A DNA stretch of 64,000 bases. Source: Verrucomicrobiota bacterium. Its GTDB lineage: Bacteria; Auribacterota; JABMQX01; JAFGEW01. Position 1 is the first letter of the stretch. Every line of letters begins with the position of its first letter. The stretch is taken from positions 1 through 64,000 of the forward strand of contig JAFGEW010000072.1 of the NCBI GenBank assembly GCA_016931415.1. The letters run 5' to 3'. Positions 1 through 64,000 of this stretch are shown piece by piece. The notes beneath the pieces are model-generated. The model saw nothing but the letters and a program-made list of their open reading frames with translations. It was not told where the DNA came from and did no database searches. The position numbers were made by a program, and so were the translations under genes.

Positions 1-344
1 CGGTTGATGATGTCGGCCGCCTTGCGCGCGCCGAGTGCTTCCTCGAGCACCTTTTTGGCAAACCCCATGCCGCCCGCAGCCGTCGTCCCGCTCTTGTACG
101 CGCCGGCGAGCGCCTCCTCGAGCACGGTCTCTTGAGATGCCGGTGCGACGCTGCGGATCTCGGCCAGCGAGCCGATGATCTTCTCGACCTCGCTGTCCTC
201 GAGATGGCGGAACACCTTCGCCGCTTTCGATGTGCCCAACACAACGAGAAGAATGGCCGCCTTCTGCTTGCCTGTGAGCAAGCGAGCGCGCTCCGCGGAA
301 GCCTCCTCGGCGTTCTCTTCGTTGCCGCGGCGTTTCTCTGCCAT
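1..344 (-). CDS. fliG: Flagellar motor switch protein FliG, N-terminal part (runs off the window)
   Basis: Rotor protein of the C ring; its N-terminal domain docks on the cytoplasmic tail of FliF and fixes the switch complex to the MS ring. Only about the first 114 codons are present. After a charged leader of about 20 residues the translation reads LTGKQKAAILLVVLG and then KVFRHLEDSEVEKII, typical of the FliG N-terminal domain. The ATG at 344 is preferred because a GAGGGG run lies ten bases before it; an in-frame ATG at 353 sits directly against that run. The gene follows fliF after 52 bases, the usual order. Torque and switching regions are outside the window. Confidence 0.9.
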   Translation of the reverse strand, partial: MAEKRRGNEENAEEASAERARLLTGKQKAAILLVVLGTSKAAKVFRHLEDSEVEKIIGSLAEIRSVAPASQETVLEEALAGAYKSGTTAAGGMGFAKKVLEEALGARKAADIIN

Positions 345-396
345 GGGTGCCATTCCCCTCTGTCGTTACCGGCCCCGCGCTGAGCGGTACCCCTGC

Positions 397-2013
397 CTAG
401 CTAATCCATTCGCGGATGACTGCGGCAATGCTCTCCGGCTTCTGATCGGCGAGATGCGCCATCGCCTCGCGCATGCCCCGAAGCTCCGCCTCGCTCTCTT
501 CGAGCACGATCTCGGTGAAAATCTCCTGGACACGCTTGTCGGACGCGACCGCATCTGGAAGCGGCCTCTCGCTGTGGCTCCCGCTCGACGGAGCAACGCC
601 AACCACTCTCGTCGGGCCGCTCTCGGTCCGGGGCTCGGCGAACGACGTCTTCTTCATGAACACCCACAGGAATCCGAGGAGCGCGATCGATACGATCGCT
701 GCCGGACCGTGCTTGGCAACACCGGTGACGATCGGATTGGGCATCGAAGCAACCTGCGCCGTGTCCGTCGCGGCCGGCACGAATGACGCCTCGTGCACGC
801 TGACTTGGTCGCCGCGCACTTGGCTATAGGCAATGACGCTCTTGACTAGATCCTCGACGTCCTTCACGCCCAAAGTGGTCGCGTTCTCAGCCCCCTCGCC
901 ACGGTCCTTGTTGATCACAACCGAGGCGCTCACGCGCTTGATGGTGCCCGCGGGGCTGACCGTCGTTGTCTTCGTGCGATTCGGCTCAGTCTCGATCAGT
1001 GTCGTTGATTCCTTCTCGGTCGAGCGATCCCCCGTTTCGGAGCTGATCGTGCTGCTACCGATATTCGACCCGGTGCCCGCCTCGCCACCCGGGTACGCCT
1101 TTGACCTGTCCGTCGAACGCTCGGTAAGCTGTTCCTTGGTTGTCGGGCCGGTCGTCGCCACAACCTTCTCGGTCTGCTGGCTCTCGCTGTTGAGTTCCAC
1201 GGTGAACGCCGCGCTCCAGTTGCCGGGCCCGCAGGCTGGATCGAGTTGCGCGCGCACTTTGGAGAGATAGTCCTTCTCGATGCTGCGCGCCAAGGCCACC
1301 TGGCCCTCGGTCATGTCGGCCATCGAGCCCTCTTGCGTGGGCTTGGCGAGCACATTGCCGTCGCCGTCGAGGATCGTGATGTTGTTCACCTTGAGCCCCT
1401 CGACGGCACTCGAGCACAGGTACTTGATTCCGCTGATCTCCCCCGCTCCGAGCTGCGTCCCCGGCCTCAGGCCAAGCACAACGGAGGCCGTCGCCGGCTT
1501 CTCGTCCAGCTTGAACAGAGGCTTGGGCGGGATCACTAGGTGGACGCGCGCGCTTTGCACGCTGGAGAGAGACGAGATCGTGCGCGCCAACTCGCCCTGG
1601 AGCGCCCGCAATCTTTTGATGTCCAGCATTGACTGGGAATCGCCTCCGAGCCCACCCTTGTCGAAGAGATCGCCCCAGCCCGTGCCGCCGGCATTAGCCG
1701 GCAGCCCGGCACTAGCCATCGTGAGCCGCAGATCGTCGACGCGACCCGACGGCACGTAGATCGCCCGGCCGCCGTCACGGACCTGGAACGTGACGTTCTC
1801 GTCGCGGAGCTTGTCGGCGATTGCCGAGGCGTCTTCGGGATCGAGCGCGCTCGGATAGAGCCGTGTCATCGATGGGCGGCTCGAGAGTTTGGCGAACATC
1901 CACAGCCCGAGCAGCGCCATGACAGCAACAAGCACAATCGAGATACGCTGGTTGAGACTGATGCGCTTCCAGATCGCAGCGAACTGCTTGCCGATCGCGT
2001 TGAGCTTATCCAT
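397..2013 (-). CDS. fliF: Flagellar MS-ring protein FliF
   Basis: Forms the MS ring in the inner membrane, the base on which the export gate, rod and C ring are built. The 538 residues fit the family. One membrane segment lies near residues 22-41 (ISIVLVAVMALLGLWMF) and a second near 436-453 (AAIVSIALLGFLWVFMKK), bracketing the periplasmic ring-building domains, where LDIKRLRALQGELARTI and SARVHLVIPPKPLF are recognisable. A Ser/Thr/Glu-rich stretch near residues 280-350 is the usual variable loop. The acidic C-terminal tail (about 500-538) is the expected FliG-binding segment. It lies between fliE and fliG in one operon. Confidence 0.95.
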   Translation of the reverse strand: MDKLNAIGKQFAAIWKRISLNQRISIVLVAVMALLGLWMFAKLSSRPSMTRLYPSALDPEDASAIADKLRDENVTFQVRDGGRAIYVPSGRVDDLRLTMASAGLPANAGGTGWGDLFDKGGLGGDSQSMLDIKRLRALQGELARTISSLSSVQSARVHLVIPPKPLFKLDEKPATASVVLGLRPGTQLGAGEISGIKYLCSSAVEGLKVNNITILDGDGNVLAKPTQEGSMADMTEGQVALARSIEKDYLSKVRAQLDPACGPGNWSAAFTVELNSESQQTEKVVATTGPTTKEQLTERSTDRSKAYPGGEAGTGSNIGSSTISSETGDRSTEKESTTLIETEPNRTKTTTVSPAGTIKRVSASVVINKDRGEGAENATTLGVKDVEDLVKSVIAYSQVRGDQVSVHEASFVPAATDTAQVASMPNPIVTGVAKHGPAAIVSIALLGFLWVFMKKTSFAEPRTESGPTRVVGVAPSSGSHSERPLPDAVASDKRVQEIFTEIVLEESEAELRGMREAMAHLADQKPESIAAVIREWIS

Positions 2014-2034
2014 CCGTGGCGTCTCCCGCGCGGC

Positions 2035-2334
2035 CTACACTTGCATCTTCATGACTTCGTCATACGCCTTGAGCAGCTTGCCGCGGATCTTCATCATGAG
2101 CTGGAAGGCAACGTCGGCCTCTTCGGCGGCGATCATGACCTTGTGTACGTCGGTGATCTCGCCGGCGGCGAACTGTTTGATCGTCTCGTCCATGTTGAGC
2201 TGGAGGTCGTTGACCTTCTCGAGGAAGCCGCCGAGCACGTTCTGGAACGAGCCCTCTTTCGGCTGCTCGATCTGGCCCAAGCGCGACGGGTCAAGCGGCG
2301 GCAGGTGCTGCCCGATCTTCGTAATGTCGGCCAT
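2035..2334 (-). CDS. fliE: Flagellar hook-basal body protein FliE
   Basis: Small rod adaptor joining the MS ring and export gate to the proximal rod; exported through the flagellar type III system. It has 99 residues, normal for the family. The conserved second half is visible: FQNVLGGFLEKVNDLQLNMD, then the ITDVHKVMIAAEEADVAFQL helix and a terminal KLLKAYDEVMKMQV. It lies 25 bases after flgC and 21 bases before fliF, so it is surely cotranscribed with them. Confidence 0.93.
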   Translation of the reverse strand: MADITKIGQHLPPLDPSRLGQIEQPKEGSFQNVLGGFLEKVNDLQLNMDETIKQFAAGEITDVHKVMIAAEEADVAFQLMMKIRGKLLKAYDEVMKMQV

Positions 2335-2359
2335 GGTGCTGTCCCCCTACTCCTCGCTC

Positions 2360-2791
2360 CTAGATCTCGAGCGCCTTGAGAATCATCTGCTTCGCAGCGC
2401 TGATCGCCATGACGTTCGCCTCGTAGCCGCGCGTGGCCGTCATCATGTTGAGCATCTCGTCGATCATGTTGACGTTCGGCATCTCGACGTACCCGTTCTC
2501 GTCGGCATCCGGGTGGCCCGGATTGTGGACCATGTGAACCGCGTCTCTCGCCGGCACGATGTCGGCGACGCGCACGCCCGCGCCCAGGTCGCCCATGAGA
2601 CCGTCGAGCCGGAGCGTGGCGTTGGCCAGCGCCTCCTCGAACACGACGACCTTGCGCTTGTAGGCACCGCCTTCCGGGGTGCGGGTCACCTCGCGGTTGG
2701 CGATGTTTTCGGCGATCACGTTCATGCGCAGCCGCTCGGCCGTCATGCCCGAGGCACTGATGTCGAACGAGCTGAAACTGCCGTTGCCCAT
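2360..2791 (-). CDS. flgC: Flagellar proximal rod protein FlgC
   Basis: Structural subunit of the proximal rod, assembled in the periplasm after type III export. The 143 residues match FlgC. The N-terminus FSSFDISASGMTAERLRMNV carries the rod/hook signature, followed by IAENIANREVTRTPEGGAYK. The C-terminal helix EMLNMMTATRGYEANVMAIS is the partner coiled-coil segment of rod proteins. It begins two bases after flgB, which suggests translational coupling. Confidence 0.95.
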   Translation of the reverse strand: MGNGSFSSFDISASGMTAERLRMNVIAENIANREVTRTPEGGAYKRKVVVFEEALANATLRLDGLMGDLGAGVRVADIVPARDAVHMVHNPGHPDADENGYVEMPNVNMIDEMLNMMTATRGYEANVMAISAAKQMILKALEI

Positions 2792-2793
2792 CG

Positions 2794-3159
2794 TTACGCG
2801 TCCTTGAGGATTTGGTCGATCTGGCGGAACTTCCGCGCGAGCAGTTGCGCGTAGACCTGGTACATGATTGCGTTCTCGGCGAGCGAGGTCATTTCCTTCT
2901 CCACGCTCACGTTGTTGCCGTCATTGCGGAAGGCCGTCTCGTTCGGCTGCGTGAGGCGCAATTTGAGGTCCTCGACGCCCGCGATTCCTTTGTCCTGGAG
3001 CACGCGGCTGAGCTCGTCGGCGAATTCGACGTCGCTGCGCTGGAAGCCCGGTGTATTCACGTTGGCGATGTTGTTGGCGAGCACCTTGTGGCGAAGCGCC
3101 GTGAAATCCAACATCCGCTCGTAGAGAGCAATCGCTTCCGGCTTGATGAGCTTGTCCAC
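2794..3159 (-). CDS. flgB: Flagellar proximal rod protein FlgB
   Basis: Proximal rod subunit and first gene of the basal-body operon. The start is set at a GTG at 3159 (VDKLIKPEAIALYERML) because AGAGGAG lies eight bases upstream. This gives 121 residues, normal for FlgB; the longer open frame up to 3267 would run through the sigma-54 promoter and is not used. The motif RHKVLANNIANVNTPGFQRS is the rod-protein signature, and EMTSLAENAIMYQVYAQLL is the C-terminal helix. Transcription should start about 50 bases upstream from the -24/-12 element at 3220-3235. Confidence 0.93.
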   Translation of the reverse strand: MDKLIKPEAIALYERMLDFTALRHKVLANNIANVNTPGFQRSDVEFADELSRVLQDKGIAGVEDLKLRLTQPNETAFRNDGNNVSVEKEMTSLAENAIMYQVYAQLLARKFRQIDQILKDA

Positions 3160-3219
3160 CCGTCTGGCTCCTCTGAACAGCTCGGTCGTGCAGCTTCTGC
3201 CGCCAGGCAACACCAATTG

Positions 3220-3235
3220 AGCAACTTCTATGCCA
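3220..3235 (-). promoter_or_regulatory. Sigma-54 (-24/-12) promoter of the flgB operon
   Basis: On the minus strand the sequence is TGGCATAGAAGTTGCT, against the sigma-54 consensus TGGCACGNNNNTTGCW. The invariant GG and GC are ten bases apart. It lies 61 bases before the flgB start and just after the stop of the NtrC-type regulator gene, so the basal-body genes can be switched on separately from the regulator. Its right half, AGAAGTTGCTC, is identical to that of the promoter at 12162-12177. Confidence 0.85.
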
Positions 3236-3243
3236 CGGGATTT

Positions 3244-3256
3244 TTCACTCGGTGAA
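3244..3256. promoter_or_regulatory. Inverted repeat beside the flgB promoter, possible activator site
   Basis: TTCAC-TCG-GTGAA, five-base arms around a three-base centre, about ten bases upstream of the -24 element. Its form resembles the longer palindrome TTCAG-TGA-CTGAA at 12296-12308 near another sigma-54 promoter. A binding role is inference. It is closer than usual for an NtrC-type enhancer. Confidence 0.3.
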
Positions 3257-3279
3257 CGAACCGCCACTCACGTGCCGGC

Positions 3280-4674
3280 TCACACCAACGCGCCGGCGCC
3301 CCTCGGGGCGGCGAACACCCCCTCGGCCCGGTACTGGTTGAGCTTGTTGCGCAACGTGCGCACGCTGATCTGGAGCACTTCAGCCGTCCGCCCGCGGTTA
3401 CCGCCCAGCGCCTGGAGCGTCTTGAGAATCAGGCGACGCTCCATCTCGGCTACCGTGTGGCCAACGGCATCGACGATCTCGTCCGTGTCGTCGCCCTCTT
3501 GCCCGACGGGGCGCAGGGTGAGGTGTTCGGCGCGAATCTCATCGTCGGCGTCGAGCACGATGGCGCGCTCGATGACGTTCTGCAGCTCGCGCACGTTGCC
3601 CGGCCAGGAGTAGGCCGACATCGCCTCGATCGCATCGCGGGCGATCGTCTTCGGCGGCCGGTTGTTCTCGCGGCTGTAGCGCTCGACGAAATGCTGGGCG
3701 AGCATCAACACGTCACCGTCGCGCTCGCGCAGCGGCGGCAGCGTGATCGGGATGACGTTGAGCCGGAAGAACAGGTCCTCGCGGAAGCGCTTCGCCTCGA
3801 TCTCTTCATCCAGGTTGCGGTTTGTCGTCGTCACGATCCGCACGTCGACCTTGATCGGCCGTGTTCCTCCGACGCGCTCGAACTCCCGCTCCTGGAGCAC
3901 GCGGAGCAGCTTAGCCTGGAGTCCCAGAGGAATCTCGCTGATCTCGTCGAGGAGCAACGTGCCGCGGTGGGCCAGCTCGAACCGGCCCGGCCGCCGCATC
4001 ACGGCGCCCGTAAACGCTCCCTTCTCATGGCCGAACAGCTCGCTCTCGAGCAGGCTCTCGGGGAGCGCGGCGCAGTTGACCTTGATGAACGGCGCGTTGG
4101 CCCGTGCGCTGTTGTAGTGGATCGCGCGCGCCACGAGTTCCTTGCCTGTCCCGCTTTCGCCCTGCACGAGCACAGTGGCCCGGCTGTTCGCCACCTTGCG
4201 GATGACCTCGAAGACCCCGTGCATCACGGCCGCCTTGCCGATGATCTCGCCGAAACCGTGCTCCTTGAGGATCTCGCCTCGCAGATACGTGTTCTCCTCG
4301 ATGAGGCTCTGGCGCTCGGCAGCCCGCTTGATGACCATCTCGATCTGGTCGGGCGAGAAGGGCTTGATAATGTAGTCGAAGGCGCCGACCTTCATCGCCT
4401 CCACCGCGCTTTCGACGGTTGCGTACGCCGTCATCATGACGACCACCGACTCGGGCGTGCACTCCCGCACGGCGCGGAGCAGCTCCATGCCGCTCAGATG
4501 CGGCATCCTGATGTCGGTGAACACCAAGTCAAAGGTCTCCGCCTTGACCTTCTTGAGCGCCTCTGCTCCGTCGGCCGCGCTCTGGACCTCAAAGCCCATC
4601 CGGGTCAGCGTCTCGACGAGAAACTTGCGGATCAACGGCTCATCGTCAACCACAAGCACGTTCTGCAACGCCAT
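3280..4674 (-). CDS. Sigma-54-dependent response regulator of the NtrC/FlgR type
   Basis: Activator that, when phosphorylated, uses ATP to open sigma-54 promoters. Order in 464 residues: receiver domain (about 5-118; [19 protein letters not shown], phospho-Asp in [14 protein letters not shown], Lys in YIIKPF); AAA+ domain (about 140-375) with Walker A GESGTGKE, the sigma-54 contact loop GAFTGA intact, Walker B-like [10 protein letters not shown] and R-finger region; and a C-terminal Fis-type helix-turn-helix ([20 protein letters not shown]). It sits between a PAS kinase and the flgB promoter, the arrangement expected for a FlgS/FlgR-like pair driving rod and hook genes. The cognate kinase is probably the gene directly upstream. 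Confidence 0.92.
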
Positions 4675-4721
4675 TTTTCGCCTCTCTTCTTATCGCGTGG
4701 TCAGCAGTTACTCGTTCGTAT

Positions 4722-6020
4722 TCAGGCCGCGCGTGGGCGCCGCGGCAGGGTCACAGTGAATGCCGCGCCTTCATTGGGCGCGGTCTCCACCTCTATGGTT
4801 CCGCCATGCGCCTCGACAACCTTACGCACGATGCTCAGGCCGAGGCCCGTGCCGGTCTGCTTGGTCGTGAAGAACGGCGAGAACAGCCGCCGTTTCGTTT
4901 CATCGCTCATGCCACAGCCGGTGTCGCGCACACAGAACGCGATGCCCTCGCCACCGCGTGCGCTGATCGACACCTCGACACGACCCTCGGCCCCGAGCGC
5001 CTGCCAGGCGTTGCGCACCAGGTTGAGCACGACGCCGTAGATCTGTTCAGGATCCACTCTGACCGTCGTCTTTTCGGAGTAGTCCCGGACGACGCTTACA
5101 CGCGGATGTGCCGCGCACATCTCCTGCTCGACGACGGCGAGCGCGGCATCCACGACCTCCTTCAAGCACGTGCAGCGAAGCTGCAGCTCGACCGGCCGGG
5201 TGAAGTCGAGCAGGCCGGTGACGATCCGGTTGAGCGAGCGCGCGCCCTGCACGATGTGGCTCGCCATCTCGCGCTGGGCTGGGGCATCAGCGAGGTCGCG
5301 CTCGAGTAGCGCGGCGAATCCTTCGATCCCGCCGAGCGGGTTGCGAATCTCGTGCGCCACGGTCGCGGCCATCTCGCCCAACGCCGCGAGGCGGTCGGCG
5401 CACCGGATCCGCTCCTCGAGTCGCTTGACCTCTGTCAAGTCGTGGAAGATCTCGAGCGCACCCGTCATCGCGCCGTCCGCGTCGCGCAACGGCGAGCTGC
5501 TTACCCCGACGGGCAGCGCGCGCCCGTCGCGGCGCTCGAGCGTCCGCTCCTTGAACACGTGCGGCGCATCGGTTTCGAGCGAGAGCAAGATGGCTGCGCA
5601 GCCCTCGTCGCGCTCGGGGAACACGTCCGTGTAGTCCCGGCCCAGCACGTCGGCGCGCCGGAATCCCGTCATCTGCTCGGCGGCGGCGTTGAAGGTCATA
5701 ATCCGGCCATGCGTATCAACGGCGATCACGCCGCTGCCCATGCTCTCGAGCACATCATTGAGGTAGGCGCGCGTCGCATCGAGTTCCTCGATCTTGCGCC
5801 GGAGCGTGTGATTCTTCTCTTCGAGCTCGCGGTTGACGGCGCTGACGTGCCGCTTGAGTTTGCTGTAGGAGGTCTGGAGCTTCGCCGCCTTCTGCGTGAA
5901 TCGCTCGAACGCCTCCGCCAGCTCCTCGATGTCGCCGGTCGCGTGCGAGTCATGCGCCGCACGCGCTGACGCACGAACAATGTCCTCGGCGGTCTCCGCG
6001 GACACAACGATGCTCTCCAT
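4722..6020 (-). CDS. PAS-domain sensor histidine kinase, likely partner of the adjacent regulator
   Basis: Soluble kinase with no membrane segment, so it should sense a cytoplasmic cue. In about 432 residues: a helical, coiled-coil-prone N-terminus; a PAS domain near 90-210 (GSGVIAVDTHGRIMTFNAAA); an H-box with phospho-acceptor His (AATVAHEIRNPLGGIEGF); N-box NLVRNAWQAL; G1 DTGCGM; and G2 GTGLGLSIVRKV. All kinase boxes are intact. The ATG at 6020 is chosen because GGAGG lies five bases upstream; a GTG at 6053 is a weaker alternative. It precedes the NtrC-type regulator by 47 bases. FlgS-type kinases sense completion of the flagellar export apparatus; that role here is inferred from position. 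Confidence 0.88.
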   Translation of the reverse strand: MESIVVSAETAEDIVRASARAAHDSHATGDIEELAEAFERFTQKAAKLQTSYSKLKRHVSAVNRELEEKNHTLRRKIEELDATRAYLNDVLESMGSGVIAVDTHGRIMTFNAAAEQMTGFRRADVLGRDYTDVFPERDEGCAAILLSLETDAPHVFKERTLERRDGRALPVGVSSSPLRDADGAMTGALEIFHDLTEVKRLEERIRCADRLAALGEMAATVAHEIRNPLGGIEGFAALLERDLADAPAQREMASHIVQGARSLNRIVTGLLDFTRPVELQLRCTCLKEVVDAALAVVEQEMCAAHPRVSVVRDYSEKTTVRVDPEQIYGVVLNLVRNAWQALGAEGRVEVSISARGGEGIAFCVRDTGCGMSDETKRRLFSPFFTTKQTGTGLGLSIVRKVVEAHGGTIEVETAPNEGAAFTVTLPRRPRAA

Positions 6021-6071
6021 GATCGCCTCCGCCTCACGCCAGCGCCGTTGCACCTGGCGCGAGCGTGTCGT

Positions 6072-6518
6072 CTACGTATTCGGCCCGGTCTTGCCGTAGG
6101 CCTTCTCGGCCGAGGCGGCGCTCAGCCTCCGGTTGGCTCCCTCGGCGCCGCTCGAATGCACGAGCCGCGACAGGATCCGCTGGTTCTCCTCGTCCACGTC
6201 GAGGATCCGCCCGAGCAGCGATCCGAGCGTGTCGAGCAACGGCGAGATCTCCTCGCCGTCGCCGCGTTGCTGCGCCTCGGCCTTGATGCGGGCCACCTCG
6301 AGCTTCCAGCGCACCTTGAGCGGCCCGATGCGCATTGACAAGTCGTTGATGTCGCGCATTACCTTGAGCTTCGTCGCCGCGAGAGTTGCCAGCTCTGTCG
6401 AGTAGGATTCTTCAGCGAGGATCTCGTGCTCGCGCGTCGTCAGATCGAGCAGTTGCTCGTAGTGCTCGATCTCCTCTTGGATCCCGTCGCGGAGCCTCTT
6501 GAGCAGTGCGTGTTCCAT
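6072..6518 (-). CDS. flgN: FlgN-like flagellar export chaperone
   Basis: FlgN family proteins bind the hook-filament junction proteins FlgK and FlgL before export. This 148-residue, almost entirely helical protein has the family pattern: an amphipathic start (LLKRLRDGIQEEIEHYEQLL), then REHEILAEESYSTELATLAATK and a second long helix. The start is secure: AAGGAGGT lies nine bases before the ATG. It lies between a TPR gene and the PAS kinase in the regulatory operon. FlgN sequences are weakly conserved, so the name rests on size, helix pattern and context. Confidence 0.65.
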   Translation of the reverse strand: MEHALLKRLRDGIQEEIEHYEQLLDLTTREHEILAEESYSTELATLAATKLKVMRDINDLSMRIGPLKVRWKLEVARIKAEAQQRGDGEEISPLLDTLGSLLGRILDVDEENQRILSRLVHSSGAEGANRRLSAASAEKAYGKTGPNT

Positions 6519-6542
6519 TGCTCGCGTACCTCCTTGAGCGTC

Positions 6543-8423
6543 TTACTTCGATGCGTCCTTGATCTGCTTCATCATGGCAATCGCACTTGCCTTGGCCACG
6601 GCGCGGTCGGCCCACAGTGTGCCGCGGAAGCGCCTCTGCACCTCGTCGTAGAGCGCTTCGGCGCGCTCGGGGTTGTTGAGCCGCTCGTAGGCGCGCCCCA
6701 TGCGGTAGAGCACCTGCGCCTCGTCGACGAACGCGGCCTTCTTCTCGAGAAGGCGCTGCGCCCAGTTCAGCTCGTCCTGACAGAGGCCGTGGTTGCTGAA
6801 CGAATCGAGCAATTGGATTGCGGCCCGGGACCTGACGGCGAGTTGCGCCGGGGTATCATCCTCGCGCCCGCCGTCGATGATGCGCATGTACTGGCGCCGC
6901 GCGTCGTCGAGCCATCCCTTCTTGACGTAGCAGGCGGCCAATGCAGCGACCCCCTCGAGTGCGAGCGCGTGCTCGGGCGCGCGCTGCAACGCCATGTCGT
7001 AGGCCTCGAGGGCTTCGTTGTAGTAGCCGGCGCTGTAGTAGCTTTGGGCGATCCAGTAGGCGACGAGGTCGCGGTCAGCCGACGTGAGGTCCCCTGCCGC
7101 CGCGCCATAGAGCTCCTCGAGCGCCATCGCCCACTCGCCGTCGAGTAACAGGACCTCGCCTGCGAGCATTTTCGATCGCGACACCTCCTGCGGCGTCGGT
7201 GCCGGATCGCGGGCCGCCGGGACGCGGCGCAGCATGTCGAGCGCCTCCGTATAGAGCGCCAGGCGCTTGTACGCATCCGCAGCACGAAACAACGCCGGGA
7301 TGCGCTGCTCGTAACTCGGGAAGTCCGCGAGTGCGACGGAGTAGTACTTGAGCGCGTGCGCCATTGCCCCGTCAGCGTAGTACGAGTCGGCGAGCATGAA
7401 CGCGGCAGCGGGACGGTAGACGTTCAGCTCGTAGCCGTAGACAATGCCGCGGAGCGAGGCGCGCGCGCGCGCCGTCTCGCCGCCGGCCAGATACAGCCGC
7501 GCCAACGCGAACTGCCGCGTGTCGCGTTCCGCTTGCGACCGCGCTTCCCGGAGCAGCTCCTCGTAGATGCGCGCCGCCCTGTCCATATGACCCAGCGCAA
7601 GCTCGACCGACGCGAGCCCCTCGCGCGCGCACAACTCGTGCGCGCTGCCATGCACCGTGAGGCGAATAACATGCTCAAAGGCCTGAGCCGCCGCGTCCCA
7701 CTCACCGAGCACCTTGTGCGCCCGGCCCGCAAGCAGGTACGCGTTGACCTGGAGTGGACTGTCCAGGTAGCTGTCGATGAGTAGGTAAGCCTCATCTCGC
7801 GCCGCGATGCAATCGCCTGCATCGAAGAGCACACGGGCCCGCTCGAGGCGGGCGTCGTCGGCAGTGTCGGCCTCCGGGAATCGCTCCAGGAGCATCTCGT
7901 ATTCGCGCAGCGCGGCGCGCCATTCGCCGCGGCGCGCATAGATCGCCGCGATGCGCATGTGGGCCGACGGCACGAACGACGAGTCCGGGAATCGCACGAT
8001 GCCTTCGCGGTAGCTGCGGATGCTCCGGTCCTCGAGGTAGGTGCGCCGCGCGTTCATACCCATGGTCGCGGGGATAGCGGGCCAGACCGACCCCTGCTCC
8101 AACATCTCGTCCAGGAACTCGCCCAGCGTGTTCGTTCTGTCTTCGGGCACACCGGCCTCGCGTTCGTCCTCGGTGCCTTCCGCGGTCATAACCACTGAAG
8201 GGACTGCCGGTTCGACGAGCTCGTCGGCGGGCGGCATGAGCTCGCGCGCGCTGCGCGGCCCGCTCGATCGCGGCAGCAGCGGCCCCTCGCCGCTCAGCAC
8301 CATGTCGTCGTCGAGGCTGACGTCGGCGAGACTCGGGCAGACGAGCACGCTTGTGAGCATGAACGCGAACAGCCCGAGGCACACACGTCGTCGACAGCCA
8401 ATCTGGAGGATCAGACGGTTCAC
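6543..8423 (-). CDS. Secreted tetratricopeptide-repeat protein
   Basis: 626 residues with an N-terminal signal peptide (about 1-33; LGLFAFMLTSVLVCPSLAD) and then mostly TPR-type helical hairpins. Typical repeats include IAAIYARRGEWRAALREYEM, DTRQFALARLYLAGGETARA, IAQSYYSAGYYNEALEAYDM and RMGRAYERLNNPERAEALYD. No catalytic motif is seen. It should act in the periplasm as a scaffold. It starts within the stop codon of the preceding TPR gene (ATGA overlap), so the two are translationally coupled and may form a complex. Motility-associated TPR proteins exist in several phyla, but I cannot assign a named family. Confidence 0.8.
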   Translation of the reverse strand: MNRLILQIGCRRRVCLGLFAFMLTSVLVCPSLADVSLDDDMVLSGEGPLLPRSSGPRSARELMPPADELVEPAVPSVVMTAEGTEDEREAGVPEDRTNTLGEFLDEMLEQGSVWPAIPATMGMNARRTYLEDRSIRSYREGIVRFPDSSFVPSAHMRIAAIYARRGEWRAALREYEMLLERFPEADTADDARLERARVLFDAGDCIAARDEAYLLIDSYLDSPLQVNAYLLAGRAHKVLGEWDAAAQAFEHVIRLTVHGSAHELCAREGLASVELALGHMDRAARIYEELLREARSQAERDTRQFALARLYLAGGETARARASLRGIVYGYELNVYRPAAAFMLADSYYADGAMAHALKYYSVALADFPSYEQRIPALFRAADAYKRLALYTEALDMLRRVPAARDPAPTPQEVSRSKMLAGEVLLLDGEWAMALEELYGAAAGDLTSADRDLVAYWIAQSYYSAGYYNEALEAYDMALQRAPEHALALEGVAALAACYVKKGWLDDARRQYMRIIDGGREDDTPAQLAVRSRAAIQLLDSFSNHGLCQDELNWAQRLLEKKAAFVDEAQVLYRMGRAYERLNNPERAEALYDEVQRRFRGTLWADRAVAKASAIAMMKQIKDASK

Positions 8424-9757
8424 GGCTCACGCTCCAACGACTGCGCTTGCCTGTCGAACGACTCGGCGAAGAGGAAGAAGGCGTGCTCGCCGACGGGCTC
8501 ACCGCGATGCGCGTCGGCGAGCTCGGCCAGCGTCTGGCGCGCGCGTTGATACTCGCCGGCGGCCATCAGGCTGGCCGCCAGATCCAGCCGCGCCTGCGTC
8601 CGCAGCGGGCTGTCGGGGTGCTCGCGATCGATCTGCTCGAAGTGCTCGATCGCCGTTTCGTTCGAACCAAGGTCAGCGAAACAGCGCCCGGTCTTGTAGA
8701 GCAACTCGTCAACGGGAAGCGCGGCGGCGTCGGCCCGCCCTTCGATGACTTCTCTCAGCACCGCCGAGTAGTGGCGAATGGCACCGTTCAGGTAGTGCGG
8801 CTCAGTCGCACCGAGCTTGGCGTACACCTCCGCAAGCCGCGCGTGAGCAAACGTACGCTTCATCCCGAGCGGCGTCGTGCTCACAACGTTCTCGAGCATC
8901 TCGAGGCCGTCCGCCAGGTTGCCGGTCTTGACAAGCTCCGAGCCATGTTCCCAGTTGCGCATGGCTGGCGGCGTGCCGACGCCGCCGCCAAGCCGAACCT
9001 GAGTCAGCGCCGCAGCCAACCCGACCGCCAGCACCGGCACAAGCACGTACAGCAGGCGGCGACGCCGACGCTGCTGCGTCTCGATCTGCGCTTCGGCCGC
9101 CGCGAGGGGAACCGGCTCGACCGACGTCCCAACCTCCGTCCCAACAACTGCCTCGTCCCCGGCCTCAGTCACGCCGCCCTGGGTCTCGGAACCCGCGCGG
9201 CCATGGGCGCGCGCCGCGTTGACGCGCTCGGCCTCGCTAGGCTCAACCGGCGTCTCGTTGGAGGCAACGCCCTGCGGGGACGGTACCTCGACCGTATCCG
9301 CTAACTCCTTGGGTGCGGCCGCGAGTTTCCTCGCCTCGGCCGGCCGTCTCTCTTCGGGAGCGCGGTCAACAGGCCCCTGTGGCTCCACGGATGTGACCAT
9401 GGCCTCTGCCGCGCGATTGGCACCGTCAGAAGCTGTAGTCTTCTCCGCCGCCCCCTTGTCGGATGCGGCTTCCGGGCCTGGCACTCCGGAGGGCTGTTCA
9501 GTATCAGCGACCGTGTTATCGGAGTCCGCGGGAAGGGCGTCGGCAATCTCAACGCGCTCCGTCGGGTCTTCTGCCGCCAGCGTGGACGCCGCGTCCTCGG
9601 GGCCCGCCGCCGCGTCCTCGGGGCCCGCCGCCGCGTCGATCGCCTGGAGCAGGTCGTCGAGCTCCGACGAGCTCTCCGCAGACTCTGGCGCTTGCCCGGC
9701 GGGGGCGCCGGATGCCTTGGGGCCAGGGATCGGACTCTTCTTGGACTCGTCAGTCAT
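8420..9757 (-). CDS. Single-pass membrane protein with long acidic cytoplasmic region and periplasmic TPR region
   Basis: About 445 residues. Residues 1-230 are low-complexity, rich in Ala, Glu, Pro and Ser, and probably unstructured. An arginine patch (QQRRRRRLL) is followed by one membrane segment near 236-256 (YVLVPVLAVGLAAALTQV). The C-terminal part has TPR-like helices (FAHARLAEVYAKLGA, ELLYKTGRCFADLGSNETAIEHF, ARLDLAASLMAAGEYQRARQTL). The start is the ATG at 9757, which overlaps the end of the STAS gene by eight bases; the open frame continues to 9952 but lies inside that gene. The layout suggests a link between cytoplasmic signalling and the periplasm, but its function is unknown. Confidence 0.75.
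   Translation of the reverse strand: MTDESKKSPIPGPKASGAPAGQAPESAESSSELDDLLQAIDAAAGPEDAAAGPEDAASTLAAEDPTERVEIADALPADSDNTVADTEQPSGVPGPEAASDKGAAEKTTASDGANRAAEAMVTSVEPQGPVDRAPEERRPAEARKLAAAPKELADTVEVPSPQGVASNETPVEPSEAERVNAARAHGRAGSETQGGVTEAGDEAVVGTEVGTSVEPVPLAAAEAQIETQQRRRRRLLYVLVPVLAVGLAAALTQVRLGGGVGTPPAMRNWEHGSELVKTGNLADGLEMLENVVSTTPLGMKRTFAHARLAEVYAKLGATEPHYLNGAIRHYSAVLREVIEGRADAAALPVDELLYKTGRCFADLGSNETAIEHFEQIDREHPDSPLRTQARLDLAASLMAAGEYQRARQTLAELADAHRGEPVGEHAFFLFAESFDRQAQSLEREP
9588..9629. repeat. Two tandem 21-base units in a TPR gene
   Basis: Two perfect head-to-tail copies (9588-9608 and 9609-9629) followed by a partial third, encoding AAAGPED-type repeats in the unstructured cytoplasmic part of the membrane TPR protein. 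The repeat keeps the frame, so it probably varies in copy number without breaking the gene. Confidence 0.85.
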
Positions 9758-10139
9758 CGGCAAGCGATTTCCACAACAGCGTGCGTTCGACCTCGCCGAC
9801 GCAATCGGCGAAGGCGTTGCGCGCGCTCTCGACATCTTCGTAGAACTCGAACAGCGCATCGAGCTCGCCGAGCTCGAACACGCGCCGCACCTCGGGGCGA
9901 CGCACGACGAGTTTGATGTCGCCGCCTCGGCGACGGGCCTGCTTGACCGCATCCGCTACGACGCCGAGACCCGCACCCGACACGTATGTGGCGTTCCGAA
10001 GATCGTAGACAATGCGCCGTCTGCCCGCACCGATCAGCTCGTGCAGGTGGTCGGTCGACTCGGCTGATTCGAACACCAGATTATCGGCCGCCGTGACCAC
10101 GGCGGGTCTCTCGTCGGCGTCCTTGCGGGCCGTTTTCAT
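9750..10139 (-). CDS. STAS-domain protein (anti-sigma-factor antagonist type)
   Basis: 129 residues forming a single STAS domain, as in RsbV and SpoIIAA, which bind RsbW-type kinases in a phosphorylation-dependent partner switch. The core reads RIVYDLRNATYVSGAGLGVVADAV. The family phospho-site motif, usually DSSGL, here reads SGAGL, so the usual serine is missing and regulation by phosphorylation is doubtful. The start ATG at 10139 overlaps the end of the RsbW-like gene (ATGA), the usual coupling of switch partners. It lies in the operon with flagellar regulators, so a motility role is likely but not shown. Confidence 0.8.
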   Translation of the reverse strand: MKTARKDADERPAVVTAADNLVFESAESTDHLHELIGAGRRRIVYDLRNATYVSGAGLGVVADAVKQARRRGGDIKLVVRRPEVRRVFELGELDALFEFYEDVESARNAFADCVGEVERTLLWKSLADD

Positions 10140-11635
10140 GCGCTTCGCGGAACCTCCTCGTGCTCGGGCTTCGAGACATCGAAGTGTTTCTCGACGACAA
10201 CGTTCGTCCCGCGCCCAAGGCGCGACACGATCTCGAACCGATCGGCAGACCCGTGCATGAGCCGCAGCCCGCGCCCCGAGCGCCGCAGCGGGTCGCGCGT
10301 TTTCTCCGTCTCCCGGTTGTAGGCCTCGCTCACGTCGAAGCCGATGCCACGATCGCGCACGCTCGCTCGCACGTGATCCTCTTCGCGCGACAGGGTGAGG
10401 TACACGGGTCCTTCCCGGCCCGGATAGGCCCATCGGATGCAGTTGAGCAGCGCCTCTTGCACAGCCGTAACGAGTCCGTGGGCAGCCTCGTCGCTGAGCG
10501 GGGTATCGAGAACGAACTGCTCCGTCGCCTCGCGCGCCCGAGCTAAGCCGGCGCGGTCCGCCGCCACGCGCACGTGCGCCATCCCATTTGTCACGACGAT
10601 CGCCTGCATTCGGAGAGCCACCATGACCGGCGTGCCGTCGGCGACGTTGTTGAGCATCGCGAGCGCGCGCCGGGCGGGTTTGGACTCGCCATCGACAAGC
10701 AATCGGTTCGTCTCAGCCAACACGTCCGCCCAGCGCTCGGCGCCGGCCTTGACAACGCGCGGCTCTGCCAGTAACAGCACGTCGCTGTCCGCGAGCTGCG
10801 CCTCGAACGTACGCACGCAGCCGCTGTGACCCTCGACGAATATGTCATACCCCGCCTTCGCCGGCGCAAGACGCACGATGCCCGAGGCGCCCAGGGTCGC
10901 CCCCACCAACCGTCGCGCGGACCCGGTCTCGATCACGCCTCCGGTGAGCCCATGCACGCCGCACGCGCAGTCGAGGGCTTTGAGCTCGTCGGCGATTCGC
11001 GCCACGGCGGCTGCCGGTATAGCAAGATCAACTGCACCCGCGAGCGCCCGGATGAGCAACCGCGCGATCCCGGCGAACCGCGCACCCGCGTCCACATGCC
11101 CCCAGACAAACGCCGTCCGCGTGCGATCGAGCGCCCGGATATGCCATACGGCCGTCGCTTGCGGAGACGCCGGATCACCCACCACCTCGACGCTCACAGG
11201 CCCGACGCGACGTGTGCACTCGCGCAGCGCGTGCAGCGGCACGGCCGTCTCGGTCTTCCCTCTCGACGGCGCCCGGCGCTCGAGCGCCTGCTCGACGCTG
11301 CGGGTCAGCGCTTCGAGCACGACGGGCTTGTGCAGGAAATCCGCCACACCAAGCCGCAAGGCTTCCACCACAACGTCCATCGTGCCGTAGGCGCTCATGA
11401 GGATGACCGCCGGCGCCCGCGGCACGCCGCGAACGGCGCGAAGCAGCTCGAGCCCGCTCATGCCCGGCATCTTCAGGTCGGTGACAGCGACGTCGAACGG
11501 CCGCAAGCGCACAAGCTCGAGCGCCTCTTCAGCCGTCGAGGCGGTCGACGCGTCAAATCCCTGCGCGGCGAAATGGTCGGCGACCGCTTCGGCCAGCGTC
11601 GCCTCGTCGTCAACTATGAGGATGGACCTCTTCAT
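10136..11635 (-). CDS. Response regulator fused to a degenerate RsbU-like phosphatase domain and an RsbW-like kinase domain
   Basis: 499 residues in three parts. Residues 1-120 are a receiver (SILIVDDEATLAEAVADHF; phospho-Asp in DVAVTDLKMPGMSG; Lys in FLHKPV). Residues about 135-350 follow the layout of SpoIIE/RsbU PP2C phosphatases but without the metal-binding Asp residues: the GDVSG position reads GHVDAG, the TDG position AEP, and the final DDxT reads DGTP. Residues about 365-490 are an RsbW-type GHKL ATPase (ALLNCIRWAYPGREGPVYL, VRDRGIGFDVS, GRGLRLMHG). The start at 11635 follows a response-regulator N-terminus. It is coupled to the STAS gene. It probably binds a partner in response to phosphorylation; the target is unknown. 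Confidence 0.82.
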   Translation of the reverse strand: MKRSILIVDDEATLAEAVADHFAAQGFDASTASTAEEALELVRLRPFDVAVTDLKMPGMSGLELLRAVRGVPRAPAVILMSAYGTMDVVVEALRLGVADFLHKPVVLEALTRSVEQALERRAPSRGKTETAVPLHALRECTRRVGPVSVEVVGDPASPQATAVWHIRALDRTRTAFVWGHVDAGARFAGIARLLIRALAGAVDLAIPAAAVARIADELKALDCACGVHGLTGGVIETGSARRLVGATLGASGIVRLAPAKAGYDIFVEGHSGCVRTFEAQLADSDVLLLAEPRVVKAGAERWADVLAETNRLLVDGESKPARRALAMLNNVADGTPVMVALRMQAIVVTNGMAHVRVAADRAGLARAREATEQFVLDTPLSDEAAHGLVTAVQEALLNCIRWAYPGREGPVYLTLSREEDHVRASVRDRGIGFDVSEAYNRETEKTRDPLRRSGRGLRLMHGSADRFEIVSRLGRGTNVVVEKHFDVSKPEHEEVPRSA

Positions 11636-11681
11636 CAACTCATCCTGCGAACCGCGTCCGGCTTGACCCGTGCACCAGCCC

Positions 11682-12122
11682 CTACCACGGCTCCATGCGC
11701 GAACCCGAGCGCCGCGCCGCCTTGATCTCCGCTTGAGCTTTCGCGAGTTGTTTCTCGAGCGCCGCGATCCGTTCGCGCAGCGCATCGTTGTCGTCGTGCT
11801 CTTGGGTCAGGGCCGACTGTGTTGCCGCAAGCTCTCGGCGCAGCCGCTCGTTCTCGGTCAGCAGCATGTTGATGCGCACAAGGTCCTTCTGGATCGCCGC
11901 GCGGTAAGCGGCTTCATCGAACTCGTCGCTCGTCTCGGTTGACGCCGGCACGGCGTAGTCAGCCCCATCCGTCGGGCCTTCGGCCAGATAGCCTGACTGG
12001 GGCACGAGGTCATAGGGCCGGACCTCGTCGCGCGACGGCCTCCGGCTCCCGAGCTCACAGCCGGCAGTGACGACGGTCAGCGCGGTCAGCACAACAACGA
12101 CGACAAGCCAACTCGTGCGCAT
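11682..12122 (-). CDS. Small coiled-coil lipoprotein
   Basis: 146 residues. The N-terminus MRTSWLVVVVVLTALTVVTAGC is a signal peptide with lipobox VTAGC, so Cys22 should be lipidated. A short linker is followed by a long heptad-rich coiled coil (about 70-140; RINMLLTENERLRRELAATQ, RERIAALEKQLAKAQAEIKA). The start is supported by AAGGAG six bases upstream and by a sigma-54 promoter 40 bases upstream. It is the first gene of the regulatory operon that runs to the NtrC-type regulator at 3280. No function can be named; an envelope anchor for the TPR proteins is one guess. Confidence 0.8.
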   Translation of the reverse strand: MRTSWLVVVVVLTALTVVTAGCELGSRRPSRDEVRPYDLVPQSGYLAEGPTDGADYAVPASTETSDEFDEAAYRAAIQKDLVRINMLLTENERLRRELAATQSALTQEHDDNDALRERIAALEKQLAKAQAEIKAARRSGSRMEPW

Positions 12123-12161
12123 AGTCCTCTCCTTAGCAGATGGCTTCACGCCGGGGGCTTG

Positions 12162-12177
12162 AGCAACTTCTGTACCA
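12162..12177 (-). promoter_or_regulatory. Sigma-54 promoter of the lipoprotein/partner-switch operon
   Basis: Minus strand TGGTACAGAAGTTGCT: invariant GG and GC ten bases apart, perfect TTGCT, and the same AGAAGTTGCTC right half as the flgB promoter. It lies 40 bases before the lipoprotein start codon. A perfect palindrome lies about 120 bases further upstream, at enhancer distance. Confidence 0.8.
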
Positions 12178-12293
12178 AGGAATGCCGGGGCAAGGAGAGC
12201 GCCTCGCCTGGCGAGGGCTTGGGTCCGAGGGGAGCGGGCGGACGCCCGAACGTGCGCATCCCTCGAGGGGGACACGGCCGCAACGCCGCCGAA

Positions 12294-12310
12294 CGTTCAG
12301 TGACTGAACG
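12294..12310. promoter_or_regulatory. Perfect palindrome, candidate enhancer for an NtrC-type activator
   Basis: CGTTCAG-TGA-CTGAACG, seven-base arms with a three-base centre, about 120-130 bases upstream of the -24/-12 promoter at 12162-12177. NtrC-type activators bind such dyads at this distance. Which regulator binds is not known; the neighbouring regulator gene at 12358 is the obvious candidate. Confidence 0.5.
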
Positions 12311-12319
12311 ATGGCCGGT

Positions 12320-12338
12320 TTGTCGCCGTTTCCGACAA
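12320..12338 (-). terminator. Weak hairpin after the second NtrC-type regulator
   Basis: TTGTCG...CGACAA, six-base arms and a seven-base loop, 19 bases past the stop of the regulator gene. There is no T-run, so if it terminates at all it is weak; it could also be a second dyad of the control region. Confidence 0.3.
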
Positions 12339-12357
12339 TCCGTCGAGTTTCAGAACA

Positions 12358-13722
12358 TCACGCGCGCGCCAAGCCGTACTTGCGGATCTTGGTGTAAAGC
12401 GTCGTGCGATCGATGCCGAGCGTCTTGGCCGCCCGGTTCTTGTTCCAGCCGACCGCCTCGACGACACGGCGGATGTACTCCTTCTCCACGTCGTCGAGCG
12501 TCATGTCGGTCGACATCGGAACCGTTGGCTCAATGGTCTTGGCCACCTTGTGCGCCTCGGCAAACAGGAGGTGCTCTGGCAGCAGCACGTCTTCGGCTTC
12601 GAGCAGAATCGCCCGCTCAATCGTGTTGCGGAGCTCGCGCACGTTGCCCGGCCAGTGGTAGTCAACGATCATCTGCTCCGCCTCGGGCGAGATCTTGTAG
12701 ACGTTCTTCTTGAACTCCACATTGAACCGGTCGATGAAGTGCTTGGCCAGCAACAGTACGTCGCTGCCACGCTCGCGCAGCGGCGGCAGCGTGATCGGTA
12801 CGACGTGGAGCCGATAGTAGAGGTCCTCGCGGAACTTCCCGTCGGCCATCGCCGCCTGCAGGTCGCGGTTCGTCGAGGCGATGATGCGGATGTCGACGCT
12901 GACCTTCGACACCCCGCCCACGCGAGTGAACGATCGCTCCTGCAGGGCGCGCAGCAGCTTTGCCTGAAGGTTGTAGCTCATGTCGCCGATCTCGTCGAGA
13001 AACAGGGTCCCTTTGTCGGCCAGCTCGAACAGGCCTTTCTTCTGCTGCTTCGCGTCGGTGAACGCGCCCTTCTCGAACCCGAACAACTCGCTCTCCACGA
13101 GCGCCTCGGGCACCGCCGTGCAGTTGAAGTCGACAAACAGCTTGTCGCGCCGGAAGCTCCAGTAGTGGGTCGCGCGCGCCGCCAGCTCCTTCCCCGTGCC
13201 GCTCTCGCCCTGAATGAGCACCGTCGATGAGTTGCTCCGCGCCACGCGCTTGAGGTACTCGCACACCTTGCGCATCGCCGGGCTCTCGCCGACGATGAAG
13301 TCGGCCTCGAACTCAGCCTGCTCGCGTGCGCGCACGATCGACAGCTCCTTCTTGAGCGCAAGCGTCTCGAGCGCATTGCGAACGACGAGCTTGATCGCCT
13401 CGAGACTGAACGGCTTGTCCACGTAATCGTAGGCGCCGTGCTTCATACACTTGACCGCGTTCTCGATATCGGCGAATGCCGTCATGATGATCACGACGAT
13501 GTCATCCTGCACCTTGCGCGCTTGCTTGAGCACCTCGATGCCGCTTGCCTTCGGCAGGCGCATGTCGAGCAGCATAATGTCCGGCCGCTCCTGCCGCACG
13601 AGCTTGATGGCCTCTTCGCCCGAACCCGCCTCGCACGTTGTGTACCCTTCATCGCGGAGCGCCTCGGCCAGAGAAAGCCGGATACTCTCCTCGTCATCAA
13701 CGATCAGAACCGATGCATCCAT
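12358..13722 (-). CDS. Second sigma-54-dependent response regulator (NtrC family)
   Basis: 454 residues: receiver (about 4-115; [19 protein letters not shown], phospho-Asp in [14 protein letters not shown], Lys in YVDKPF), AAA+ domain (about 140-370; Walker [21 protein letters not shown]) and a Fis-type helix-turn-helix ending the protein ([20 protein letters not shown]). The sigma-54 contact loop reads GAFTDA rather than GAFTGA, a substitution known in a minority of these activators. It follows its kinase by three bases. It faces the lipoprotein operon promoter and the palindrome at 12294-12310, so it may control that operon. Confidence 0.9.
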
Positions 13723-13725
13723 GTC

Positions 13726-14472
13726 CTACCCAATCTCCGTGATCGCCCGTGACCCATGTTGCCCGTCGTGTACGGGACCGCGGTCCGCGTTGGGCGGATC
13801 GACAAGCCACCGCACCACCATCGCCAGGCCACCCTCGGCCCGGCGATGCGCCGTGATCGTTCCTCCGTGTTCCTCCATGCACTTGACGGCAACCGCCAAG
13901 CCCAACCCGTTGCCCTTGGTCTTTGTCGTGTAGCCCGGGGAGAAGAGCTCGCTCAGGTCCGCGACGGCCGCACCGACGCCCGTGTCCTCGACGTGCACCG
14001 AGACTTCGCGCTGTGCCGCGTCGTAGGCTGTTCGCATTGTCAGCGTGCCTCCGTTCGGCATCGCGTCAACGGCGTTCGCAATGAGATTGCGCAGCGCGCG
14101 CCCGACCATGTCGATGTCGCACACAAGCGGCGGCACAAGGTCGCCGTCGATCCGCACAACACCGATACCTCCGGCATCAAACCGGTCGCTGAAGAACGAC
14201 AACGCGGCGTCGAGAATGCTCCGCAGGTCGGCACGCACCATGCACGCCCGCCCGTCACGCGCGTAGTCAAGGAGGCTCTTGACGATCTCGTCGACTCGGT
14301 CGACCTCCTTGAGGATCATGTTCACGTACTTGCGTCGCGGGTCGCCTCCATCGAGCTTGCCCCCAAGCAGCTGCGTCGCTGCGCTGATCCCGGCCAGCGG
14401 GTTCCGGATCTCGTGCGCGAGCATCGACGAGAGCCGCCCCAGAACGAGCAGCCGTTCCTGCTTCTTCGTCAT
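13726..14472 (-). CDS. Minimal soluble histidine kinase
   Basis: 248 residues consisting of little more than a kinase core. The H-box (LGRLSSMLAHEIRNPLAGIS) starts within the first 20 residues, so there is no sensory domain. N-box (NLIANAVDAM), G1 (VEDTGVGA) and G2 (GNGLGLAVAVKCM) are intact. GGGGAG about nine bases before the ATG supports the start. It probably takes its input from a partner protein. It is cotranscribed with the regulator at 12358 (three-base gap). Confidence 0.88.
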   Translation of the reverse strand: MTKKQERLLVLGRLSSMLAHEIRNPLAGISAATQLLGGKLDGGDPRRKYVNMILKEVDRVDEIVKSLLDYARDGRACMVRADLRSILDAALSFFSDRFDAGGIGVVRIDGDLVPPLVCDIDMVGRALRNLIANAVDAMPNGGTLTMRTAYDAAQREVSVHVEDTGVGAAVADLSELFSPGYTTKTKGNGLGLAVAVKCMEEHGGTITAHRRAEGGLAMVVRWLVDPPNADRGPVHDGQHGSRAITEIG

Positions 14473-14510
14473 CAGAGCCTTCTCCCCTTCGTCGGTTCTG
14501 CGACCAGCAC

Positions 14511-14526
14511 AGCAATCCGGACACCG
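14511..14526 (-). promoter_or_regulatory. Possible sigma-54 promoter of the kinase/regulator pair
   Basis: Minus strand CGGTGTCCGGATTGCT: GG and GC are ten bases apart and TTGCT is perfect, but the bases after GG (TGTCC) do not match CACG. It is 39 bases before the kinase start, the same spacing as the better promoters in this block. If real, the activator pair would itself depend on sigma-54. Confidence 0.4.
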
Positions 14527-14623
14527 GTCCTCGGCGCATGCGGCGTGTGACCCGGTCTTCTGGGACAGAATCCCCCGGTCGCGGCTCGCGCATCATACTC
14601 GCGGCCGTCCGGCGACTCAAGCC

Positions 14624-15799
14624 TCAATCACACGCGTTCCCCGCCTGCACCCGCCGGGCCCGATCGTACGCGCCGTCCAGCGCGTCGACGATCTCGTCAA
14701 CGACAGCCTCCGTCAGCAACGGATGGAGCGGAAGCGTCAGCTCGCGGGCGCCGATGGCCTCGGTCTTCGGAAGCATCCCCTTGGCAAAACCATAACGCTC
14801 CCGATAGTACTGGAACTGGTGCACGGGCGTGTAGTGCACGCTCGTCTGAATCCCCTGCGCATGCAACGCCTCAACGCATGCGGCCCGGTCCACGTCCTCG
14901 TCGACCAGTACTGGAAGAATGTGGTGCACGGGCTCGCCGCGAGCGTGCGCGAACGGCATCGTTGCCCCCTTGAATCCGTCGAGACGCCTCCGGTAGTGCG
15001 CCGTGAGCACCGCCCGCCGCGCGTTGTTGCGTCTGAGCTTGCCAAGCTGTACGAGCCCGAGCGCCGCGCGGATCTCGTCCAGCCGGTAGTTATAGCCCAG
15101 CCCCACCACGTCGTAGAGCGGATGGGTGCCGCAGTGGCGCTGGAAGCAGCCGCTCGACATCCCGTGGCAGCGCGCGCGCCGCGCGAACTCGGCGATCGCG
15201 TCGTCATGCGTCACGAGCATCCCGCCTTCCCCTACGGCGAGGTTCTTGTTCGTGTAGAAGCTGAAGCAGCCCGCCACGCCGAACGCGCCCAGCGCGCGGC
15301 CGTCGAGTCGCGCCAGCGGCGCGTGCGCGCAGTCCTCAATCACCGGGATATCGTGGCGCGACGCCACGTCCTCGATTGCCGCCATGTCGCACGGGTAACC
15401 GCCGTAGTGCATCACGATGATCGCCGCGGTTTTGCCGGTCATCTTCCGGGCGATGTCCGAGGGCGAAATGGTCCAATCGTCCTCGGATGTCAAGTCGGCG
15501 AATACGGGCGTCGCGCCGCAGTAGAGCACCGCGTTCGCCGTCGCCACAAACGTCAGAGACGGCACGATCACCTCGTCGCCCGGTCCGACGCCGACCGCCA
15601 GACATGCAAGGTGCAACGCGGCCGTGCCGCTCGATACGGCCACCGCGTGGCGCACGCCAAGCGCCCCGGCGAACGCCGCTTCAAACTGCTCGGTCACCGG
15701 TCCCATCGTGAGCCACTTGCGGTGGAGCACCTCGAGCACGGCGCGCGTCTCCGCGTCGTCAAAATCGATCTCCGCCAATGGCACGCGCCACGCCATCAC
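14624..15799 (-). CDS. DegT/DnrJ/EryC1-family sugar aminotransferase
   Basis: PLP enzyme that adds an amino group to a keto sugar nucleotide. The 391 residues fit the family. Visible: VPLAEIDFDD start, the AVAVSSGTAALHLACLAVG cofactor-phosphate region, VIEDCAHA, and the PLP-lysine segment CFSFYTNKNLAVGEGGMLVT. It is last in the sugar cluster and overlaps the nucleotidyltransferase by four bases. With a dehydratase in the same operon it likely makes a 4-amino-4,6-dideoxy sugar; C3 amination is the alternative. Sequence resemblance to LegC/PseC is general, not specific. Confidence 0.85.
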   Translation of the reverse strand: MMAWRVPLAEIDFDDAETRAVLEVLHRKWLTMGPVTEQFEAAFAGALGVRHAVAVSSGTAALHLACLAVGVGPGDEVIVPSLTFVATANAVLYCGATPVFADLTSEDDWTISPSDIARKMTGKTAAIIVMHYGGYPCDMAAIEDVASRHDIPVIEDCAHAPLARLDGRALGAFGVAGCFSFYTNKNLAVGEGGMLVTHDDAIAEFARRARCHGMSSGCFQRHCGTHPLYDVVGLGYNYRLDEIRAALGLVQLGKLRRNNARRAVLTAHYRRRLDGFKGATMPFAHARGEPVHHILPVLVDEDVDRAACVEALHAQGIQTSVHYTPVHQFQYYRERYGFAKGMLPKTEAIGARELTLPLHPLLTEAVVDEIVDALDGAYDRARRVQAGNACD

Positions 15800-16506
15800 T
15801 TCACCCCGACGAAGTGCTCGCGCATCCGCGAGAAATCCTCAATCGCGCGCTCGTAGTCATCCGGACGGCCCAGGTCGAGCCAATACCCTTCGTGCGGATA
15901 GGAATAGACTCGCTCCTGGGCGTCGAGCATCGCCTGCATGAGCTCGTCAAAGCCAAACGGCCGGCCGGCTGGAATGTGCCGCAGCACGCTGCGCGAGAAC
16001 ACGTAGACCCCCATGCTCACGTGGTAGCGCGACATCGGCTTCTCGATAAACGCGGTGATGCGCGTGTCGCCATCCCAGCGCACGACGCCGAAATCGGCTT
16101 GATGCTCGCGCGCCGCCGTGGCGATCGTGGCCATGGCCCGCTGCGCTCTATGGAACTCGATGAGCTTGACAAAATCGACGTCGGTCAGCACGTCGCCATT
16201 CATGACGAGGAACGGCTCGCTCAGATCGTCAATCAGCGCAAGCGAACCGACGGTGTTGAGCGGCGTTTCCTCGCGAAGATACCCGATGCTCAGGCCGAAA
16301 CGGCCGCCGTCGCCGAAGAACGTCTCAATGAGCGAGGCGAGGTGGCCCACCGTGATCGTCACGTCGGTGATCCCCGCACGCGCCAACTGCTGGAGGATGA
16401 TCTCGAGGATCGGCGTGTCGCCGACGGGCACGAGCGGTTTGGGCAGCACGGCCGTGTATGGTCGCAGCCGCGTTCCTTTCCCTCCAGCCAGAATGACGGC
16501 TCTCAT
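15796..16506 (-). CDS. Sugar-phosphate nucleotidyltransferase
   Basis: Activates a sugar 1-phosphate with an NTP. 236 residues starting MRAVILAGGKGTRLRPYTAV, the signature nucleotide-binding loop of the NTP_transferase family, followed by LPKPLVPVGDTPILE and the metal-binding FLVMNGDVLTDVDF. Its short length and EKPMSRYHVSMGVYVF centre match the mannose-1-phosphate guanylyltransferase-like group (as PtmE in Campylobacter) rather than RmlA. The ATG at 16506 is chosen because the motif begins there. It lies ten bases after the dehydratase and couples into the aminotransferase. Confidence 0.85.
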   Translation of the reverse strand: MRAVILAGGKGTRLRPYTAVLPKPLVPVGDTPILEIILQQLARAGITDVTITVGHLASLIETFFGDGGRFGLSIGYLREETPLNTVGSLALIDDLSEPFLVMNGDVLTDVDFVKLIEFHRAQRAMATIATAAREHQADFGVVRWDGDTRITAFIEKPMSRYHVSMGVYVFSRSVLRHIPAGRPFGFDELMQAMLDAQERVYSYPHEGYWLDLGRPDDYERAIEDFSRMREHFVGVK

Positions 16507-16516
16507 CGCCCCTTGC

Positions 16517-17521
16517 CTACACGGTGTAGAGATCGGTCTTGTATTCGTCGAGGTGCCGCGCGATGTACTCGAGCGTCCGCTCGATCCCCTCACGCAGCCC
16601 CACTTCGGGCCGCCAGCCCGTGCGCCCCTGCAGCTTCGAACTGTCGCAGACAAGGCGCATGACCTCGCTCAGTGCGGGCCGCACGCGCCGGTTGTCGAGC
16701 ACGAGCTCGGCGCCGTTGCCACAGAGGTCGATGATCATGCGGCCAACCTCGCGGATCGACTCCGCTTGACCGCTGCCCACGTTGAACGCCTCGCCTATTC
16801 CGTCGTCGAGCTCAGCCGCGGCGATGAAGCCACGCACGGTGTCGGCCACGTACGAGAAATCGCGCACCGGATCGAGCGCGCCGACCGCGATGCGTTTGCG
16901 GCCGGCGAGCACCTGCGTCGCGATTGCGGCAATCACCGCGCGGGCCGACTGGCGCGGCCCAAACGTATTGAACGGCCGCACGGTCACTGCCGGGACGCCG
17001 TAGGAGCAGACGTAGCTCTCCACGAGTCTGTCCGCCCCGATCTTGCTCGCCGCGTAGGGCGACTGCGCCCGCGACGGATGCGTCTCCGTCATCGGCGCGT
17101 CGGACTGCGCCGTGCCGTATGTTTCGCTCGTCGAGGTGTGCACAAGCCGCGAGACCTCGGCCGCCCGGCACGCCTCGAGCACATTGAGCGTGCCGAGCAC
17201 GTTGGTCTCAATGAAGCTCTGCGGTGCGAGGTAGGAGTACGGAATCGGAATGAGCGCCGCGAGGTGGAACACCACGTCGCGGCCCTCGACGGCCGTCCGC
17301 ACGAAGAATGGATCGCGCACGTCGCCGGCGACGACCTCGACGCAGCCGCGCACGGCCTCGGGCAACCGCTCGATCTGCCCCCAGTCGTTGCGCGAGTTGT
17401 AGTGCACGAAGGCGCGCACCTTCGCGCCGCGGGCAACGAGGTTCTCGACAAGGTGGCTCCCGATGAACCCGCCCGCGCCCGTCACAAGGACCTGTGTGTT
17501 ATTCCACGTCACGCGCGTCAC
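16517..17521 (-). CDS. NAD-dependent sugar epimerase/dehydratase, LegB-like
   Basis: Extended short-chain dehydrogenase of 334 residues: GAGGFIGSHL at the N-terminus binds NAD, HLAALIPIPYSY follows, and the catalytic YxxxK is in SPYAASKIGADRL. The segment VRPFNTFGPRQSARAVIAAI is close to the PRQSARAVIPT motif of LegB-type UDP-GlcNAc 4,6-dehydratases. In that pathway the product is a 4-keto-6-deoxy sugar nucleotide for an aminotransferase, which this operon has. It abuts the ATP-grasp gene (start at 17521, stop of the next at 17522). Confidence 0.82.
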   Translation of the reverse strand: MTRVTWNNTQVLVTGAGGFIGSHLVENLVARGAKVRAFVHYNSRNDWGQIERLPEAVRGCVEVVAGDVRDPFFVRTAVEGRDVVFHLAALIPIPYSYLAPQSFIETNVLGTLNVLEACRAAEVSRLVHTSTSETYGTAQSDAPMTETHPSRAQSPYAASKIGADRLVESYVCSYGVPAVTVRPFNTFGPRQSARAVIAAIATQVLAGRKRIAVGALDPVRDFSYVADTVRGFIAAAELDDGIGEAFNVGSGQAESIREVGRMIIDLCGNGAELVLDNRRVRPALSEVMRLVCDSSKLQGRTGWRPEVGLREGIERTLEYIARHLDEYKTDLYTV

Positions 17522-18754
17522 CTAGACGTGCACCGTCACCGCTTGGGTCTGCGGGACGGTCACGATGCGTATCGTCCCCAGCGCCTGCTCGGCTGCCGCG
17601 ATCGCCTCGGCGCGGGTGTCGCCCGACGCGATCACGTGCCCCGGCTTGCCCATGTTGCTCGTCAGCGGCTCGATGACGGAGCCTTCCGCCACGTTGAGGA
17701 AAAGATGTTCGACGCCCGGTATCTCGCGCGCCTCGTCAAGGCCCTCGATACCGGTCACAACCCCCGGCGCCGCCTGGATCGCCCGCTCAACGGCGGCGCG
17801 CTGCCAGCGCGGCGTGATGTCGGCCCGGTCGAGCCGGTTACCCACCGCGAGATCGATGGCCGCCTTGATCGAGTTCATCCCCGTTGCCAACGGGTCCGTG
17901 TACTGGCAGTGGAACCCGCCGCTCATGCGCGCCGTCATCTCGCCGATCTTCGCGCCGTGTTTCGTCACGCGGATGTCGCCCTTCGACGCGCCGATCGTGA
18001 TCCCGAGCGCGCGGATGCCCGCCTGCATTACATCAAAGACGTCGTCGAGCATCTCCGGCGCGAGCACCGACGGGATCGTGTGCCCGACCTCGACGAAGTA
18101 CGGTGCGCGTGCGATGTGCCGATCGGCGATCGTGAGCAGGTGCACCGAGCCGTTCTCGACAACCGTGTCGATGCTGACCTCCGGCCCGTCCATGTACTCC
18201 TCGATAATCACGCCGCCCGAACGGCTGTTGCCGATCGACACGGGGAAGAACTCCCGCAGTACGTCCGGGGTATCAATACGGCGCACGCCGCGCGCGCCCA
18301 TGTTGTCTACCGGCTTGATAACAATCGGATAGCCAAGCTCATCGGCCGCCACGAGCGCCTCGTCGAGCCCGCTTACCTCGTAGAACTCGGGACACGGCAC
18401 GCCGCACTCCTTGAGCCGCCGCCGCATCGCCGCCTTGTTCGTCGCCATGAACGCCGTCTCGGGTCTCACGCCCGGCAGCCCAAGCGCCGCCGCCACGCCG
18501 GCCACCGCGCACGAGGCATCAGTCCCAATCGTGAGCACACCGCGCAAGTTGAACCGATCGCCGCACGAGCGTGCGAACGCAACATGTCCCTCGACGTCGA
18601 ACTTGCTCACCATCCCACTGTAGTCGACCCACCGCAGACCCGGCGCCGTCGGCACGATGTCCGTGGCGATCACCGCATAACCGAGCGACTTCGCCACGCG
18701 AATGGCCGGCTCCTGCATGATGCCGGCCCCGACAATCAGCACTGCTGGACGCAC
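17522..18754 (-). CDS. ATP-grasp family ligase in the sugar cluster, substrate unknown
   Basis: About 410 residues with the carbamoyl-phosphate-synthase/PylC type fold: an N-terminal Rossmann-like domain (VLIVGAGIMQEPAIRVAKS, then VIATDIVPTAPGLRW), an ATP-grasp core (NKAAMRRRLKECGVPCPEF, GYPIVIKPVDNMGARGVRRI, GVIIEEYMDGPEVSID, metal-binding IGEMTARMSGGFHC) and a C-terminal domain. Such enzymes join a carboxylate to an amine or another nucleophile through an acyl phosphate. The GTG at 18754 is chosen because it starts the Rossmann strand and GGAGG lies ten bases before it; it lies inside the end of the PseG-like gene (19-base overlap). Amino-acylation of a sugar is a possible role. Confidence 0.75.
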   Translation of the reverse strand: MRPAVLIVGAGIMQEPAIRVAKSLGYAVIATDIVPTAPGLRWVDYSGMVSKFDVEGHVAFARSCGDRFNLRGVLTIGTDASCAVAGVAAALGLPGVRPETAFMATNKAAMRRRLKECGVPCPEFYEVSGLDEALVAADELGYPIVIKPVDNMGARGVRRIDTPDVLREFFPVSIGNSRSGGVIIEEYMDGPEVSIDTVVENGSVHLLTIADRHIARAPYFVEVGHTIPSVLAPEMLDDVFDVMQAGIRALGITIGASKGDIRVTKHGAKIGEMTARMSGGFHCQYTDPLATGMNSIKAAIDLAVGNRLDRADITPRWQRAAVERAIQAAPGVVTGIEGLDEAREIPGVEHLFLNVAEGSVIEPLTSNMGKPGHVIASGDTRAEAIAAAEQALGTIRIVTVPQTQAVTVHV

Positions 18755-19752
18755 TGCTCGATAGCCTCCATGACGCGGTCGAGCCCGCGCCCGTCCACGA
18801 CCCGTTTCCCCGCCTCGCTCATCGCGCGGCGCAGCTCCACGTTGGCGGCCAGAGACCGGCACTCGGCCGCAATGCGATCCACCGCCAGATCTTCCGCCAG
18901 CCCGAGCCCACGCACGGCGCCGCGCTCCTCGAGCACGTGCACGTTGTGCAGCTCGTGCGGCACCTGGCAGCCGATAAGCGCCGGCGTGCCCGCACAGGCG
19001 AACTCGAACATCGCTATCCCGCCGGAGCACAGCGACATATCGGCCTCCTGCATGCGCGGCGCCAAGTCCTCAGCACCGACGACGAGATCGATGCCACGAT
19101 GCTGCCCGGCGAGCACGGTTGCCTCGGCATGATCGCGATAGGCGTACCCAAGCACAACCGTCGTATGCCACGACGGGTCGAGCTGCACGATGGCTCGCAG
19201 CACCTTGAGGGTGAGGCCTGCCGGATCGCTCCCGCCTGCGAACACGATCACTTCGCCGACTTCGTCACGCACTCCTTTTGGCAACGAGTGCACCCGCCCG
19301 AACGACTCATCGAGCACAATGTAGTCCGGCCCGAAGAGCGCCTCGGGCGTCACACCGGCGGCCTCGTCCGGCAGCCGGTTTGCATCGATCAGCAGGTCGG
19401 CCAGTTCCGCGCCCACGCCCCGGTCATCGAAGTTCACGATCCGCGCCCCGCACGCGCGGAGCAATCGCATGTACCCCGCCGTCGTGTCGCGAACATCGTT
19501 GAGCACAAAATATGGCTCGAGCGCACTGATGGCCGAAGCCACCTGCGCGCCCGAGCCTTCGGAGATGGGGGGGAGGAGGATAAGTTCGTATCCGCGCCGC
19601 GTGATCATCGCGGCACAGCCGTCGGCCAAGCGCGAGACAAACGTCACGCGGTCGCCCGATTGGCGGAAGCGGCCGGCAAGACGGAGCATCCGCGAAAGGT
19701 GTCCGGTCCCAGTCCGGCGATCCCCATCAGCCCGAATGACAACAGAACGCAT
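18736..19752 (-). CDS. PseG-like UDP-sugar hydrolase / GT28-type glycosyltransferase
   Basis: 338 residues. The start VVIRADGDRRTGTGHLSRML carries the G-x-GH-x-x-R motif of PseG, which removes UDP from a 2,4-diacetamido sugar in pseudaminic acid synthesis. NFDDRGVGAELADLLIDAN, LFGPDYIVLDESF, VIVFAGGSDPAGLTLKVLRA and the C-terminal CSGGIAMFEFACAGTPAL also match that family. The ATG at 19752 has GGAG nearby and lies 42 bases after a near-perfect sigma-54 promoter. It is first in the five-gene sugar operon. No NeuB/PseI-type synthase is present here, so the end product is uncertain. Confidence 0.78.
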   Translation of the reverse strand: MRSVVIRADGDRRTGTGHLSRMLRLAGRFRQSGDRVTFVSRLADGCAAMITRRGYELILLPPISEGSGAQVASAISALEPYFVLNDVRDTTAGYMRLLRACGARIVNFDDRGVGAELADLLIDANRLPDEAAGVTPEALFGPDYIVLDESFGRVHSLPKGVRDEVGEVIVFAGGSDPAGLTLKVLRAIVQLDPSWHTTVVLGYAYRDHAEATVLAGQHRGIDLVVGAEDLAPRMQEADMSLCSGGIAMFEFACAGTPALIGCQVPHELHNVHVLEERGAVRGLGLAEDLAVDRIAAECRSLAANVELRRAMSEAGKRVVDGRGLDRVMEAIEQCVQQC

Positions 19753-19793
19753 CCCTTCTCCGAACTCTCCTTTGGAGGAACGCGGGCCGTCAG

Positions 19794-19809
19794 TGCAAGG
19801 AACATGCCA
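19794..19809 (-). promoter_or_regulatory. Sigma-54 promoter of the sugar-nucleotide operon
   Basis: Minus strand TGGCATGTTCCTTGCA, matching TGGCACGNNNNTTGCW at every constrained position but one. It lies 42 bases before the PseG-like start codon. It ties the sugar pathway to the same sigma factor as the flagellar genes, which favours flagellin or filament glycosylation. Confidence 0.85.
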
Positions 19810-19981
19810 CGGGCGGTGCAACAATCCATCGAAGCTGGACGCCGATGGGGGCAGTGACGGCGGTGTGATCTCAAGCCTTTGCCATGGAGAGTATTACATG
19901 AACGACTGATGCGCGCGGTGGGGCCGCACAACACCTCATACGGCGGGAAGAGCAGGCGCTCATCTCTCATTTCGATCAAGC

Positions 19982-19997
19982 GGTGTTGGCAAACACC
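19982..19997 (-). terminator. Small hairpin after the PAS/receiver operon
   Basis: GGTGTT-GGCA-AACACC, six-base arms with a tetraloop, 13 bases past the stop of the receiver gene. There is no T-run, so it is a weak or non-intrinsic terminator. The stretch from here to the promoter at 19809 holds nothing else I can recognise. Confidence 0.35.
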
Positions 19998-20010
19998 ATC
20001 ACTTGGCGGG

Positions 20011-20391
20011 TCAGGCCGAGGCTGGGGCTGGTCCGTGCAACGCCCCCAGAATGTCCTTGACCCTGAACGGCTTGCTGATGAATCCGGCGGCGCCCTCTGC
20101 AAGCGCCTGCTGGATCTCCTTGTCGGCCCTGTAGCCTGTGATCATATATATGCGAGCGCCCGGCTGGTGCTCCCGGATTCGCTTGAGCAGATCGACACCG
20201 CATCCGTCTTCCATGCGCACATCGAGGAACACCACGTCGAACGCCTGCTGCCTTGCCAACCGCAGCCCCTCCTCGCATGACTGCGCGGCCAGGGTCTCGA
20301 CGCGGCCACCCTCCGAGACAAGGATGTCGCGCACGATCTCGCAGATGATCTTCTCGTCGTCCACGACCAGGGTCCGGATGCGTCCACTCAT
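20011..20391 (-). CDS. Single-domain response regulator
   Basis: 126 residues making up only a receiver domain: RTLVVDDEKIICEIVRDIL, phospho-Asp in DVVFLDVRMEDGCG, Thr/Ala switch in IYMITGYRADKE and Lys in GFISKPFRVKD. There is no output domain, so it must signal by binding a partner or pass phosphate on. Its start overlaps the stop of the PAS gene (ATGA). Since that PAS protein lacks a working kinase core, the phosphate donor must come from elsewhere. Confidence 0.9.
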   Translation of the reverse strand: MSGRIRTLVVDDEKIICEIVRDILVSEGGRVETLAAQSCEEGLRLARQQAFDVVFLDVRMEDGCGVDLLKRIREHQPGARIYMITGYRADKEIQQALAEGAAGFISKPFRVKDILGALHGPAPASA

Positions 20392-21077
20392 CGGTCAGTC
20401 TCCTGTTCTCCCGGTTCAGGCGGCCGGACATCCGGCGCCAGACCGTCGGGAGGTAACCCTTGCTCGGCTTTGATCCGCTTGACGAGCGCCGCGAGCCTCT
20501 CGCTCTGCTCGTAGATTTTCTTGGCGTAGCGATAGGCAGGGTCGCGGGGCCCCACGGTGCCCTTCAGCAGTTCCGAGTAGCCGTAGATACCCGACAGCGG
20601 CTGGTTCATCTCCTGTGCCGCCTCCTCGATCGCCCCGACACGCTCCTTCCCCTCATCGAGCGCCCGGCACACAACCAACGCGCCCGCGAACCGGCCATCC
20701 TCGGTGTAGCGGCCCACGGAGCTTGGAGACACCGCAACACGCCGCCCGTCCTTGGCCACCAATGTCTGCCGACCGCCGTTGCGGGCGAAGAAGGGCATCA
20801 TCTTCTGGCGCGGATCCTCGGCCTTCCCGTCAATGATCTCGTAAAGGCGCATACCGGCCAACTCGCTCGGGAAATACCCCAGGCGCCGCGAGAACTCCTC
20901 GTTCACGTCGAGGAATCGGCCCGCGCCATCGACAACGAAAAGCAAGCTGGTGATCGCTCGCTTGAGATCATCGTAGCGCCGCGCAATCTCCTCGAGCTCG
21001 CTCAGACGCCCCATCGGACTCCCCGCAGGGGGTCCGCTCCTGTGGCTGTCCGCCAGTCTGTCATCGGTGTAGGCCAT
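20388..21077 (-). CDS. PAS protein with degenerate histidine-kinase dimerisation domain (pseudo-kinase)
   Basis: 229 residues. A PAS domain (about 30-140; LLFVVDGAGRFLDVNEEFSR) is followed by a DHp-like helix whose H-box reads AAQEMNQPLSGIYGYSELL. The usual H-E-x-N-Q-P-L histidine is Gln155 here (codon at 20615-20613), and there is no ATP-binding domain after it. It can therefore neither bind ATP nor accept phosphate in the usual way, but may still dimerise and dock the receiver encoded directly downstream. The ATG at 21077 is used because the open frame upstream (to 21269) crosses the sigma-54 promoter. Leaderless of membrane segments, so cytoplasmic. Confidence 0.82.
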   Translation of the reverse strand: MAYTDDRLADSHRSGPPAGSPMGRLSELEEIARRYDDLKRAITSLLFVVDGAGRFLDVNEEFSRRLGYFPSELAGMRLYEIIDGKAEDPRQKMMPFFARNGGRQTLVAKDGRRVAVSPSSVGRYTEDGRFAGALVVCRALDEGKERVGAIEEAAQEMNQPLSGIYGYSELLKGTVGPRDPAYRYAKKIYEQSERLAALVKRIKAEQGLPPDGLAPDVRPPEPGEQETDR

Positions 21078-21171
21078 TGCCACATCATCCTGATCGGTTC
21101 CACCACACCCGGCCGCCTGACCCTCATGGCAGTCGCGCCGACACTTGGCTGTGGCTCGGAAACAGGGGTCT

Positions 21172-21187
21172 AGCAAGGATATTGCCA
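21172..21187 (-). promoter_or_regulatory. Sigma-54 promoter of the PAS/receiver operon
   Basis: Minus strand TGGCAATATCCTTGCT: TGGCA and TTGCT perfect, GG and GC ten bases apart. It lies 95 bases before the PAS start, leaving a leader of about 85 bases. The rest of the 21078-21295 gap shows no other recognisable element. Confidence 0.8.
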
Positions 21188-21295
21188 AGCGGAGGCGAAC
21201 AGGGACAGTTCCCTCCCTTGGGATCCACAGGCAGAAACCCGCCGGTGGTCTCAACACAGGCAAGGACACGGCGAAGATGCGAACGGGACCTGTCG

Positions 21296-22339
21296 CTATC
21301 CGCGGGGCCGGATGACGGCCTTGAGCACGCCATCGCGATACCGGGCCACCAGATCGAACGCCTCGGCGATCTGATCGAGGCGGAAGTGATGGGTGACGAG
21401 CCCGCCAATGTGCAGCGCGCCCGAGGCAGCCCGCTCGATGGTGCGCTCGACCATCTTGTTCTGTCGCCGAACGTTGATGAGAAGCAGCTCCTTGCGTCGT
21501 GCCAGATCAGCGGTCAGCTCCACACGCGCCGTGCTTGGGATGCCAATGATCGACACGCGCCCGCCCGGCGCGGCGAGCTGCATCGCTTGGTCGAGCGTCT
21601 GTTGCTCGCCGGCGCACTCGTAGACCACGTCGACACCCCGGCCCCCTGTCGCGTCGAGGATCGCTGCCACAACATCGGTCTCATGAGCGTTGTAGGCCGC
21701 ATCCGCGCCGAACTTCCTCGCCGCCTCGACCCGCTCGCGCACGAGGTCTGTGGCGAACGCCCGCGCTCGGCCAGACGCTTTGGCCGCCGCCAGAACGAGC
21801 AGCCCGATCGGCCCGCAGCCGAGCACGGCGATCGTCTCGCCGGACGCCAGCCGGCTCTGCGCCACCGCATACGTGCAGATGGCGGCCGGTTCGAGCGCCA
21901 CCCCGTCGTCGAAGCTCAGCGAGTCCGGCAAGCGGAACAGGCTCTGCTCGGGCATCACGAGCAGCTCCCGGTACGCGCCCTCAGCCTGACCCGGGCAGCC
22001 CAGGAACCGCAGGTTGGCGCAGATGTTCTCGCGCCCCCTGCGGCACCACTCGCACTCGCCGCACGGCATCGCGGGATCCACCGTCACGCGGTCTCCGGCG
22101 GCCACGCGCGTCACCGCCTCGCCCACCCGCTCGACCACCCCCGAGCATTCGTGCCCGATCGTGAACGGGTACTCGACCACTTGCGAGCCGATCCGCCCCT
22201 TGGTGAAGTAGTGCACGTCGGAACCGCACACGCCGATCGCCTCGAGCCGGATCAGGGCCTCGTGCGACCCGATCGGGCCCGGTTCCGGCACCTCGACCAC
22301 CTCGAACCGGCCCGGCGCGGTCAGGAACGCCTGCTTCAT
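21296..22339 (-). CDS. Zinc-dependent medium-chain alcohol/polyol dehydrogenase
   Basis: 347 residues of the MDR superfamily, closest by pattern to sorbitol, xylitol and threonine dehydrogenases. Catalytic zinc ligands: Cys in GVCGSDVHYF and the GHE motif (IGHECSGVV); structural zinc: CGECEWCRRGRENIC; NAD site: VLGCGPIGLLVLAAAKASG followed by an acidic residue (FATDLVRERVEAA), which favours NAD. The ATG at 22339 is preferred since GGAGG is nine bases upstream; the ATG at 22348 touches it. It stands alone; substrate unknown. Confidence 0.85.
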   Translation of the reverse strand: MKQAFLTAPGRFEVVEVPEPGPIGSHEALIRLEAIGVCGSDVHYFTKGRIGSQVVEYPFTIGHECSGVVERVGEAVTRVAAGDRVTVDPAMPCGECEWCRRGRENICANLRFLGCPGQAEGAYRELLVMPEQSLFRLPDSLSFDDGVALEPAAICTYAVAQSRLASGETIAVLGCGPIGLLVLAAAKASGRARAFATDLVRERVEAARKFGADAAYNAHETDVVAAILDATGGRGVDVVYECAGEQQTLDQAMQLAAPGGRVSIIGIPSTARVELTADLARRKELLLINVRRQNKMVERTIERAASGALHIGGLVTHHFRLDQIAEAFDLVARYRDGVLKAVIRPRG

Positions 22340-22371
22340 GATCGCCATCCTCCATGGCCATACGCGGCGCG

Positions 22372-22380
22372 ATCATAGCA
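22372..22380 (-). promoter_or_regulatory. Extended -10 promoter of the dehydrogenase
   Basis: Minus strand TGCTATGAT: TATGAT with the TGN extension, 33 bases before the start codon. No good -35 box is seen at 17-18 bases, as is common for extended -10 promoters. Confidence 0.45.
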
Positions 22381-22457
22381 GAGCACGCATTCGGCAGACA
22401 CTCCCTTCGTCATCGGATCGGAGGACGGGCGACGAGATGTGGGAGACGAGATGAGGC

Positions 22458-22486
22458 TTGACATGCGGCGGCTCGTCTCCTACCTT
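22458..22486 (+). promoter_or_regulatory. Housekeeping promoter of the outer-membrane protein gene
   Basis: TTGACA, 17-base spacer, TACCTT. The -35 box is perfect and the -10 is moderate. It lies 74 bases before the start codon at 22560, divergent from the dehydrogenase promoter. Confidence 0.55.
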
Positions 22487-22559
22487 CGGCGGTCGAGGGG
22501 TCGCGTGGCCCCGTGATGATTCAGGACAAGGCAACCGCCGCGGCGGAGGGAGGTAAGGA

Positions 22560-23240
22560 ATGGATCGACTACTTCGGATCGCGCTGCTTGCGCTTGTGTG
22601 CTTGGGCACGGTGCTTGTCGCAACGGCGCGTGCCGCACACCCCGGCACAAGCCTGAACGACATTCCAGTCGCCGACGTGATCGACTGGCGGACCTTCGAG
22701 ATCAAGACGTGGGTCCACACCGCCGAACTCGAGGAACCTGAGTGGTGGGGCGCAGTCAATTTCGGCATCCTCGACTACGCCGAGGTCGGCGTCTACGGCA
22801 TTCTCGGCCCGCGGGACGACGCCGGTGGTGACGTGCGCTTCTTCGGCAAATTCGTCTACCCGCTCGGCGAGGACCGGCCCAGCATCGGCGCCGGCCTTGA
22901 CAACCTCACCGGCGACGAGGACGACAACGGCAACATCGATCCCTATCTCGTGGTCACGCACGATTTCGGCCCCGTGCGCGGCACGCTCGGGTACAGCCTC
23001 CAAGACGACGACGAGGCGTTCTTCGCCGGCATCGATACGAGCTTCGACTTCCTCGAGATGCCGATCACGGCCGGTCTCGACGTAACGCAGACCGACGACG
23101 GCGACGAGTGGCTCGTGAGCGCCGGCTTCGAGTACCAGCTCCCGCTCGAGCTCGTGCTCGAGACCTGGTACACGTGGACCACTGTCGACGATGCCGAAGA
23201 CGCGCTGACCATCCGGCTCAACTGGGTCATCACGTTCTAG
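22560..23240 (+). CDS. Predicted outer-membrane beta-barrel protein, function unknown
   Basis: 226 residues with a signal peptide (about 1-25; LLALVCLGTVLVATARAA). The mature part alternates short hydrophobic and acidic stretches (VNFGILDYAEVGVYGILG, VRFFGKFVYPLG, RGTLGYSLQDDDEAFFAGID, LVLETWYTWTTVDDAED) and ends in RLNWVITF, a terminal aromatic residue typical of barrels. The Asp-rich turns could bind calcium. AGGGAGGTAAGGA precedes the ATG. It is a single gene between its own promoter and a strong terminator. I do not recognise a named family. Confidence 0.7.
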   Translation: MDRLLRIALLALVCLGTVLVATARAAHPGTSLNDIPVADVIDWRTFEIKTWVHTAELEEPEWWGAVNFGILDYAEVGVYGILGPRDDAGGDVRFFGKFVYPLGEDRPSIGAGLDNLTGDEDDNGNIDPYLVVTHDFGPVRGTLGYSLQDDDEAFFAGIDTSFDFLEMPITAGLDVTQTDDGDEWLVSAGFEYQLPLELVLETWYTWTTVDDAEDALTIRLNWVITF

Positions 23241-23265
23241 GCATAACACAACCGAGGCAATCCGA

Positions 23266-23300
23266 GGGCCGTCGTCCGAGCAAGACGACGGCCCTTGCTC
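23266..23300 (+). terminator. Rho-independent terminator after the outer-membrane protein gene
   Basis: Perfect 11-base stem (GGGCCGTCGTC / GACGACGGCCC) with a seven-base loop, followed by TTGCTCTTGT. It lies 25 bases past the stop and before the next gene on the same strand. Confidence 0.8.
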
Positions 23301-23350
23301 TTGTGTGGGCGTAACGCCGCGACAAACGCCACAGCCGGATCCCGAGGCCC

Positions 23351-25804
23351 ATGACAGCGCCGCAATCGCCACTCACCGCTTTGCAGACCCAGAAGGCCAT
23401 GCGCTTGAACGTGCTCGCCAGTGCGTTCGACGCCGTCTTTCTCGCGCTGGTCACTGGCACGTTCCTGACCGGCTACGCCCTGCTGCTCGGCGCCGGCGAC
23501 GTGGCGATCGGCTGGCTCAGCGCCTTCCCGCTCATAACGCTGCCGGCCGCGGCCATCGCCGCCTACATCGCCGACCGGTGCCGTGCCCGCAAGCTGCTGT
23601 GGCTCATCTCGTCCTGGGCCGTGCGCGCTACCATCGTGCTCTACATCCTCGCCCCGCTCGTTGTGCCCAAGGAACACCAGGATGCCCTCCTCGGCATCCT
23701 GCTTGCCGCCGTTTTCTTCAACAGCATCTTCATGGCTGCCAGCGGGCCGGTATGGACCGCCTGGATGTCCGACATCATCCCCTCGCACGTCGAAGGAGCC
23801 TTCTGGGGCCGCCGCAACAGCGTCGTCAACCTCAGCCTCCTGGTCGCCTCGGTCGGCGCCTCCGTCTTCATCGACTGGCTCGGGCGCGACCGCCTCGGGG
23901 GCTTCATTGCGCTCTTTGGAACCGCCGTCCTGTTCGGCACGGCCATGACGCTGATCCACTACCGCATCCCCGAGCCACGTTACGTGGGGCCTGAGCGCTC
24001 GCCGGGCCTGTTGCACATGTTCGCCGCGCCGTTCCGCCACGGCGTATTCGTCCGGTACCTGATCTTCTCGTCGGCCTTCAACTTGGCCGTCTGGGTCATG
24101 GTCCCCTTCATTGTCGTGTTCTTCCTCAAGGAGCTCGAGCTCTCCTACACCTGGATCGCCGTTATCAGCGGCATCAACATCCTTGGCAGCGTCCTCTCGT
24201 CCAAGTTCTGGGGCTACCTCGTCGACCGCTTCGGCCCCAAGCCCGTGCTGAGCCTCTGCATCTACCTCAAGCCGCTCGCGCCGCTCACGTTGATCTTCAC
24301 CACGCGCGACAACTACATGTACGTTCTCACGTCGCTGTGGTTCTTTGACGGCATCCTGAACGCCGCCACGATGGTGGCCACCATCCCGCTCAGCATTGGC
24401 CTTGGTCCGCGCGAGCAACGCTCGGGCTACCTTGCCGTGCTCAATGCCGTCGTCGGCCTGGCGGCCGCTGCCGGGGCAATCGTCGGCGGCTACTTCCTCA
24501 AGGCCACCGAGGGCTTCCAGGGCTCGCTCGTCGTGCCCATCTCGAACTATAAGCTGGTCTTCCTCCTGTCGGCCGTGCTCCGTGTCGGCGTCATGCCGCT
24601 GCTCAACATCGTGCGCGACCGCAAGGGCGCGCCCACAGGCGCCTTCCTCCGCCAGTTTGTCGCCGGAAACCCCTTCCGCGTCGTGCGTTACTCGCAGCTC
24701 CTGGCCCACTCGCCCGACGAGGGCGAGCGCGTCAAGGCCACCCGCGCGCTGGCCGACACCGGGAGCACCATCGCCACGCGCGAACTCGTCAACGCGCTCG
24801 ACGATCCGAGCCTCGTCGTCCGCGAGGAGGCCGCCGCCGCCCTCGGCGAGATCGCCGATGCCGCAGCCATCGAAGCGCTCGTTGAGAAAATGCGCTCGCC
24901 CGAATCGAAGATCCAGACCCAGTCCGCCCGGGCGCTTGGCAAGATCCCCCACCGGCGCAGCGTCGAAGCACTCATCGAGACCTTGCCAACCCTGGACCGC
25001 GCACTGAAGAAGGACATTGTCCGCGCCCTCGGCGAGATCGGCGACCCGAGCGCCTCGGCCCATCTGCTCCAAGTGCTCGCCGTCGAGAAAGACCCGGCCA
25101 CGCTCGAGACCGTCGTCGAGGCGCTCGCCCAGATCGGCGAGATCCAGGCCATCCACTATCTCCTGCCCCAGCTCCGGCAGAGTAAGAATGAGATCGTCAA
25201 GCGCCAGCTCGCCAACGCGCTCGGCAACCTCCTCGGGACCGAGGGCGAGTTCTACAGCGTCCTCACACGCGAGCTTGCCGTCGAGGGCCAAGAGGTCGAA
25301 CGCGATGTGCGCGCCTGGCGTCGTGAGTTGAACAAGCGCTACCCGAGCGTTATCCAGCGCAACACGGAAGACGCCGTCCGCGAGAAGCTGCGCCTCGTCA
25401 CTATGAGCGCCTGCCTCGGCGAAGCGCTCGACCATTATGTCGCCCGGCGGTGGACCCAGGCCGTCGAACGGCTCGAAGCCGCCGCTATGCTCCTGCTGCG
25501 CGTCGTCGACGCCCCGCGATCGATCGAGAAGGGATTCGACACGGAGAGCGCCAGGCCTCAGTTCGTCGAGAGGATCAAGGCGCTATCGGAGCGATCACCC
25601 CGGCGCGGTGCCGACTACTGGTACATCTACGTACTCACCAGTGGGCTCTACAGCACCGAGAATCCCGTGGCCCCAGCCGAGGCGCTCCTCGCTTTCTACG
25701 CCTTCCGGTACGCCTTCTTCGAGGAGCTCACCGGGGGCCCGCCGCCCGGCGCAAGGGCCGGCCGAACACGCCGCGGCCCGAGCTGGCCGAACGCACGCTC
25801 CTGA
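23351..25804 (+). CDS. Major-facilitator-type transporter fused to HEAT repeats
   Basis: 817 residues in two halves. Residues 1-430 are an MFS-like membrane domain with about twelve hydrophobic segments (VFLALVTGTFLTGYALLLGA, WLSAFPLITLPAAAIAAYIA, VMVPFIVVFFL, VVGLAAAAGAIVGGYFL). Residues about 465-640 are HEAT-like repeats (RVKATRALADTGSTIATRELV, VREEAAAALGEIADAAAIEAL, KKDIVRALGEIGDPSASAHLL). The rest is helical and of unknown type. Frame and codon use are continuous across the junction, so this is a true fusion. HEAT repeats bind proteins, so the transporter probably has a cytoplasmic partner. The substrate is unknown. Confidence 0.82.
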   Translation: MTAPQSPLTALQTQKAMRLNVLASAFDAVFLALVTGTFLTGYALLLGAGDVAIGWLSAFPLITLPAAAIAAYIADRCRARKLLWLISSWAVRATIVLYILAPLVVPKEHQDALLGILLAAVFFNSIFMAASGPVWTAWMSDIIPSHVEGAFWGRRNSVVNLSLLVASVGASVFIDWLGRDRLGGFIALFGTAVLFGTAMTLIHYRIPEPRYVGPERSPGLLHMFAAPFRHGVFVRYLIFSSAFNLAVWVMVPFIVVFFLKELELSYTWIAVISGINILGSVLSSKFWGYLVDRFGPKPVLSLCIYLKPLAPLTLIFTTRDNYMYVLTSLWFFDGILNAATMVATIPLSIGLGPREQRSGYLAVLNAVVGLAAAAGAIVGGYFLKATEGFQGSLVVPISNYKLVFLLSAVLRVGVMPLLNIVRDRKGAPTGAFLRQFVAGNPFRVVRYSQLLAHSPDEGERVKATRALADTGSTIATRELVNALDDPSLVVREEAAAALGEIADAAAIEALVEKMRSPESKIQTQSARALGKIPHRRSVEALIETLPTLDRALKKDIVRALGEIGDPSASAHLLQVLAVEKDPATLETVVEALAQIGEIQAIHYLLPQLRQSKNEIVKRQLANALGNLLGTEGEFYSVLTRELAVEGQEVERDVRAWRRELNKRYPSVIQRNTEDAVREKLRLVTMSACLGEALDHYVARRWTQAVERLEAAAMLLLRVVDAPRSIEKGFDTESARPQFVERIKALSERSPRRGADYWYIYVLTSGLYSTENPVAPAEALLAFYAFRYAFFEELTGGPPPGARAGRTRRGPSWPNARS

Positions 25805-25857
25805 GGCCCTCCCGCCCGCCGCACCTGAAGCGGGCCCCTGCATTCCATGTGGCGGCG

Positions 25858-26919
25858 CTATCCCTTGGTGGGACGCGACCCGCTGCTCCCTTGACGCTTG
25901 CCGAGCACGAACTCGTCGAGCAGCGCCTGGATCGCCAACGTCAGCGGCAACGCGAGCACCGCGCCGAGAAACCCAAGCAGCGCGCCCATCACCAGCACGG
26001 CGAGCACGACCACGCCCGGCGGCAGTTCGATGCGCCGCTGCATGACCATCGGAGTGAACACGTTCGACTCGACCGTCTGGATCGCCACAAACACCAGCAC
26101 GACCCACAACGCCTTGATTGGCTGCGGAGAGGCCAGCGCAAACAGCCCGGGCGGCACCACCGAGATGATCGGCCCAAAATAGGGAATGAACGCCATGAGC
26201 CCCGCGAGCAGTCCGAATACGTAAGCGTACCTGACGCCGATCAGCACCAGCGCCAGTGTCGAGAGCCCCGCGATGAACACCGCCGAGAACAGCGTCCCCC
26301 CCAGCCACCCGCGCACTTTCACGCCGATTCGATCGAGCGCGCGCCGCAGCCGCTCGCCGTTCTCTTCGCCCACGTAGCGCAGCAGCAGATCGTTGTACTG
26401 CTTCGGCTTGATTGAGAAGAACACCCCGAGCGACGCGACCACCATGACCGTGAGCACCGTGCTCCCGGCCAGGAGCGCCAACCCGAACGTACGCTGCGCC
26501 ACAGCCTTCGACGACTTGAGCACTTCTTTGACCACGGCGCTGTCGTCAATCTCGATCTCGACGCCGAACTGCGTCCTGACGAACTTCTCGAGGTCGGCCG
26601 GCAGGGTCTGCATCCGCTCGCCAAAAAAGGCAACGAGCTGGCTCACCTCGCGCGCGATCGGCCGCGCGACGGCCATCACCAGCACTGTGGCGACCGCCAG
26701 CAACGCGACGATCACCACGGCGAGCGCCGGCCCCTGCCCGAGCCGCGGCACGGCGCGCCGCAGCATGCCCGCGAGCCAATTGAACAGCACCGCCAGCGTC
26801 GCCCCAAGAAACGCCAGCAGAATGATGTCGCGCAGCAGTACAAGCAGGATGACCCCGCACACCAACGCCACGCCGAACACGATCGCCCCGTAGCTGCGCT
26901 TCGTCCTCTCGTCGGCCAT
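25858..26919 (-). CDS. AI-2E/PerM-family membrane protein
   Basis: 353 residues with about seven or eight membrane segments; family PF01594-like (YdiK/PerM/TqsA), whose members export small molecules or ions. The start is a hydrophobic hairpin (AIVFGVALVCGVILLVLL, IILLAFLGATLAVLFNWLAG), then a soluble helical region (about 90-150), and the conserved C-terminal GLLAGLMAFIPYFGPIISVVP and LPPGVVVLAVLVMGALLGF. ATG at 26919 has GGAGG seven bases upstream, and a promoter fits at 26950-26978. Longer upstream frame to 27216 is not needed. Its stop faces the MFS-HEAT gene. Confidence 0.85.
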   Translation of the reverse strand: MADERTKRSYGAIVFGVALVCGVILLVLLRDIILLAFLGATLAVLFNWLAGMLRRAVPRLGQGPALAVVIVALLAVATVLVMAVARPIAREVSQLVAFFGERMQTLPADLEKFVRTQFGVEIEIDDSAVVKEVLKSSKAVAQRTFGLALLAGSTVLTVMVVASLGVFFSIKPKQYNDLLLRYVGEENGERLRRALDRIGVKVRGWLGGTLFSAVFIAGLSTLALVLIGVRYAYVFGLLAGLMAFIPYFGPIISVVPPGLFALASPQPIKALWVVLVFVAIQTVESNVFTPMVMQRRIELPPGVVVLAVLVMGALLGFLGAVLALPLTLAIQALLDEFVLGKRQGSSGSRPTKG

Positions 26920-26949
26920 CGCTTCCTCCTCGACCCATGCTCTTGGAGC

Positions 26950-26978
26950 ACAATATGAAGCCACCCCGTGACTGTCAA
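26950..26978 (-). promoter_or_regulatory. Housekeeping promoter of the AI-2E-family gene
   Basis: Minus strand TTGACA, 17-base spacer, TATTGT; 31 bases before the start codon. Confidence 0.6.
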
Positions 26979-27094
26979 CTCGTCTCAATACCATGCCGTG
27001 ATAAGCCTGGCGTAGAACCAATGAAGCGGGACTTCGTTCTAGACTCAAATCGACCCGGCGCTTAGAGTCAGTCGAAAGCAGGTTCAGGAATGTT

Positions 27095-27706
27095 GTGATG
27101 ATCCGCCGACTTGGCACGATGGCTCTCGCCGTCGTAATCGCGTGCATTGTCGACGCGCCCTGCGACGCTGAGAGCGGAGATGCGTCCATCCCATACGCAA
27201 CGCTCGAAGCCCCCACCTCGACAAGCGAGCCGATTCAGGAACTCGAAGGGACGGCTGATGAGAGCGACGATGAGGAAGGCTTTTTTGTCTTCGCAGTCTT
27301 GGTTTTCGGCCTCATCGTTCTTTTCTTCATCGGAGCCGGTGCCGTGTTCGCTCTGGCCGTTATCGCGGTGGTGATTCTCGTTGCCATGCTCTTTGCCATT
27401 CTCGTTGCCGTCGGCATCGTTTCGATCTCGACAGCCGTCGGGTTTCTGAGATGGCGCGTCAGCTCGGGCGTACGGACCTTTGTCATCCTGCTGAGCACCG
27501 TGGCCGGCGCCGCGTGTGGAATACTGGCCGCCGTCGTTGCACCCCACGTGCTCCGAGCCATGAGCGCCGTCGTTCTCCCTTGGACGCGCGTGATCCTGGG
27601 GGCCGCCTGCGGAGCCGTCTCCGGAATGATCGTCGCCTTGGTTCTCAACAGCCTTCTGGCACGACTCTGCGCCAGCCTCTCGGCGCGGATCAAGCCGCGT
27701 CTGTGA
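27095..27706 (+). CDS. Small polytopic membrane protein, function unknown
   Basis: 203 residues. A signal-like N-terminus (MALAVVIACIVDAPCDA) is followed by a short acidic stretch (DESDDEE near 57-63) and then four to five membrane segments (FFVFAVLVFGLIVLFFIGAG, VIAVVILVAMLFAILVAV, FVILLSTVAGAACGILAAVV, VILGAACGAVSGMIVALVL), rich in Gly and Ala. AGGAA lies nine bases before the ATG. No family recognised and no functional link to the pyrimidine operon that follows. Confidence 0.6.
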   Translation: MMIRRLGTMALAVVIACIVDAPCDAESGDASIPYATLEAPTSTSEPIQELEGTADESDDEEGFFVFAVLVFGLIVLFFIGAGAVFALAVIAVVILVAMLFAILVAVGIVSISTAVGFLRWRVSSGVRTFVILLSTVAGAACGILAAVVAPHVLRAMSAVVLPWTRVILGAACGAVSGMIVALVLNSLLARLCASLSARIKPRL

Positions 27707-27725
27707 ACACGGCCCCAGAATCTTC

Positions 27726-27755
27726 TTGACGCCCATACCCCACAACCGCCATAAA
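27726..27755 (+). promoter_or_regulatory. Promoter of the pyrimidine operon
   Basis: TTGACG, 18-base spacer, CATAAA. Transcription would start near 27762 and give a leader of about 185 bases before pyrR, which carries the attenuation elements below. Confidence 0.55.
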
Positions 27756-27806
27756 GTGTCCTGACGATCTGAAGCATTGCTGATACCTCTTCAGCTATAC
27801 CTTGTA

Positions 27807-27842
27807 GCCTTTTAACTTCGTCCCGCGAGGCGAAGAAGGGCC
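27807..27842 (+). promoter_or_regulatory. PyrR-binding hairpin in the pyr leader
   Basis: The RNA loop TCCCGCGAGG is closed by CTTCG/CGAAG (27816-27820 with 27831-27835), with CCTTTTAA on the 5' side and AAGGGCC on the 3' side. This is the conserved PyrR target (C-C-x-G-x-GAGG loop with a purine bulge) seen in pyr leaders. The 3' arm GAAGAAGGG is also the only purine-rich run before a short leader ORF, so bound PyrR with UMP would hide it. Confidence 0.82.
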
Positions 27843-27846
27843 GGCC

Positions 27847-27942
27847 ATGAGCGACAGACGAGATCAGAATGGACCCCTGGCCCAGGCGGGGGGCTTTTTT
27901 TCGCCACCGGCCGGCGCCCCGCCGGCCCTAGCCAGGAGGTGA
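27847..27942 (+). CDS. Possible 31-residue pyr leader peptide
   Basis: ATG at 27847 opens a 31-codon frame that runs through the terminator (its T-run encodes Phe-Phe-Ser) and ends at a TGA inside the pyrR ribosome site (AGGAGGTGA), five bases before the pyrR GTG. The likely ribosome site GAAGAAGGG lies in the 3' arm of the PyrR hairpin. Ribosomes on this frame would disrupt the terminator. A similar coupling has been proposed for Thermus pyr. Translation is not proven. Confidence 0.5.
   Translation: MSDRRDQNGPLAQAGGFFSPPAGAPPALARR
27880..27901 (+). terminator. Attenuator terminator of the pyr operon
   Basis: A GC-only hairpin (GCCC/GGGC core, extendable with the C-run at 27874-27877) followed directly by seven T. 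It sits between the PyrR site and pyrR, so it is an attenuator. A second hairpin (GGCCGGC/GCCGGCC, 27909-27927) follows just before the pyrR ribosome site and may tune its translation. Confidence 0.75.
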
Positions 27943-27946
27943 CCCG

Positions 27947-28510
27947 GTGAGCAAACGCGAAGCAGGCCTGATTCAGGTGCAGCTCATCGACGCAACGCAG
28001 ATGTACCGCACCCTCATGCGTATGGCGCACGAGATCATCGAGAAACAAGCCGACGTCGGCGCGCTCGGCCTCGTCGGCATCCAGACGCGCGGCGTGCCGC
28101 TGGCCCGGCGCACGGCGGCCAACGTGCTCGCCGTCTGCGGCATCGAGCCGCCCGTAGGCGAGCTCGACATCACCTTCTACCGCGACGACCTCGGAGCCCG
28201 CCTCGACCAGCCCGAGGTCAAGAGCACGCACTTCGGCTTTGACCTGACCGATCGCGACCTTGTCATCGTCGACGACGTGCTCTTCACCGGCCGCACGATC
28301 CGCGCCGCGCTCGACGCCATTATGGACTTCGGCCGCCCGCGCCGCATCATGCTTGCCGTGCTCATCGACCGCGGCCACCGTGAGCTGCCCATCCGCGCCG
28401 ACGTCGTCGGCAAGAACGTGCCGACTGGCCGCAACGAGAACGTCCGCGTCCACCTCGCCGAAGTTGACGGCGTCGACGAGGTGGTGCTCTACAGGCCCGA
28501 AAGCACCTGA
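27947..28510 (+). CDS. pyrR: PyrR, pyrimidine operon attenuator / uracil phosphoribosyltransferase
   Basis: RNA-binding regulator that, with UMP bound, attaches to the pyr leader and lowers transcription; many members also have uracil phosphoribosyltransferase activity. 187 residues, the family length. The PRPP motif is intact (LVIVDDVLFTGRTIRAALDA), and GLVGIQTRGVPLARR and ITFYRDDL are typical. It starts at GTG 27947 after AGGAGGTGACCCG. It is first in the operon and its own leader holds the PyrR target, so the loop is autoregulatory. Confidence 0.95.
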   Translation: MSKREAGLIQVQLIDATQMYRTLMRMAHEIIEKQADVGALGLVGIQTRGVPLARRTAANVLAVCGIEPPVGELDITFYRDDLGARLDQPEVKSTHFGFDLTDRDLVIVDDVLFTGRTIRAALDAIMDFGRPRRIMLAVLIDRGHRELPIRADVVGKNVPTGRNENVRVHLAEVDGVDEVVLYRPEST

Positions 28511-28526
28511 GCGAGGAGCCCCGGCC

Positions 28527-29516
28527 ATGACGAGATCGAGAGAAAGTGCGATGACAGCAGCCACCAAGTCAAAGCGTTCGGAGCCGCCGCCCGCTGCGAA
28601 GTGGACGCACCGCCACCTGCTGGGCCTCGAGGACGTGAGCGCGGACGAGATCCGCCTTGTGCTCGATCACGCGCGTCACTTCAAGGAAGTCTCGACCCGC
28701 GACATCAAGAAAGTGCCTGCCCTGCGCGGCAAGACGGTCGTCAATCTGTTCTTCGAGGCGAGCACGCGCACGCGAACCTCGTTCGAGGTCGCCGCCAAGC
28801 GCCTGAGCGCCGACGTGCTCAACATCACCGCCTCGGGATCGAGTGTCACCAAGGGGGAGACGCTGATCGACACGGTCCACACCCTCGAGGCGTATCGCAT
28901 CGACATCCTCGTCATGCGTCACGCCGCCAGCGGCGCGCCGCACTTCCTGTCGCGCCACTGCACTTCGCGTATCGTCAATGCCGGCGACGGCATGCACGAA
29001 CACCCAACCCAGGCGCTCCTCGACCTGTTCACCATGCAAGAGCGCGGCAAGTCCTTCGACGGCCTCAAGGTCGCCATCATCGGCGACATCATCCACAGCC
29101 GCGTCGCCCGCTCGGACATCCTCGGCCTCAACAAGCTCGGAGCGCATATCGTACTCTGCGGCCCGCCGACGCTCGTGCCTAAACGCTTCGAGGAGTTTGG
29201 AGCCCAGCGTACGACACGCCTCGACGAGGCCCTCGACGGCGCCGACGTCGTCTACTGCCTCCGCATGCAGTTCGAACGGCAGCAGGCCAATTTCCTCCCG
29301 TCCGTCGACGAGTACGTCCGCCTCTTCGGCGTCACCGCCGAGCGGCTCAAACGCGCCAAGCCCGACGCGATCGTCATGCACCCCGGACCGCTCAACCGCG
29401 GCATCGAACTCACGAGCGAGGTCGCCGACAGCGCGCGGTCCGCTGTCCTTGACCAAGTCACCAACGGCGTCGCCGTGCGCATGGCCGTGCTCTTCCTGCT
29501 CGCAGGCGTCAACTGA
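28527..29516 (+). CDS. pyrB: Aspartate carbamoyltransferase catalytic chain
   Basis: Joins carbamoyl phosphate and aspartate, the first committed step to pyrimidines. 329 residues starting at ATG 28527 (GAGGAG eight bases upstream; ATG 28551 is possible). Carbamoyl-phosphate loop FFEASTRTRTSFE, SSVTKGETLIDT, and HPTQALLDLFTM are all intact, as is the C-terminal MHPGPLNRGIEL. No regulatory chain gene (pyrI) is present, as usual with a PyrR-controlled operon. Confidence 0.96.
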   Translation: MTRSRESAMTAATKSKRSEPPPAAKWTHRHLLGLEDVSADEIRLVLDHARHFKEVSTRDIKKVPALRGKTVVNLFFEASTRTRTSFEVAAKRLSADVLNITASGSSVTKGETLIDTVHTLEAYRIDILVMRHAASGAPHFLSRHCTSRIVNAGDGMHEHPTQALLDLFTMQERGKSFDGLKVAIIGDIIHSRVARSDILGLNKLGAHIVLCGPPTLVPKRFEEFGAQRTTRLDEALDGADVVYCLRMQFERQQANFLPSVDEYVRLFGVTAERLKRAKPDAIVMHPGPLNRGIELTSEVADSARSAVLDQVTNGVAVRMAVLFLLAGVN

Positions 29517-29528
29517 GGGAGTCGAACG

Positions 29529-30842
29529 ATGAAGCGAAACGGAACGTGCCTCATCACCGGCGGCCGGGTCATCGACCCATCGCAGAATCTCGACACGCAC
29601 GCTGACGTGCTGATCCGAGACGGCCGAGTCGCCGAAATCGGCAAAGGCCTCAAGGCCGACAAGGCCGCGACGCTCGATGCGAGCGGGTGTGTCGTCGCGC
29701 CGGGCCTCATCGATATGCACGTGCATCTGCGCGAGCCCGGCTTCGAGTACAAGGAGGACATCGCGAGCGGCACACGCGCAGCCGCCCACGGTGGCTTTAC
29801 GTCCGTCGCCTGCATGCCGAACACCAACCCGGTGATCGACACTCCCGGCGTGATCGACCTGATCTGCATGCGCGCCGAGGAAGCCGGCGTCGTCAACGTC
29901 TTCTGCATCGGCGCCATCAGCACCGGCCTCGAAGGCAAGGACATCGCCAACATCGGCCTGCTCGTCGAGGCCGGCGCCGTTGCCGTGAGCGACGACGGCA
30001 AAGGATCGCAGGACAACTACGTGCTGCGCCGCGCGCTCGACTACGCCAAAATGTTCGGCGTGCCCTACATTTCCCACGCCGAGGACAAGCGCCTTGCCGC
30101 CGATGGCGTCATGCACGAGGGCCACTACTCGACGCTGCTCGGCCTGAGCGGCATCCCGTCCGCCTCCGAGGAGATCCACGTCGCCCGAAACGCCATCCTC
30201 GCCGAGCTCACCGGCACCCCGTGCCACATCGCCCACATCAGCTCGGCCGGGTCGGTGCGCATCGTGCGCGAGGCCAAGGCGCGCGGCGTGCCGATCACCG
30301 CCGAGGTGACGCCCCATCATTTCGCGCTGACCGACGCCTGCATCACAACCTACGACGCGAATTTCAAGATGAACCCGCCGCTGCGCAGCGAGGACGACCG
30401 CCAGGCCCTGCTGGACGGCCTGCGCGACGGCACGATCGATTGCATCGTCACCGATCACGCTCCACATTCCTGGAGCGAGAAACAGGTCGAGTTCCCCTAC
30501 GCCGCCTTCGGCGTCATCGGTCTCGAAACCGCACTCTCGGTCGCCTGCAACGAGCTGCTCCACAAAGGCGTGCTCGACTTGCGCGGCCTCATCGACAGAC
30601 TGACCTGCGCTCCCGCGCACATCCTCAATCTCAACACCAAGGGCTCGCTCAGGAAGGGCGTGGACGGCGACGTGACCGTCTTCGACCCCGATGCCGAGAC
30701 CACCGTCAACGCTGACACGTTTGCCAGCAAGAGCCGCAACACGCCGTTCAACGGCTGGAAGCTCAAGGGCGCACCGGTAGCTACCGTCGTCGCCGGTCAC
30801 GTCGTCTGGAACGCACGCGCCGCATCGAAGGCAGAGGCCTGA
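29529..30842 (+). CDS. pyrC: Dihydroorotase, class I
   Basis: Zinc amidohydrolase closing carbamoyl aspartate to dihydroorotate. 437 residues. Metal ligands are visible: [16 protein letters not shown], the SDDGKG loop, EVTPHHF, and [11 protein letters not shown]. All catalytic residues are present, so it is active rather than a pyrC-like structural partner. It starts twelve bases after pyrB, and its stop overlaps the carA start. Confidence 0.95.
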
Positions 30843-32002
30843 TGATTGACACCCCGAAGAAGCCCGCGATCCTCGCCCTCGAGGACGGCACGGTCTTTCA
30901 CGGCACGGCCTTCGGCGCCGCCGGCGAGCGCGTCGGCGAGGTCGTGTTCAACACCGCCATGACCGGCTACCAGGAGGTGCTCACCGATCCGTCGTACTGC
31001 GGCCAGATCGTCACGATGACCTACCCGCTCATCGGCAACTGCGGCGTCAACCGCCAGGACGTTGAATCGCGTCGCATCTGGGTCGAAGGCTTCGTCGTGC
31101 GCGAACTGAGCCGCATCCCGGCCAATTGGCGCCAAACGGCCACGCTCGACGAGTACCTCGCCAGGAGCGGCGTGCCCGGCATCCAGGGCATTGACACGCG
31201 CGCGCTCACCAAGCACATCCGTACCGCCGGCGCGCTCAAGGGCGTCATCTCCAGCGTCGACCCCAACGAGAAATCGCTCGTACGCAAGGCGCGCGAGTGG
31301 GTCGGCCTCGTCGGCCAGGACATGGTCAAACACGTCACCTGCGCCGAGCCGTACCACTGGGACCCCGACAGCGCCGAAAGCCGTGCCTGGACCCCCGAGG
31401 AGCCGCGCCCTGAGCTGCCCGAGCCGCGTTTCCGCGTCGCCGCCATCGACTGCGGCATGAAGACCAATATCCTGCGCCGCCTGCGCCAGGAAGGCTGCGA
31501 TGTCACGGTCTTCCCCGCGCACGCCGCCGCCAACGACGTGCTCGCCGCCAGACTCAACGGCGTCTTTCTCTCCAACGGCCCCGGCGACCCCGCCGGAGCG
31601 CCCTACGTCTTCGAGACCATCCGCAAGCTGCTCGGCAAAGTGCCCATCTTCGGCATCTGCCTCGGCCACCAGATGCTCGGCCTCGCCTGCGGCGCCACGA
31701 CGTACAAACTCAGATTCGGCCACCGCGGCGCCAACCAGCCCGTGCTCGACCTGACCACCGGCAAGATCGAGATCACTTCGCAGAATCACGGCTTCGCCGT
31801 CGACGTCGCTTCACTGCCCAACGCCCTCGTCCAGACCCACATCAACCTCAACGACCGCACCAGTGAAGGCCTCGAACACACCAAGCTCCCTGCCTTCAGC
31901 GTCCAGTACCACCCCGAGGCTTCCCCCGGCCCCCACGACGCCGCCTACCTCTTCCCCCGCTTCATCAAGCTGATGGAAAAACACCCCATCTCGACGCGCT
32001 GA
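30842..32002 (+). CDS. carA: Carbamoyl-phosphate synthase small (glutaminase) chain
   Basis: Releases ammonia from glutamine and feeds it to CarB. 386 residues: N-terminal CPSase domain ([34 protein letters not shown]) and a class I glutaminase domain with the nucleophile Cys in [14 protein letters not shown] and the His-Glu pair in [14 protein letters not shown]. The last 72 coding bases before the final four codons recur exactly at 35212-35283, so this copy of the 3' end was duplicated; here it ends KHPISTR. No carB follows, contrary to the usual order. Confidence 0.96.
31919..31990 (+). repeat. 72-bp direct repeat, copy A (inside the carA 3' end)
   Basis: Perfectly identical to 35212-35283. 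Copy A encodes carA residues from SPGPHDA to KHPI in frame. Immediately flanking bases differ on both sides, so 72 bp is the full extent. The interval between copies holds one gene. Confidence 0.95.
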
Positions 32003-32039
32003 GCGGTCGATCTAGTGACAGCAGAACGCGCTCGACCGC
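32003..32039. repeat. Inverted repeat at the carA end of the insert
   Basis: GCGGTCGA and TCGACCGC, eight-base arms 21 bases apart, starting directly after the carA stop. It could be a terminator for the pyr operon (no T-run) or a mark of the inserted segment. Confidence 0.4.
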
Positions 32040-32047
32040 GATGCTTG

Positions 32048-32076
32048 TTGACATCATGGACCTGCTGTTCTATCTG
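32048..32076 (+). promoter_or_regulatory. Possible promoter of the repeat lipoprotein gene
   Basis: TTGACA, 17-base spacer, TATCTG. The -35 is perfect, the -10 weak. It is inside the interval between the two 72-bp repeats, so the inserted gene would bring its own promoter. Confidence 0.45.
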
Positions 32077-32170
32077 GTTGCCCAGGTCCAGGCAGCACGG
32101 GAACACACATCGTCTCGATGCTTCCCCAGCGGGAGGAATGTACCGTAGTTGCAGAAAGGTAGAACCCGCC

Positions 32171-35100
32171 ATGTTCAAGCACCTCCGCCTTGCAGTCGCT
32201 GCTATTGTCTTGCTTTCTGTCGGGTGTGCCACCACAAACACGGGCAGACTCAACTCCAGGAATGCCGAGCAGCGCAACGCCCCCTCGATTTCGCGTCCGG
32301 AAGTCGTCAAGGAGGACTCCTGGGGCCGTGCTGCAATCCATGGCCGCGTGCTCGCACCGGACGGGACGCCCCTCAATGACGCACAGGCCATGGGCTCGTT
32401 CACGTCCTGGGCGTTCTCCCCCTGCCATGCCAACGGTTCTTTTGAGCTGGACGATCTCGCTCCCGGCAGGCATGCGTTGATGTTCTGGCACCGGGACTAC
32501 GCGCCCGGCATCTTCGGCCCCGTCGACCTCAAGGCAGACGAGCTCCTGCGTGGCGTGGAGATCCGCCTCGCTCCCGGAGGCTTCGTGAGCGGGACCGTGC
32601 GGAACGAGCAAGGCGAAGCCGTCGAGAACGCCCATATATGCATCCAGCGGGCAGAGGAACCGGAGGGCGACCTTGGCAAGATTGCCACGGAGCTCCTGAT
32701 GCGTCCGATGTGGCAGGCGACCTCCATGATGGGTCACTACTCATCAGACGCCCTGCTCCCGGGCACGTATCGGATCAGCACACCACTCGGCCTCGCGGAA
32801 TCCCTCGTCGAGGTGCGGGTCGGTGAGCGGATCGAAGGCATCGACCTCGTTGTCGGCAAGGGCATGGCCGTCAAAGGGCATGTCCTCGACTGGGACGATA
32901 GCCCGGTTGAGAACGCACGGATCACCGCCCCAGGGAACTGGGAGGGCATTCTCACCGACTCGGATGGGCGCTTTGAGCTGTGGGGTTTCGAGCCGGGCCC
33001 GTGCGACATCTACGTGGAGGCCGATGACTTCCACGGAAGCTCGCTGGCAACGACGGCACCCGTCGAGGACTGCCAGATCCAACTCGTCCCTCGGCCTGTC
33101 ATCCACTTACGCGCCGTGGACAGGCAGACCCGGCAACAGGTCAACGTGACGGGTGTGAGCGTAGACTCAGCCTCGTTCTGCCAATGCGACCCGCGGTCGG
33201 ACGAGCCCGTGCGAGTTCCACTCTCAGGATCCGGAGATTACTCGCTCACCCTCTACGCCGACAAGTATGCTCCAGCAGTCATCGACGCAGTGCGGGTGCT
33301 CGACGGCGAGATAGTCGAGGAACTCGTCGTTGAGATGACCCAGGGCACGACGCTCCTCTTTCACGTCCTCGACAGACAGACCGGCCTTCCCATCGAAGAC
33401 GCGTGCATCAAGGACGAGGGGAAAACAGACACACGCGGGCGGTGCACGGTCGAGCATCTGGAGTCGGGGCTTCACGAATTCGAGATTTCGCACCCCTCCT
33501 TCGCCTTGCAGGTCATCACGGTCGAGACGAGCGAACTCGATTCGATGAAGGAAGTCACTGTTGCTCTCGACACCGGGGTCACCCTCCGTGGGCAAGTCCT
33601 CTCCAAGCGCACGGGAGAACCCATCGAGAACGCATGGGTTTCTCTTCGTAAGGACGAACTCTTCACCCCTCACAATACCAGCAGGGGTGAGTACTGTACC
33701 CGGTCACGGACCGACGGTAGTTTCAGCTTCCGCCTCGACCCTGAGGGCGAGGAGCGCCTCGCGCCCGGCCGCTACACGCTCGACGTGTCGCACAAGAACT
33801 ACGCACCAATCCATTCCCAGCTTACACTCGATGCTGAGCCGGGGCGTTTCCTCCCGCTCGCGCTGGAGAATGGCTTTCGCCTTTGCGGCAGCGTCATGAC
33901 AAGGGACGGCAGACCGGCCAGCCGCTGCTCTATCCGGCTCACGGGCATGGAAGGGCAGCGCTACTGCCGGGCCGGGCAGGTCAATGCGGACGGCACCTAC
34001 GAAGTGGGGCATCTGAACCCGGGAACATACGAGGTCGAGATCGAGAGATGGCCCGCCTTCGACGTGTCATACGTCGTTATCAGCGAGGACACACGCGCCG
34101 ACTTCTTCGTTGGAGGGGCCGCAGTCTGTGGCGTGGTCACTGTCGCGGACATGAGACGCTACCCGAACCTTCTCTTCATCGAGTCCCAACAACGGGGCTT
34201 CCTATGGCGCGGAACTCGCGCCCGTGGTGCGTGCGACGACGATGGGGCGTTCCGCGTCGAGCACCTGCCGCCCGGCACTTACACCCTTGGCCTTGACACC
34301 CGCGCCATGAATGCGCCCAACGATGCTCTGATGCACGACATCGTTCTCGATGATGAGGACGTCTCGGTCGATGCCGCCGACAGTGTGAACTGGGTCCGCG
34401 GTACGGTGAGAGCCGACACCGGGCGCCCCGCCGTCTTCGCTCGAGTCGAACTCATCACTGAACCGCCAGCCCACCGTGTCGAGGCGCTCGTCCGCGAGCT
34501 CCACTCAGACCGCCTCCCCCACGTGGCCGATGACAATGGTCGGTTCGGCATCGACTGCGTGCCTGCCGGTTCTCACTACCTCCTGGTAAGCAAGGGCGCC
34601 TATGCGACTCGTGCCGTGCGGGTGCACAAGACGGTCGGCGAAGACCTCACAGGCCTTGACGTTGTCCTTGAGCCGTCGTGCCTCCTGACGATCGAGTGCC
34701 GGAACCCCGACGGCACCATCTCCGACAGCTTCTGGCTGGCCGTCGTCGACAACCAAGGACGGCCCCTCCTCAACAACTGGGTGTGCCCTGATCGCTCCAC
34801 GGGCGAAGTGCTCATCGCAAGCCTCGGTCCCGGCCCATACGAGATCGTCGCCAAAGCCCCCGACCATGCCATCCTGAGAAAGAACGTCGTCCTCGTTCGC
34901 GGCGCGGTCAACCACGAGCAGCTCGACCTCGAGCCGGGCCACACGTTGGAAGTCATCGTCGTCGGTCAGAACGGTGAACCGGTCTCGCTCGCCGAGGTCG
35001 TCCTCGACACGGGCGATGACGTTGCTCTCTCAGCGGAACTGATCAGATGTCAGGGCGTAAGAACAACCGACGCCCAAGGCATAACAACCCTCCAGCACGT

Positions 35101-35266
35101 CGTGGACGGTACATGCACCGTCCGCGTTCTCGCCGATGGATTTCAGCACGCCGAACAGCATGTCCGCATTGCCGGACACGATACACTGACAACGATCACC
35201 CTCATACCTTTGCTTCCCCCGGCCCCCACGACGCCGCCTACCTCTTCCCCCGCTTCATCAAGCTGA
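32171..35266 (+). CDS. Large lipoprotein of carboxypeptidase-regulatory-like repeats
   Basis: About 1031 residues. The start MFKHLRLAVAAIVLLSVGC is a signal peptide with a lipobox, so it is membrane-anchored and faces the periplasm or cell surface. The rest is about ten beta-sandwich repeats of about 90 residues, each opening with a G-x-V...G-x-P-x-x-x-A pattern (IHGRVLAPDGTPLNDA, VSGTVRNEQGEAVENA, VKGHVLDWDDSPVENA, LRGQVLSKRTGEPIENA, VRGTVRADTGRPAVFA). No enzyme motif is seen; such proteins bind surfaces or polysaccharides. The last 18 or so residues (proline/serine-rich) are read out of frame from the second 72-bp carA repeat, so the original C-terminus is probably lost. Confidence 0.8.
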   Translation: MFKHLRLAVAAIVLLSVGCATTNTGRLNSRNAEQRNAPSISRPEVVKEDSWGRAAIHGRVLAPDGTPLNDAQAMGSFTSWAFSPCHANGSFELDDLAPGRHALMFWHRDYAPGIFGPVDLKADELLRGVEIRLAPGGFVSGTVRNEQGEAVENAHICIQRAEEPEGDLGKIATELLMRPMWQATSMMGHYSSDALLPGTYRISTPLGLAESLVEVRVGERIEGIDLVVGKGMAVKGHVLDWDDSPVENARITAPGNWEGILTDSDGRFELWGFEPGPCDIYVEADDFHGSSLATTAPVEDCQIQLVPRPVIHLRAVDRQTRQQVNVTGVSVDSASFCQCDPRSDEPVRVPLSGSGDYSLTLYADKYAPAVIDAVRVLDGEIVEELVVEMTQGTTLLFHVLDRQTGLPIEDACIKDEGKTDTRGRCTVEHLESGLHEFEISHPSFALQVITVETSELDSMKEVTVALDTGVTLRGQVLSKRTGEPIENAWVSLRKDELFTPHNTSRGEYCTRSRTDGSFSFRLDPEGEERLAPGRYTLDVSHKNYAPIHSQLTLDAEPGRFLPLALENGFRLCGSVMTRDGRPASRCSIRLTGMEGQRYCRAGQVNADGTYEVGHLNPGTYEVEIERWPAFDVSYVVISEDTRADFFVGGAAVCGVVTVADMRRYPNLLFIESQQRGFLWRGTRARGACDDDGAFRVEHLPPGTYTLGLDTRAMNAPNDALMHDIVLDDEDVSVDAADSVNWVRGTVRADTGRPAVFARVELITEPPAHRVEALVRELHSDRLPHVADDNGRFGIDCVPAGSHYLLVSKGAYATRAVRVHKTVGEDLTGLDVVLEPSCLLTIECRNPDGTISDSFWLAVVDNQGRPLLNNWVCPDRSTGEVLIASLGPGPYEIVAKAPDHAILRKNVVLVRGAVNHEQLDLEPGHTLEVIVVGQNGEPVSLAEVVLDTGDDVALSAELIRCQGVRTTDAQGITTLQHVVDGTCTVRVLADGFQHAEQHVRIAGHDTLTTITLIPLLPPAPTTPPTSSPASSS

Positions 35267-35283
35267 TGGAAAAACACCCCATC
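35212..35283 (+). repeat. 72-bp direct repeat, copy B (carA 3' end remnant)
   Basis: Exact copy of 31919-31990. In the carA frame it continues to KHPITP and a TAG at 35290-35292, so this may be the original end of carA, displaced 3.29 kb. The lipoprotein gene reads into it in another frame and stops at 35266. Confidence 0.95.
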
Positions 35284-35289
35284 ACACCG

Positions 35290-35318
35290 TAGGCATTCAC
35301 GGGGCCCCGGGATACAAT
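35290..35318 (+). promoter_or_regulatory. Possible promoter of the membrane TPR gene
   Basis: TAGGCA, 17-base spacer, TACAAT; 30 bases before the start at 35348. The -10 matches at five of six positions. Confidence 0.5.
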
Positions 35319-35347
35319 GTCGGCGGCGATTCGCGAGGGGACCGACC

Positions 35348-36268
35348 GTGAGTCTGCTCTTCAAGATCTACACGATCCTCAAAGGGCATCCGCCACCCGA
35401 GCTACCCGAAGAGTGGTCTTGGCCGAGCGGCATGCGCAAGTTCGGCTTCTGGGCCCCGCTCGGTTGTCTCATTGCCGCGGGTTTCCTCTACCTGTTCTTT
35501 CCCGACTGGGCGGAAGCTCCTCGACACAAGTACCTCAATCCTTCGCCGTACTGGGACATGCTTCTGTGGGGTGCGGGCGGGAGTGCAGGCATCGCCCTGT
35601 TCGTGTTCCTCCAGAACAAGCGCTGGCTCGACGTGTTGTACCTTCTCTTCTCGTATGTCGGATTTGGCTTGTGGATCGCCGCTTACGTTGTCGCACCGCG
35701 CGGGGGCCGGATCGCGCTCGTTCTCACGGGTGCCCTTGCCGTGTCCGGCTGGGGCGTCTTCACCGGGACCCGCAGGCTACGCCGGACGCGCGATGCTCGC
35801 GCGCGCGTCAACACCGCCTCCGAGTTGCTCAGGCAGGGCCAAACCCGCAAGGCCCTCGCCTTGCTCGACGTCGCGGTGAGGAACGACGAGCGAAACGCGC
35901 TCGGCTGGCTCACTCGCGGCCTCGTGCTGGCCCAGACCGGCCGCGACGAGGAAGCGATTGCCAACCTCACGAGTGCCATCGAGCTTGAGCCCCACCTGCT
36001 CCTCGCCCTCAAGACTCGCGGCGTCCTCCACGCACGCGAAGGGCGACACCAGGCAGCCGCCGCCGACTTCTCCAGCGCCCTCATCGAACATCCCGACGAT
36101 GGCGATCTCTATGTCCACCGCGCCGAAGCGTTCATCGCCCTTGAGGCCTATGACCGCGCTTGGGGTGACGCCAAGCGGGCCGACAAGCGCGGCCATCCCG
36201 AAGCCCCTCACCTGCTGCAGAAACTCCGCCACCTCGCCCCAGGCTACGAGTCTCGCGGCCAGGTGTAG
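35348..36268 (+). CDS. Membrane protein with C-terminal TPR repeats
   Basis: 306 residues. About four membrane segments in the first half (FGFWAPLGCLIAAGFLYLFF, MLLWGAGGSAGIALFVFLQN, LDVLYLLFSYVGFGLWIAAY, IALVLTGALAVSGWGVFTG), then three TPR units (ASELLRQGQTRKALALLDVA, GLVLAQTGRDEEAIANLTSA, HRAEAFIALEAYDRAWGDAK). GTG start with GAGGGG seven bases upstream. TPRs should face the cytoplasm if the N-terminus is inside. No enzyme motif; partner unknown. Confidence 0.75.
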   Translation: MSLLFKIYTILKGHPPPELPEEWSWPSGMRKFGFWAPLGCLIAAGFLYLFFPDWAEAPRHKYLNPSPYWDMLLWGAGGSAGIALFVFLQNKRWLDVLYLLFSYVGFGLWIAAYVVAPRGGRIALVLTGALAVSGWGVFTGTRRLRRTRDARARVNTASELLRQGQTRKALALLDVAVRNDERNALGWLTRGLVLAQTGRDEEAIANLTSAIELEPHLLLALKTRGVLHAREGRHQAAAADFSSALIEHPDDGDLYVHRAEAFIALEAYDRAWGDAKRADKRGHPEAPHLLQKLRHLAPGYESRGQV

Positions 36269-36301
36269 ACCATAGCCGGTCCGCCCCCCGGCATGGCCGG
36301 G

Positions 36302-36330
36302 TTGCGCGCGCCGGGCGCGCGCGGTACACT
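36302..36330 (+). promoter_or_regulatory. Possible promoter with a GC-only palindrome in its spacer
   Basis: TTGCGC, 17-base spacer, TACACT. The spacer and -35 box are covered by a perfect palindrome of alternating G and C (36304-36322, nine-base arms, one-base centre). It could instead be a hairpin ending the TPR transcript. Confidence 0.4.
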
Positions 36331-36368
36331 CACGCCGCTACGAAGTGCGATGCGAGGAACCGTGTCCC

Positions 36369-36980
36369 ATGCGTTTTGACGATGGCGAGTCGAGATACAG
36401 CCGCTACGCGAGGCGGTCACAGACGCAGCAGAAGCGCCTGATCATCTACATCGTGGTCCTTGTCGGCGTCCTGGTGGCGATGTTCGCCCTCAAGCGCGGA
36501 CGCTCGTCGATCGACTGGGCGCCGTCGTTCGAGGCGGCCAAGGCCCGCGCAAGCGCCGAGGACAAGCCGATCCTCGCCTTTTTCTACATGGGCGACAGCG
36601 AAGACTGCCAACGCATGGCGCGCGACACCTTCGGTGACCCTGCTGTCCGCGCCAGGGCTGCCGGTTTCGTCTGCGTGCGCCTCGACGCCGAGGCGCATCC
36701 CGAGACCGCCAAGCGCTGTCTGGTCAATGTGCTCGATTACCCCGCCGTCGCCTTCCTCTCGCCCGCCGGCGAGAGGCTGCTTGTCTTCTGGGGCGATCGC
36801 GACCCGAGGCACATGCTCCGCGAAATGGATACGGCAATGGAGGAGTGGCAACTGAGCCGGATCGTCGAAAGCCCCTCGCTCCCGCCGCGCAGCGCCGAGC
36901 CTTCGAGGGGCGACGCCGACTCGTCCGAGCCGACCAGCCAGGCAGAGTCGCCCGGATCGCCCGCACCGGACGGCGACTGA
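36369..36980 (+). CDS. Membrane-anchored thioredoxin-fold protein lacking the CxxC pair
   Basis: About 203 residues: a basic N-terminus, one membrane anchor near 28-46 (LIIYIVVLVGVLVAMFAL), a thioredoxin-like domain (about 60-160; KPILAFFYMGDSEDCQRMAR, CVRLDAEAHPETAKRCLV, YPAVAFLSPAGERLLVFWGD) and a Pro/Ser/Glu-rich tail. The active-site position has a single Cys (GDSEDC) instead of CxxC, so it is not a normal disulfide oxidoreductase. ATG 36369 is chosen over GTG 36345 because GAGGAA lies upstream. Resembles the Thioredoxin_7/DUF255 group. Role unknown. Confidence 0.7.
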   Translation: MRFDDGESRYSRYARRSQTQQKRLIIYIVVLVGVLVAMFALKRGRSSIDWAPSFEAAKARASAEDKPILAFFYMGDSEDCQRMARDTFGDPAVRARAAGFVCVRLDAEAHPETAKRCLVNVLDYPAVAFLSPAGERLLVFWGDRDPRHMLREMDTAMEEWQLSRIVESPSLPPRSAEPSRGDADSSEPTSQAESPGSPAPDGD

Positions 36981-37049
36981 GACGCCGGCCCTGCACTGGA
37001 ACCTCTTCCCGCCGATGCCCGTCCCAGGGAGAGGCTGTTGCGCTGTGCG

Positions 37050-37078
37050 TTGCGTCCGGGGAAGACCAACCGTATAAT
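37050..37078 (+). promoter_or_regulatory. Housekeeping promoter of the M28-like gene
   Basis: TTGCGT, 17-base spacer, TATAAT (perfect -10). It lies about 70 bases before the GTG start at 37151. Confidence 0.65.
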
Positions 37079-37150
37079 GCAGCCGCCGGGAGTCGCACGG
37101 CCATGCAGAGCCGCGAATCGGCGTGGACCATCGACAGAAGGAGAGTGCAA

Positions 37151-39427
37151 GTGCTTGTACAACACCGGCTTGCGAGGGTCGGATCAGACCGGCCAGGGAA
37201 GGTCGGGCACGGTCTCGCCTCGACATCGAATCCGGCTTGGCCGGTTCTTCTGGCCGCCACCTGCCTGTTCGGCCTGTTCACCGTCCTCCTGCGCGGTGCA
37301 GGCGCCTGGGCTCAACCGACATCTCAGGTGATCAGCCAAAGCGATCCGGCTATGACCGGCGAGGTACCCTATGCGCCGCCATTCGACAAGGAGCAGCGCG
37401 CGGCGATCGCCGAGAGGCTCGACATGCAGCGCACGCTCAGGCACATCGAGCGGCTCTCGAGCTATCACCGCCCGGCGCCCTCGCCGGGCCTTGACCGCGC
37501 CATGCGCTACATCGAGCGCGAGCTCAGGGCCGCCGGCCTCACCGACGTCGAGACGATCACGTACCAGTGCGACGGCAAGACGGCTTGGTGGGTCGGCCCC
37601 ACGCCCCCGGCTTGGACGTGCGATAGGGCCACGCTCTCGATCGAAGCACCGGACCGCATGGCGATCGCCGACTGGGAGACCGCTCCGGCGCGTGTCACCA
37701 CGTTTTCCACCTCGTGCAACGTGACTGCCGACGTGGTCGAAGTCACCGACTGGGACAGCGGCCAGCTCAACCTCAAGGGCAAGATCGTCCTCACAAGCGC
37801 GGCGCCGCTCGTCGCCCACGACAAGGCCGTGCAAGCCGGTGCGGTGGGCGTGCTCTTGGCGCCGCCAGCCGATCCGAAGGACGACAAGCTGCGCGGGGCC
37901 GTCGGCGCCTCATCACTCAGCGACGACCCGAAGGACTGGGCGTCGAACCGCTTCGCGTTCAACATCTCCTTCCTCGAGGCCGAGACCATCCGGACCGCGC
38001 TCGCCGACGGCAAGCGCGTCCGCGTCAAGGCCGTCATCGAGGGCGCCCGCACCGCGCCCGCCACGGCGCCAATCGTCACCGCCTGGATCCGGCCCTCCAA
38101 GCCGACGACGCGCACGGTCCTTCTGCTGGCAGAGGTCGCCGGCCCGAAGCCCGGCGCCAACGGCGTTTCGGGTGCCGCCGCGCTCCTGAGCCTGGCGCGC
38201 AACTACGTCGAGCTGCTCGACGATGGCTCACTCCTGGCGCCCGAGCGCAACATCCAGGTCCTCTTCGTCCCGGACCTCGTCGGCGCCCGCGCCTACGTCG
38301 AGAAGCGCCGCGCGCAGGTCGGAAACGTGCTCGCCGTAATCCACCTTGGCATCATCGGCACCAACACCGAGACCGGACCGTTCAAGGATCGTCCACTCAG
38401 CATCGCCGATGGCGGCTGGCTCCTGCCTTCCTGCGTGCCGTATCTCGCCTTGGACATCGGCCGCTACTGCGCCACAGCCAACTTGGTCGATGTGGCCGGC
38501 CGCAACGCGCCGCTCCTGCTGCGCATGCACGCACGCGGCCCGGTCAACGCCCAGACGGTCTTCTACGGCGGCGACTTGGGCATCCAGACGGTGTCGATCT
38601 CGTACCTGCCCGACTCGGCAACCAATACGAGCATCGACACCCTGAACGAGCTCGACGCCACCGCTCTCAGACGAGCCTCGTACATCGCCCTCGGCACGGC
38701 GTATGCGCTCGCCACGCCTGCACAGCAGGAGCTCCAGCGCTTCGGCTCGCTCATCGGCGCCTACAGCATGCACGATCTCAGCGGAAGCCTTATCGTCTTC
38801 GGCATGCTTCTGGTTCAGCCCCCCAAGGGCGAGATCGTCGACCTCTACACGTACATCGACGCCGTAGTGACCCAGAACCAGACGCGCAACAGGACCACAA
38901 CTAGCGACGCGCTCAAAATCCTGGTCGAACCCAAGGAGGAGAACGCCGTCAGGCGCTTCGGGTCCACGGCCGAAGCGGCGTACAGGCAGCGCGTCGAGCA
39001 GGACGTCAAGCTCTACGAGGCCCGCCCCGCTCAACTCAGCGGCGAGGCCAGCAAGGCGCTTTCTGAGAAGCGCGTTGCCCTCCTTGGCGAAATCCCCACG
39101 ATGCGCTGGCGCGGCCCTGTCACGCCTGAGCTGCTCGAACGCCATGCGCCGATGGTCCTCCCGATCCCCGAAGCCGTCGACATCACCGCGCTGTTTGCCC
39201 TCATCAACAGCGAGCGCGCACTCTACAATGTCTGGGCTGAACACGAGGCAATGAAGTGGATCGGCATCCCGTTCCCGCTGCCGCCGTCGGACAAGGTGGA
39301 ACTCCCGCCTCGGGCCGATCTCGACGAGACGATCGCCTTCCTTCGTCGCTGCGAGAAGGCGGGCGTCATCGCGATCCGACCGAGACAGGAACCGAGCACG
39401 CGCAGCGCGTCGGGCGGAAGCTCTTGA
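37151..39427 (+). CDS. M28-peptidase-like protein with lost metal ligands
   Basis: About 758 residues with an N-terminal membrane anchor or signal (about 30-55; WPVLLAATCLFGLFTVLLRG). Residues about 90-300 resemble the lead-in and PA-type insert of M28 aminopeptidases (RYIERELRAAGLTDVETIT; LKGKIVLTSAAPLVAHDKAVQAGAVGVLL). The catalytic part keeps the frame GPKPGANGVSGAAALLSLAR but the usual H-x-D and the Asp of G-A-N-D-x-x-S-G are missing (AEVAG and GANGVSG), so zinc binding is unlikely. The C-terminal 250 residues are helical and unrecognised. GTG 37151 is preferred by AAGGAG seven bases upstream; ATG 37103 is an alternative. Probably a binding protein rather than a peptidase. Confidence 0.65.
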   Translation: MLVQHRLARVGSDRPGKVGHGLASTSNPAWPVLLAATCLFGLFTVLLRGAGAWAQPTSQVISQSDPAMTGEVPYAPPFDKEQRAAIAERLDMQRTLRHIERLSSYHRPAPSPGLDRAMRYIERELRAAGLTDVETITYQCDGKTAWWVGPTPPAWTCDRATLSIEAPDRMAIADWETAPARVTTFSTSCNVTADVVEVTDWDSGQLNLKGKIVLTSAAPLVAHDKAVQAGAVGVLLAPPADPKDDKLRGAVGASSLSDDPKDWASNRFAFNISFLEAETIRTALADGKRVRVKAVIEGARTAPATAPIVTAWIRPSKPTTRTVLLLAEVAGPKPGANGVSGAAALLSLARNYVELLDDGSLLAPERNIQVLFVPDLVGARAYVEKRRAQVGNVLAVIHLGIIGTNTETGPFKDRPLSIADGGWLLPSCVPYLALDIGRYCATANLVDVAGRNAPLLLRMHARGPVNAQTVFYGGDLGIQTVSISYLPDSATNTSIDTLNELDATALRRASYIALGTAYALATPAQQELQRFGSLIGAYSMHDLSGSLIVFGMLLVQPPKGEIVDLYTYIDAVVTQNQTRNRTTTSDALKILVEPKEENAVRRFGSTAEAAYRQRVEQDVKLYEARPAQLSGEASKALSEKRVALLGEIPTMRWRGPVTPELLERHAPMVLPIPEAVDITALFALINSERALYNVWAEHEAMKWIGIPFPLPPSDKVELPPRADLDETIAFLRRCEKAGVIAIRPRQEPSTRSASGGSS

Positions 39428-39452
39428 CGCCGACCTGGCATGCGCGTAGCCT
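39424..39452 (+). promoter_or_regulatory. Possible promoter of the glycan operon
   Basis: TTGACG, 17-base spacer, TAGCCT. The same bases contain TGGCATGCGCGTAGCC (39436-39451), a partial sigma-54 match with GG and GC ten bases apart but TAGC in place of TTGC. Either reading starts transcription after 39440, which rules out the most upstream start codon of the GT2 gene. Confidence 0.35.
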
Positions 39453-39520
39453 CATTCCCGTCGCACAGGCCATCGCGGCCCACGCGGAGCATGGCCCGAG
39501 AGGAGCTGCGGAACGAACCG

Positions 39521-40582
39521 ATGAACGCGATTCCTACGGCCTCCCGGATCGAGCGGTTCGACCCGGCCCGGGACGGCTTGGCCGAACCCAGCACACTGGG
39601 AGATGAGACGCCGCCCATGCTCTCCGTCGTCGTGCCTTTCTATAACGAACAGGACAACGTCCTGCCGATGCTCGAACGGCTCGTCGCCGAACTCGAGAAG
39701 CTCGGCGAGCCGTACGAGATCATCGCCATCGACGACGGAAGCACCGACTCCACCTTCGGCAAGCTGCGCGAGTGCTTTGCCTGCTACGAGCGCCTGCGCG
39801 TCGTAAGCTTCCGCCGCAACTTCGGCCAGACGGCCGCGCTCTCGGCCGGCATCAACCTGGCGCGCGGCAAGGTCATCGTGACCATCGACGGCGATCTCCA
39901 GAACGACCCAGCCGACATCCACAGGCTTCTCGACAAGATTAACGAGGGCTACGATATCGTCAGCGGCTGGCGCAAGGAGCGTAAGGAACGCTTCCTCGAC
40001 CGGCGTCTCCCGTCGCGCGTCGCCAACGCGCTCATCTCGCGCATCAGCCGCGTCAGACTCCACGATTACGGCTGCACCCTCAAAGCCTACGTGCGCGACG
40101 TTGTGAAGAACCTGAGCCTCTACGGCGATATGCACCGATTCATCCCCGCCATGGCGAGCCAGATGGGTGCGCGCGTCACCGAGATCGCGGTGAGCGACAA
40201 CCCGCGCCGCGCCGGCAAGAGCAAGTACGGCCTGACGCGCACCTACAAGGTCGTCCTCGACCTGCTCACGCTCAAGTTTATGCTCACGTTCTTCCACCGG
40301 CCGATGCTGCTCTTCGGCGTTGCCGGTTCCCTCGCGTCTCTCGTCGGCCTCGGCCTCGGCATTTATACGCTCATCTATCGATACATCCTGCTCCAGCCGG
40401 TCAGCGACCGGCCGTTGCTGATGCTCGGCCCGCCCTTCCTGTTCATCACCGGCCTGATCTTCATCAGCTTCGGGCTCCAGTTCGAGATGATGATGCGCAT
40501 GTACCACGAGTCGCAGAAGAAGCCGACCTACGTCGTCCGCGCCAAGCTCGACCGGACCGACCCCGACAACGAAAACGCCTGA
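39521..40582 (+). CDS. Polyprenyl-phosphate glycosyltransferase, GT2 (DPM1/GtrB-like)
   Basis: Moves a sugar from a nucleotide to polyprenyl phosphate on the inner face of the membrane. About 353 residues: GT-A domain with VVVPFYNEQDNV, AIDDGSTDST and metal-binding TIDGDLQNDP, then RNFGQTAALSAGI, ending in two membrane helices (LLFGVAGSLASLVGLGLGIY; LGPPFLFITGLIFISFGLQ). Start uncertain: ATG 39491, 39521 and 39617 are all in frame; 39521 gives a normal N-terminus. First gene of a glycan operon. Confidence 0.88.
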   Translation: MNAIPTASRIERFDPARDGLAEPSTLGDETPPMLSVVVPFYNEQDNVLPMLERLVAELEKLGEPYEIIAIDDGSTDSTFGKLRECFACYERLRVVSFRRNFGQTAALSAGINLARGKVIVTIDGDLQNDPADIHRLLDKINEGYDIVSGWRKERKERFLDRRLPSRVANALISRISRVRLHDYGCTLKAYVRDVVKNLSLYGDMHRFIPAMASQMGARVTEIAVSDNPRRAGKSKYGLTRTYKVVLDLLTLKFMLTFFHRPMLLFGVAGSLASLVGLGLGIYTLIYRYILLQPVSDRPLLMLGPPFLFITGLIFISFGLQFEMMMRMYHESQKKPTYVVRAKLDRTDPDNENA

Positions 40583-40604
40583 GTCGACCGACCGGAGTGC
40601 CGAT

Positions 40605-41750
40605 GTGCACGTGGCAATCGACATACAGGGCCTCCTGCGGCAGAAAACAGGCGTCGGCCACACGCTTTACGACCTGATCGAGGCACTCGCCGCACTCGAT
40701 GCGCCCGATGAGTTCACGGCCTTCTACTTCAGCCGCCGACCTGTCGGCCTGCCGTTCTGCCGCGAGCGCTTCCGCGAACGCCGTGTCGCGTTCCCGCCCG
40801 GGCGTTTGCTGAGCCTCATGTGGAAACGCCTCCCGTTCCCGCCCGTAGATGCGTTTCTCGACGAGGCCGACGTGGTCCATTTCCCCGATTTCGTCGCGCG
40901 CCCCGTGCGCCGCGGCAGAGTCATCGTCACCGTGCACGATCTCTCGTTCCTTCGCCTGCCCGAGACGGTCGAGCCAAAGAACCGCGCGTTTCTCAGCCGC
41001 AACGTGCCGCGCAGCCTCGAGCGCGCCGACGCCGTGATCGCCGTGTCGGACTTCACCCGCCGCGAGCTCGAGGAGGTCTTCCCCCAGGCTCGCGGCAAAG
41101 TCCACGTCATTCGCCACGGCGTGCGCCGTGTCTTCCGGGGCGTCGGGCAATCGCGCGCTGATGCCAAGCCGGCACCCGAGTTGCCCAGCCGATACGTCCT
41201 GGCCGTCGGCACCGTCGAGCCCCGCAAGAACCTGGGTGTGCTCCTCGACGCCATGGACATCGCGCGACGACGGAAGGCCTTGAGCCACGTCGTGCTCGTC
41301 GTCGTGGGAGGATCCGGCTGGCTCGCCGGCGAGCTCGAGCGGCGTCTCGCCGTCGCCCAACAAGCCGGCCTCGTCGTCCGTCTCGGCTACGTCACCGACG
41401 AGACGCTGCGCGACCTCTACGCCAACGCCGCCGCGCTCGCATTCCCGACCAAGTATGAGGGCTTCGGCCTGCCGGCGCTCGAGGCGATGGCCTCCGGCCT
41501 GCCCGTCGTCTGCTCGAACGTTGCCTCGCTGCCCGAGGTCGTCGGCGACGCGGGCATCCTCGTCGAGGACCCGGCGCCTGGGCCGTTCGCCGATGCCCTC
41601 GAGCGTGTGCTCACCGACGAGACGCTCGCCGCCGACCTGCGCCAGCGTGGACTCGAGCGCGCCGCGACGTTCACCTGGGAGCGCGCGGCCCGCGAGACGC
41701 TCGAGCTGTACCGCCAGTTTGCGGAGGGAACCTATGCGCATCGCCGTTGA
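40605..41750 (+). CDS. GT4-family glycosyltransferase
   Basis: 381 residues, GT-B fold. N-terminal [20 protein letters not shown], a middle [13 protein letters not shown], and the C-terminal donor-site motif [24 protein letters not shown] with the E-x7-E pair, as in mannosyl- and glucosyltransferases. GTG start with CGGAG seven bases upstream. It overlaps the next glycosyltransferase by 17 bases. Donor and acceptor unknown; it should extend a lipid-linked glycan in the cytoplasm. Confidence 0.9.
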
Positions 41751-42891
41751 CTGCCGATGGATCTTCCAGAAGCTCTCCGGGATCGGCCGCCATACGCGTG
41801 AGCTTGTCCGCGCGCTGCTCGACGCGCGCTCCGGCGACGAGTTCATTCTGCTTTTCGACAATGACGGGGTGCGCCGGCGCGAGCATCTCCTCCTCGGCCT
41901 TGTGTCACGCAGCGACGCAACCTCCATCGTTGCTGGATACGGCCCATACTCGCTGAACTCGACTGTCAGCCTTCCCCGTGCTCTACGCCGACTCGAGGTG
42001 GACGTCTACCATTCGCCAAACTACATGCGCCCGCTGCGCCGCCTGAGCTGCGCGAGCGTCACCACGATCCACGATCTCATCCCATACGTCGCGCCCGATG
42101 CCATCCCGCGCTCGCGCAAGCGGCGCCTGCTGCCGCTGTACCGCCGCATCACGCGCCGCGCGGCCCGGCTTTCCGACCGCCTCATCGCCGTCTCCGAGCA
42201 CACGAAGCGCAACCTCGTCTGGCATCTGGGTGTGCGCGATGAGCAGGTCGCCGTCGTACACAACGGCCTCGATCCCTCCTTTTGCCCGGCGACGGATCCG
42301 TCAGCTCGGCGCATCCGCGAACGCTTCGACGTCCACGGGGAACTCGTTATCGCTGCCGGCCGCGCCGATCCCTACAAGAACCTGATCGCCCTCGTGCGCG
42401 CGGTCGAGCACCTCGTCCGGGCGGGCCGCAGCGGACTGCGCTGTCTGCTCATCGGCGAGCCGGACGAGCGCTACACCGACGTGCGCGACTACGTCAAGGA
42501 CAACGGCCTCGACACGCACGTGCGCTTTACCGGCTATCTCGACGAGGCCGATCTGATCGCCGCGTATCAGGAAGCCGATGTCCTCGTGCATCCGTCGCTC
42601 TACGAGGGCTTCGGCCTGCCGCCGCTCGAGGCCATGGCGTGCGGCACGCCCGTCGTCTCGTCGAACCGCACGTCGCTCCCCGAGGTGCTCGGCGATGCCG
42701 CGCTCCTCATCGATCCGGAAAACGTCGACGACTTGCGCCACGCCATCGCGCGGGTGCTCGATGACGCCGCGTTGCGCGACTCGCTCCGCCGACGCGGCCT
42801 CGAACAGGCACAGCGGTACACCTGGCAGCGCGCGGCGACCGAAACCCTCGGCGTCTACCGCGCGGCATTCGAGGCACAGCGCACACGATGA
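41734..42891 (+). CDS. GT4-family glycosyltransferase
   Basis: 385 residues, similar in layout to the gene before it and probably a paralogue: [38 protein letters not shown], then VIAAGRADPYKNLIALVRAV and the donor-site motif HPSLYEGFGLPPLEAMACG. GGAGG lies six bases before the ATG. The start overlaps the upstream gene and the stop overlaps the next start (ATGA), so the three are tightly coupled. Confidence 0.9.
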   Translation: MRIAVDCRWIFQKLSGIGRHTRELVRALLDARSGDEFILLFDNDGVRRREHLLLGLVSRSDATSIVAGYGPYSLNSTVSLPRALRRLEVDVYHSPNYMRPLRRLSCASVTTIHDLIPYVAPDAIPRSRKRRLLPLYRRITRRAARLSDRLIAVSEHTKRNLVWHLGVRDEQVAVVHNGLDPSFCPATDPSARRIRERFDVHGELVIAAGRADPYKNLIALVRAVEHLVRAGRSGLRCLLIGEPDERYTDVRDYVKDNGLDTHVRFTGYLDEADLIAAYQEADVLVHPSLYEGFGLPPLEAMACGTPVVSSNRTSLPEVLGDAALLIDPENVDDLRHAIARVLDDAALRDSLRRRGLEQAQRYTWQRAATETLGVYRAAFEAQRTR

Positions 42892-44036
42892 TGCAGCACG
42901 GACAGGCATCGCCCATCGCCATCGAACCGAAGCCGCGCCACGTCGCGTTCGTGCACGACTGGCTCAACGGGATGCGCGGCGGCGAGAAGGTCCTCGAAGC
43001 GATGCTCGACGTGCTGCCGGATGCGGACATTTACACACTGCTGCTCGAACGCGACAAGATCTCGCCCGCAATCGCCGCGCGCCCGATCACGACAAGCTTC
43101 GTCCAGCGCCTGCCGCTCGCGCGCCGCATCTACCGCTACTACCTGCCGCTGTTCCCGCGCGCCGTCGAGCGGTTCGACCTGCGCGGCTACGATCTCGTCG
43201 TCAGCACGAGCCATTGCGTCGCCAAGGGCGCCCGAGCACCCGACGGTCTGCACATCTCGTACATTCACACGCCCGCGCGCTACTTGTACGCCTTCCAGCA
43301 GGAGTACTTCGGATCAAGCCCGGCCAAGCGCGCGGCAATGGCGGTGTTCGGACCCCACCTCAAGCGATGGGACCTGCGCACCCTCGGGCACGTCGATCAC
43401 TTCATCGCCAACTCGCGCAACGTCGCCGACCGCATCCGCCGCTACTACAACCGCGACGCCGCCGTCATCTGCCCGCCCGTCGACACGGACTTCTTCACGC
43501 CAGACGACGGACCACCGGCCGACTTCTTCCTCATCGTCTCGGCTCTGGTTCCGTACAAGCGCATCGAGCTCGCGATCGAAGCCGTCAACCGCTTGCGCCT
43601 GCCGCTCGTCATCGTGGGACGCGGTCCGATGCGTGCCGCGCTCGAGCGCCTGGCCGGACCGACCGTCTCGTTCCGCGGCTGGCTCTCCGACGACGAGGTG
43701 CTCTCGCTGCTGCGCCGGTGCCGTGCGCTCGTTTTCCCCGGCGAGGAGGACTTCGGCATCGTGCCTGTCGAGGCGATGGCCTGCGGCCGCCCCGTCATCG
43801 CGTACGGCCGCGGCGGCGCGCTCGAAACCGTCGTCCCCGGCGAAACCGGGCTCTTCTTCACGGAGCAGACGGTCGACTCCCTCACCGGCGCCCTCGAGTG
43901 CCTGGGAAGCGCCGCGTTCGATCCCGCCGCGTGCCGGCGCCGCGCCGAGGCGTTCTCGCGCGAGCGCTTTCAACGCGAGTTCGCCGGCCTTGTCTCCTCT
44001 TGGGTCGCCCAGTATTCGCTTGACAGCCGGGTCTGA
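42888..44036 (+). CDS. GT4-family glycosyltransferase
   Basis: 382 residues of a different GT4 subgroup: VAFVHDWLNGMRGGEKVLEA near the N-terminus, ISYIHTPARYLYAFQQEYF, FLIVSALVPYKRIELAIEAV and the donor-site VFPGEEDFGIVPVEAMACGR. The subgroup resembles WcaI/mannosyltransferases of exopolysaccharide clusters. Third glycosyltransferase in the chain. Confidence 0.9.
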   Translation: MMQHGQASPIAIEPKPRHVAFVHDWLNGMRGGEKVLEAMLDVLPDADIYTLLLERDKISPAIAARPITTSFVQRLPLARRIYRYYLPLFPRAVERFDLRGYDLVVSTSHCVAKGARAPDGLHISYIHTPARYLYAFQQEYFGSSPAKRAAMAVFGPHLKRWDLRTLGHVDHFIANSRNVADRIRRYYNRDAAVICPPVDTDFFTPDDGPPADFFLIVSALVPYKRIELAIEAVNRLRLPLVIVGRGPMRAALERLAGPTVSFRGWLSDDEVLSLLRRCRALVFPGEEDFGIVPVEAMACGRPVIAYGRGGALETVVPGETGLFFTEQTVDSLTGALECLGSAAFDPAACRRRAEAFSRERFQREFAGLVSSWVAQYSLDSRV

Positions 44037-44160
44037 ATCCCGCTATCGTCCCGACCGGATTCGGGCGTGGCTCGACGAGAACTGCGGGGAGATTCCGTGG
44101 GACTCGGCCCACGAGCTCGCAAGCTGGACCATCGGCAACCACATCGAGAACGCTCAACGC

Positions 44161-45603
44161 GTGGCACGAAGCCGCAAGAAATCCGACCTTCTCATTCTGC
44201 TCGCTGTCATCATCGGCGATGCCGCCTGTATCTATGCCGGGCTGTGGCTGGCGTACTTCGTGCGCTTCAATTCCGGCATACCGCTGCTCTACGGCGAGAT
44301 GCCGCCGCCGGCCCAGCACTACGCCGAGTTCTTCCCCGTCGTCGTGGTCGTCATGCTCCTCGTCTATCGCTCGTTCGGCCTCTATCGCCGCCAGTGGTCG
44401 CTGCTCACAACGAGCGAGGTGCTCCAGATCACCAAGGCGACGATCCTCGGCAAGGTCGTAATCATCGTCTTCATGTTCATGTTCAAGAATGCGTTTTTTA
44501 CTTCGCACCAGGTCGGCGTCGAGTTCAAGTACTCAACCGGCGTTGCCATCCTGAGCATCCCCTTCGTCGCCATCCTCGTCGTCGTGTTCCGCCGGCTCTT
44601 CGTCAAGCTCGAAGCCTGGTATTTCCGCCGCATGGGCCTGGCCAAACGCCTCATCGGCATCGGCACGACCGATCAGGCCCTCGACGTTATCGCCGGGATC
44701 GCGCGCCATCCGGAGCTCTGCTACGAAGTCGCCGGCCTCATCAGCGAGCGCCCAGACGACAGCCGCACCGAGATCAACGGCTTGCCCGTGCTCGGCACGA
44801 TCGACAGCCTCTCACGCTTTCTCGTCCATGGCGCCACCGACGAGGTCATCCTCTGCGTGCCTCAGCTCGACCACGAGACCAAAACGCGCATCATCGTCCA
44901 GTGCGAGAAGGAATACATCGACTTCCGCCTTGTGCCCGACATCTACGAGATCCTCGCCTCGAACGTCGAGATTGTCACCGTCGCCGGCGTGCCGCTCATC
45001 GGGCTCAGGGGCTTCCCGCTCGACAGCGCGTGGAACCGCCTCCTCAAGCGCTTTATCGACCTCGTCGGCTCGTTCATCGGCCTCGTGATCCTTGCAGTCC
45101 CGATGGCCATCATTGCCCTGCTTATCAAGCGCAGCTCGCCCGGGCCGGTCTTCTTCAAGCAGGTCCGCTGTGGCGAGGACGGCCGCCAGTTCACAATGGT
45201 CAAGTTCCGAACGATGGTAACCGACGCCGAGCGCGAGACCGGCCCCGTCTGGGCCGCCCACGACGACCCGCGCAAGACCAAGCTCGGCGCCTGGCTCCGC
45301 ACCTACAACCTCGACGAGCTCCCCCAGCTTCTTAACGTGTTCAAGGGCGACATGAGCCTCGTTGGCCCGAGGCCCGAGCGCCCGTACTTCATCGAGCAGT
45401 TCAAGGAGCTCATTCCCCGCTACTTCTCACGCCATCACGTCAAGTCGGGCATCACCGGCTGGGCCCAGGTCAACGGTCTGCGCCAGAGCACCTCGCTCGA
45501 AGAGCGCATCAAACACGATATCTATTACATCGAGAACTGGTCGCTGTTCCTCGACATCCGCATCCTGCTCCGCACGATCTTCACCGGGAAGCACGGCTAC
45601 TAG
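44161..45603 (+). CDS. Polyprenyl-phosphate sugar-1-phosphate transferase (WbaP/exopolysaccharide type)
   Basis: Starts glycan assembly by moving a sugar phosphate to undecaprenyl phosphate. About 480 residues: four to five N-terminal membrane segments (SDLLILLAVIIGDAACIYAG, FFPVVVVVMLLVYRSFGLY, VVIIVFMFMFKN, ILSIPFVAILVVVFRRLF), a Rossmann-like domain (RLIGIGTTDQALDVIAGI), a further membrane helix (FIDLVGSFIGLVILAVPMAI), and the catalytic domain (SPGPVFFKQVRCGEDGRQF, VKFRTMVTDAE, NLDELPQLLNVFKGDMSLVG, PRPERPYF). The GTG at 44161 gives a normal length; no start has a clear ribosome site, so it is uncertain by up to 45 codons. Confidence 0.9.
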   Translation: MARSRKKSDLLILLAVIIGDAACIYAGLWLAYFVRFNSGIPLLYGEMPPPAQHYAEFFPVVVVVMLLVYRSFGLYRRQWSLLTTSEVLQITKATILGKVVIIVFMFMFKNAFFTSHQVGVEFKYSTGVAILSIPFVAILVVVFRRLFVKLEAWYFRRMGLAKRLIGIGTTDQALDVIAGIARHPELCYEVAGLISERPDDSRTEINGLPVLGTIDSLSRFLVHGATDEVILCVPQLDHETKTRIIVQCEKEYIDFRLVPDIYEILASNVEIVTVAGVPLIGLRGFPLDSAWNRLLKRFIDLVGSFIGLVILAVPMAIIALLIKRSSPGPVFFKQVRCGEDGRQFTMVKFRTMVTDAERETGPVWAAHDDPRKTKLGAWLRTYNLDELPQLLNVFKGDMSLVGPRPERPYFIEQFKELIPRYFSRHHVKSGITGWAQVNGLRQSTSLEERIKHDIYYIENWSLFLDIRILLRTIFTGKHGY

Positions 45604-45617
45604 CGGCGCCACGGCGC

Positions 45618-45646
45618 TGGACAGCGGCGCGGCACCGCGCGATAAT
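45618..45646 (+). promoter_or_regulatory. Housekeeping promoter of the GspF-like/cinA pair
   Basis: TGGACA, 17-base spacer, GATAAT, each matching five of six consensus bases; 33 bases before the start at 45679. It suggests the pair is not only read from the glycan operon. Confidence 0.6.
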
Positions 45647-45678
45647 CCGCCCGACACCGACGAGCAGAGCCTGGACCC

Positions 45679-46680
45679 ATGATCTCGAATCGAAACGCCG
45701 CCCTCTGGTGCAGCCAATTCGCCACGCTCATCGGCTCGGGCGTGCCCATCGACCACGCGCTCGGTGCACTGCACAAAAGCGCCCCCACGGCCGGACTGCG
45801 CCGCATGAGCGCCAACATCAGACGCCGCATCGAGGCGGGCGAGACGCTCGCCCAGGCCGTCGCCGCGCACCGCGGCCGACTGCCGCGTCTTCTACCCATC
45901 CTCATCGAGGTTGGCGAGCAATCGGGCCGCCTCGATGAGGCCCTAAGCACTCTGGCAGCTTACTACGACACGCAGTGGGACCTGACGCGCACGGCCTGGG
46001 CGCACCTGCTCCCGACACTCGTCTATTTCGCCCTCTGCGGTGTGCTCATCGTCTTCATCAGATACATCCACAGCGGCTGGAGCTCCGACTGGCTTGAGCA
46101 GACGGCCATGCACATCGCCACTGTTGCTGGCGCCATCGTGTTCGTCATCCTGGTCATCCGGCTCGCCGCGCCCATTCGCGCGGGGATCGCGCTCATCGGC
46201 TCCGTCCTGCCGGTGGTGTCCGGCATCATGCGCCAGTCGGCCATCGCACGCTTCGCCATGGCCTTGCGCGCGACACTTAACGCCGGGATCGAGATCCGGC
46301 GCGCCATCGACCTCTCCGCCGAGGCCGCCGCCAACCCGGTCTTTGGCTACCGTCTCCGTCGCGCGCGCAAGCACATCGACAAGGGCTTCACGATCGCCCA
46401 GGCCCTCGACCGCACCCGCGTCCTGAGCGCCGACGCGATGGCCATGATCAACACCGGCGAGCAATCCGGGCGTCTCGTCGACTCGCTCGGCCACGTCGCC
46501 GTCGCCGCCCGCTTCCGGGCCACCACAGCCTCCCGCACCGGCTTGCGCATCTTCTCGATCCTCGTTTACACGGCCCTGTTGCTCTACATTGCCTACACGG
46601 TCGTCACGCTCTGGGCCCCGCACATCCAGGGCATCCTCGACCTCGCAGACCCATCCGGAGCCTCATCGCATGCGTATTGA
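45679..46680 (+). CDS. GspF/PilC-type inner-membrane protein (T2SF domain)
   Basis: 333 residues with two T2SF repeats separated by membrane segments: LWCSQFATLIGSGVPIDHAL and the second repeat RFAMALRATLNAGIEIRRAI with GFTIAQALD, each followed by the characteristic N-T/V-GEQSGRL helix (ILIEVGEQSGRLDEAL; MINTGEQSGRLVDSL). Membrane helices are near 116-136, 160-180 and 295-320. Such proteins form the platform of type II secretion systems and type IV pili. No ATPase, pilin or secretin gene is near, so its system lies elsewhere. Its end overlaps the cinA start by 11 bases. Confidence 0.85.
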   Translation: MISNRNAALWCSQFATLIGSGVPIDHALGALHKSAPTAGLRRMSANIRRRIEAGETLAQAVAAHRGRLPRLLPILIEVGEQSGRLDEALSTLAAYYDTQWDLTRTAWAHLLPTLVYFALCGVLIVFIRYIHSGWSSDWLEQTAMHIATVAGAIVFVILVIRLAAPIRAGIALIGSVLPVVSGIMRQSAIARFAMALRATLNAGIEIRRAIDLSAEAAANPVFGYRLRRARKHIDKGFTIAQALDRTRVLSADAMAMINTGEQSGRLVDSLGHVAVAARFRATTASRTGLRIFSILVYTALLLYIAYTVVTLWAPHIQGILDLADPSGASSHAY

Positions 46681-47956
46681 ACTGGTCACCGTCGGTGACG
46701 AACTCCTGCATGGCCGCACGGTCAACACAAACGCGGCGACCATCGGTCGCCGTCTCGTCGACGCCGGCTTCGAGCTGAGCGCCCAATCCACCGTGGCCGA
46801 CGAACCGGTTTCCCTCGAGGCACACCTGCGCGAGGTGGTCGCTCGTGCCGACGTCGTCATCACGACCGGCGGCCTCGGCTCAACCATCGACGACAACACG
46901 GCCAACGTGCTCGCCCACATCTTCGGCATGACGAAGTGGCGCACGGACAAGCGTGCACTGGCCCATCTCGAGAAGCGCTACCGCGGCAAGGCGTGGAAAC
47001 CCGTCCTTGACCACGCGCGCGTGCCTGTCGGCGCCACGGTCATCCTCAACGCCGTCGGCACCGCGCCCGGCATGATTCTCAAGCGGAGAGGCAAGGTGGC
47101 CGTCGCGTTGCCCGGTCCGCCGCGTGAGCTTCTTCCCATGCTTGAGCACGTGGTCGAGTTCCTGAAGAGCATGAGCAAGGCGCACGGCGTCTTGGCGAGC
47201 AAGACGCACGGCGTCTTCGTGAGCAAGACGCTGCGCGTTGCCGCGATGCGCGAGTCGGTCCTCGACAAGCGGCTCGCCGAGGTCTTTCCAGATGAGCCCG
47301 GCCTGAGCTACGGCCTCGCCGCCGAGCCGTATCTCGTCGACGTCCGCCTCTTTGCGCGCCGCAAGACCGAGCAGGCCGCGCAACGCGCGATCGCGATGGC
47401 CGAGCGCGCCGTGCGCCGCTGCCTCGGCGCGCGCATCTACGCCACGGGCACGGAAACACTTGAAGAAACCGTCGGCCGGTTGCTCGTCGAGCGGAAACAG
47501 ACTGTCGCTCTCGCCGAGTCCTGCACGGGCGGCCTTGTCGGAGCCCTTATCACGAACGTGCCGGGCAGCTCCGGCTACTTGCGTGGTGGCCTCGTCGCCT
47601 ACAGCAACGCGTGGAAGGAAGAGTTCCTCGACGTTCCGGCTGCCCTGCTCGCCAAGCATGGTGCCGTGAGCCGCGAGACGGCGCTCGCTATGGCCGTCGG
47701 CGCACAGCGCCTCGGCGACGCCGATTACGGCGTGGCGATCACGGGCATCGCCGGTCCCGGTGGCGGAACAAGAGCCAAGCCCGTCGGCCTCGTCTACATT
47801 GCCGTCGCCGGGCCCGACGGCGCCTGGTGCTTGGAGCACGCCTTCCCCGGCAATCGCGAGACCGTTCGCACCTTGAGCGCTCACGCCGCGCTCAATCATC
47901 TCCGCCTCGTGCTCCTCGGGGCAGACGCCATGCGCGACGCGACGGCCTCCGACTAG
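46670..47956 (+). CDS. cinA: CinA family protein (NMN deamidase / ADP-ribose pyrophosphatase type)
   Basis: 428 residues: N-terminal MoCF-like domain (RIELVTVGDELLHGRTVNTN, VVITTGGLGSTIDDNT, VALPGPPRELLPML) and C-terminal amidohydrolase domain (VALAESCTGGLVGALITNVP, GITGIAGPGGGTRAKPVGLV). Full-length members recycle pyridine nucleotides and are linked to competence in some bacteria. The ATG at 46670 starts at the conserved RIELVTVGDE. A 24-base tandem duplication (47183-47230) adds eight residues between the first domain and the LRVAAMRESVLDKRL segment without breaking the frame. Confidence 0.93.
   Translation: MRIELVTVGDELLHGRTVNTNAATIGRRLVDAGFELSAQSTVADEPVSLEAHLREVVARADVVITTGGLGSTIDDNTANVLAHIFGMTKWRTDKRALAHLEKRYRGKAWKPVLDHARVPVGATVILNAVGTAPGMILKRRGKVAVALPGPPRELLPMLEHVVEFLKSMSKAHGVLASKTHGVFVSKTLRVAAMRESVLDKRLAEVFPDEPGLSYGLAAEPYLVDVRLFARRKTEQAAQRAIAMAERAVRRCLGARIYATGTETLEETVGRLLVERKQTVALAESCTGGLVGALITNVPGSSGYLRGGLVAYSNAWKEEFLDVPAALLAKHGAVSRETALAMAVGAQRLGDADYGVAITGIAGPGGGTRAKPVGLVYIAVAGPDGAWCLEHAFPGNRETVRTLSAHAALNHLRLVLLGADAMRDATASD
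47183..47230 (+). repeat. Two tandem 24-base units in cinA
   Basis: 47183-47206 and 47207-47230 encode HGVLASKT and HGVFVSKT, differing at three bases. It is an in-frame local duplication at a surface linker. Confidence 0.85.
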
Positions 47957-49005
47957 CCTCTCGAGATGCCGGCGTGCTCTTCGAGACACTCGAACGCCGC
48001 GATGATGTTCCCGAACGGCGTCTCGGGCCCGATCGTGTGGGAGGTGCCGCCAATGTAGCCGCCGCCCGTCGGCGCGCTCAGTGTCTCGATGAGCCATCCG
48101 ATCTCGCGCCGCACGTCGTCGGGCGTGCCGAACGGCAGCGTCCGTTGCACGTCGATGCCACCGTAGAAGCACAGCTTGCCGCGCCAATCGCGTCCGAGCG
48201 CCTCCACGTCGAGCGCCCGCGGCTGGATCGGGTGGAGCACGTTGAGGCCGAGGTCGACGAACTCCCCAACGAGCGCTGCCACGTTGCCGCACTGGTGCAT
48301 CCAGACGTGATCGGCCACGTCGCGCGCCGCGCCGAACAGCCGCGCGTAGGCCGGCTTGTAGAAACGCCGCCAATCGTCGGGGCTGATGATCAGCCCCTCC
48401 TGCGTGCCCCAATCGTCGCTGAAGAAGATCCCGTCAACGCCGATCTCGCCGAGCGCCCGGATCCTCGCAAGGCCGTCCTCGACGACGATCTCGCGGAGCC
48501 GTTCGAACTCGCGCGGATGGAGGTGCGGGTCCATGAGCATGTTCTCGAACCCGCGCAGAAACCACAGCCGCTCGAACAGCGTGCACGACACCGAGCCGCG
48601 CACGTACTTGTGTTCGGCCCGTGCCTTCTCCGCCACACGCCGTGCGCCCTCGACGAGCGCCGCACCCGGCGGTCCGGGCGGCGTGTACGTGTCGAGCTTC
48701 TCCCAGCCTGCTTCCAGCGGATGGCCCACGACGCGCGGCATCGTCCCCGTCCACTCGTTGCCCCACTCGTCGACGAAGTGCCGCCCGCCATGCTCGTCAA
48801 ACGCATCGAGGTACGTCGGCTCCCTGTGGAGCCCGATGCCGGCGAAGTCGCTCGGCTGGCGCGCGACGTGCCGGCCGATGACCGCCATCTGCTCCGCCGT
48901 GAACCGCTCCTCGAAGAGCGGCCTGTCAACGTCGATGCAATAGAGCAGGCGGTTGGGGCCGCGGCACTCGATCGTCGCGCAAACGACGTCGCGCGGAGAC
49001 ATCAT
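47953..49005 (-). CDS. Uroporphyrinogen-decarboxylase-like protein (probable methyltransferase type)
   Basis: 350 residues of the URO-D superfamily. Visible: SVSCTLFERLWFLRGFENML, IFFSDDWGTQEGLIISPDDW, HQCGNVAALVGEFVDLGLNV, HPIQPRALDVEALG, LCFYGGIDVQRTLPFG and GGTSHTIGPETPFGNIIAAF. The N-terminal arginine/phenylalanine signature of true HemE is missing, and no haem genes are near, so it is more likely one of the corrinoid-linked or uncharacterised URO-D paralogues common in uncultured anaerobes. Its stop overlaps that of cinA on the other strand by four bases. Substrate unknown. Confidence 0.82.
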   Translation of the reverse strand: MMSPRDVVCATIECRGPNRLLYCIDVDRPLFEERFTAEQMAVIGRHVARQPSDFAGIGLHREPTYLDAFDEHGGRHFVDEWGNEWTGTMPRVVGHPLEAGWEKLDTYTPPGPPGAALVEGARRVAEKARAEHKYVRGSVSCTLFERLWFLRGFENMLMDPHLHPREFERLREIVVEDGLARIRALGEIGVDGIFFSDDWGTQEGLIISPDDWRRFYKPAYARLFGAARDVADHVWMHQCGNVAALVGEFVDLGLNVLHPIQPRALDVEALGRDWRGKLCFYGGIDVQRTLPFGTPDDVRREIGWLIETLSAPTGGGYIGGTSHTIGPETPFGNIIAAFECLEEHAGISRG

Positions 49006-49051
49006 GCTCAGTCCCTAACCTCCACAAGCTGCTTGCCTCTTCGAGGGGCGA

Positions 49052-49080
49052 AGCGTAGACTCGCGCCTCGCGCATGTCAA
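49052..49080 (-). promoter_or_regulatory. Housekeeping promoter of the URO-D-like gene
   Basis: Minus strand TTGACA, 17-base spacer, TACGCT; 47 bases before the start codon. A small CTTCG...CGAAG hairpin (49039-49053) lies in the leader. Confidence 0.55.
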
Positions 49081-49098
49081 CAACCGGCGAGTGTCACC

Positions 49099-49785
49099 AT
49101 GTGGCCATACGTCGCCCTGTTCTTCGCGTCGCTGTCCGTCGCCTTCTCGGGCGCCGCCATGCCCGGCCCCTTGCTCACCGGCTGCATCAACCAGACGCTG
49201 CGTCGCGGCTTCTGGGCCGGCCCGCTCATGATCGTCGGCCACTCGCTGCTCGAGATGGTTCTCATCGCCGGCCTTATCATCGCCCTGCGCACGGTGCTCG
49301 ATCACGTTGTGGCCAAGGGCATCATCGCACTCGCCGGCGGCGCGCTGCTCCTCTACCTCGGCGTCGGCATGGCGAGAAGCTCACGTACGTTGCGGCTCGC
49401 CCTCGATAAGCACACGCCCGCCGGGCGCCTGAGCTCACCTGTGTGGCAGGGCATCGTGCTCAGCCTGTCGAACCCCTACTGGACGATCTGGTGGGCAACG
49501 TGGGGCTTGTGGATGATCGACCGCGCCATGGGCGAGGGCCTGCTCTTCGCCGTCAGCCTGCCCGTGTTCTACCTCGGCCACATCCTGGGCGACTTCGTGT
49601 GGTACGGCGCCGTCGGCTTCATGCTCGTCAAGGGCAAGCGGTTCCTGAGCGACAAGGCCTACCGCGGCATCATTCTCGGCTGCGGCATCTTCCTCATCGT
49701 GTTTGGCGTTGTCTGCCTCACCGACGGGGCCCTCCTGCTCGGCACCGGCTCGAGTTTCATGGTCAAGCCGCCGGCACCGCGCTAA
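49099..49785 (+). CDS. LysE/RhtB-type amino-acid exporter
   Basis: 228 residues with about six membrane helices. It opens with the family pattern FFASLSVAFSGAAMPGPLLTGCI and has the G-x-x-x-G-P-L-M-I-V-G-H helix and WQGIVLSLSNPYWTIWWATW, the conserved N-P segment of LysE carriers. It would export an amino acid or related compound. The ribosome site is weak. Its last 23 bases overlap the end of proS on the other strand. Confidence 0.85.
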   Translation: MWPYVALFFASLSVAFSGAAMPGPLLTGCINQTLRRGFWAGPLMIVGHSLLEMVLIAGLIIALRTVLDHVVAKGIIALAGGALLLYLGVGMARSSRTLRLALDKHTPAGRLSSPVWQGIVLSLSNPYWTIWWATWGLWMIDRAMGEGLLFAVSLPVFYLGHILGDFVWYGAVGFMLVKGKRFLSDKAYRGIILGCGIFLIVFGVVCLTDGALLLGTGSSFMVKPPAPR

Positions 49786-51475
49786 GCGCGTCGCGCACGG
49801 TCGCCGCAATCGCGTCGATCGGGACGTCTCGACGGGATCCGTCGAGCCGGTTGACAAACTCGACGACGCCATGCGGCAAGCCCTTCGGGCCAACCGTGAC
49901 CCGCAGCGGCGCGCCGATGAGGTCGGCGTCCTTGAATTTGAAGCCGGCGCGCCGATCGCGGTCGTCGAGCAGAACGTCGATGCCCTGCGCCGCGCACTCG
50001 TCGTGCAGCCGCTCCGCAACGGCCCGCTGCTCCTCGTCGCCGAAGCTGATCGGCGTGATCACCAGCCCATACGGCGCAATCCCCGGCGGCAGCACGAAGC
50101 TGTCTTCGTCGTGATGCTGCTCGACGGCCGCGGCGAGTATCCGCTCGATGCCGATCCCGTAGCTGCCCATCACCACCGGCCGCGCGCGCCCGTCGGCATC
50201 GAGCACCGTGAAGCCAAGCGCGTCGCTGTACCTCGTCCCCAGCTTGAACGTATGGCCCAGCTCGAGCGCAGGACTGATCTCGACCACGCCGTCGCACGCC
50301 GCGCAGCGGTCGCCCTCGCGCGCCCGGCGGAGATCCTCGAATCGCGCCTCGAAGTGCACGCCCGGCGTCACCCCAGCGAGATGGTACCCGTCGCGGTTCG
50401 CCCCGCACACCATGTTTTGCCGCCCCTCGAGCGCGCCGTCGGCAACGATCTCGACGCCGGTCACCCCCACCGGCCCCAGGCTGCCAACGCCCGCGCCGAA
50501 CTTCTTCTCGATGCGCGCCTCGTGCGCGGGCCGCAGATCGCCCGTGCCGAACAGCGGCGAGAGCTTCTGCTCGTTGAGCTGGTCGTCGCCGCGCACGAGC
50601 AGCAGCACGAGCGAGCTCTTGATCACGTACACGAGCGATTTGATGATCCGCGCCGGCGGTACGTCGAGCTGCGCGGACACCTCCTCGACGGTCCGCGCCC
50701 CCGGCGTCGCGACCTCGCGCGGCGCGTCCGGCGCAGGCTCGTCCGTGCACGCCGACGGCACCGTGCGCGCTGTGTCGACGTTGGCCGCATAGCCACAGGC
50801 GCACTTGACCACCGTCGACTCCCCCGCTTCGGTCGCCACCATGAACTCGTGGGAGACCGTGCCGCCCATCGTGCCCGAGAACGCCTGTACCGTGAACACG
50901 TCGCGCAGGCCGCATCGCCGGTAGATGCGCGCGTACGCGTCAAGGTGTTTCCCGTAGCTCTCTTCGAGTCCGTTCTCGTCCACGTCGAACGAGTAGGCGT
51001 CCTTCATGAGAAACTCGCGCGTGCGAATCACGCCCGAGCGCGGGCGCGGCTCGTCGCGGAACTTCGTCTGCACCTGGTACCAGATCTGCGGCAGGTCGCG
51101 ATACGAGCGCAACTCGGCGCTCGCCGTAAGCGCGAAGATCTCCTCGTGCGTCGGCCCGAGACACAGGTCGCGCCCGGCGCGGTCCTTGAGCCGGAACAGC
51201 ATCTCGCCGAGCACATCCCAGCGGCCTGACTGCACCCACGGCTCGGCCGGATGGAGCGCCGGCATCGCGAAGCGCCGCCCGCCGATCCGTGCCATTTCGT
51301 CGTCGATGATGCGCTCGATCTTCGCCGTCGAGCGCACCGCGAGCGGCAGCTTGCAGAACAGCCCCGAGCCGAGCTGACGCACGTAACCGGCACGCACGAG
51401 CAACGCGTGGCTCGCGCACTCGGCGTCGGACGGATTCTCCTTGTGCGTCGGGATGAAGGACTCGGACCAGCGCAT
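49763..51475 (-). CDS. proS: Prolyl-tRNA synthetase, bacterial type
   Basis: Charges tRNA-Pro. 570 residues with the bacterial layout: class II core (ASHALLVRAGYVRQLGSGLF, LGPTHEEIFALTA, FRDEPRPRSGVIRTREFLMK, DAYSFDVDENGLEESY), an editing insert (about 230-385; ARIIKSLVYVIKSSLVLLLV, GVEIVADGALEGRQNMVCGA), motif 3 (VVMGSYGIGIERILAAAVEQ) and the C-terminal anticodon domain. Two Cys pairs (CACGYAAN, CAACDG) are typical of this form. GAGGAGG lies before the ATG. It follows the TPR gene by 18 bases, so it may be read with the ABC exporter operon. Confidence 0.96.
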   Translation of the reverse strand: MRWSESFIPTHKENPSDAECASHALLVRAGYVRQLGSGLFCKLPLAVRSTAKIERIIDDEMARIGGRRFAMPALHPAEPWVQSGRWDVLGEMLFRLKDRAGRDLCLGPTHEEIFALTASAELRSYRDLPQIWYQVQTKFRDEPRPRSGVIRTREFLMKDAYSFDVDENGLEESYGKHLDAYARIYRRCGLRDVFTVQAFSGTMGGTVSHEFMVATEAGESTVVKCACGYAANVDTARTVPSACTDEPAPDAPREVATPGARTVEEVSAQLDVPPARIIKSLVYVIKSSLVLLLVRGDDQLNEQKLSPLFGTGDLRPAHEARIEKKFGAGVGSLGPVGVTGVEIVADGALEGRQNMVCGANRDGYHLAGVTPGVHFEARFEDLRRAREGDRCAACDGVVEISPALELGHTFKLGTRYSDALGFTVLDADGRARPVVMGSYGIGIERILAAAVEQHHDEDSFVLPPGIAPYGLVITPISFGDEEQRAVAERLHDECAAQGIDVLLDDRDRRAGFKFKDADLIGAPLRVTVGPKGLPHGVVEFVNRLDGSRRDVPIDAIAATVRDALSAVPAA

Positions 51476-51493
51476 GGCAGCCTCCTCTGTGCC

Positions 51494-52879
51494 CTACTCC
51501 TCGTCGGACGATGCCTCGCGTGCCGCGAGCACCTGGCGCTGCAGCCCGAGGTAACGCGGATGCTCCGTGCTGTAAAGCCGGACCGTCGCGCCGGCGAGCA
51601 CGCGCGCCTGCTCGAGCTTGCCCTCGCGCAGGTACAGCCGCGCAAGCCCCTCGTAGATCTGCGGCCGCAGCACCGTCCGCGGATGGCGCTGCAGCGCCTC
51701 GATCATCACGGCCTTGGCCCACGCCGGATCCGTTCCCGCAACCGCGACGGTGTATCCAAGCCGGTAATACAGATCGGCGTCCTCAGGCTCGGCGCTGATC
51801 TCCGCTTCGATCTCGTCGAGCAGAGGCGCGATCACCGCCTCAGCTTCCGCCTGACGCCCGGCGGCCACGTGCATCTGTGCCGCGAGCATCCGCGCCATCG
51901 GCGTCCGCAGCTCCTCCTCATCGGTATTGTACACGTCGAAGAATTGCGCCTCGTCACCTAACCCGGCACAGAACATCAGCAGGTAGTGACCTAATGCGCC
52001 CGACTCGACCCGGTCAACGAAAGACTCGCGGTACCGCTTCACGGCCTCGGCCGCCGCCGCGCGATCGCCAAGCAGGATCAGCGCCTGGATCGCCGCGCCG
52101 AGTACGCTCGGATCGTGAAGCTGCCCGGCAAATCGCCGCGCCTGCTCGAGCGCATCGTGTCCCTTGACGTACGCCAGGTTGAGCAACGCCGTGCGGACTG
52201 CCGTGAACTCCGTCTGCCCCAGGAGCCGCTCCCATGTCTCGGGGCTCGCGTAGGGAAGCAACACCATCTCGCCACCCGGACGCGGGCGCCGCAGTCCCGC
52301 CACAAGCAGCTCGCGGACACGCGCGTCGCCACGCGGATCACCAAGCACACACAGAAGCACCGCCGCAACCGATGCCGTAGCGCGGTCTTCATCTCGCGCG
52401 AGCTGCGCCAGTGTCTCAGCGTGCCCGGCGCGCATGTACGGCGCAATCAAGGCCGCGTCACGATACGCACGCACCGGCCCGTCCCCCAGCTTGGCCAGAA
52501 GCCCCGCGCCGACCGCCATCACGTCGGCGAATTCCTCGAGCGGCCTGAGCTTGATGGCGTCCGGATCGCTCTCGAGGTGGGCAACGAGCTGTTCGTCCCA
52601 CGATTCGAGCCAGAGCTCGACGACGAGCTCCGCGGCCGCCTCGTTGCCCGGCTGCAGCGTCTGGACCTGCCGCAGGAGTCCGAGCGCGCGCCCGCGCTCG
52701 CCGCGATACCGATACGCCTGCGCCAATCGCAGCTTGCGCTCGACGAGCTCCTGCTCGGCGTCCGCGGCGCCCGCGCCCAGCAGCTCTTCACCCATCGGCG
52801 CGCCTTCACCCGCCGTGCAGCCGACCGGCCGGAACGTGACACACAGCCCGGCGGCGATCAGCGCTACCCACGTCCTCAT
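51494..52879 (-). CDS. Exported TPR-like repeat protein
   Basis: About 461 residues. N-terminal signal MRTWVALIAAGLCVTF ending near RPVGC, which could serve as a weak lipobox. The rest is helical: ERKLRLAQAYRYRGERGRALG, ALLNLAYVKGHDALEQARRF, AAIQALILLGDRAAAAEAVK, LYYRLGYTVAVAGTDPAWAK, IYEGLARLYLREGKLEQARV. The ATG at 52879 has GAGGT eight bases upstream. It lies between the ABC exporter and proS. It might aid the exporter in the periplasm, but there is no direct evidence. Confidence 0.72.
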   Translation of the reverse strand: MRTWVALIAAGLCVTFRPVGCTAGEGAPMGEELLGAGAADAEQELVERKLRLAQAYRYRGERGRALGLLRQVQTLQPGNEAAAELVVELWLESWDEQLVAHLESDPDAIKLRPLEEFADVMAVGAGLLAKLGDGPVRAYRDAALIAPYMRAGHAETLAQLARDEDRATASVAAVLLCVLGDPRGDARVRELLVAGLRRPRPGGEMVLLPYASPETWERLLGQTEFTAVRTALLNLAYVKGHDALEQARRFAGQLHDPSVLGAAIQALILLGDRAAAAEAVKRYRESFVDRVESGALGHYLLMFCAGLGDEAQFFDVYNTDEEELRTPMARMLAAQMHVAAGRQAEAEAVIAPLLDEIEAEISAEPEDADLYYRLGYTVAVAGTDPAWAKAVMIEALQRHPRTVLRPQIYEGLARLYLREGKLEQARVLAGATVRLYSTEHPRYLGLQRQVLAAREASSDEE

Positions 52880-52950
52880 CACATCACACCTCGGCACACG
52901 CGTCCTGATTGGAGCGGCGAGCGGGATCCGGTCGAAAGGCAACCCTCGTC

Positions 52951-54792
52951 TTAGGACGCCACGTCGTCGGCTGGCTCGGCGTCCGGTCGCGCAAGCTGCC
53001 GCTCCTTGTACTGCAACTGGTAGAGCCTATAGTACAACCCGCGCTGCTTGAGCAACTGCTGGTGCGTGCCCCGCTCGCGCACCTCGCCCTTGTGCAGCAC
53101 GAGAATCTGGTCGGCCCGTTGCACCGTCGAAAGCCGATGCGCCACAATGATGGAAGTCCGGTCCCGCGTCAGCTTCTCGATCGCGTCCTGGATCAGTCGT
53201 TCTGTCTCGGTATCGACGTTCGACGTCGCCTCGTCAAGCACCAGGATCGACGGATGAAAAGCCAGCGCCCGCGCGAACGAGAGCAACTGCCGCTGCCCGG
53301 CCGACAGCGTGCTCCCACGCTCGCTCTGCACGGTCTCGTAGCCCTCGGGCAGCTGCTCGATGAACCGATGCGCATTGACCATCCGCGCGCTCTCGATGAC
53401 GTGTTCGATCGGGATCTCGTCGCCAAGCCGAATGTTGTAGGCGACCGTGCCCGAGAAGATGAACACGTCCTGCAGCACGAGGCTCATCTGTCGCCGCAGC
53501 GACGTCATGTCGTAGTCGCGCACATCGATCCCATCGACGAGCACCTGCCCCGCCGACACGTCGTAGAAGCGGAAAATCAGATTGATGATCGTCGACTTGC
53601 CCGCGCCGGTCGCGCCCACGATGGCTACCGTCTGTCCCGGCTCGATGGTAAACGACACTTCATGCAGCACGGGCTCACCCGGATTGTACTCGAAGGTCAC
53701 GTTCCGGAACTCGATGTGTCCTTTGAGATGGTTGACAACGCGCGCACACTCGCGCTGCTTGATGATCTCTTCCTCATCGAGCAGCTTGAACAGCCGCTCC
53801 GACGACGCCATCGCCGTCTGGATGACGTTGTAGGTCTCGGCGATCCCGGCCACCGGCATGCCGAACATCCCGTACCAGAGCATGAACGCGATAACCGTCC
53901 CCGCCGTGAGCGTCGGGTCCGCCACGAAATATCGCCATCCCACATACCAAAGTAACACGCCGGTCCCAAGCGCAAACAGGACCGTTGTAATAGGACCAAT
54001 CAGCGCGTTGAGCCGGATCGCCCGATACATCTCGTCACGGTAATCGAGGTTGATCTTGCTGAACTCGGCCGCCTTGCGCTCCTCCTGCCGGAACATCTGC
54101 GTCACCCGCATCCCGAGGAAATGCTCCTGCAGAAACGCATTGACTCCCGCCAGCTTACGGCGCACAACGCGCATCACCGGACGAATGCGCCGCCGCACCA
54201 GCACCGAGATCACCACCAGCCCCGGCAGGATCGCCAGCGACACAAGCGCCAGCCGCACGTGCACGTAGAGCATGCACCCGATCAGCACGACCATCATGAA
54301 CAGGCTCGTGAAAATCGACACGATCCCGGCGCTGAACAGCTCGTTGAGCGCCTCGACGTCGTTGGTCACGCGCGTGATGAGCCGCCCCGCCGGGTTCCGG
54401 TCGAAGTAGCGCAACGACAATCGCTGAAGCTTGGAAAACACCTCAAGGCGCAACCGGTACACGGCGCTCTGACCGAGCTTCACCGTCAGATAGTCAAGCA
54501 CAACGCGACTGAGCCACCGCAAGATCTCGACGGCCAGCAGCATCAGCACAGCGATCCAGACGACACGCTGGTTCAGTTCCACGCCTGGCGCGCCCCCGAG
54601 GCCGTCATCGACGATGTACTTCATGACGAATCCGCGGCCGGCAAACAGCGCCTGACTCGCCAGCGAGAGCACCACCACGACCACCGCGAGCAGCCAGTAC
54701 GGGCGCATATAGACAAGCAGCCGCCGCATGAGCGCCCCGTCATACGGCCGCGCGAGCGCCTCGTCCTCCATATGGTAGCTGTCGTGCGCCAT
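52951..54792 (-). CDS. ABC exporter half-transporter (subunit with the good Walker B glutamate)
   Basis: 613 residues: six membrane helices (about 30-330) and a nucleotide-binding domain (Walker A GATGAGKST, Q-loop SLVLQDVFIFSG, Walker B ILVLDEATSNVD, H-loop IVAHRLSTV). The signature reads LSAGQRQ instead of LSGGQ. Together with its partner this predicts a heterodimer with one degenerate ATP site, as in BmrCD and TM287/288. Starts nine bases after the partner gene. Likely exports a lipid or drug-like compound. Confidence 0.92.
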   Translation of the reverse strand: MAHDSYHMEDEALARPYDGALMRRLLVYMRPYWLLAVVVVVLSLASQALFAGRGFVMKYIVDDGLGGAPGVELNQRVVWIAVLMLLAVEILRWLSRVVLDYLTVKLGQSAVYRLRLEVFSKLQRLSLRYFDRNPAGRLITRVTNDVEALNELFSAGIVSIFTSLFMMVVLIGCMLYVHVRLALVSLAILPGLVVISVLVRRRIRPVMRVVRRKLAGVNAFLQEHFLGMRVTQMFRQEERKAAEFSKINLDYRDEMYRAIRLNALIGPITTVLFALGTGVLLWYVGWRYFVADPTLTAGTVIAFMLWYGMFGMPVAGIAETYNVIQTAMASSERLFKLLDEEEIIKQRECARVVNHLKGHIEFRNVTFEYNPGEPVLHEVSFTIEPGQTVAIVGATGAGKSTIINLIFRFYDVSAGQVLVDGIDVRDYDMTSLRRQMSLVLQDVFIFSGTVAYNIRLGDEIPIEHVIESARMVNAHRFIEQLPEGYETVQSERGSTLSAGQRQLLSFARALAFHPSILVLDEATSNVDTETERLIQDAIEKLTRDRTSIIVAHRLSTVQRADQILVLHKGEVRERGTHQQLLKQRGLYYRLYQLQYKERQLARPDAEPADDVAS

Positions 54793-54801
54793 GCCCCGGC
54801 C

Positions 54802-56562
54802 CTAGGCCTCCTCGAGCTCTTCTTCCAGAAGCTGTTTGCGGTAGATGCCCGCGTACAGGCCGTTCTTGGCCACAAGTTCCTCGTGCGTGCCGCGTTCGAC
54901 GATCTGCCCCTGGTCAAGCACGATGATCTGATCGGCCTCCCGCAACGTCGAGAGCCGGTGCGCCACGATGATGCTTGTCCGCTGGCGCATCACGGCCCGC
55001 AATCGCTTGAGAATCTCCTCCTCCGTGTGCGTGTCTACCGACGAGAGCGCATCGTCGAGCACAAGAATCCTCGGGTCAACCAGCACTGCACGCGCGATCG
55101 CCACCCGCTGCTTCTGCCCTCCGCTCAGATTGATGCCTCGCTCGCCCAGAAGCGACTCATACCGCTCCGGAAATACCTCAACGTCGCGATTCAACTGCGA
55201 CACATCGGCGGCCCACTCGACCCGCTCGTCGGCTACCTCGGTCTGTCCAAACGCGATGTTGTTGCGGATCGACGTCGAGAACAGGAACGTCTCCTGTGGC
55301 ACATACCCAACCTGCGCTCGCAGCGTCGCCAAGGGGATACGCTTCACGTCGACGCCATCGACAAACACGGTACCATCCGGCGGCTCCACAAACCGCCCAA
55401 GCATGTTGGCCAGCGTCGACTTGCCGCTGCCCACCTCGCCCACCACCGCCAGCGTGGTCCCGCACGGCACCCTCAACGACACGTCCTTGAGCACCGGCCG
55501 TCCGTCATAGGAGAACGTCAGGCGCCGGAACTCGATGTCGCCACGGATCGCCGTCATGTCCGTGACCGTCTCCGGCCCGTCTCGAACCTCGGGCACAGTC
55601 TCGAGCAGCTCCGTGATCCGCTTGAGCGAGGCCGACCCGCGCTGCACGAGTGACACAACCCAGCCGAATCCAATCATCGGGAACATGAGTCGCATCATGA
55701 TCTGCTGGTAGGCGACGAAGTCGCCCAGCGTCATGCCCCCCACAAGAATCTGCCAACCGCTGACGCCGACTACCACCACCAGGTTGACGCCCAGCGCGAA
55801 CCCGATCGTCGGCTCGAACAGCGCCATCCACTTGGCGTGCCACAGATTGCGCTTGAGGTACTCCTCCGCCGACGCCTTGAACGCCGCGATCGCCTGCTGC
55901 TCCTGCGCATACGCCTTGACCACGCGGATGCCCGTGATGTTCTCCTGCGCTTGCGCCCCCACGTTGCCCATCTGCTCCTGTACCCGTTCGTAGGTGTTAT
56001 GCACGCGGTCGCCCACCTTCTTGACGAACAGCGGCAACCACACCATCGTCACCAAAGAGCACAACGCCAACTTCCAGTTGAGCCAGAGCATCAGCGGCGT
56101 CACGAGGACCATATTGGCCACGAGATCGACGAGCAGCATCGCCCCCCGCGCCAACGCCATCCGCACCGCCTGAAGGTCGTTGGTCATCCGCTGCATCAGA
56201 TCGCCGACCCGCATCTCGGAGTAGAACTTCGGCTCGAGTGTCTGCAGGTGCAAATACAGGTCCTGCCGCAGATCAATCGACACGCGCAGGGCCATCTCCG
56301 AGAAAACCCTCCGCATCGTGTAGCGCAGCACGGCCATCACCAGCGTCGCCCCGACGATGACACCCACAACCCCCAGCACGAGATCCCAGCCCAGATGCCC
56401 TTCCGTGAGCCCGTTGATGAAACTGCGCTGCGCCAGCGCCGGCGTCAGATCGAGCGCATCGATGGCCACGATCACCAGCGCGCCGATCAGAAACTCGCGC
56501 CCGTGCCCCCGCATGAGCTGCGAAAGATGCCTGAGATGTACGAGGAACCCCTTCTGCTCCAT
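54802..56562 (-). CDS. ABC exporter half-transporter (subunit with degenerate Walker B)
   Basis: 586 residues: six membrane helices (about 25-310; FLIGALVIVAIDALD, VLGVVGVIVGATLVMAVLRY) and a nucleotide-binding domain with Walker A GEVGSGKST, signature LSGGQKQ, and Walker B ILVLDDALSSVD, where the catalytic Glu is Asp. H-loop IVAHRLST is intact. Asp here pairs with the altered LSAGQ of the partner to make the non-hydrolysing site. First gene of the run that leads to proS. Confidence 0.92.
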   Translation of the reverse strand: MEQKGFLVHLRHLSQLMRGHGREFLIGALVIVAIDALDLTPALAQRSFINGLTEGHLGWDLVLGVVGVIVGATLVMAVLRYTMRRVFSEMALRVSIDLRQDLYLHLQTLEPKFYSEMRVGDLMQRMTNDLQAVRMALARGAMLLVDLVANMVLVTPLMLWLNWKLALCSLVTMVWLPLFVKKVGDRVHNTYERVQEQMGNVGAQAQENITGIRVVKAYAQEQQAIAAFKASAEEYLKRNLWHAKWMALFEPTIGFALGVNLVVVVGVSGWQILVGGMTLGDFVAYQQIMMRLMFPMIGFGWVVSLVQRGSASLKRITELLETVPEVRDGPETVTDMTAIRGDIEFRRLTFSYDGRPVLKDVSLRVPCGTTLAVVGEVGSGKSTLANMLGRFVEPPDGTVFVDGVDVKRIPLATLRAQVGYVPQETFLFSTSIRNNIAFGQTEVADERVEWAADVSQLNRDVEVFPERYESLLGERGINLSGGQKQRVAIARAVLVDPRILVLDDALSSVDTHTEEEILKRLRAVMRQRTSIIVAHRLSTLREADQIIVLDQGQIVERGTHEELVAKNGLYAGIYRKQLLEEELEEA

Positions 56563-57042
56563 ATGCCGCCCACTCGGTCAAACAAACGGACCCTAGCGCC
56601 CCGGGGGCTCTAGGGTCGCGCTGGTATCTTTCACCTCAGGTGCCCGCGTGCATGGCCCTCAGACGACGCACGGGCCGCTACCCTTGTCTCCGCGTCACGC
56701 TCCCGTCAGCAAACGGTATCCCACCCCTTTCCTCGACCTGCCATGACAATACCATGCACCTGCCTATGCGTCAACCAATGTACTCAGACGCGCATGCGGC
56801 CAACAGGGATTGACGCCAATCGTCCCGACCCACCGCCGCCATGCCGGCCCGGTCTCCCCACCCTGGGGCAACGGCGTGGTTCCCTGCGTCCGCCTCCCGG
56901 TTTTCTGTTGATTTCCGGACACCCGCGTGCTTGAATCCCGCGGTTCCCTGAACACACAACGTGAGCACGAGCGTTCACTCCGCTGGCGATGACGCAACCT
57001 CCGCCGGTGGCGTGACGTGCGCAATACAGAGAGGATGGTCGG
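56563..57042. other. 480-base divergent intergenic region
   Basis: Between the ABC operon (minus) and mreB (plus). Apart from the hairpin at 56591-56615 I see no RNA gene, repeat or clear promoter. Short open frames here have no ribosome sites and are read as chance. GAGAGG eight bases before the mreB ATG is a good ribosome site. Confidence 0.5.
56591..56615. repeat. Strong GC hairpin in the leader of the ABC operon
   Basis: CCCTAG-CG-CCCC / GGGG-GCT-CTAGGG, near-perfect arms, 29 bases before the ABC start (minus strand). On the minus strand it is followed by TCCGTTTGTTTG, so it could attenuate the ABC operon. On the plus strand no T-run follows. Confidence 0.4.
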
Positions 57043-58077
57043 ATGGTGTTCTGGAGCAGGCTCCTGGGCAGATTCTCAAACGACATGGGCATTGACCTGG
57101 GCACGGCCAACACACTCGTCTACGTCAAGGGCCGCGGCATCGTGCTCACCGAGCCATCGGTCGTCGCCATCAAGAAAGGGACAAACCGCATCCTCGCTGT
57201 CGGCGAGGAAGCCAAGCGCATGCTCGGGCGCACCCCGGGCGACATCGTCGCCATCCGCCCGCTCAAGGACGGGGTGATCGCCGACTTCGAAGTCACCGAG
57301 AACATGCTCCGCTACTTCATCAAGCGCGTGCATAACCGCAAGGCGCTCATCAGCCCGCGCATCGTCATCGCCGTGCCCTCGGGCATCACAGCCGTCGAGC
57401 GCCGCGCCGTCGAGGACAGTGCCATGCATGCCGGCGCGCGCGAGGTCCACCTCATGGAGGAGCCCATGGCCGCCGCGATCGGGCTCGACATGCCCGTACA
57501 CGAACCGGCCGGCAACATGATCGTCGACATTGGCGGCGGCACCACCGAGGTCGCCATCATCTCGCTCGCCGGTATCGTCTTCTGCAAGAGCGTCCGCGTC
57601 GCCGGTGACGAGATGGACGAAGCCATCGTCCAGTTCCTGCGCCGCAACTACAACCTCATGATCGGCGAGCGAACCGCCGAGCAGATCAAGATCACCATCG
57701 GCGCCGCCGTCCCGCTCAAAGAGCCGCTCATGATGGAGGTCAAGGGCCGCGACATGGTCGCCGGCCTGCCCAAGACCCTCACGATCAACTCCGAGGAAAT
57801 CCGCGAAGCGTTGAGCGAGCCGATCAGCACCATCGTCGAGGCCGTGCGCATCTCGCTCGAGCGTTGCCCGCCCGAACTGAGCGCCGACCTCGTTGACCGC
57901 GGCATCATGATGGCCGGCGGCGGGTCGTTGCTGCGCGGCCTCAACAAGCTCATCGCCAAGGAAACCGGTCTGCCCGTTCACATTGCCGAGGACCCGCTCA
58001 GCGCCGTCGCTATCGGTACCGGCAAGGCCCTCGACCAAATCAAGTTTCTTCGCGAGGTCGCCAAGATCCGCAGCTGA
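57043..58077 (+). CDS. mreB: Rod-shape-determining protein MreB
   Basis: Actin-like filament protein guiding sidewall peptidoglycan synthesis at the inner membrane. 344 residues with phosphate 1 loop [40 protein letters not shown], phosphate 2 [20 protein letters not shown] and adenosine motif [14 protein letters not shown], all intact. The N-terminal FWSRLLGRF is an amphipathic membrane-binding helix. mreC and mreD do not follow, unlike in most rods. Cell shape is likely rod or curved. Confidence 0.97.
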
Positions 58078-58263
58078 CACGCGGCGCCTCATCCCGCCAT
58101 GGGGCCGCCGCATTCTGGCCGGCCCAACGACTATGCGACCCGATGGGCGATCGTCCATTCCGACTGCCCCGGAGGGGCTGCCTGAAGAAGCTCAGGGCAA
58201 GGCGCTCGCCGAAGGGCACACCGCCGCTCTGGCTTCGGCTTCAGAGAGAAAGAGATGAGCCTT

Positions 58264-58284
58264 GAAGGGGGTCCGAAGGATCCC
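58264..58284. terminator. Possible bidirectional hairpin between mreB and comB
   Basis: GGGGGTCC-GAA-GGATCCCCC, eight paired bases with a one-base bulge, between the convergent stops of mreB and comB. There is no T-run. The remaining 58078-58318 gap holds no recognisable gene. Confidence 0.4.
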
Positions 58285-58318
58285 CCAAGCCGTCGCGCAC
58301 TGCTCGATGCGACGCACC

Positions 58319-59035
58319 CTACGCGCGCACCGCGCGAATTGTCCCGTTCGTCAGATGCGGCACGAGGTCGAACCGGTCCACCTCGGCGCAATACGGCACG
58401 TCGCGCCCCATGCCGATCTGCGTCAGATACCGCCCGTGCTCGCACTCGGTCGCCATCCGCACGAGATCATCCGCGTGCTCCCGGAATGCCTCGAGCGCCC
58501 GACGCGCCCGGTCGGTCAACTCAACGCGGATGCCGCCGCCCAGCTTCTCGACGAGCATCCCTGCGCACACAGCATCCTCGAGCGCGGCAGCCCCGAGCTT
58601 GCCCGAACAGAGCACCGTCACATCGCGCCCTGTCCCCAGCGCGTAGCGCGCGGCGGCCGACGCGTTGAGGAAACACGCCACGATCGACTCGGCGCCCCCG
58701 CGGCTCGCCACGATCGCCCGCGTGCCATTGGTCGAGCACATCACCAGCGTGCGCCCGCGGACCACATCCCGGGTCATCTCGAACGGTGAGTTGCCGAGGT
58801 CGAACCCCTCGATCCGGTACCCCTCGCGCTCACCGGCGAGCAGCACGTTCGGCAGCTCGTCGCGCAGCATGAGCGCCTCCGCAGGCTCCGCCACCGGAAT
58901 CGCCGCCTCGCACCCGTTGGCGAACGCCGTCACCATCGTCGAGCTCAGTCGAAGCACGTCGACGACCACAGACAGATCGGCCGAGCGATCCCCGCCGCCC
59001 AGTTCCGCCGGCAGCGCCACAACGTCAATGCGCAT
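58319..59035 (-). CDS. comB: 2-phosphosulfolactate phosphatase (ComB family)
   Basis: Family PF04029: Mg-dependent phosphatase known from coenzyme M synthesis in archaea and found in many bacteria with an unclear role. 238 residues. Typical segments are VVVDVLRLSSTMVTAFANGC, FDLGNSPFEMTRD, TLVMCSTNGTRAIVA, and VLCSGKLGAAALEDAVCAGM. ATG 59035 has GGAGGT upstream. It stands alone; no comA or comC is near, so whether it makes sulfolactate compounds here is open. Confidence 0.85.
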   Translation of the reverse strand: MRIDVVALPAELGGGDRSADLSVVVDVLRLSSTMVTAFANGCEAAIPVAEPAEALMLRDELPNVLLAGEREGYRIEGFDLGNSPFEMTRDVVRGRTLVMCSTNGTRAIVASRGGAESIVACFLNASAAARYALGTGRDVTVLCSGKLGAAALEDAVCAGMLVEKLGGGIRVELTDRARRALEAFREHADDLVRMATECEHGRYLTQIGMGRDVPYCAEVDRFDLVPHLTNGTIRAVRA

Positions 59036-59298
59036 TCCACCTCCGTCAAGCGTCGCGTGAGCCGGCAGCATACCAGACCCGCCGCCCCGCCACCACCAGT
59101 CGAATCAGGCCGTCCAAGACCTTACCGGGCGAGGTATCGTCACGCCATTTGCGATCTTACCGGCGGAGGAGACGCACGATGGCTGGCGAGAGCCTGCGCA
59201 GCAGGCGGCACGATGGAGCCTGACGCGCCGCACGTGGATCTCGATGACAACATGAGACCCCGAGCCCCGCAGGGCGCGACAGAAGAACCGGTCGTAAC

Positions 59299-60792
59299 CT
59301 AGAACGACCGGCGGAGGTGGGAGGGAAGAATACCGAGCTCTTTGCGGTACTTGGCGACCGTGCGGCGCGCGATCCGGTACCCCTCGTCATTGAGCATCTT
59401 GACCAAGGCCTCGTCGCTCAACGGCCGTTTCGTCTCCTCCTTGGCGACGATCTCCCTGAGCGCTCGCTTGACGCGGTGAGCCGACACCTCCTCGCCGTCG
59501 GCCATCTCGATCCCCGTCGTAAAGAAGAACTTCAGCGGGAAGATCCCGTGCGGCGTGTCGATGTACTTGCCGCTGATCGCGCGGCTCACTGTCGATTCGT
59601 GCAAGCCGACCGCCTCGGCGATCTGGTGCATCGTGAGCGGCTTGAGCGCCCCGCCGCCCGTCTTGAGAAAGCTTTCCTGAACGCGCACGATCTCGCTCGC
59701 GATGTTGTGCAGCGTCTCCTGGCGTTGGTGGATGTTCTTGATGAGCCACCGCCCGGCGTGCACCTTGTCCTTGATGTAGTCGCGCACATCCTTCGCGACC
59801 TGGTCGTTGCCTAACATCTGGCGGTAGAAGTTGCTGATCCGCAGGTGCGGGATCCGCTCGTCGTTGATCGTGATCTCGAACTTGCCGTCGTCCTTGCGCA
59901 GCGTAATGTCCGGCGTGATGTACTGCGCCTGGGTCTGCCCGAAGCCCGAGCCGGGCCGCAGGCTGAGCCGCATGATGTCGTGCACGGCCTCCTGCACGTC
60001 GGTCACCTTGACCCGCTCGGCCCGCGCGATGTCCTGATAGCGCTTCTTGCCCAGCGCCTCGTAGTGCCGCTCGATCATCCTGCATGCCAGCCCGCCCTCC
60101 TTGCCCATGGCGCGAAGCTGGATGAGCAACGACTCGCGCAGGTCGCGCGCGCCCACGCCGCTCGGATCGAACGTCTGGATGATCTTGAGCACATGCTCGA
60201 TCTCCTGCGGCGTCCGCCCCGCCAGCAGGGCGAGCTCGTCGAGACTGATCCGCAGGAAGCCATACTCGTCGATGTTGCCGATCACGAGGTCGCCCAGCTC
60301 GCGCTCCTCTTCGCTCGAGGCCGCCAGCGCCATCTGCGCTGACAGGTGCTCGCTGAGCGTCTCGCTGCGCGTGATCGAGTTCTCGAGGAACGCCCGCCGC
60401 TCCTCGTCGTCCTCCGACGGGCGGAAATACGGGCCCGACTCCCGGAAGTAGTCGCGCCACTCCTCGTCGATCTTCTGGAGAACGTCAAACTCCTCCTTGA
60501 ACTGGAGGTCCTTCTCGCCCTCCCGAGCCTCCTCGGCTTTCTGCTCGGCCGCGCGCTCCTCGGTCGCCCGTTCCTCGGCGCCTGCCTCGCCGGCCGCAGC
60601 CTCCTCGGACGAGTCCTCGCGTGCGATCTCCTCGAGCACCGGGTTCTCGGCAAGCTCCTGCTCGATCTTCTGCGACAGCTCCAGGATCGGCAGTTGCAGC
60701 AGTTGGATCGCCTGCTGCATCTGCGGCGACATCATGATCGTGATGATCGGCTTCTGGACCTGCGATTGAAGATGTTCGAGCCGTATCTGCAT
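59299..60792 (-). CDS. rpoN: RNA polymerase sigma-54 factor
   Basis: Directs polymerase to -24/-12 promoters opened by NtrC-type activators. 497 residues: region I glutamine-rich helix (SPQMQQAIQLLQLPILELSQ), acidic region II (about 60-110, Glu/Ala-rich), core-binding domain, helix-turn-helix and the RpoN box ARRTVAKYRKELGI near the C-terminus, intact. It has its own promoter at 60915-60944 and no operon partners (no hpf or ptsN follows). It makes the sigma-54 promoters seen at 3.2, 12.2, 19.8 and 21.2 kb usable in this cell. Confidence 0.97.
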   Translation of the reverse strand: MQIRLEHLQSQVQKPIITIMMSPQMQQAIQLLQLPILELSQKIEQELAENPVLEEIAREDSSEEAAAGEAGAEERATEERAAEQKAEEAREGEKDLQFKEEFDVLQKIDEEWRDYFRESGPYFRPSEDDEERRAFLENSITRSETLSEHLSAQMALAASSEEERELGDLVIGNIDEYGFLRISLDELALLAGRTPQEIEHVLKIIQTFDPSGVGARDLRESLLIQLRAMGKEGGLACRMIERHYEALGKKRYQDIARAERVKVTDVQEAVHDIMRLSLRPGSGFGQTQAQYITPDITLRKDDGKFEITINDERIPHLRISNFYRQMLGNDQVAKDVRDYIKDKVHAGRWLIKNIHQRQETLHNIASEIVRVQESFLKTGGGALKPLTMHQIAEAVGLHESTVSRAISGKYIDTPHGIFPLKFFFTTGIEMADGEEVSAHRVKRALREIVAKEETKRPLSDEALVKMLNDEGYRIARRTVAKYRKELGILPSHLRRSF

Positions 60793-60914
60793 ACGCTTCG
60801 CCGTTTCGCTTACACCACGCGAATCCCCGCGCTCTGGAGCAGCTGATCACACTCAGCCGGCGCGCCCCGTCGGACCGTACCCGACAAAGAACATGCGCGC
60901 TCCGCTTCAATCCC

Positions 60915-60944
60915 AGTATAGGCCGCGTGCCCCAGACGTGTCAA
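60915..60944 (-). promoter_or_regulatory. Housekeeping promoter of rpoN
   Basis: Minus strand TTGACA, 18-base spacer, TATACT. It is about 120 bases before the start codon, between rpoN and the end of leuB. Confidence 0.65.
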
Positions 60945-60969
60945 TCGGTATCCTGGCCGCGTGCCGCAC

Positions 60970-62049
60970 TTACGTCGTCGAGCCTGTCGCGACGGCTTCG
61001 GCAATGTAGTCGCCGACCTCGTTCGTGCCGCAACCCATCTTGCCCGCCGAGAGGCTCTTGAGCTTCTTCGTCACGGCCTTGATGATCGCCTGCTCGACAG
61101 CGGCGGCAGCCTCCGCCTCGCCAAGCTCATCGAGCAGCATCTGACCGGCCGCGATCGCCGCGACCGGGTTGATCACATTCTGTCCCGTGTACTTGGGCGC
61201 CGAGCCACCGATCGGCTCGAACATGCTCACCCCGTCAGGATTGATATTGCCGCCAGCGGCGACGCCCATCCCGCCCTGGATCATCGCGCCCAGGTCCGTG
61301 ATGATGTCGCCGAACATGTTCGTCGTCACAATCACGTCGAACCACTCCGGGTTCTTCACCATCCACATGCACGTGGCGTCCACATGCGCGTAGTCGCGCT
61401 TGATGTCGGGATAGTCGGCCTCGCCCACTTCGTTGAACGTGCGCCACCACAAGTCGTGCCCGTAGGTGAGCACGTTCGTCTTGGCGCATAGCATCAGCTT
61501 CTTGTCCTTGTTGCGCGCGCGTGCCAGATCGAACGCGTACCGCACGCACCGCTCGACGCCCTTGCGCGTGTTGACACTTGTCTGGATCGCCACTTCGTCC
61601 GCCGTGCCCTTCTTGAGGAATCCCCCGATACCGACGTACAGGTCCTCGGTGTTCTCGCGCACGACGACGAAGTCGATCTCGTCGGGCCCCTTGTCCTTGA
61701 TCGGGGTCCACACGCCCGGATAGAGCTTCACGGGCCGTAGGTTGATGTACTGGTCGAGATGGAACCGCAGCTTGAGCAGGATGCCCTTCTCGAGGATGCC
61801 GGGCGCCACCTCGGGATGGCCGATCGCACCGAGGTAAATGGCCTCGAACTGCCCCAGCTCGTCGAGGCACTTGTCAGGAAGCACCTCGCCCGTCCTCTTG
61901 TAGCGCTCGCCGCCGAAATCATACGTTTCGGTCTCAAGCTTGAAACCGTACCGCTCACCGGCGGCCGCCAGCACCTTCAGCCCCTCGGCCACCACCTCCG
62001 GCCCCGTGCCGTCGCCGGGGATCACTGCAACCTTGTAGCTCCGTCCCAT
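60970..62049 (-). CDS. leuB: Isopropylmalate/isocitrate dehydrogenase family, probably 3-isopropylmalate dehydrogenase
   Basis: NAD-dependent beta-decarboxylating dehydrogenase, 359 residues. [20 protein letters not shown], the substrate motif [30 protein letters not shown], and metal/NAD segments [19 protein letters not shown] and [12 protein letters not shown] are intact. Position after leuC-leuD argues for leucine synthesis. However, R-E-N-T-E-D is more common in isocitrate and homoisocitrate dehydrogenases, so substrate is not certain. ATG 62049 has GAGG eight bases upstream. It lies 160 bases after leuD. Confidence 0.82.
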
Positions 62050-62208
62050 TGCTCTCGCCTCATTGCTGACAGCGCACCGAGCCGGCCGGTCAGCACCCCG
62101 CTCTGAGTACATCCCTCCGAAGCCAGAGAAGGCTGCGAGGGGAAACCGCTTTGGTGCAAGAACCGTGCCATGCGGCACGCTCTCGTGTGGGAATTGCCTG
62201 TCCGTCAG

Positions 62209-62709
62209 TTACTTATGCGTCTTGGCAAGGTAGGCCATCAACCCCCCGGCCTTCACCAACTCCTGCATGAACGGGGGGATCGGCTTCGACTGGTACGTCT
62301 TCCCCTTCGTCTTGTCCGTGATCACGCCAGTCGAAGCGTCGATTTCCACGACATCCCCCTCGGCAATGTCGCGGCTCGCCTCCGCCGATTCCAGCACCGG
62401 CAACCCGATGTTGAAGGCGTTCCGATAGAATATCCGCGCGAAACTCGCGGCCACCACACACGACACGCCCGCCGCCTTGATTGCGATCGGCGCGTGCTCG
62501 CGGCTCGAACCGCACCCGAAGTTGTTCCCCGCCACAAGAATATCGCCGACGCTAATCTTCTTCGGCCAGCCCGGACGCACGTCCTCGAACGCGTGCGCGG
62601 CCATCTCCGCCGCGTCCGTCGTCACCAGGTACCGCGCGGCAATGATCATGTCGGTGTCAACGTTGTCGCCGAACTTGGTGGCCTTGCCCTTCATCGTCCT
62701 CTGGCTCAT
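62209..62709 (-). CDS. leuD: 3-isopropylmalate dehydratase small subunit
   Basis: Swivel domain of isopropylmalate isomerase; with LeuC it interconverts 2- and 3-isopropylmalate. 166 residues with the family landmarks KFGDNVDTDMIIAARYL and VAGNNFGCGSSREHAPIAIK. The start ATG at 62709 overlaps the leuC stop (ATGA), the usual coupling; ATG 62694 is possible. Length fits the short LeuD/HacB-like form. Confidence 0.93.
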   Translation of the reverse strand: MSQRTMKGKATKFGDNVDTDMIIAARYLVTTDAAEMAAHAFEDVRPGWPKKISVGDILVAGNNFGCGSSREHAPIAIKAAGVSCVVAASFARIFYRNAFNIGLPVLESAEASRDIAEGDVVEIDASTGVITDKTKGKTYQSKPIPPFMQELVKAGGLMAYLAKTHK

Positions 62710-63980
62710 TGCCCTGCAACCTCTTGGGGTCCGCACACCTTGCCCGCGATCGCGCTCGCCGCCGCCGTCGCCGGACCGGCAAGGTAAACCTCGCTCTTCT
62801 TATGCCCCATCCGGCCGACGAAGTTGCGGTTGGTCGTGCTCACACACCGCTCGCCCTCGGCCAGCACGCCCATGTGCCCGCCGATGCACGGCCCACACGT
62901 CGGTGCCGAGATCGTCGCGCCAGCATCGAGGAACACCTCGAGCAACCCCTCCTTGAGCGCCTGCTTGTAGACGTGGTGACTGCCCGGCACCACGATGCAT
63001 CGCGTCCACTTCGCAATGTGCCGGCCGCGCATGACCTCGGCGGCCACGCGCAGATCCTCGATCCGTCCGTTCGTGCACGAACCGATCACAGTCTGATCAA
63101 TCGGGATATCCTCCTTGATCTCGCTCACGCCGCGCGCGTTGCCCGGCGAGAACGGCAATGCCACTTGCGGCTCGATGGCCGCCACGTCGAACTCGACCAT
63201 CTTGGCGCACCTCGCATCCGCATCGCTGGACAGAACACGCGGCTCGTGGCCGACCGGATGTGTCTTGATATAGGCGCGTGTCTTCTCGTCGACGTGGAAG
63301 ATGCCGTTCTTGCCGCCCGCCTCGATCGCCATATTGGCCATCGTGAAGCGGTCGCTCATCTCGAGCGCGTCGATCGCCGGCCCCACAAACTCCATCGCCA
63401 TGTAGCGCGCGCCGTCCACGCCGATCCGCCCGATCGTGTAAAGGATCAGATCCTTGCCGCTGACCCACCGCTGCCGTTCGCCCGTGTAGACGAACCGGAT
63501 CGTCTCCGGCACGCGCAGCCAGATCTTGCCGCTCAGGAACACCCCCGCCAGATCGGTCGAACCCACCCCCGTCGAAAACGCTCCGAGCGCCCCATACGTG
63601 CACGAGTGGCTGTCGGCACCGATGAGCAGGTCGCCCGGCGCGATGCACCCCTCTTCCGGGAGCAGCACGTGCTCGATGCCCATCTCGGACTGCTCCCAGT
63701 AATGACCCACGTGCTGCTCGCGGGCGAACGCCCGCATGAACTTGCACTGCTCGGCCGAGCGCACGTCCTTGTTCGGCGCAAAGTGGTCCGGCACAAGCGC
63801 CACCTTCGCCGGATCCCACAGCCGGGTGCCCCCCGCTTTGCGGAACGCCTCGATCGCGATCGGCGCGGTGATGTCATTGCCCAGCGCCATATCGACGTCG
63901 CACATCACGATCTCGCCCGGCTCGACCATGTCGCGGCCGCAATGCGCCGCCAGGATCTTCTCTGTAATCGTCATCGCCAT
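62706..63980 (-). CDS. leuC: 3-isopropylmalate dehydratase large subunit
   Basis: Aconitase-type subunit that carries the 4Fe-4S cluster. About 424 residues, the shorter HacA/LeuC2-type. The cluster Cys residues are visible in IGSCTNGRIEDLRVAAE and APTCGPCIGGHMGVLAEG, the substrate segment in ADSHSCTYGALGAFSTGVGS. Start uncertain: ATG 63992, 63980 and 63974 are in frame; 63980 is preferred since MAMTITEKIL is the common N-terminus and GAGG lies upstream. The window ends 20 bases beyond. First of leuC-leuD-leuB. Confidence 0.92.
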   Translation of the reverse strand: MAMTITEKILAAHCGRDMVEPGEIVMCDVDMALGNDITAPIAIEAFRKAGGTRLWDPAKVALVPDHFAPNKDVRSAEQCKFMRAFAREQHVGHYWEQSEMGIEHVLLPEEGCIAPGDLLIGADSHSCTYGALGAFSTGVGSTDLAGVFLSGKIWLRVPETIRFVYTGERQRWVSGKDLILYTIGRIGVDGARYMAMEFVGPAIDALEMSDRFTMANMAIEAGGKNGIFHVDEKTRAYIKTHPVGHEPRVLSSDADARCAKMVEFDVAAIEPQVALPFSPGNARGVSEIKEDIPIDQTVIGSCTNGRIEDLRVAAEVMRGRHIAKWTRCIVVPGSHHVYKQALKEGLLEVFLDAGATISAPTCGPCIGGHMGVLAEGERCVSTTNRNFVGRMGHKKSEVYLAGPATAAASAIAGKVCGPQEVAGQ

Positions 63981-64000
63981 ATATGCACACATCCTCGTCG

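Follow-up and report, generated by a model that had tools for sequence, protein, structure and literature searches.

A PP2C-derived domain and a STAS protein lacking their signature residues in an HsbR/HsbA-like pair among flagellar genes

The partner switches work on a serine in the STAS protein, which is phosphorylated by GHKL kinases and dephosphorylated by PP2Cs. What may become of such a switch when the signature residues of the phosphatase and the serine of its substrate are both gone? A gene pair in the window, the whole stretch of 64,000 nucleotides analysed here, raises this question. A preliminary description from the sequence alone had proposed a receiver fused to a dead RsbU-like phosphatase and an RsbW-like kinase, possibly a phosphorylation-gated binding module rather than an enzyme pair.

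Gene pair and flagellar surroundings

The fusion gene is read on the minus strand from the start at 11635 to the stop codon at 10138–10136 and encodes 499 aa, so the coordinates first proposed, 10136–11635, are correct. Its codon-position GC contrast is coding-typical in every domain. The proposed receiver was borne out by Pfam (Table 1), and its D9, D10, D53, S81 and K103 are all kept in alignment columns that are invariant with the orthologues, with the codons checked.

The GHKL domain had been called intact-looking and the comparison agrees. Besides the Pfam match, it keeps R368, E394, N398, D428, G430, G432 and GRG, as aligned to the SpoIIAB structures with the codons checked. We take these positions to include those of SpoIIAB R20, E46 and N50. 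By this alignment, the catalytic and docking residues of SpoIIAB have kept counterparts in the window protein.

The STAS protein that had been placed next to the fusion, at 9750–10139, was found there over the Pfam cut-off. The two genes share 4 bp, ATGA, in which the STAS start codon runs into the stop codon of the fusion gene. The surrounding genes are flagellar, with FliF, FliE, rod proteins and FlgN, and include two NtrC-type regulators with histidine kinases. FlgB and FlgC were assigned from the gene order among the Flg_bb_rod matches, and the gene start at the window edge is presumably that of FliG, by recognition. Elsewhere, on contig C16, the same genome encodes a FliA/WhiG family sigma factor (TIGR02479, 253 bits) and a FlgM-like protein (PF04316), both over the cut-off. 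On the other side, a DegT-type aminotransferase gene (14624–15799) begins about 150 bases beyond the short histidine kinase gene.

Table 1. Features of the locus in window coordinates
Feature	Position	Strand	Basis or remark
FliG start (presumed), FliF, FliE, rod proteins (FlgC, FlgB), NtrC-type regulator, PAS histidine kinase	1..6053	(-)	
TPR, TPR, FlgN genes	6072..9769	(-)	within conserved flagellar gene order
STAS (anti-sigma antagonist) gene	9750..10139	(-)	129 aa; STAS over Pfam cut-off
Gly55 codon (GGT) for phosphoserine (SpoIIAA S58)	9975..9977	(-)	alignment to SpoIIAA, codons
RR-pseudoPP2C-GHKL gene	10136..11635	(-)	499 aa; HsbR/CrsR-like architecture
GHKL (SpoIIAB/RsbW-type) domain	10193..10564	(-)	residues 358-481; Pfam HATPase_c_2 E 5.8e-20
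PP2C/SpoIIE-derived pseudophosphatase domain (predicted)	10601..11245	(-)	about residues 131-345; global profile test, position equivalent in three orthologues, moderate-confidence model
Asp333-Gly334 at DD motif (SpoIIE D795)	10634..10639	(-)	GHKL-anchored alignment; codons
Glu291-Pro292 at TDG motif (SpoIIE D746)	10760..10765	(-)	alignment; C-terminal half weak
His180 for invariant Asp of GDV (SpoIIE D628 metal ligand)	11096..11098	(-)	profile alignment, codons
Ala162 for invariant Asp of GGD	11150..11152	(-)	profile alignment, codons
Receiver domain	11294..11623	(-)	residues 5-114; Pfam Response_reg E 2.4e-25
Coiled-coil gene	11682..12275	(-)	between NtrC-like gene and RR fusion; place of longer LysM coiled-coil in orthologous loci
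NtrC-type sigma-54 regulator	12358..13722	(-)	54% identical to L032 counterpart
Short histidine kinase (HisKA + HATPase)	13726..14472	(-)	candidate phosphate donor for receivers

Origin and lost residues of the middle domain

The middle domain had been said to retain the phosphatase fold. It has no Pfam match at E<=10, SpoIIE PF07228 included, hhalign against the active orthologues gives no match, and local HMMs built from PP2Cs of the phylum score it no better than shuffles. Used alone as a query, the domain retrieved no convincing relative. Nor does a frameshift conceal a normal PP2C, since none of the other reading frames gives a match.

A global test is fair here because homologous neighbours fix both ends of the domain and the length is similar. 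We aligned residues 131–345 with a profile of 48 SpoIIE-type PP2Cs, from which the window sequence was excluded. The score was reached by 0 of 1500 shuffles (z 6.0) and by 0 of 1500 unrelated non-PP2C fragments (z 4.4). Most of this comes from the N-terminal half (z 6.4); the C-terminal half contributes little (z 1.8, 32/600), and the pairwise global alignments with single orthologues are marginal (z 1.0–2.9). Thus the claim of a retained fold finds support in the global profile but not in Pfam, hhalign or the local HMMs, and by the global test the domain is PP2C-derived.

In the structural check that had been suggested, AlphaFold with four sequences produced a poor model in the middle domain. 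With a 34-row PP2C alignment, the model shows the PP2C order of helices and strands at moderate confidence (pLDDT 68.8, pTM 0.66), and its best PDB matches by Foldseek are RsbX, SpoIIE, the S. agalactiae PP2C and RssB. The 34-sequence alignment predisposes the model to the PP2C fold, so it is supportive but not independent.

That the domain has no PP2C fold, an unrelated domain or linker having taken its place, is a reading to which the three unsuccessful local methods and the poor four-sequence model lend themselves. Against it, the domain lies at the PP2C place of the orthologues with nearly equal length, the global score was reached by neither set of 1500, and the 34-sequence model has the helix and strand order of a PP2C. 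We consider this reading very improbable.

SpoIIE binds metal through the side chains of D628, D746 and D795 and the G629 carbonyl (PMC5468089), and we took the three Asp residues as those of the GDV, TDG and DD motifs. In the window, the GDV Asp is replaced by His180 in the profile alignment, so the GHV first noticed is solid. The GKG loop after His180 is deleted, the AGH motif position is Arg-Arg, and the GGD Asp, absent from the earlier list, is Ala162. The TDG motif reads AEP/PR. To read AEP at TDG, as proposed, is plausible, although the ungapped alignment puts Pro292 in the place of the Asp and a one-residue shift is needed to bring Glu291 there.

At the DD motif, the first Asp (D333) is kept and the second is lost to Gly334. 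One Asp of this motif may thus survive, and the statement that all Asp positions are changed holds for GDV and TDG but is slightly overstated for DGTP in place of DDVT. His180, Glu291 and Asp333 could in principle bind metal. Judged by these residues, the window phosphatase has very probably lost its activity. The same genome encodes three other SpoIIE-type phosphatases, which keep GGD, GDV, AGH, TDG and DD.

The STAS partner and the active orthologues

The substrate side has changed too, which the preliminary description did not notice. Where SpoIIAA reads FMDSSGLGV, the aligned STAS protein of the window reads YVSGAGLGV, and S58 becomes Gly55. The neighbouring Ser54, aligned to the Asp before SpoIIAA S58, is still there as a potential phosphorylation site. 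The Ser is kept in the STAS proteins of the three orthologous loci, within SSRGLG or TSRGLG. The phospho-Ser is kept also in 43 of the 43 other STAS domain copies aligned, which come from 33 reading frames, the phylum's best matches plus three others of the window's own genome.

Because the three other SpoIIE-type phosphatases and all 43 STAS copies are intact, the loss of the enzyme and substrate sites is, by sequence, specific to the window pair. The loss of the STAS serine is easier to square with a binding module than with an enzyme pair. It need not abolish binding, since a SpoIIAA chain reading DASGLG, with Ser changed to Ala, shares the PDB entry 1til with SpoIIAB.

Other arrangements of these domains occur in the same genome and phylum. 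A conventional RsbV-RsbW-like gene pair with the STAS Ser intact lies at C29:89874-90630. A receiver-GHKL fusion of 299 aa without PP2C (C16:40382-41281) is located near chemotaxis-like genes, with a separate STAS gene nearby at C16:34099, making a second unusual partner-switch part in this genome. In one genus of the phylum (g3), three STAS domains stand in tandem in proteins about 405 aa long, and every one of these domains carries the phospho-Ser motif, as FLSSAGIR or FISSAGIR.

The suggested search for the domain order in other genomes found the receiver-PP2C-GHKL fusion with its STAS gene in three genomes, all of one family in another class of the window's phylum. In R3-B46 (L032, the same locus as L005), the order of nine genes is the same as in the window: histidine kinase, NtrC-type regulator, coiled-coil, receiver-PP2C-GHKL, STAS, TPR, TPR, FlgN and PAS histidine kinase. 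The NtrC proteins are 54% and the PAS kinases 34% identical between the two. In the L010 and L025 genomes, the fusion gene likewise follows the coiled-coil gene and precedes the STAS gene.

These orthologues resemble the window in gene setting, domains and the paired STAS gene, but differ in that their PP2C motifs and STAS Ser are intact, and their PP2Cs match Pfam SpoIIE at E 8e-28 to 1e-34. The contrast with three active orthologues that share the gene setting supports the view that the window phosphatase is dead, while the receiver and GHKL domains flanking it are intact. Two flanking proteins differ in build from R3-B46. The window coiled-coil protein is without the LysM domain of its counterpart (5093-5953 in L032), and the window histidine kinase, 248 aa against 515 aa (1897-3444 in L032), misses the N-terminal sensor part.

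No further genome with the orthologous locus was found among the 44 searched in the phylum, which include the one other member of the window's class, at 81% completeness. The dead fusion/STAS pair is seen in one genome only, a draft of 134 contigs. Full-length protein searches of this genome and its relatives returned mainly receiver-domain matches, and one long match (L093) was rejected as a histidine kinase beside an NtrC gene. A profile of the active orthologues run against 384 genomes, a search biased towards active PP2Cs and unable to give a count of dead ones, found PP2C-GHKL fusions, with nearly all motifs intact in those opened and N-terminal parts not receiver-like by eye.

The window differs from its orthologues most in the PP2C domain, with identities of 18–23% there, 25–30% in STAS, 28–33% in GHKL and 38–42% in the receiver. 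Among the active orthologues, PP2C (51–64%) and GHKL (46–60%) are about equally conserved. The same active architecture is found in proteobacteria in HsbR and CrsR, so the active state is probably ancestral and the window state derived.

Known switches, the proposed binding without chemistry and its rivals

Among the closest known systems is HsbR-HsbA of P. aeruginosa, a receiver-PP2C-GHKL and STAS pair beside flagellar genes, which controls FliA through FlgM (PMC6482189, PMC5085249). HsbR dephosphorylates HsbA, and the unphosphorylated HsbA binds FlgM and frees FliA; HsbA S56A favours swimming (PMC6482189). The HsbR phosphatase and HsbA Ser56 are functional, whereas the window has lost both the PP2C active site and the STAS Ser. 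CrsR-CrsA of Shewanella oneidensis shares the three-domain order and the STAS partner (PMC6482189). CrsR, however, is described as controlling RpoS with both kinase and phosphatase activity, while no phosphatase activity is expected in the window.

Hence, of what marks the HsbR/CrsR type, the window has the N-terminal receiver with its phospho-acceptor Asp, the C-terminal GHKL kinase/anti-sigma domain with intact catalytic motifs and the adjacent STAS partner. It lacks the metal-binding Asp residues of the PP2C domain and, with Gly55, the phosphorylatable Ser of D/S-S-x-G-L-G. In the homologous SpoIIE/SpoIIAB/SpoIIAA and RsbU/RsbW/RsbV systems of Bacillus subtilis, the PP2C, GHKL and STAS domains form separate proteins that are catalytically active and run a functioning phospho-Ser cycle, unlike in the window.

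E. coli RssB is a receiver fused to an inactive PP2C and serves as a binding or adaptor module (PMC12143880, PMC5468089). The premise that phosphatase and kinase act only as separate proteins or active fusions overlooked this case, and apart from RssB we found no literature on inactive SpoIIE-type phosphatases in partner switches. Receiver phosphorylation, the linker and the switch helices of the pseudo-PP2C control RssB binding, with no phosphatase chemistry (PMC12143880, PMC5468089). By sequence, the window protein shows this layout too, a receiver followed by an inactive PP2C-derived domain; in RssB, phosphorylation of the receiver gates the binding (PMC12143880, PMC5468089).

A GHKL domain is absent from RssB, which hands RpoS over to ClpXP, whereas in the window GHKL follows the pseudo-PP2C, in place of the RssB-type ending. 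Moreover, the RssB PP2C is C-terminally truncated, while the window domain looks full length with substituted residues. The NCBIfam RssB models give the window protein 75.8 bits against a cut-off of 700, on the receiver part only.

By sequence, the signature residues are lost in the PP2C-derived domain and the phospho-Ser in STAS, while the active-site residues of receiver and GHKL are kept. We give about an even chance to a flagellar partner switch of the HsbR/HsbA kind that has degenerated, losing its Ser-phosphate cycle and keeping receiver-gated binding. The gene order of R3-B46, the three active pairs, the specific loss, the 4-bp overlap and the presence of FliA and FlgM speak for it. This reading takes the window gene for an HsbR/CrsR relative in a derived state, partnered with the STAS encoded just after it. 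The switch based on adding and removing phosphate probably now works through binding alone.

In such a switch, STAS would be permanently unphosphorylated and binding-competent. The switch would be set when the neighbouring histidine kinase, or a different one, phosphorylates receiver Asp53, and the signal would pass through the linker and the pseudo-PP2C switch helices so that GHKL holds STAS or another client. By analogy Gly55 is a permanent S56A-like state, which suggests a locked unphosphorylated STAS with its partner set by receiver phosphorylation. If it behaves as HsbA does, this STAS would capture FlgM and release the sigma factor FliA. The GHKL domain may instead bind a FliA- or sigma-B-like factor directly. 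The client would be FlgM, FliA or a different sigma factor. With no Ser substrate, the retention of the kinase residues lacks an explanation, unless it is ATP binding alone that counts or a different STAS protein serves as substrate.

The latter leads to a rival in which only the kinase/anti-sigma arm works: GHKL phosphorylates another STAS, an intact SpoIIE-type phosphatase reverses it and the local STAS is a competitor or decoy. The kept GHKL catalytic residues suit this, as do the three other Ser-bearing STAS proteins and three intact SpoIIE-type phosphatases of the genome. However, the overlap and the conserved gene order tie the local STAS gene to the fusion protein, and at least one of the other STAS proteins adjoins its own RsbW-like gene. 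We regard this arm-only arrangement as unlikely.

Decay is a real rival given the simplified operon: the switch is no longer needed, both genes drift, and the dead phosphatase and the missing serine are steps to loss with no present function. Compared with L032, the histidine kinase is shortened (248 vs 515 aa), the coiled-coil is without LysM, the PP2C is dead and the STAS Ser is lost, and the middle domain has diverged most (18–23% vs 28–33% for GHKL and 38–42% for the receiver). Yet the open reading frames are intact and the codon-position GC is coding-typical in every domain. The key receiver and GHKL residues, the overlapping gene junction and the gene order across classes are kept as well. 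On this balance, drift to loss seems improbable.

The degenerate flagellar switch can be put in a stronger form, which we offer tentatively. The whole Ser-phosphate cycle would be shed at both ends, and a nucleotide-dependent STAS/GHKL switch, gated by Asp phosphorylation only, would control the flagellar sigma activity. The paired loss in enzyme and substrate gives a clear, testable prediction. If true, partner switching would survive the loss of its defining serine phosphorylation, with a two-component receiver taking control. It would parallel the RssB-like route from phosphatase to pure adaptor with the kinase domain and the STAS partner still attached, an intermediate where the enzyme and binding roles would be separable.

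Follow-up and report, generated by a model that had tools for sequence, protein, structure and literature searches.

We find that the segment at positions 31991-35211 of the window, as we call the whole 64,000-nt stretch of DNA analysed here, is an insertion at the 3' end of carA that has kept the carA reading frame. The inserted 3,221 bp (63% GC) carry a single large gene and no recombinase, and they are bounded on both sides by copies of the carA 3' end. The origin that we favour, with a modest preference (probability about 0.6), is a homology-anchored illegitimate insertion in which the old 3' end of carA was displaced downstream.

The two copies, at 31919-31990 (copy A) and 35212-35283 (copy B) of the forward strand, agree at 72 of 72 bases, and the identity breaks off sharply on both sides. 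A search across all 4.06 Mb of the genome (134 contigs, 98.9% complete) placed the 72-bp repeat at just these two sites, with the next best match at E = 0.57. The host gene (30842-32002, forward strand) was identified by the Pfam families CPSase_sm_chain and GATase, both far above cut-off, and encodes the small chain of carbamoyl-phosphate synthase, a pyrimidine and arginine enzyme. It is intact: copy A, the last conserved part of carA, now lies within the working gene, which ends in KHPISTR-TGA. Copy B lies outside any working carA and is a displaced or duplicated carA 3' end. Read in the carA frame, it runs through a short forward-strand tail, ACA CCG TAG (35284-35292), to give KHPITP-TAG, and this tail is the probable original end of carA. 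The TPR-repeat protein gene beyond it (35348-36268, forward strand; Pfam TPR families) would probably be the original downstream neighbour of carA.

The first-pass annotation, made from the letters of the window, had described the mismatch-free repeat, the two readings KHPISTR and KHPITP, and a large repeat lipoprotein with no integrase between the copies, all of which we confirm. It had also seen a promoter-like sequence before the lipoprotein gene, which does not survive a sigma-70 scan; the only match, TAGGCA-17-TACAAT at 35290-35318 of the forward strand (consensus scan only), begins in the stop codon of copy B and precedes the TPR gene. The inverted repeat reported just after carA does exist in imperfect form, immediately 3' of copy A (31991-32048, forward strand, core GCGGTCGA...TCGACCGC), but the hairpin that it could form (-24.9 kcal/mol) folds no better than shuffled sequence (z = -1.07) and was dismissed. 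The 72-bp repeat is itself carA coding sequence that folds weakly (-10.8 kcal/mol). A CACCCC motif found 3 nt before both repeat borders of the window was considered as a cut-site signal and rejected, as it is absent from the other cases described below.

The sole large ORF of the insert, which contains no integrase and no transposase ORF, is the lipoprotein gene (32171-35266, forward strand), with the lipobox LSVGC and carboxypeptidase regulatory-like repeats (Pfam PF13620). Its family has further members in the same genome at about 30% identity. The gene is devoid of its own last codons and stop: after ...ITLIP it enters copy B and is read there for 18 codons in another frame. Four paralogues in the genome stop 3-4 codons past the matching ...TVTLKP-type position, with ends that include ...VTLKPWSE*, ...VTLKPRTE* and ...VVLERAE*. 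Since the lipoprotein reaches the end position of its paralogues and then runs into copy B, the right border of the insert, at 35211, cuts the cargo gene just short of its natural end. This truncation had not been mentioned before.

The layout is tied neither to carA nor to a known element, and a second case is present in the same genome. We scanned for gene 3' ends repeated downstream in 0.76 Mb of it, extended to 1.17 Mb (about 29%), and the sole further case in this sample was ychF (NCBIfam TIGR00092, above cut-off). Its final 42 nt recur without a mismatch (42/42) 1,901 bp downstream on contig C87, and both copies run in the same frame into a stop, copy A into TAG and copy B into TGA, parallel to the tail behind copy B of carA. 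The insert between them (1.86 kb) carries three genes, a TIGR04255-family gene and two small ORFs, one of which resembles the end of the candidate defence protein PDC-M32A; no recombinase was found in it. Six related genomes contain double ychF matches; these were discarded, each consisting of two full-length frames and not of an orphan end. Downstream of the ychF insert, the same contig carries an IS630-like transposase gene (DDE_3, HTH_33; locus L323, 6213-7262, minus strand) directly behind a recQ-like ORF, and this transposase may interrupt recQ.

Additionally, we surveyed 164 distinct carA loci from many phyla and found a clear duplication of the carA end in two loci besides the window, both from Opitutaceae (Verrucomicrobiota). 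At the first (L086), the last 73 nt of carA (7445-7517) recur 804 bp downstream (8249-8321) at 96% identity, and the insert is a single AbiEii-like nucleotidyltransferase gene. The copies differ at three positions, all synonymous and all at the two edges. The empty site is represented by three other genomes (G098, G180 and G163), with 80-83% identity to L086 in carA: there, the gene found behind copy B in L086 comes immediately after carA. Inside the L086 insert lies a REP-like inverted repeat (7594-7649) with dozens of relatives across that genome.

At the second locus (G164), a nucleotidyltransferase gene of the same kind lies between carA, here only 66% identical to the carA of L086, and a 60-nt copy B with its own stop. 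The G164 copies are identical over 46-47 nt, and their six differences, which are third-codon-position changes or a TAG/TGA swap, all fall in the last 14 nt (clustering p about 6e-5). By their sequences, the two copies look like two functional carA alleles joined together and not like one working and one decaying copy. Between them, the nucleotidyltransferases of L086 and G164 share 74% identity, less than the 78-81% at which the G164 enzyme matches copies from other genomes at unrelated loci, and this suggests that L086 and G164 are two separate insertions. Such genes also occur at unrelated loci without long flanking repeats in four genomes (G082, G185, G125 and G165; loci L236-L239). A third member of the Opitutaceae (G132; locus L291, reverse strand, 463-1151) has an addiction-module antitoxin and a ParE toxin directly behind carA, and the pair is followed by sequence resembling a decayed, in-register carA end with a stop. 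This is possibly a decayed third case, which we treat as tentative because its score of 37 compares with a decoy maximum of 36. Together, the ychF case and the Opitutaceae carA loci with their empty sites support the earlier proposal that DNA was inserted at the 3' end of a gene and rebuilt that gene.

The relatives available for the window organism are more distant, comprising a single genome from its class and about 40 from its phylum, with carA about 50-63% identical. The nearest, of the same class, has a carA about 60-63% identical, followed by carB. Neither the TPR gene nor the lipoprotein gene lies beside carA in any of these class and phylum relatives, and no donor with carA directly followed by the lipoprotein of the window was found among the loci compared. 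Since the nearest relative belongs only to the same class, an empty site is seen for neither the window nor ychF, so the comparison suggested by the first-pass annotation succeeded for L086 and not for the window. Polarising the two carA tails by homology failed, as conservation in CarA does not extend to the last residues. One relative (G020; contig C212:3380-4447) has an in-frame TGA within its carA match.

These comparisons bear on the idea that carA had the lipoprotein gene beside it ancestrally and that only the 72-bp carA end was patched into the end of that gene. Such a patch would account for the loss of the natural lipoprotein end exactly at copy B, but the in-frame carA stop of copy B would then have arisen by chance, and neither ychF nor the Opitutaceae cases would be explained. 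In L086, moreover, copy B leads into the gene that directly follows carA in relatives. We therefore judge an ancestral-neighbour origin to be very improbable.

A joining error during assembly, the other concern raised by the first-pass annotation, would have linked unrelated contigs through the 72-bp carA end in a short-read metagenome assembly, for instance from a mixture of strains with and without the insert. The assembly does consist of 134 contigs with an estimated contamination of 4.5%, and the repeat length is near common k-mer sizes. However, one genome contains two separate cases with repeats of different lengths (72 and 42 bp), and independent assemblies show the same architecture with copies that have diverged by substitutions, which a joining error cannot make. 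Misassembly is thus a very unlikely source of the pattern.

We then considered recombinases and known mobile elements. No convincing integrase or tyrosine-recombinase signature lies next to carA in the fetched loci, and the genome of the window holds two tyrosine-recombinase matches (not classified), on other contigs, and no match to a serine recombinase. A Xer pair would be expected to give two such tyrosine-recombinase matches. No end motif above chance length is common to the four inserts, and the phage and viral collections searched for a carA-end attachment site returned whole carA genes or unrelated matches only. This count of recombinases, the dissimilar insert ends and the fact that no integrase was seen beside any of the insertion sites, ychF included, give no support to a dedicated element family. 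An insertion sequence or composite transposon was rejected, given that there is no transposase ORF, that no terminal repeats match and that the duplication is 72 bp long. An integron gene cassette was likewise discarded, the repeat being weakly folding carA coding sequence in a genome with two tyrosine recombinases in all.

The same results weigh against the element that the first-pass annotation had in mind, one of the integrase type moved in trans or left as a remnant. The 3' ends of carA and ychF would be its attachment sites, and its integrase would now be absent, as in a cis-mobilizable element or a satellite moved in trans. At both genes a duplicated core does rebuild the 3' end of the target, with the gene end reconstructed on both sides, and the cargo of the other cases (AbiEii-like, ParE pair, TIGR04255) is small and of a mobile type. 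Integrative islands and cis-mobilizable elements in the 3' ends of protein genes likewise duplicate the gene end as left and right junctions and leave the gene intact. Unlike them, the segments described here have no integrase inside or recognised beside them, no recognised match among the recombinases of the window's genome, no shared core or ends, and one to three cargo genes; the window insert even cuts its own cargo gene.

The recurrence of carA as a target in two phyla would also fit attachment sites. A single scan over 2.94 Mb of fetched loci gave carA three times and ychF once as clear gene-end cases. With the window left out, the comparison is of 2/163 carA loci with one gene among some 2,700 others (p about 0.009, the gene number being estimated). 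Because of this estimate, and because the Opitutaceae cases share their cargo, the view of carA as a hot spot for such insertions is only suggestive. All told, we regard an integrase-type element as improbable. The duplication by homologous recombination that had been listed as an alternative comes closer to the route that we favour.

The route of recombination, and the direction in which the event ran in the window, are our inference. The incoming DNA would have brought its own carA 3' end with the lipoprotein gene behind it, and this carA end would have paired with the resident carA. Some 72 bp upstream of the tail of the resident carA, the other end of the incoming DNA would have been joined illegitimately. 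The last gene of the insert would have been cut 3-4 codons short. The incoming end would thereby complete carA (copy A plus STR-stop), and the old carA end (copy B plus TP-stop, then the promoter of the TPR gene) would be pushed behind the insert. Each of the four well-defined copy A ends reaches an in-frame stop in no more than four codons, whereas such a stop is met at random places of the window in 1-6% per case (about 6% for a distance of up to four codons). The four clear cases thus point the same way, toward homology-anchored insertion.

A staggered break could produce much the same picture. Nicks on opposite strands about 72 bp apart in carA would be filled in and unrelated DNA captured between them, so that both copies would stem from the same allele and the captured DNA would have supplied the new carA stop, by chance or selection. 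For the window itself, this does nearly as well as homology-anchored insertion. No recombinase is seen, the insert ends share nothing, and the repeat lengths vary (42, 60, 72 and 73 nt). The perfect identity of both own-genome repeats, 72/72 at carA and 42/42 at ychF, fits either of these recombinase-free routes. The stops close behind all four copy A ends are harder to accommodate, although selection for a working gene could explain them, and the clustered synonymous differences of G164 are not predicted by the decay of one allele. The G164 copies speak for the homology-anchored route over a fill-in. We consider a staggered break possible but rather unlikely.

A broader proposal concerns an undescribed route that needs no local recombinase and perhaps acts in trans. 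It would place cassettes of one to three genes exactly at the 3' ends of housekeeping genes, carA and ychF among them, in phyla that are not related; the gene end would be restored, and its old version would lie beyond the cassette. We advance this tentatively and think it unlikely as matters stand.

Several known systems show parts of this pattern. Insertion with long target duplication was derived from a comparison of Helicobacter pylori strains and linked to restriction-modification genes (Nobusato et al. 2000, cited in PMC1643837, PMC3031569). As far as those citing accounts describe it, the likeness is close: a gene lies between long direct copies of the target, with no transposase or integrase inside and with variable repeat length, and relatives have a single-copy empty site, here seen for L086. 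The window case belongs to this pattern, with differences in cargo and in its regular 3'-end position. Its cargo is a lipoprotein gene and not the restriction-modification genes of those accounts, and in every case here a housekeeping gene was hit in its last 42-73 nt, with the frame kept in both copies and mostly a stop as well.

For arrays of type VI secretion effectors and displaced rhs tips, it has been proposed that a homologous gene end anchors incoming DNA while the other end is joined illegitimately (PMC5361080). The likeness lies in homology-anchored DNA that replaces a 3' end and pushes the old end downstream; in those arrays, however, what is displaced is a variable toxin end or an immunity gene, whereas here it is the conserved end of an enzyme gene with cargo added behind. 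Single transposed genes of Arabidopsis are also flanked by direct repeats of target-site sequence, for which re-insertion of a circle was proposed (PMC2869330), but these are eukaryotic and linked to tandem duplications.

Our cases imply that essential housekeeping genes can receive new genes behind them, with no integrase involved and no harm to the host gene. Such an insertion leaves a simple, searchable scar, namely the last 40-75 bases of the host gene again downstream. With two cases in less than a third of one genome, and carA hit again in another phylum, the route would seem common enough to merit a systematic survey.

Other repeats came up along the way. Those of seven loci from the general scan (L065, L279, L058, L292, L087, L160 and L185) proved on inspection to be dispersed short repeats or paralogous ORFs. 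At L065, in an Omnitrophota genome, the end of carB runs into a dispersed short repeat of the TGTCATCCTGAGC type that recurs 0.9 kb downstream (8037-8083 and 8943-8989). The window itself contains two further pairs of diverged repeats, each about 80% identical: 3675-3786 and 12723-12834 in paralogous response-regulator-like ORFs, and 41454-41566 and 42601-42713 in paralogous tandem glycosyltransferases.
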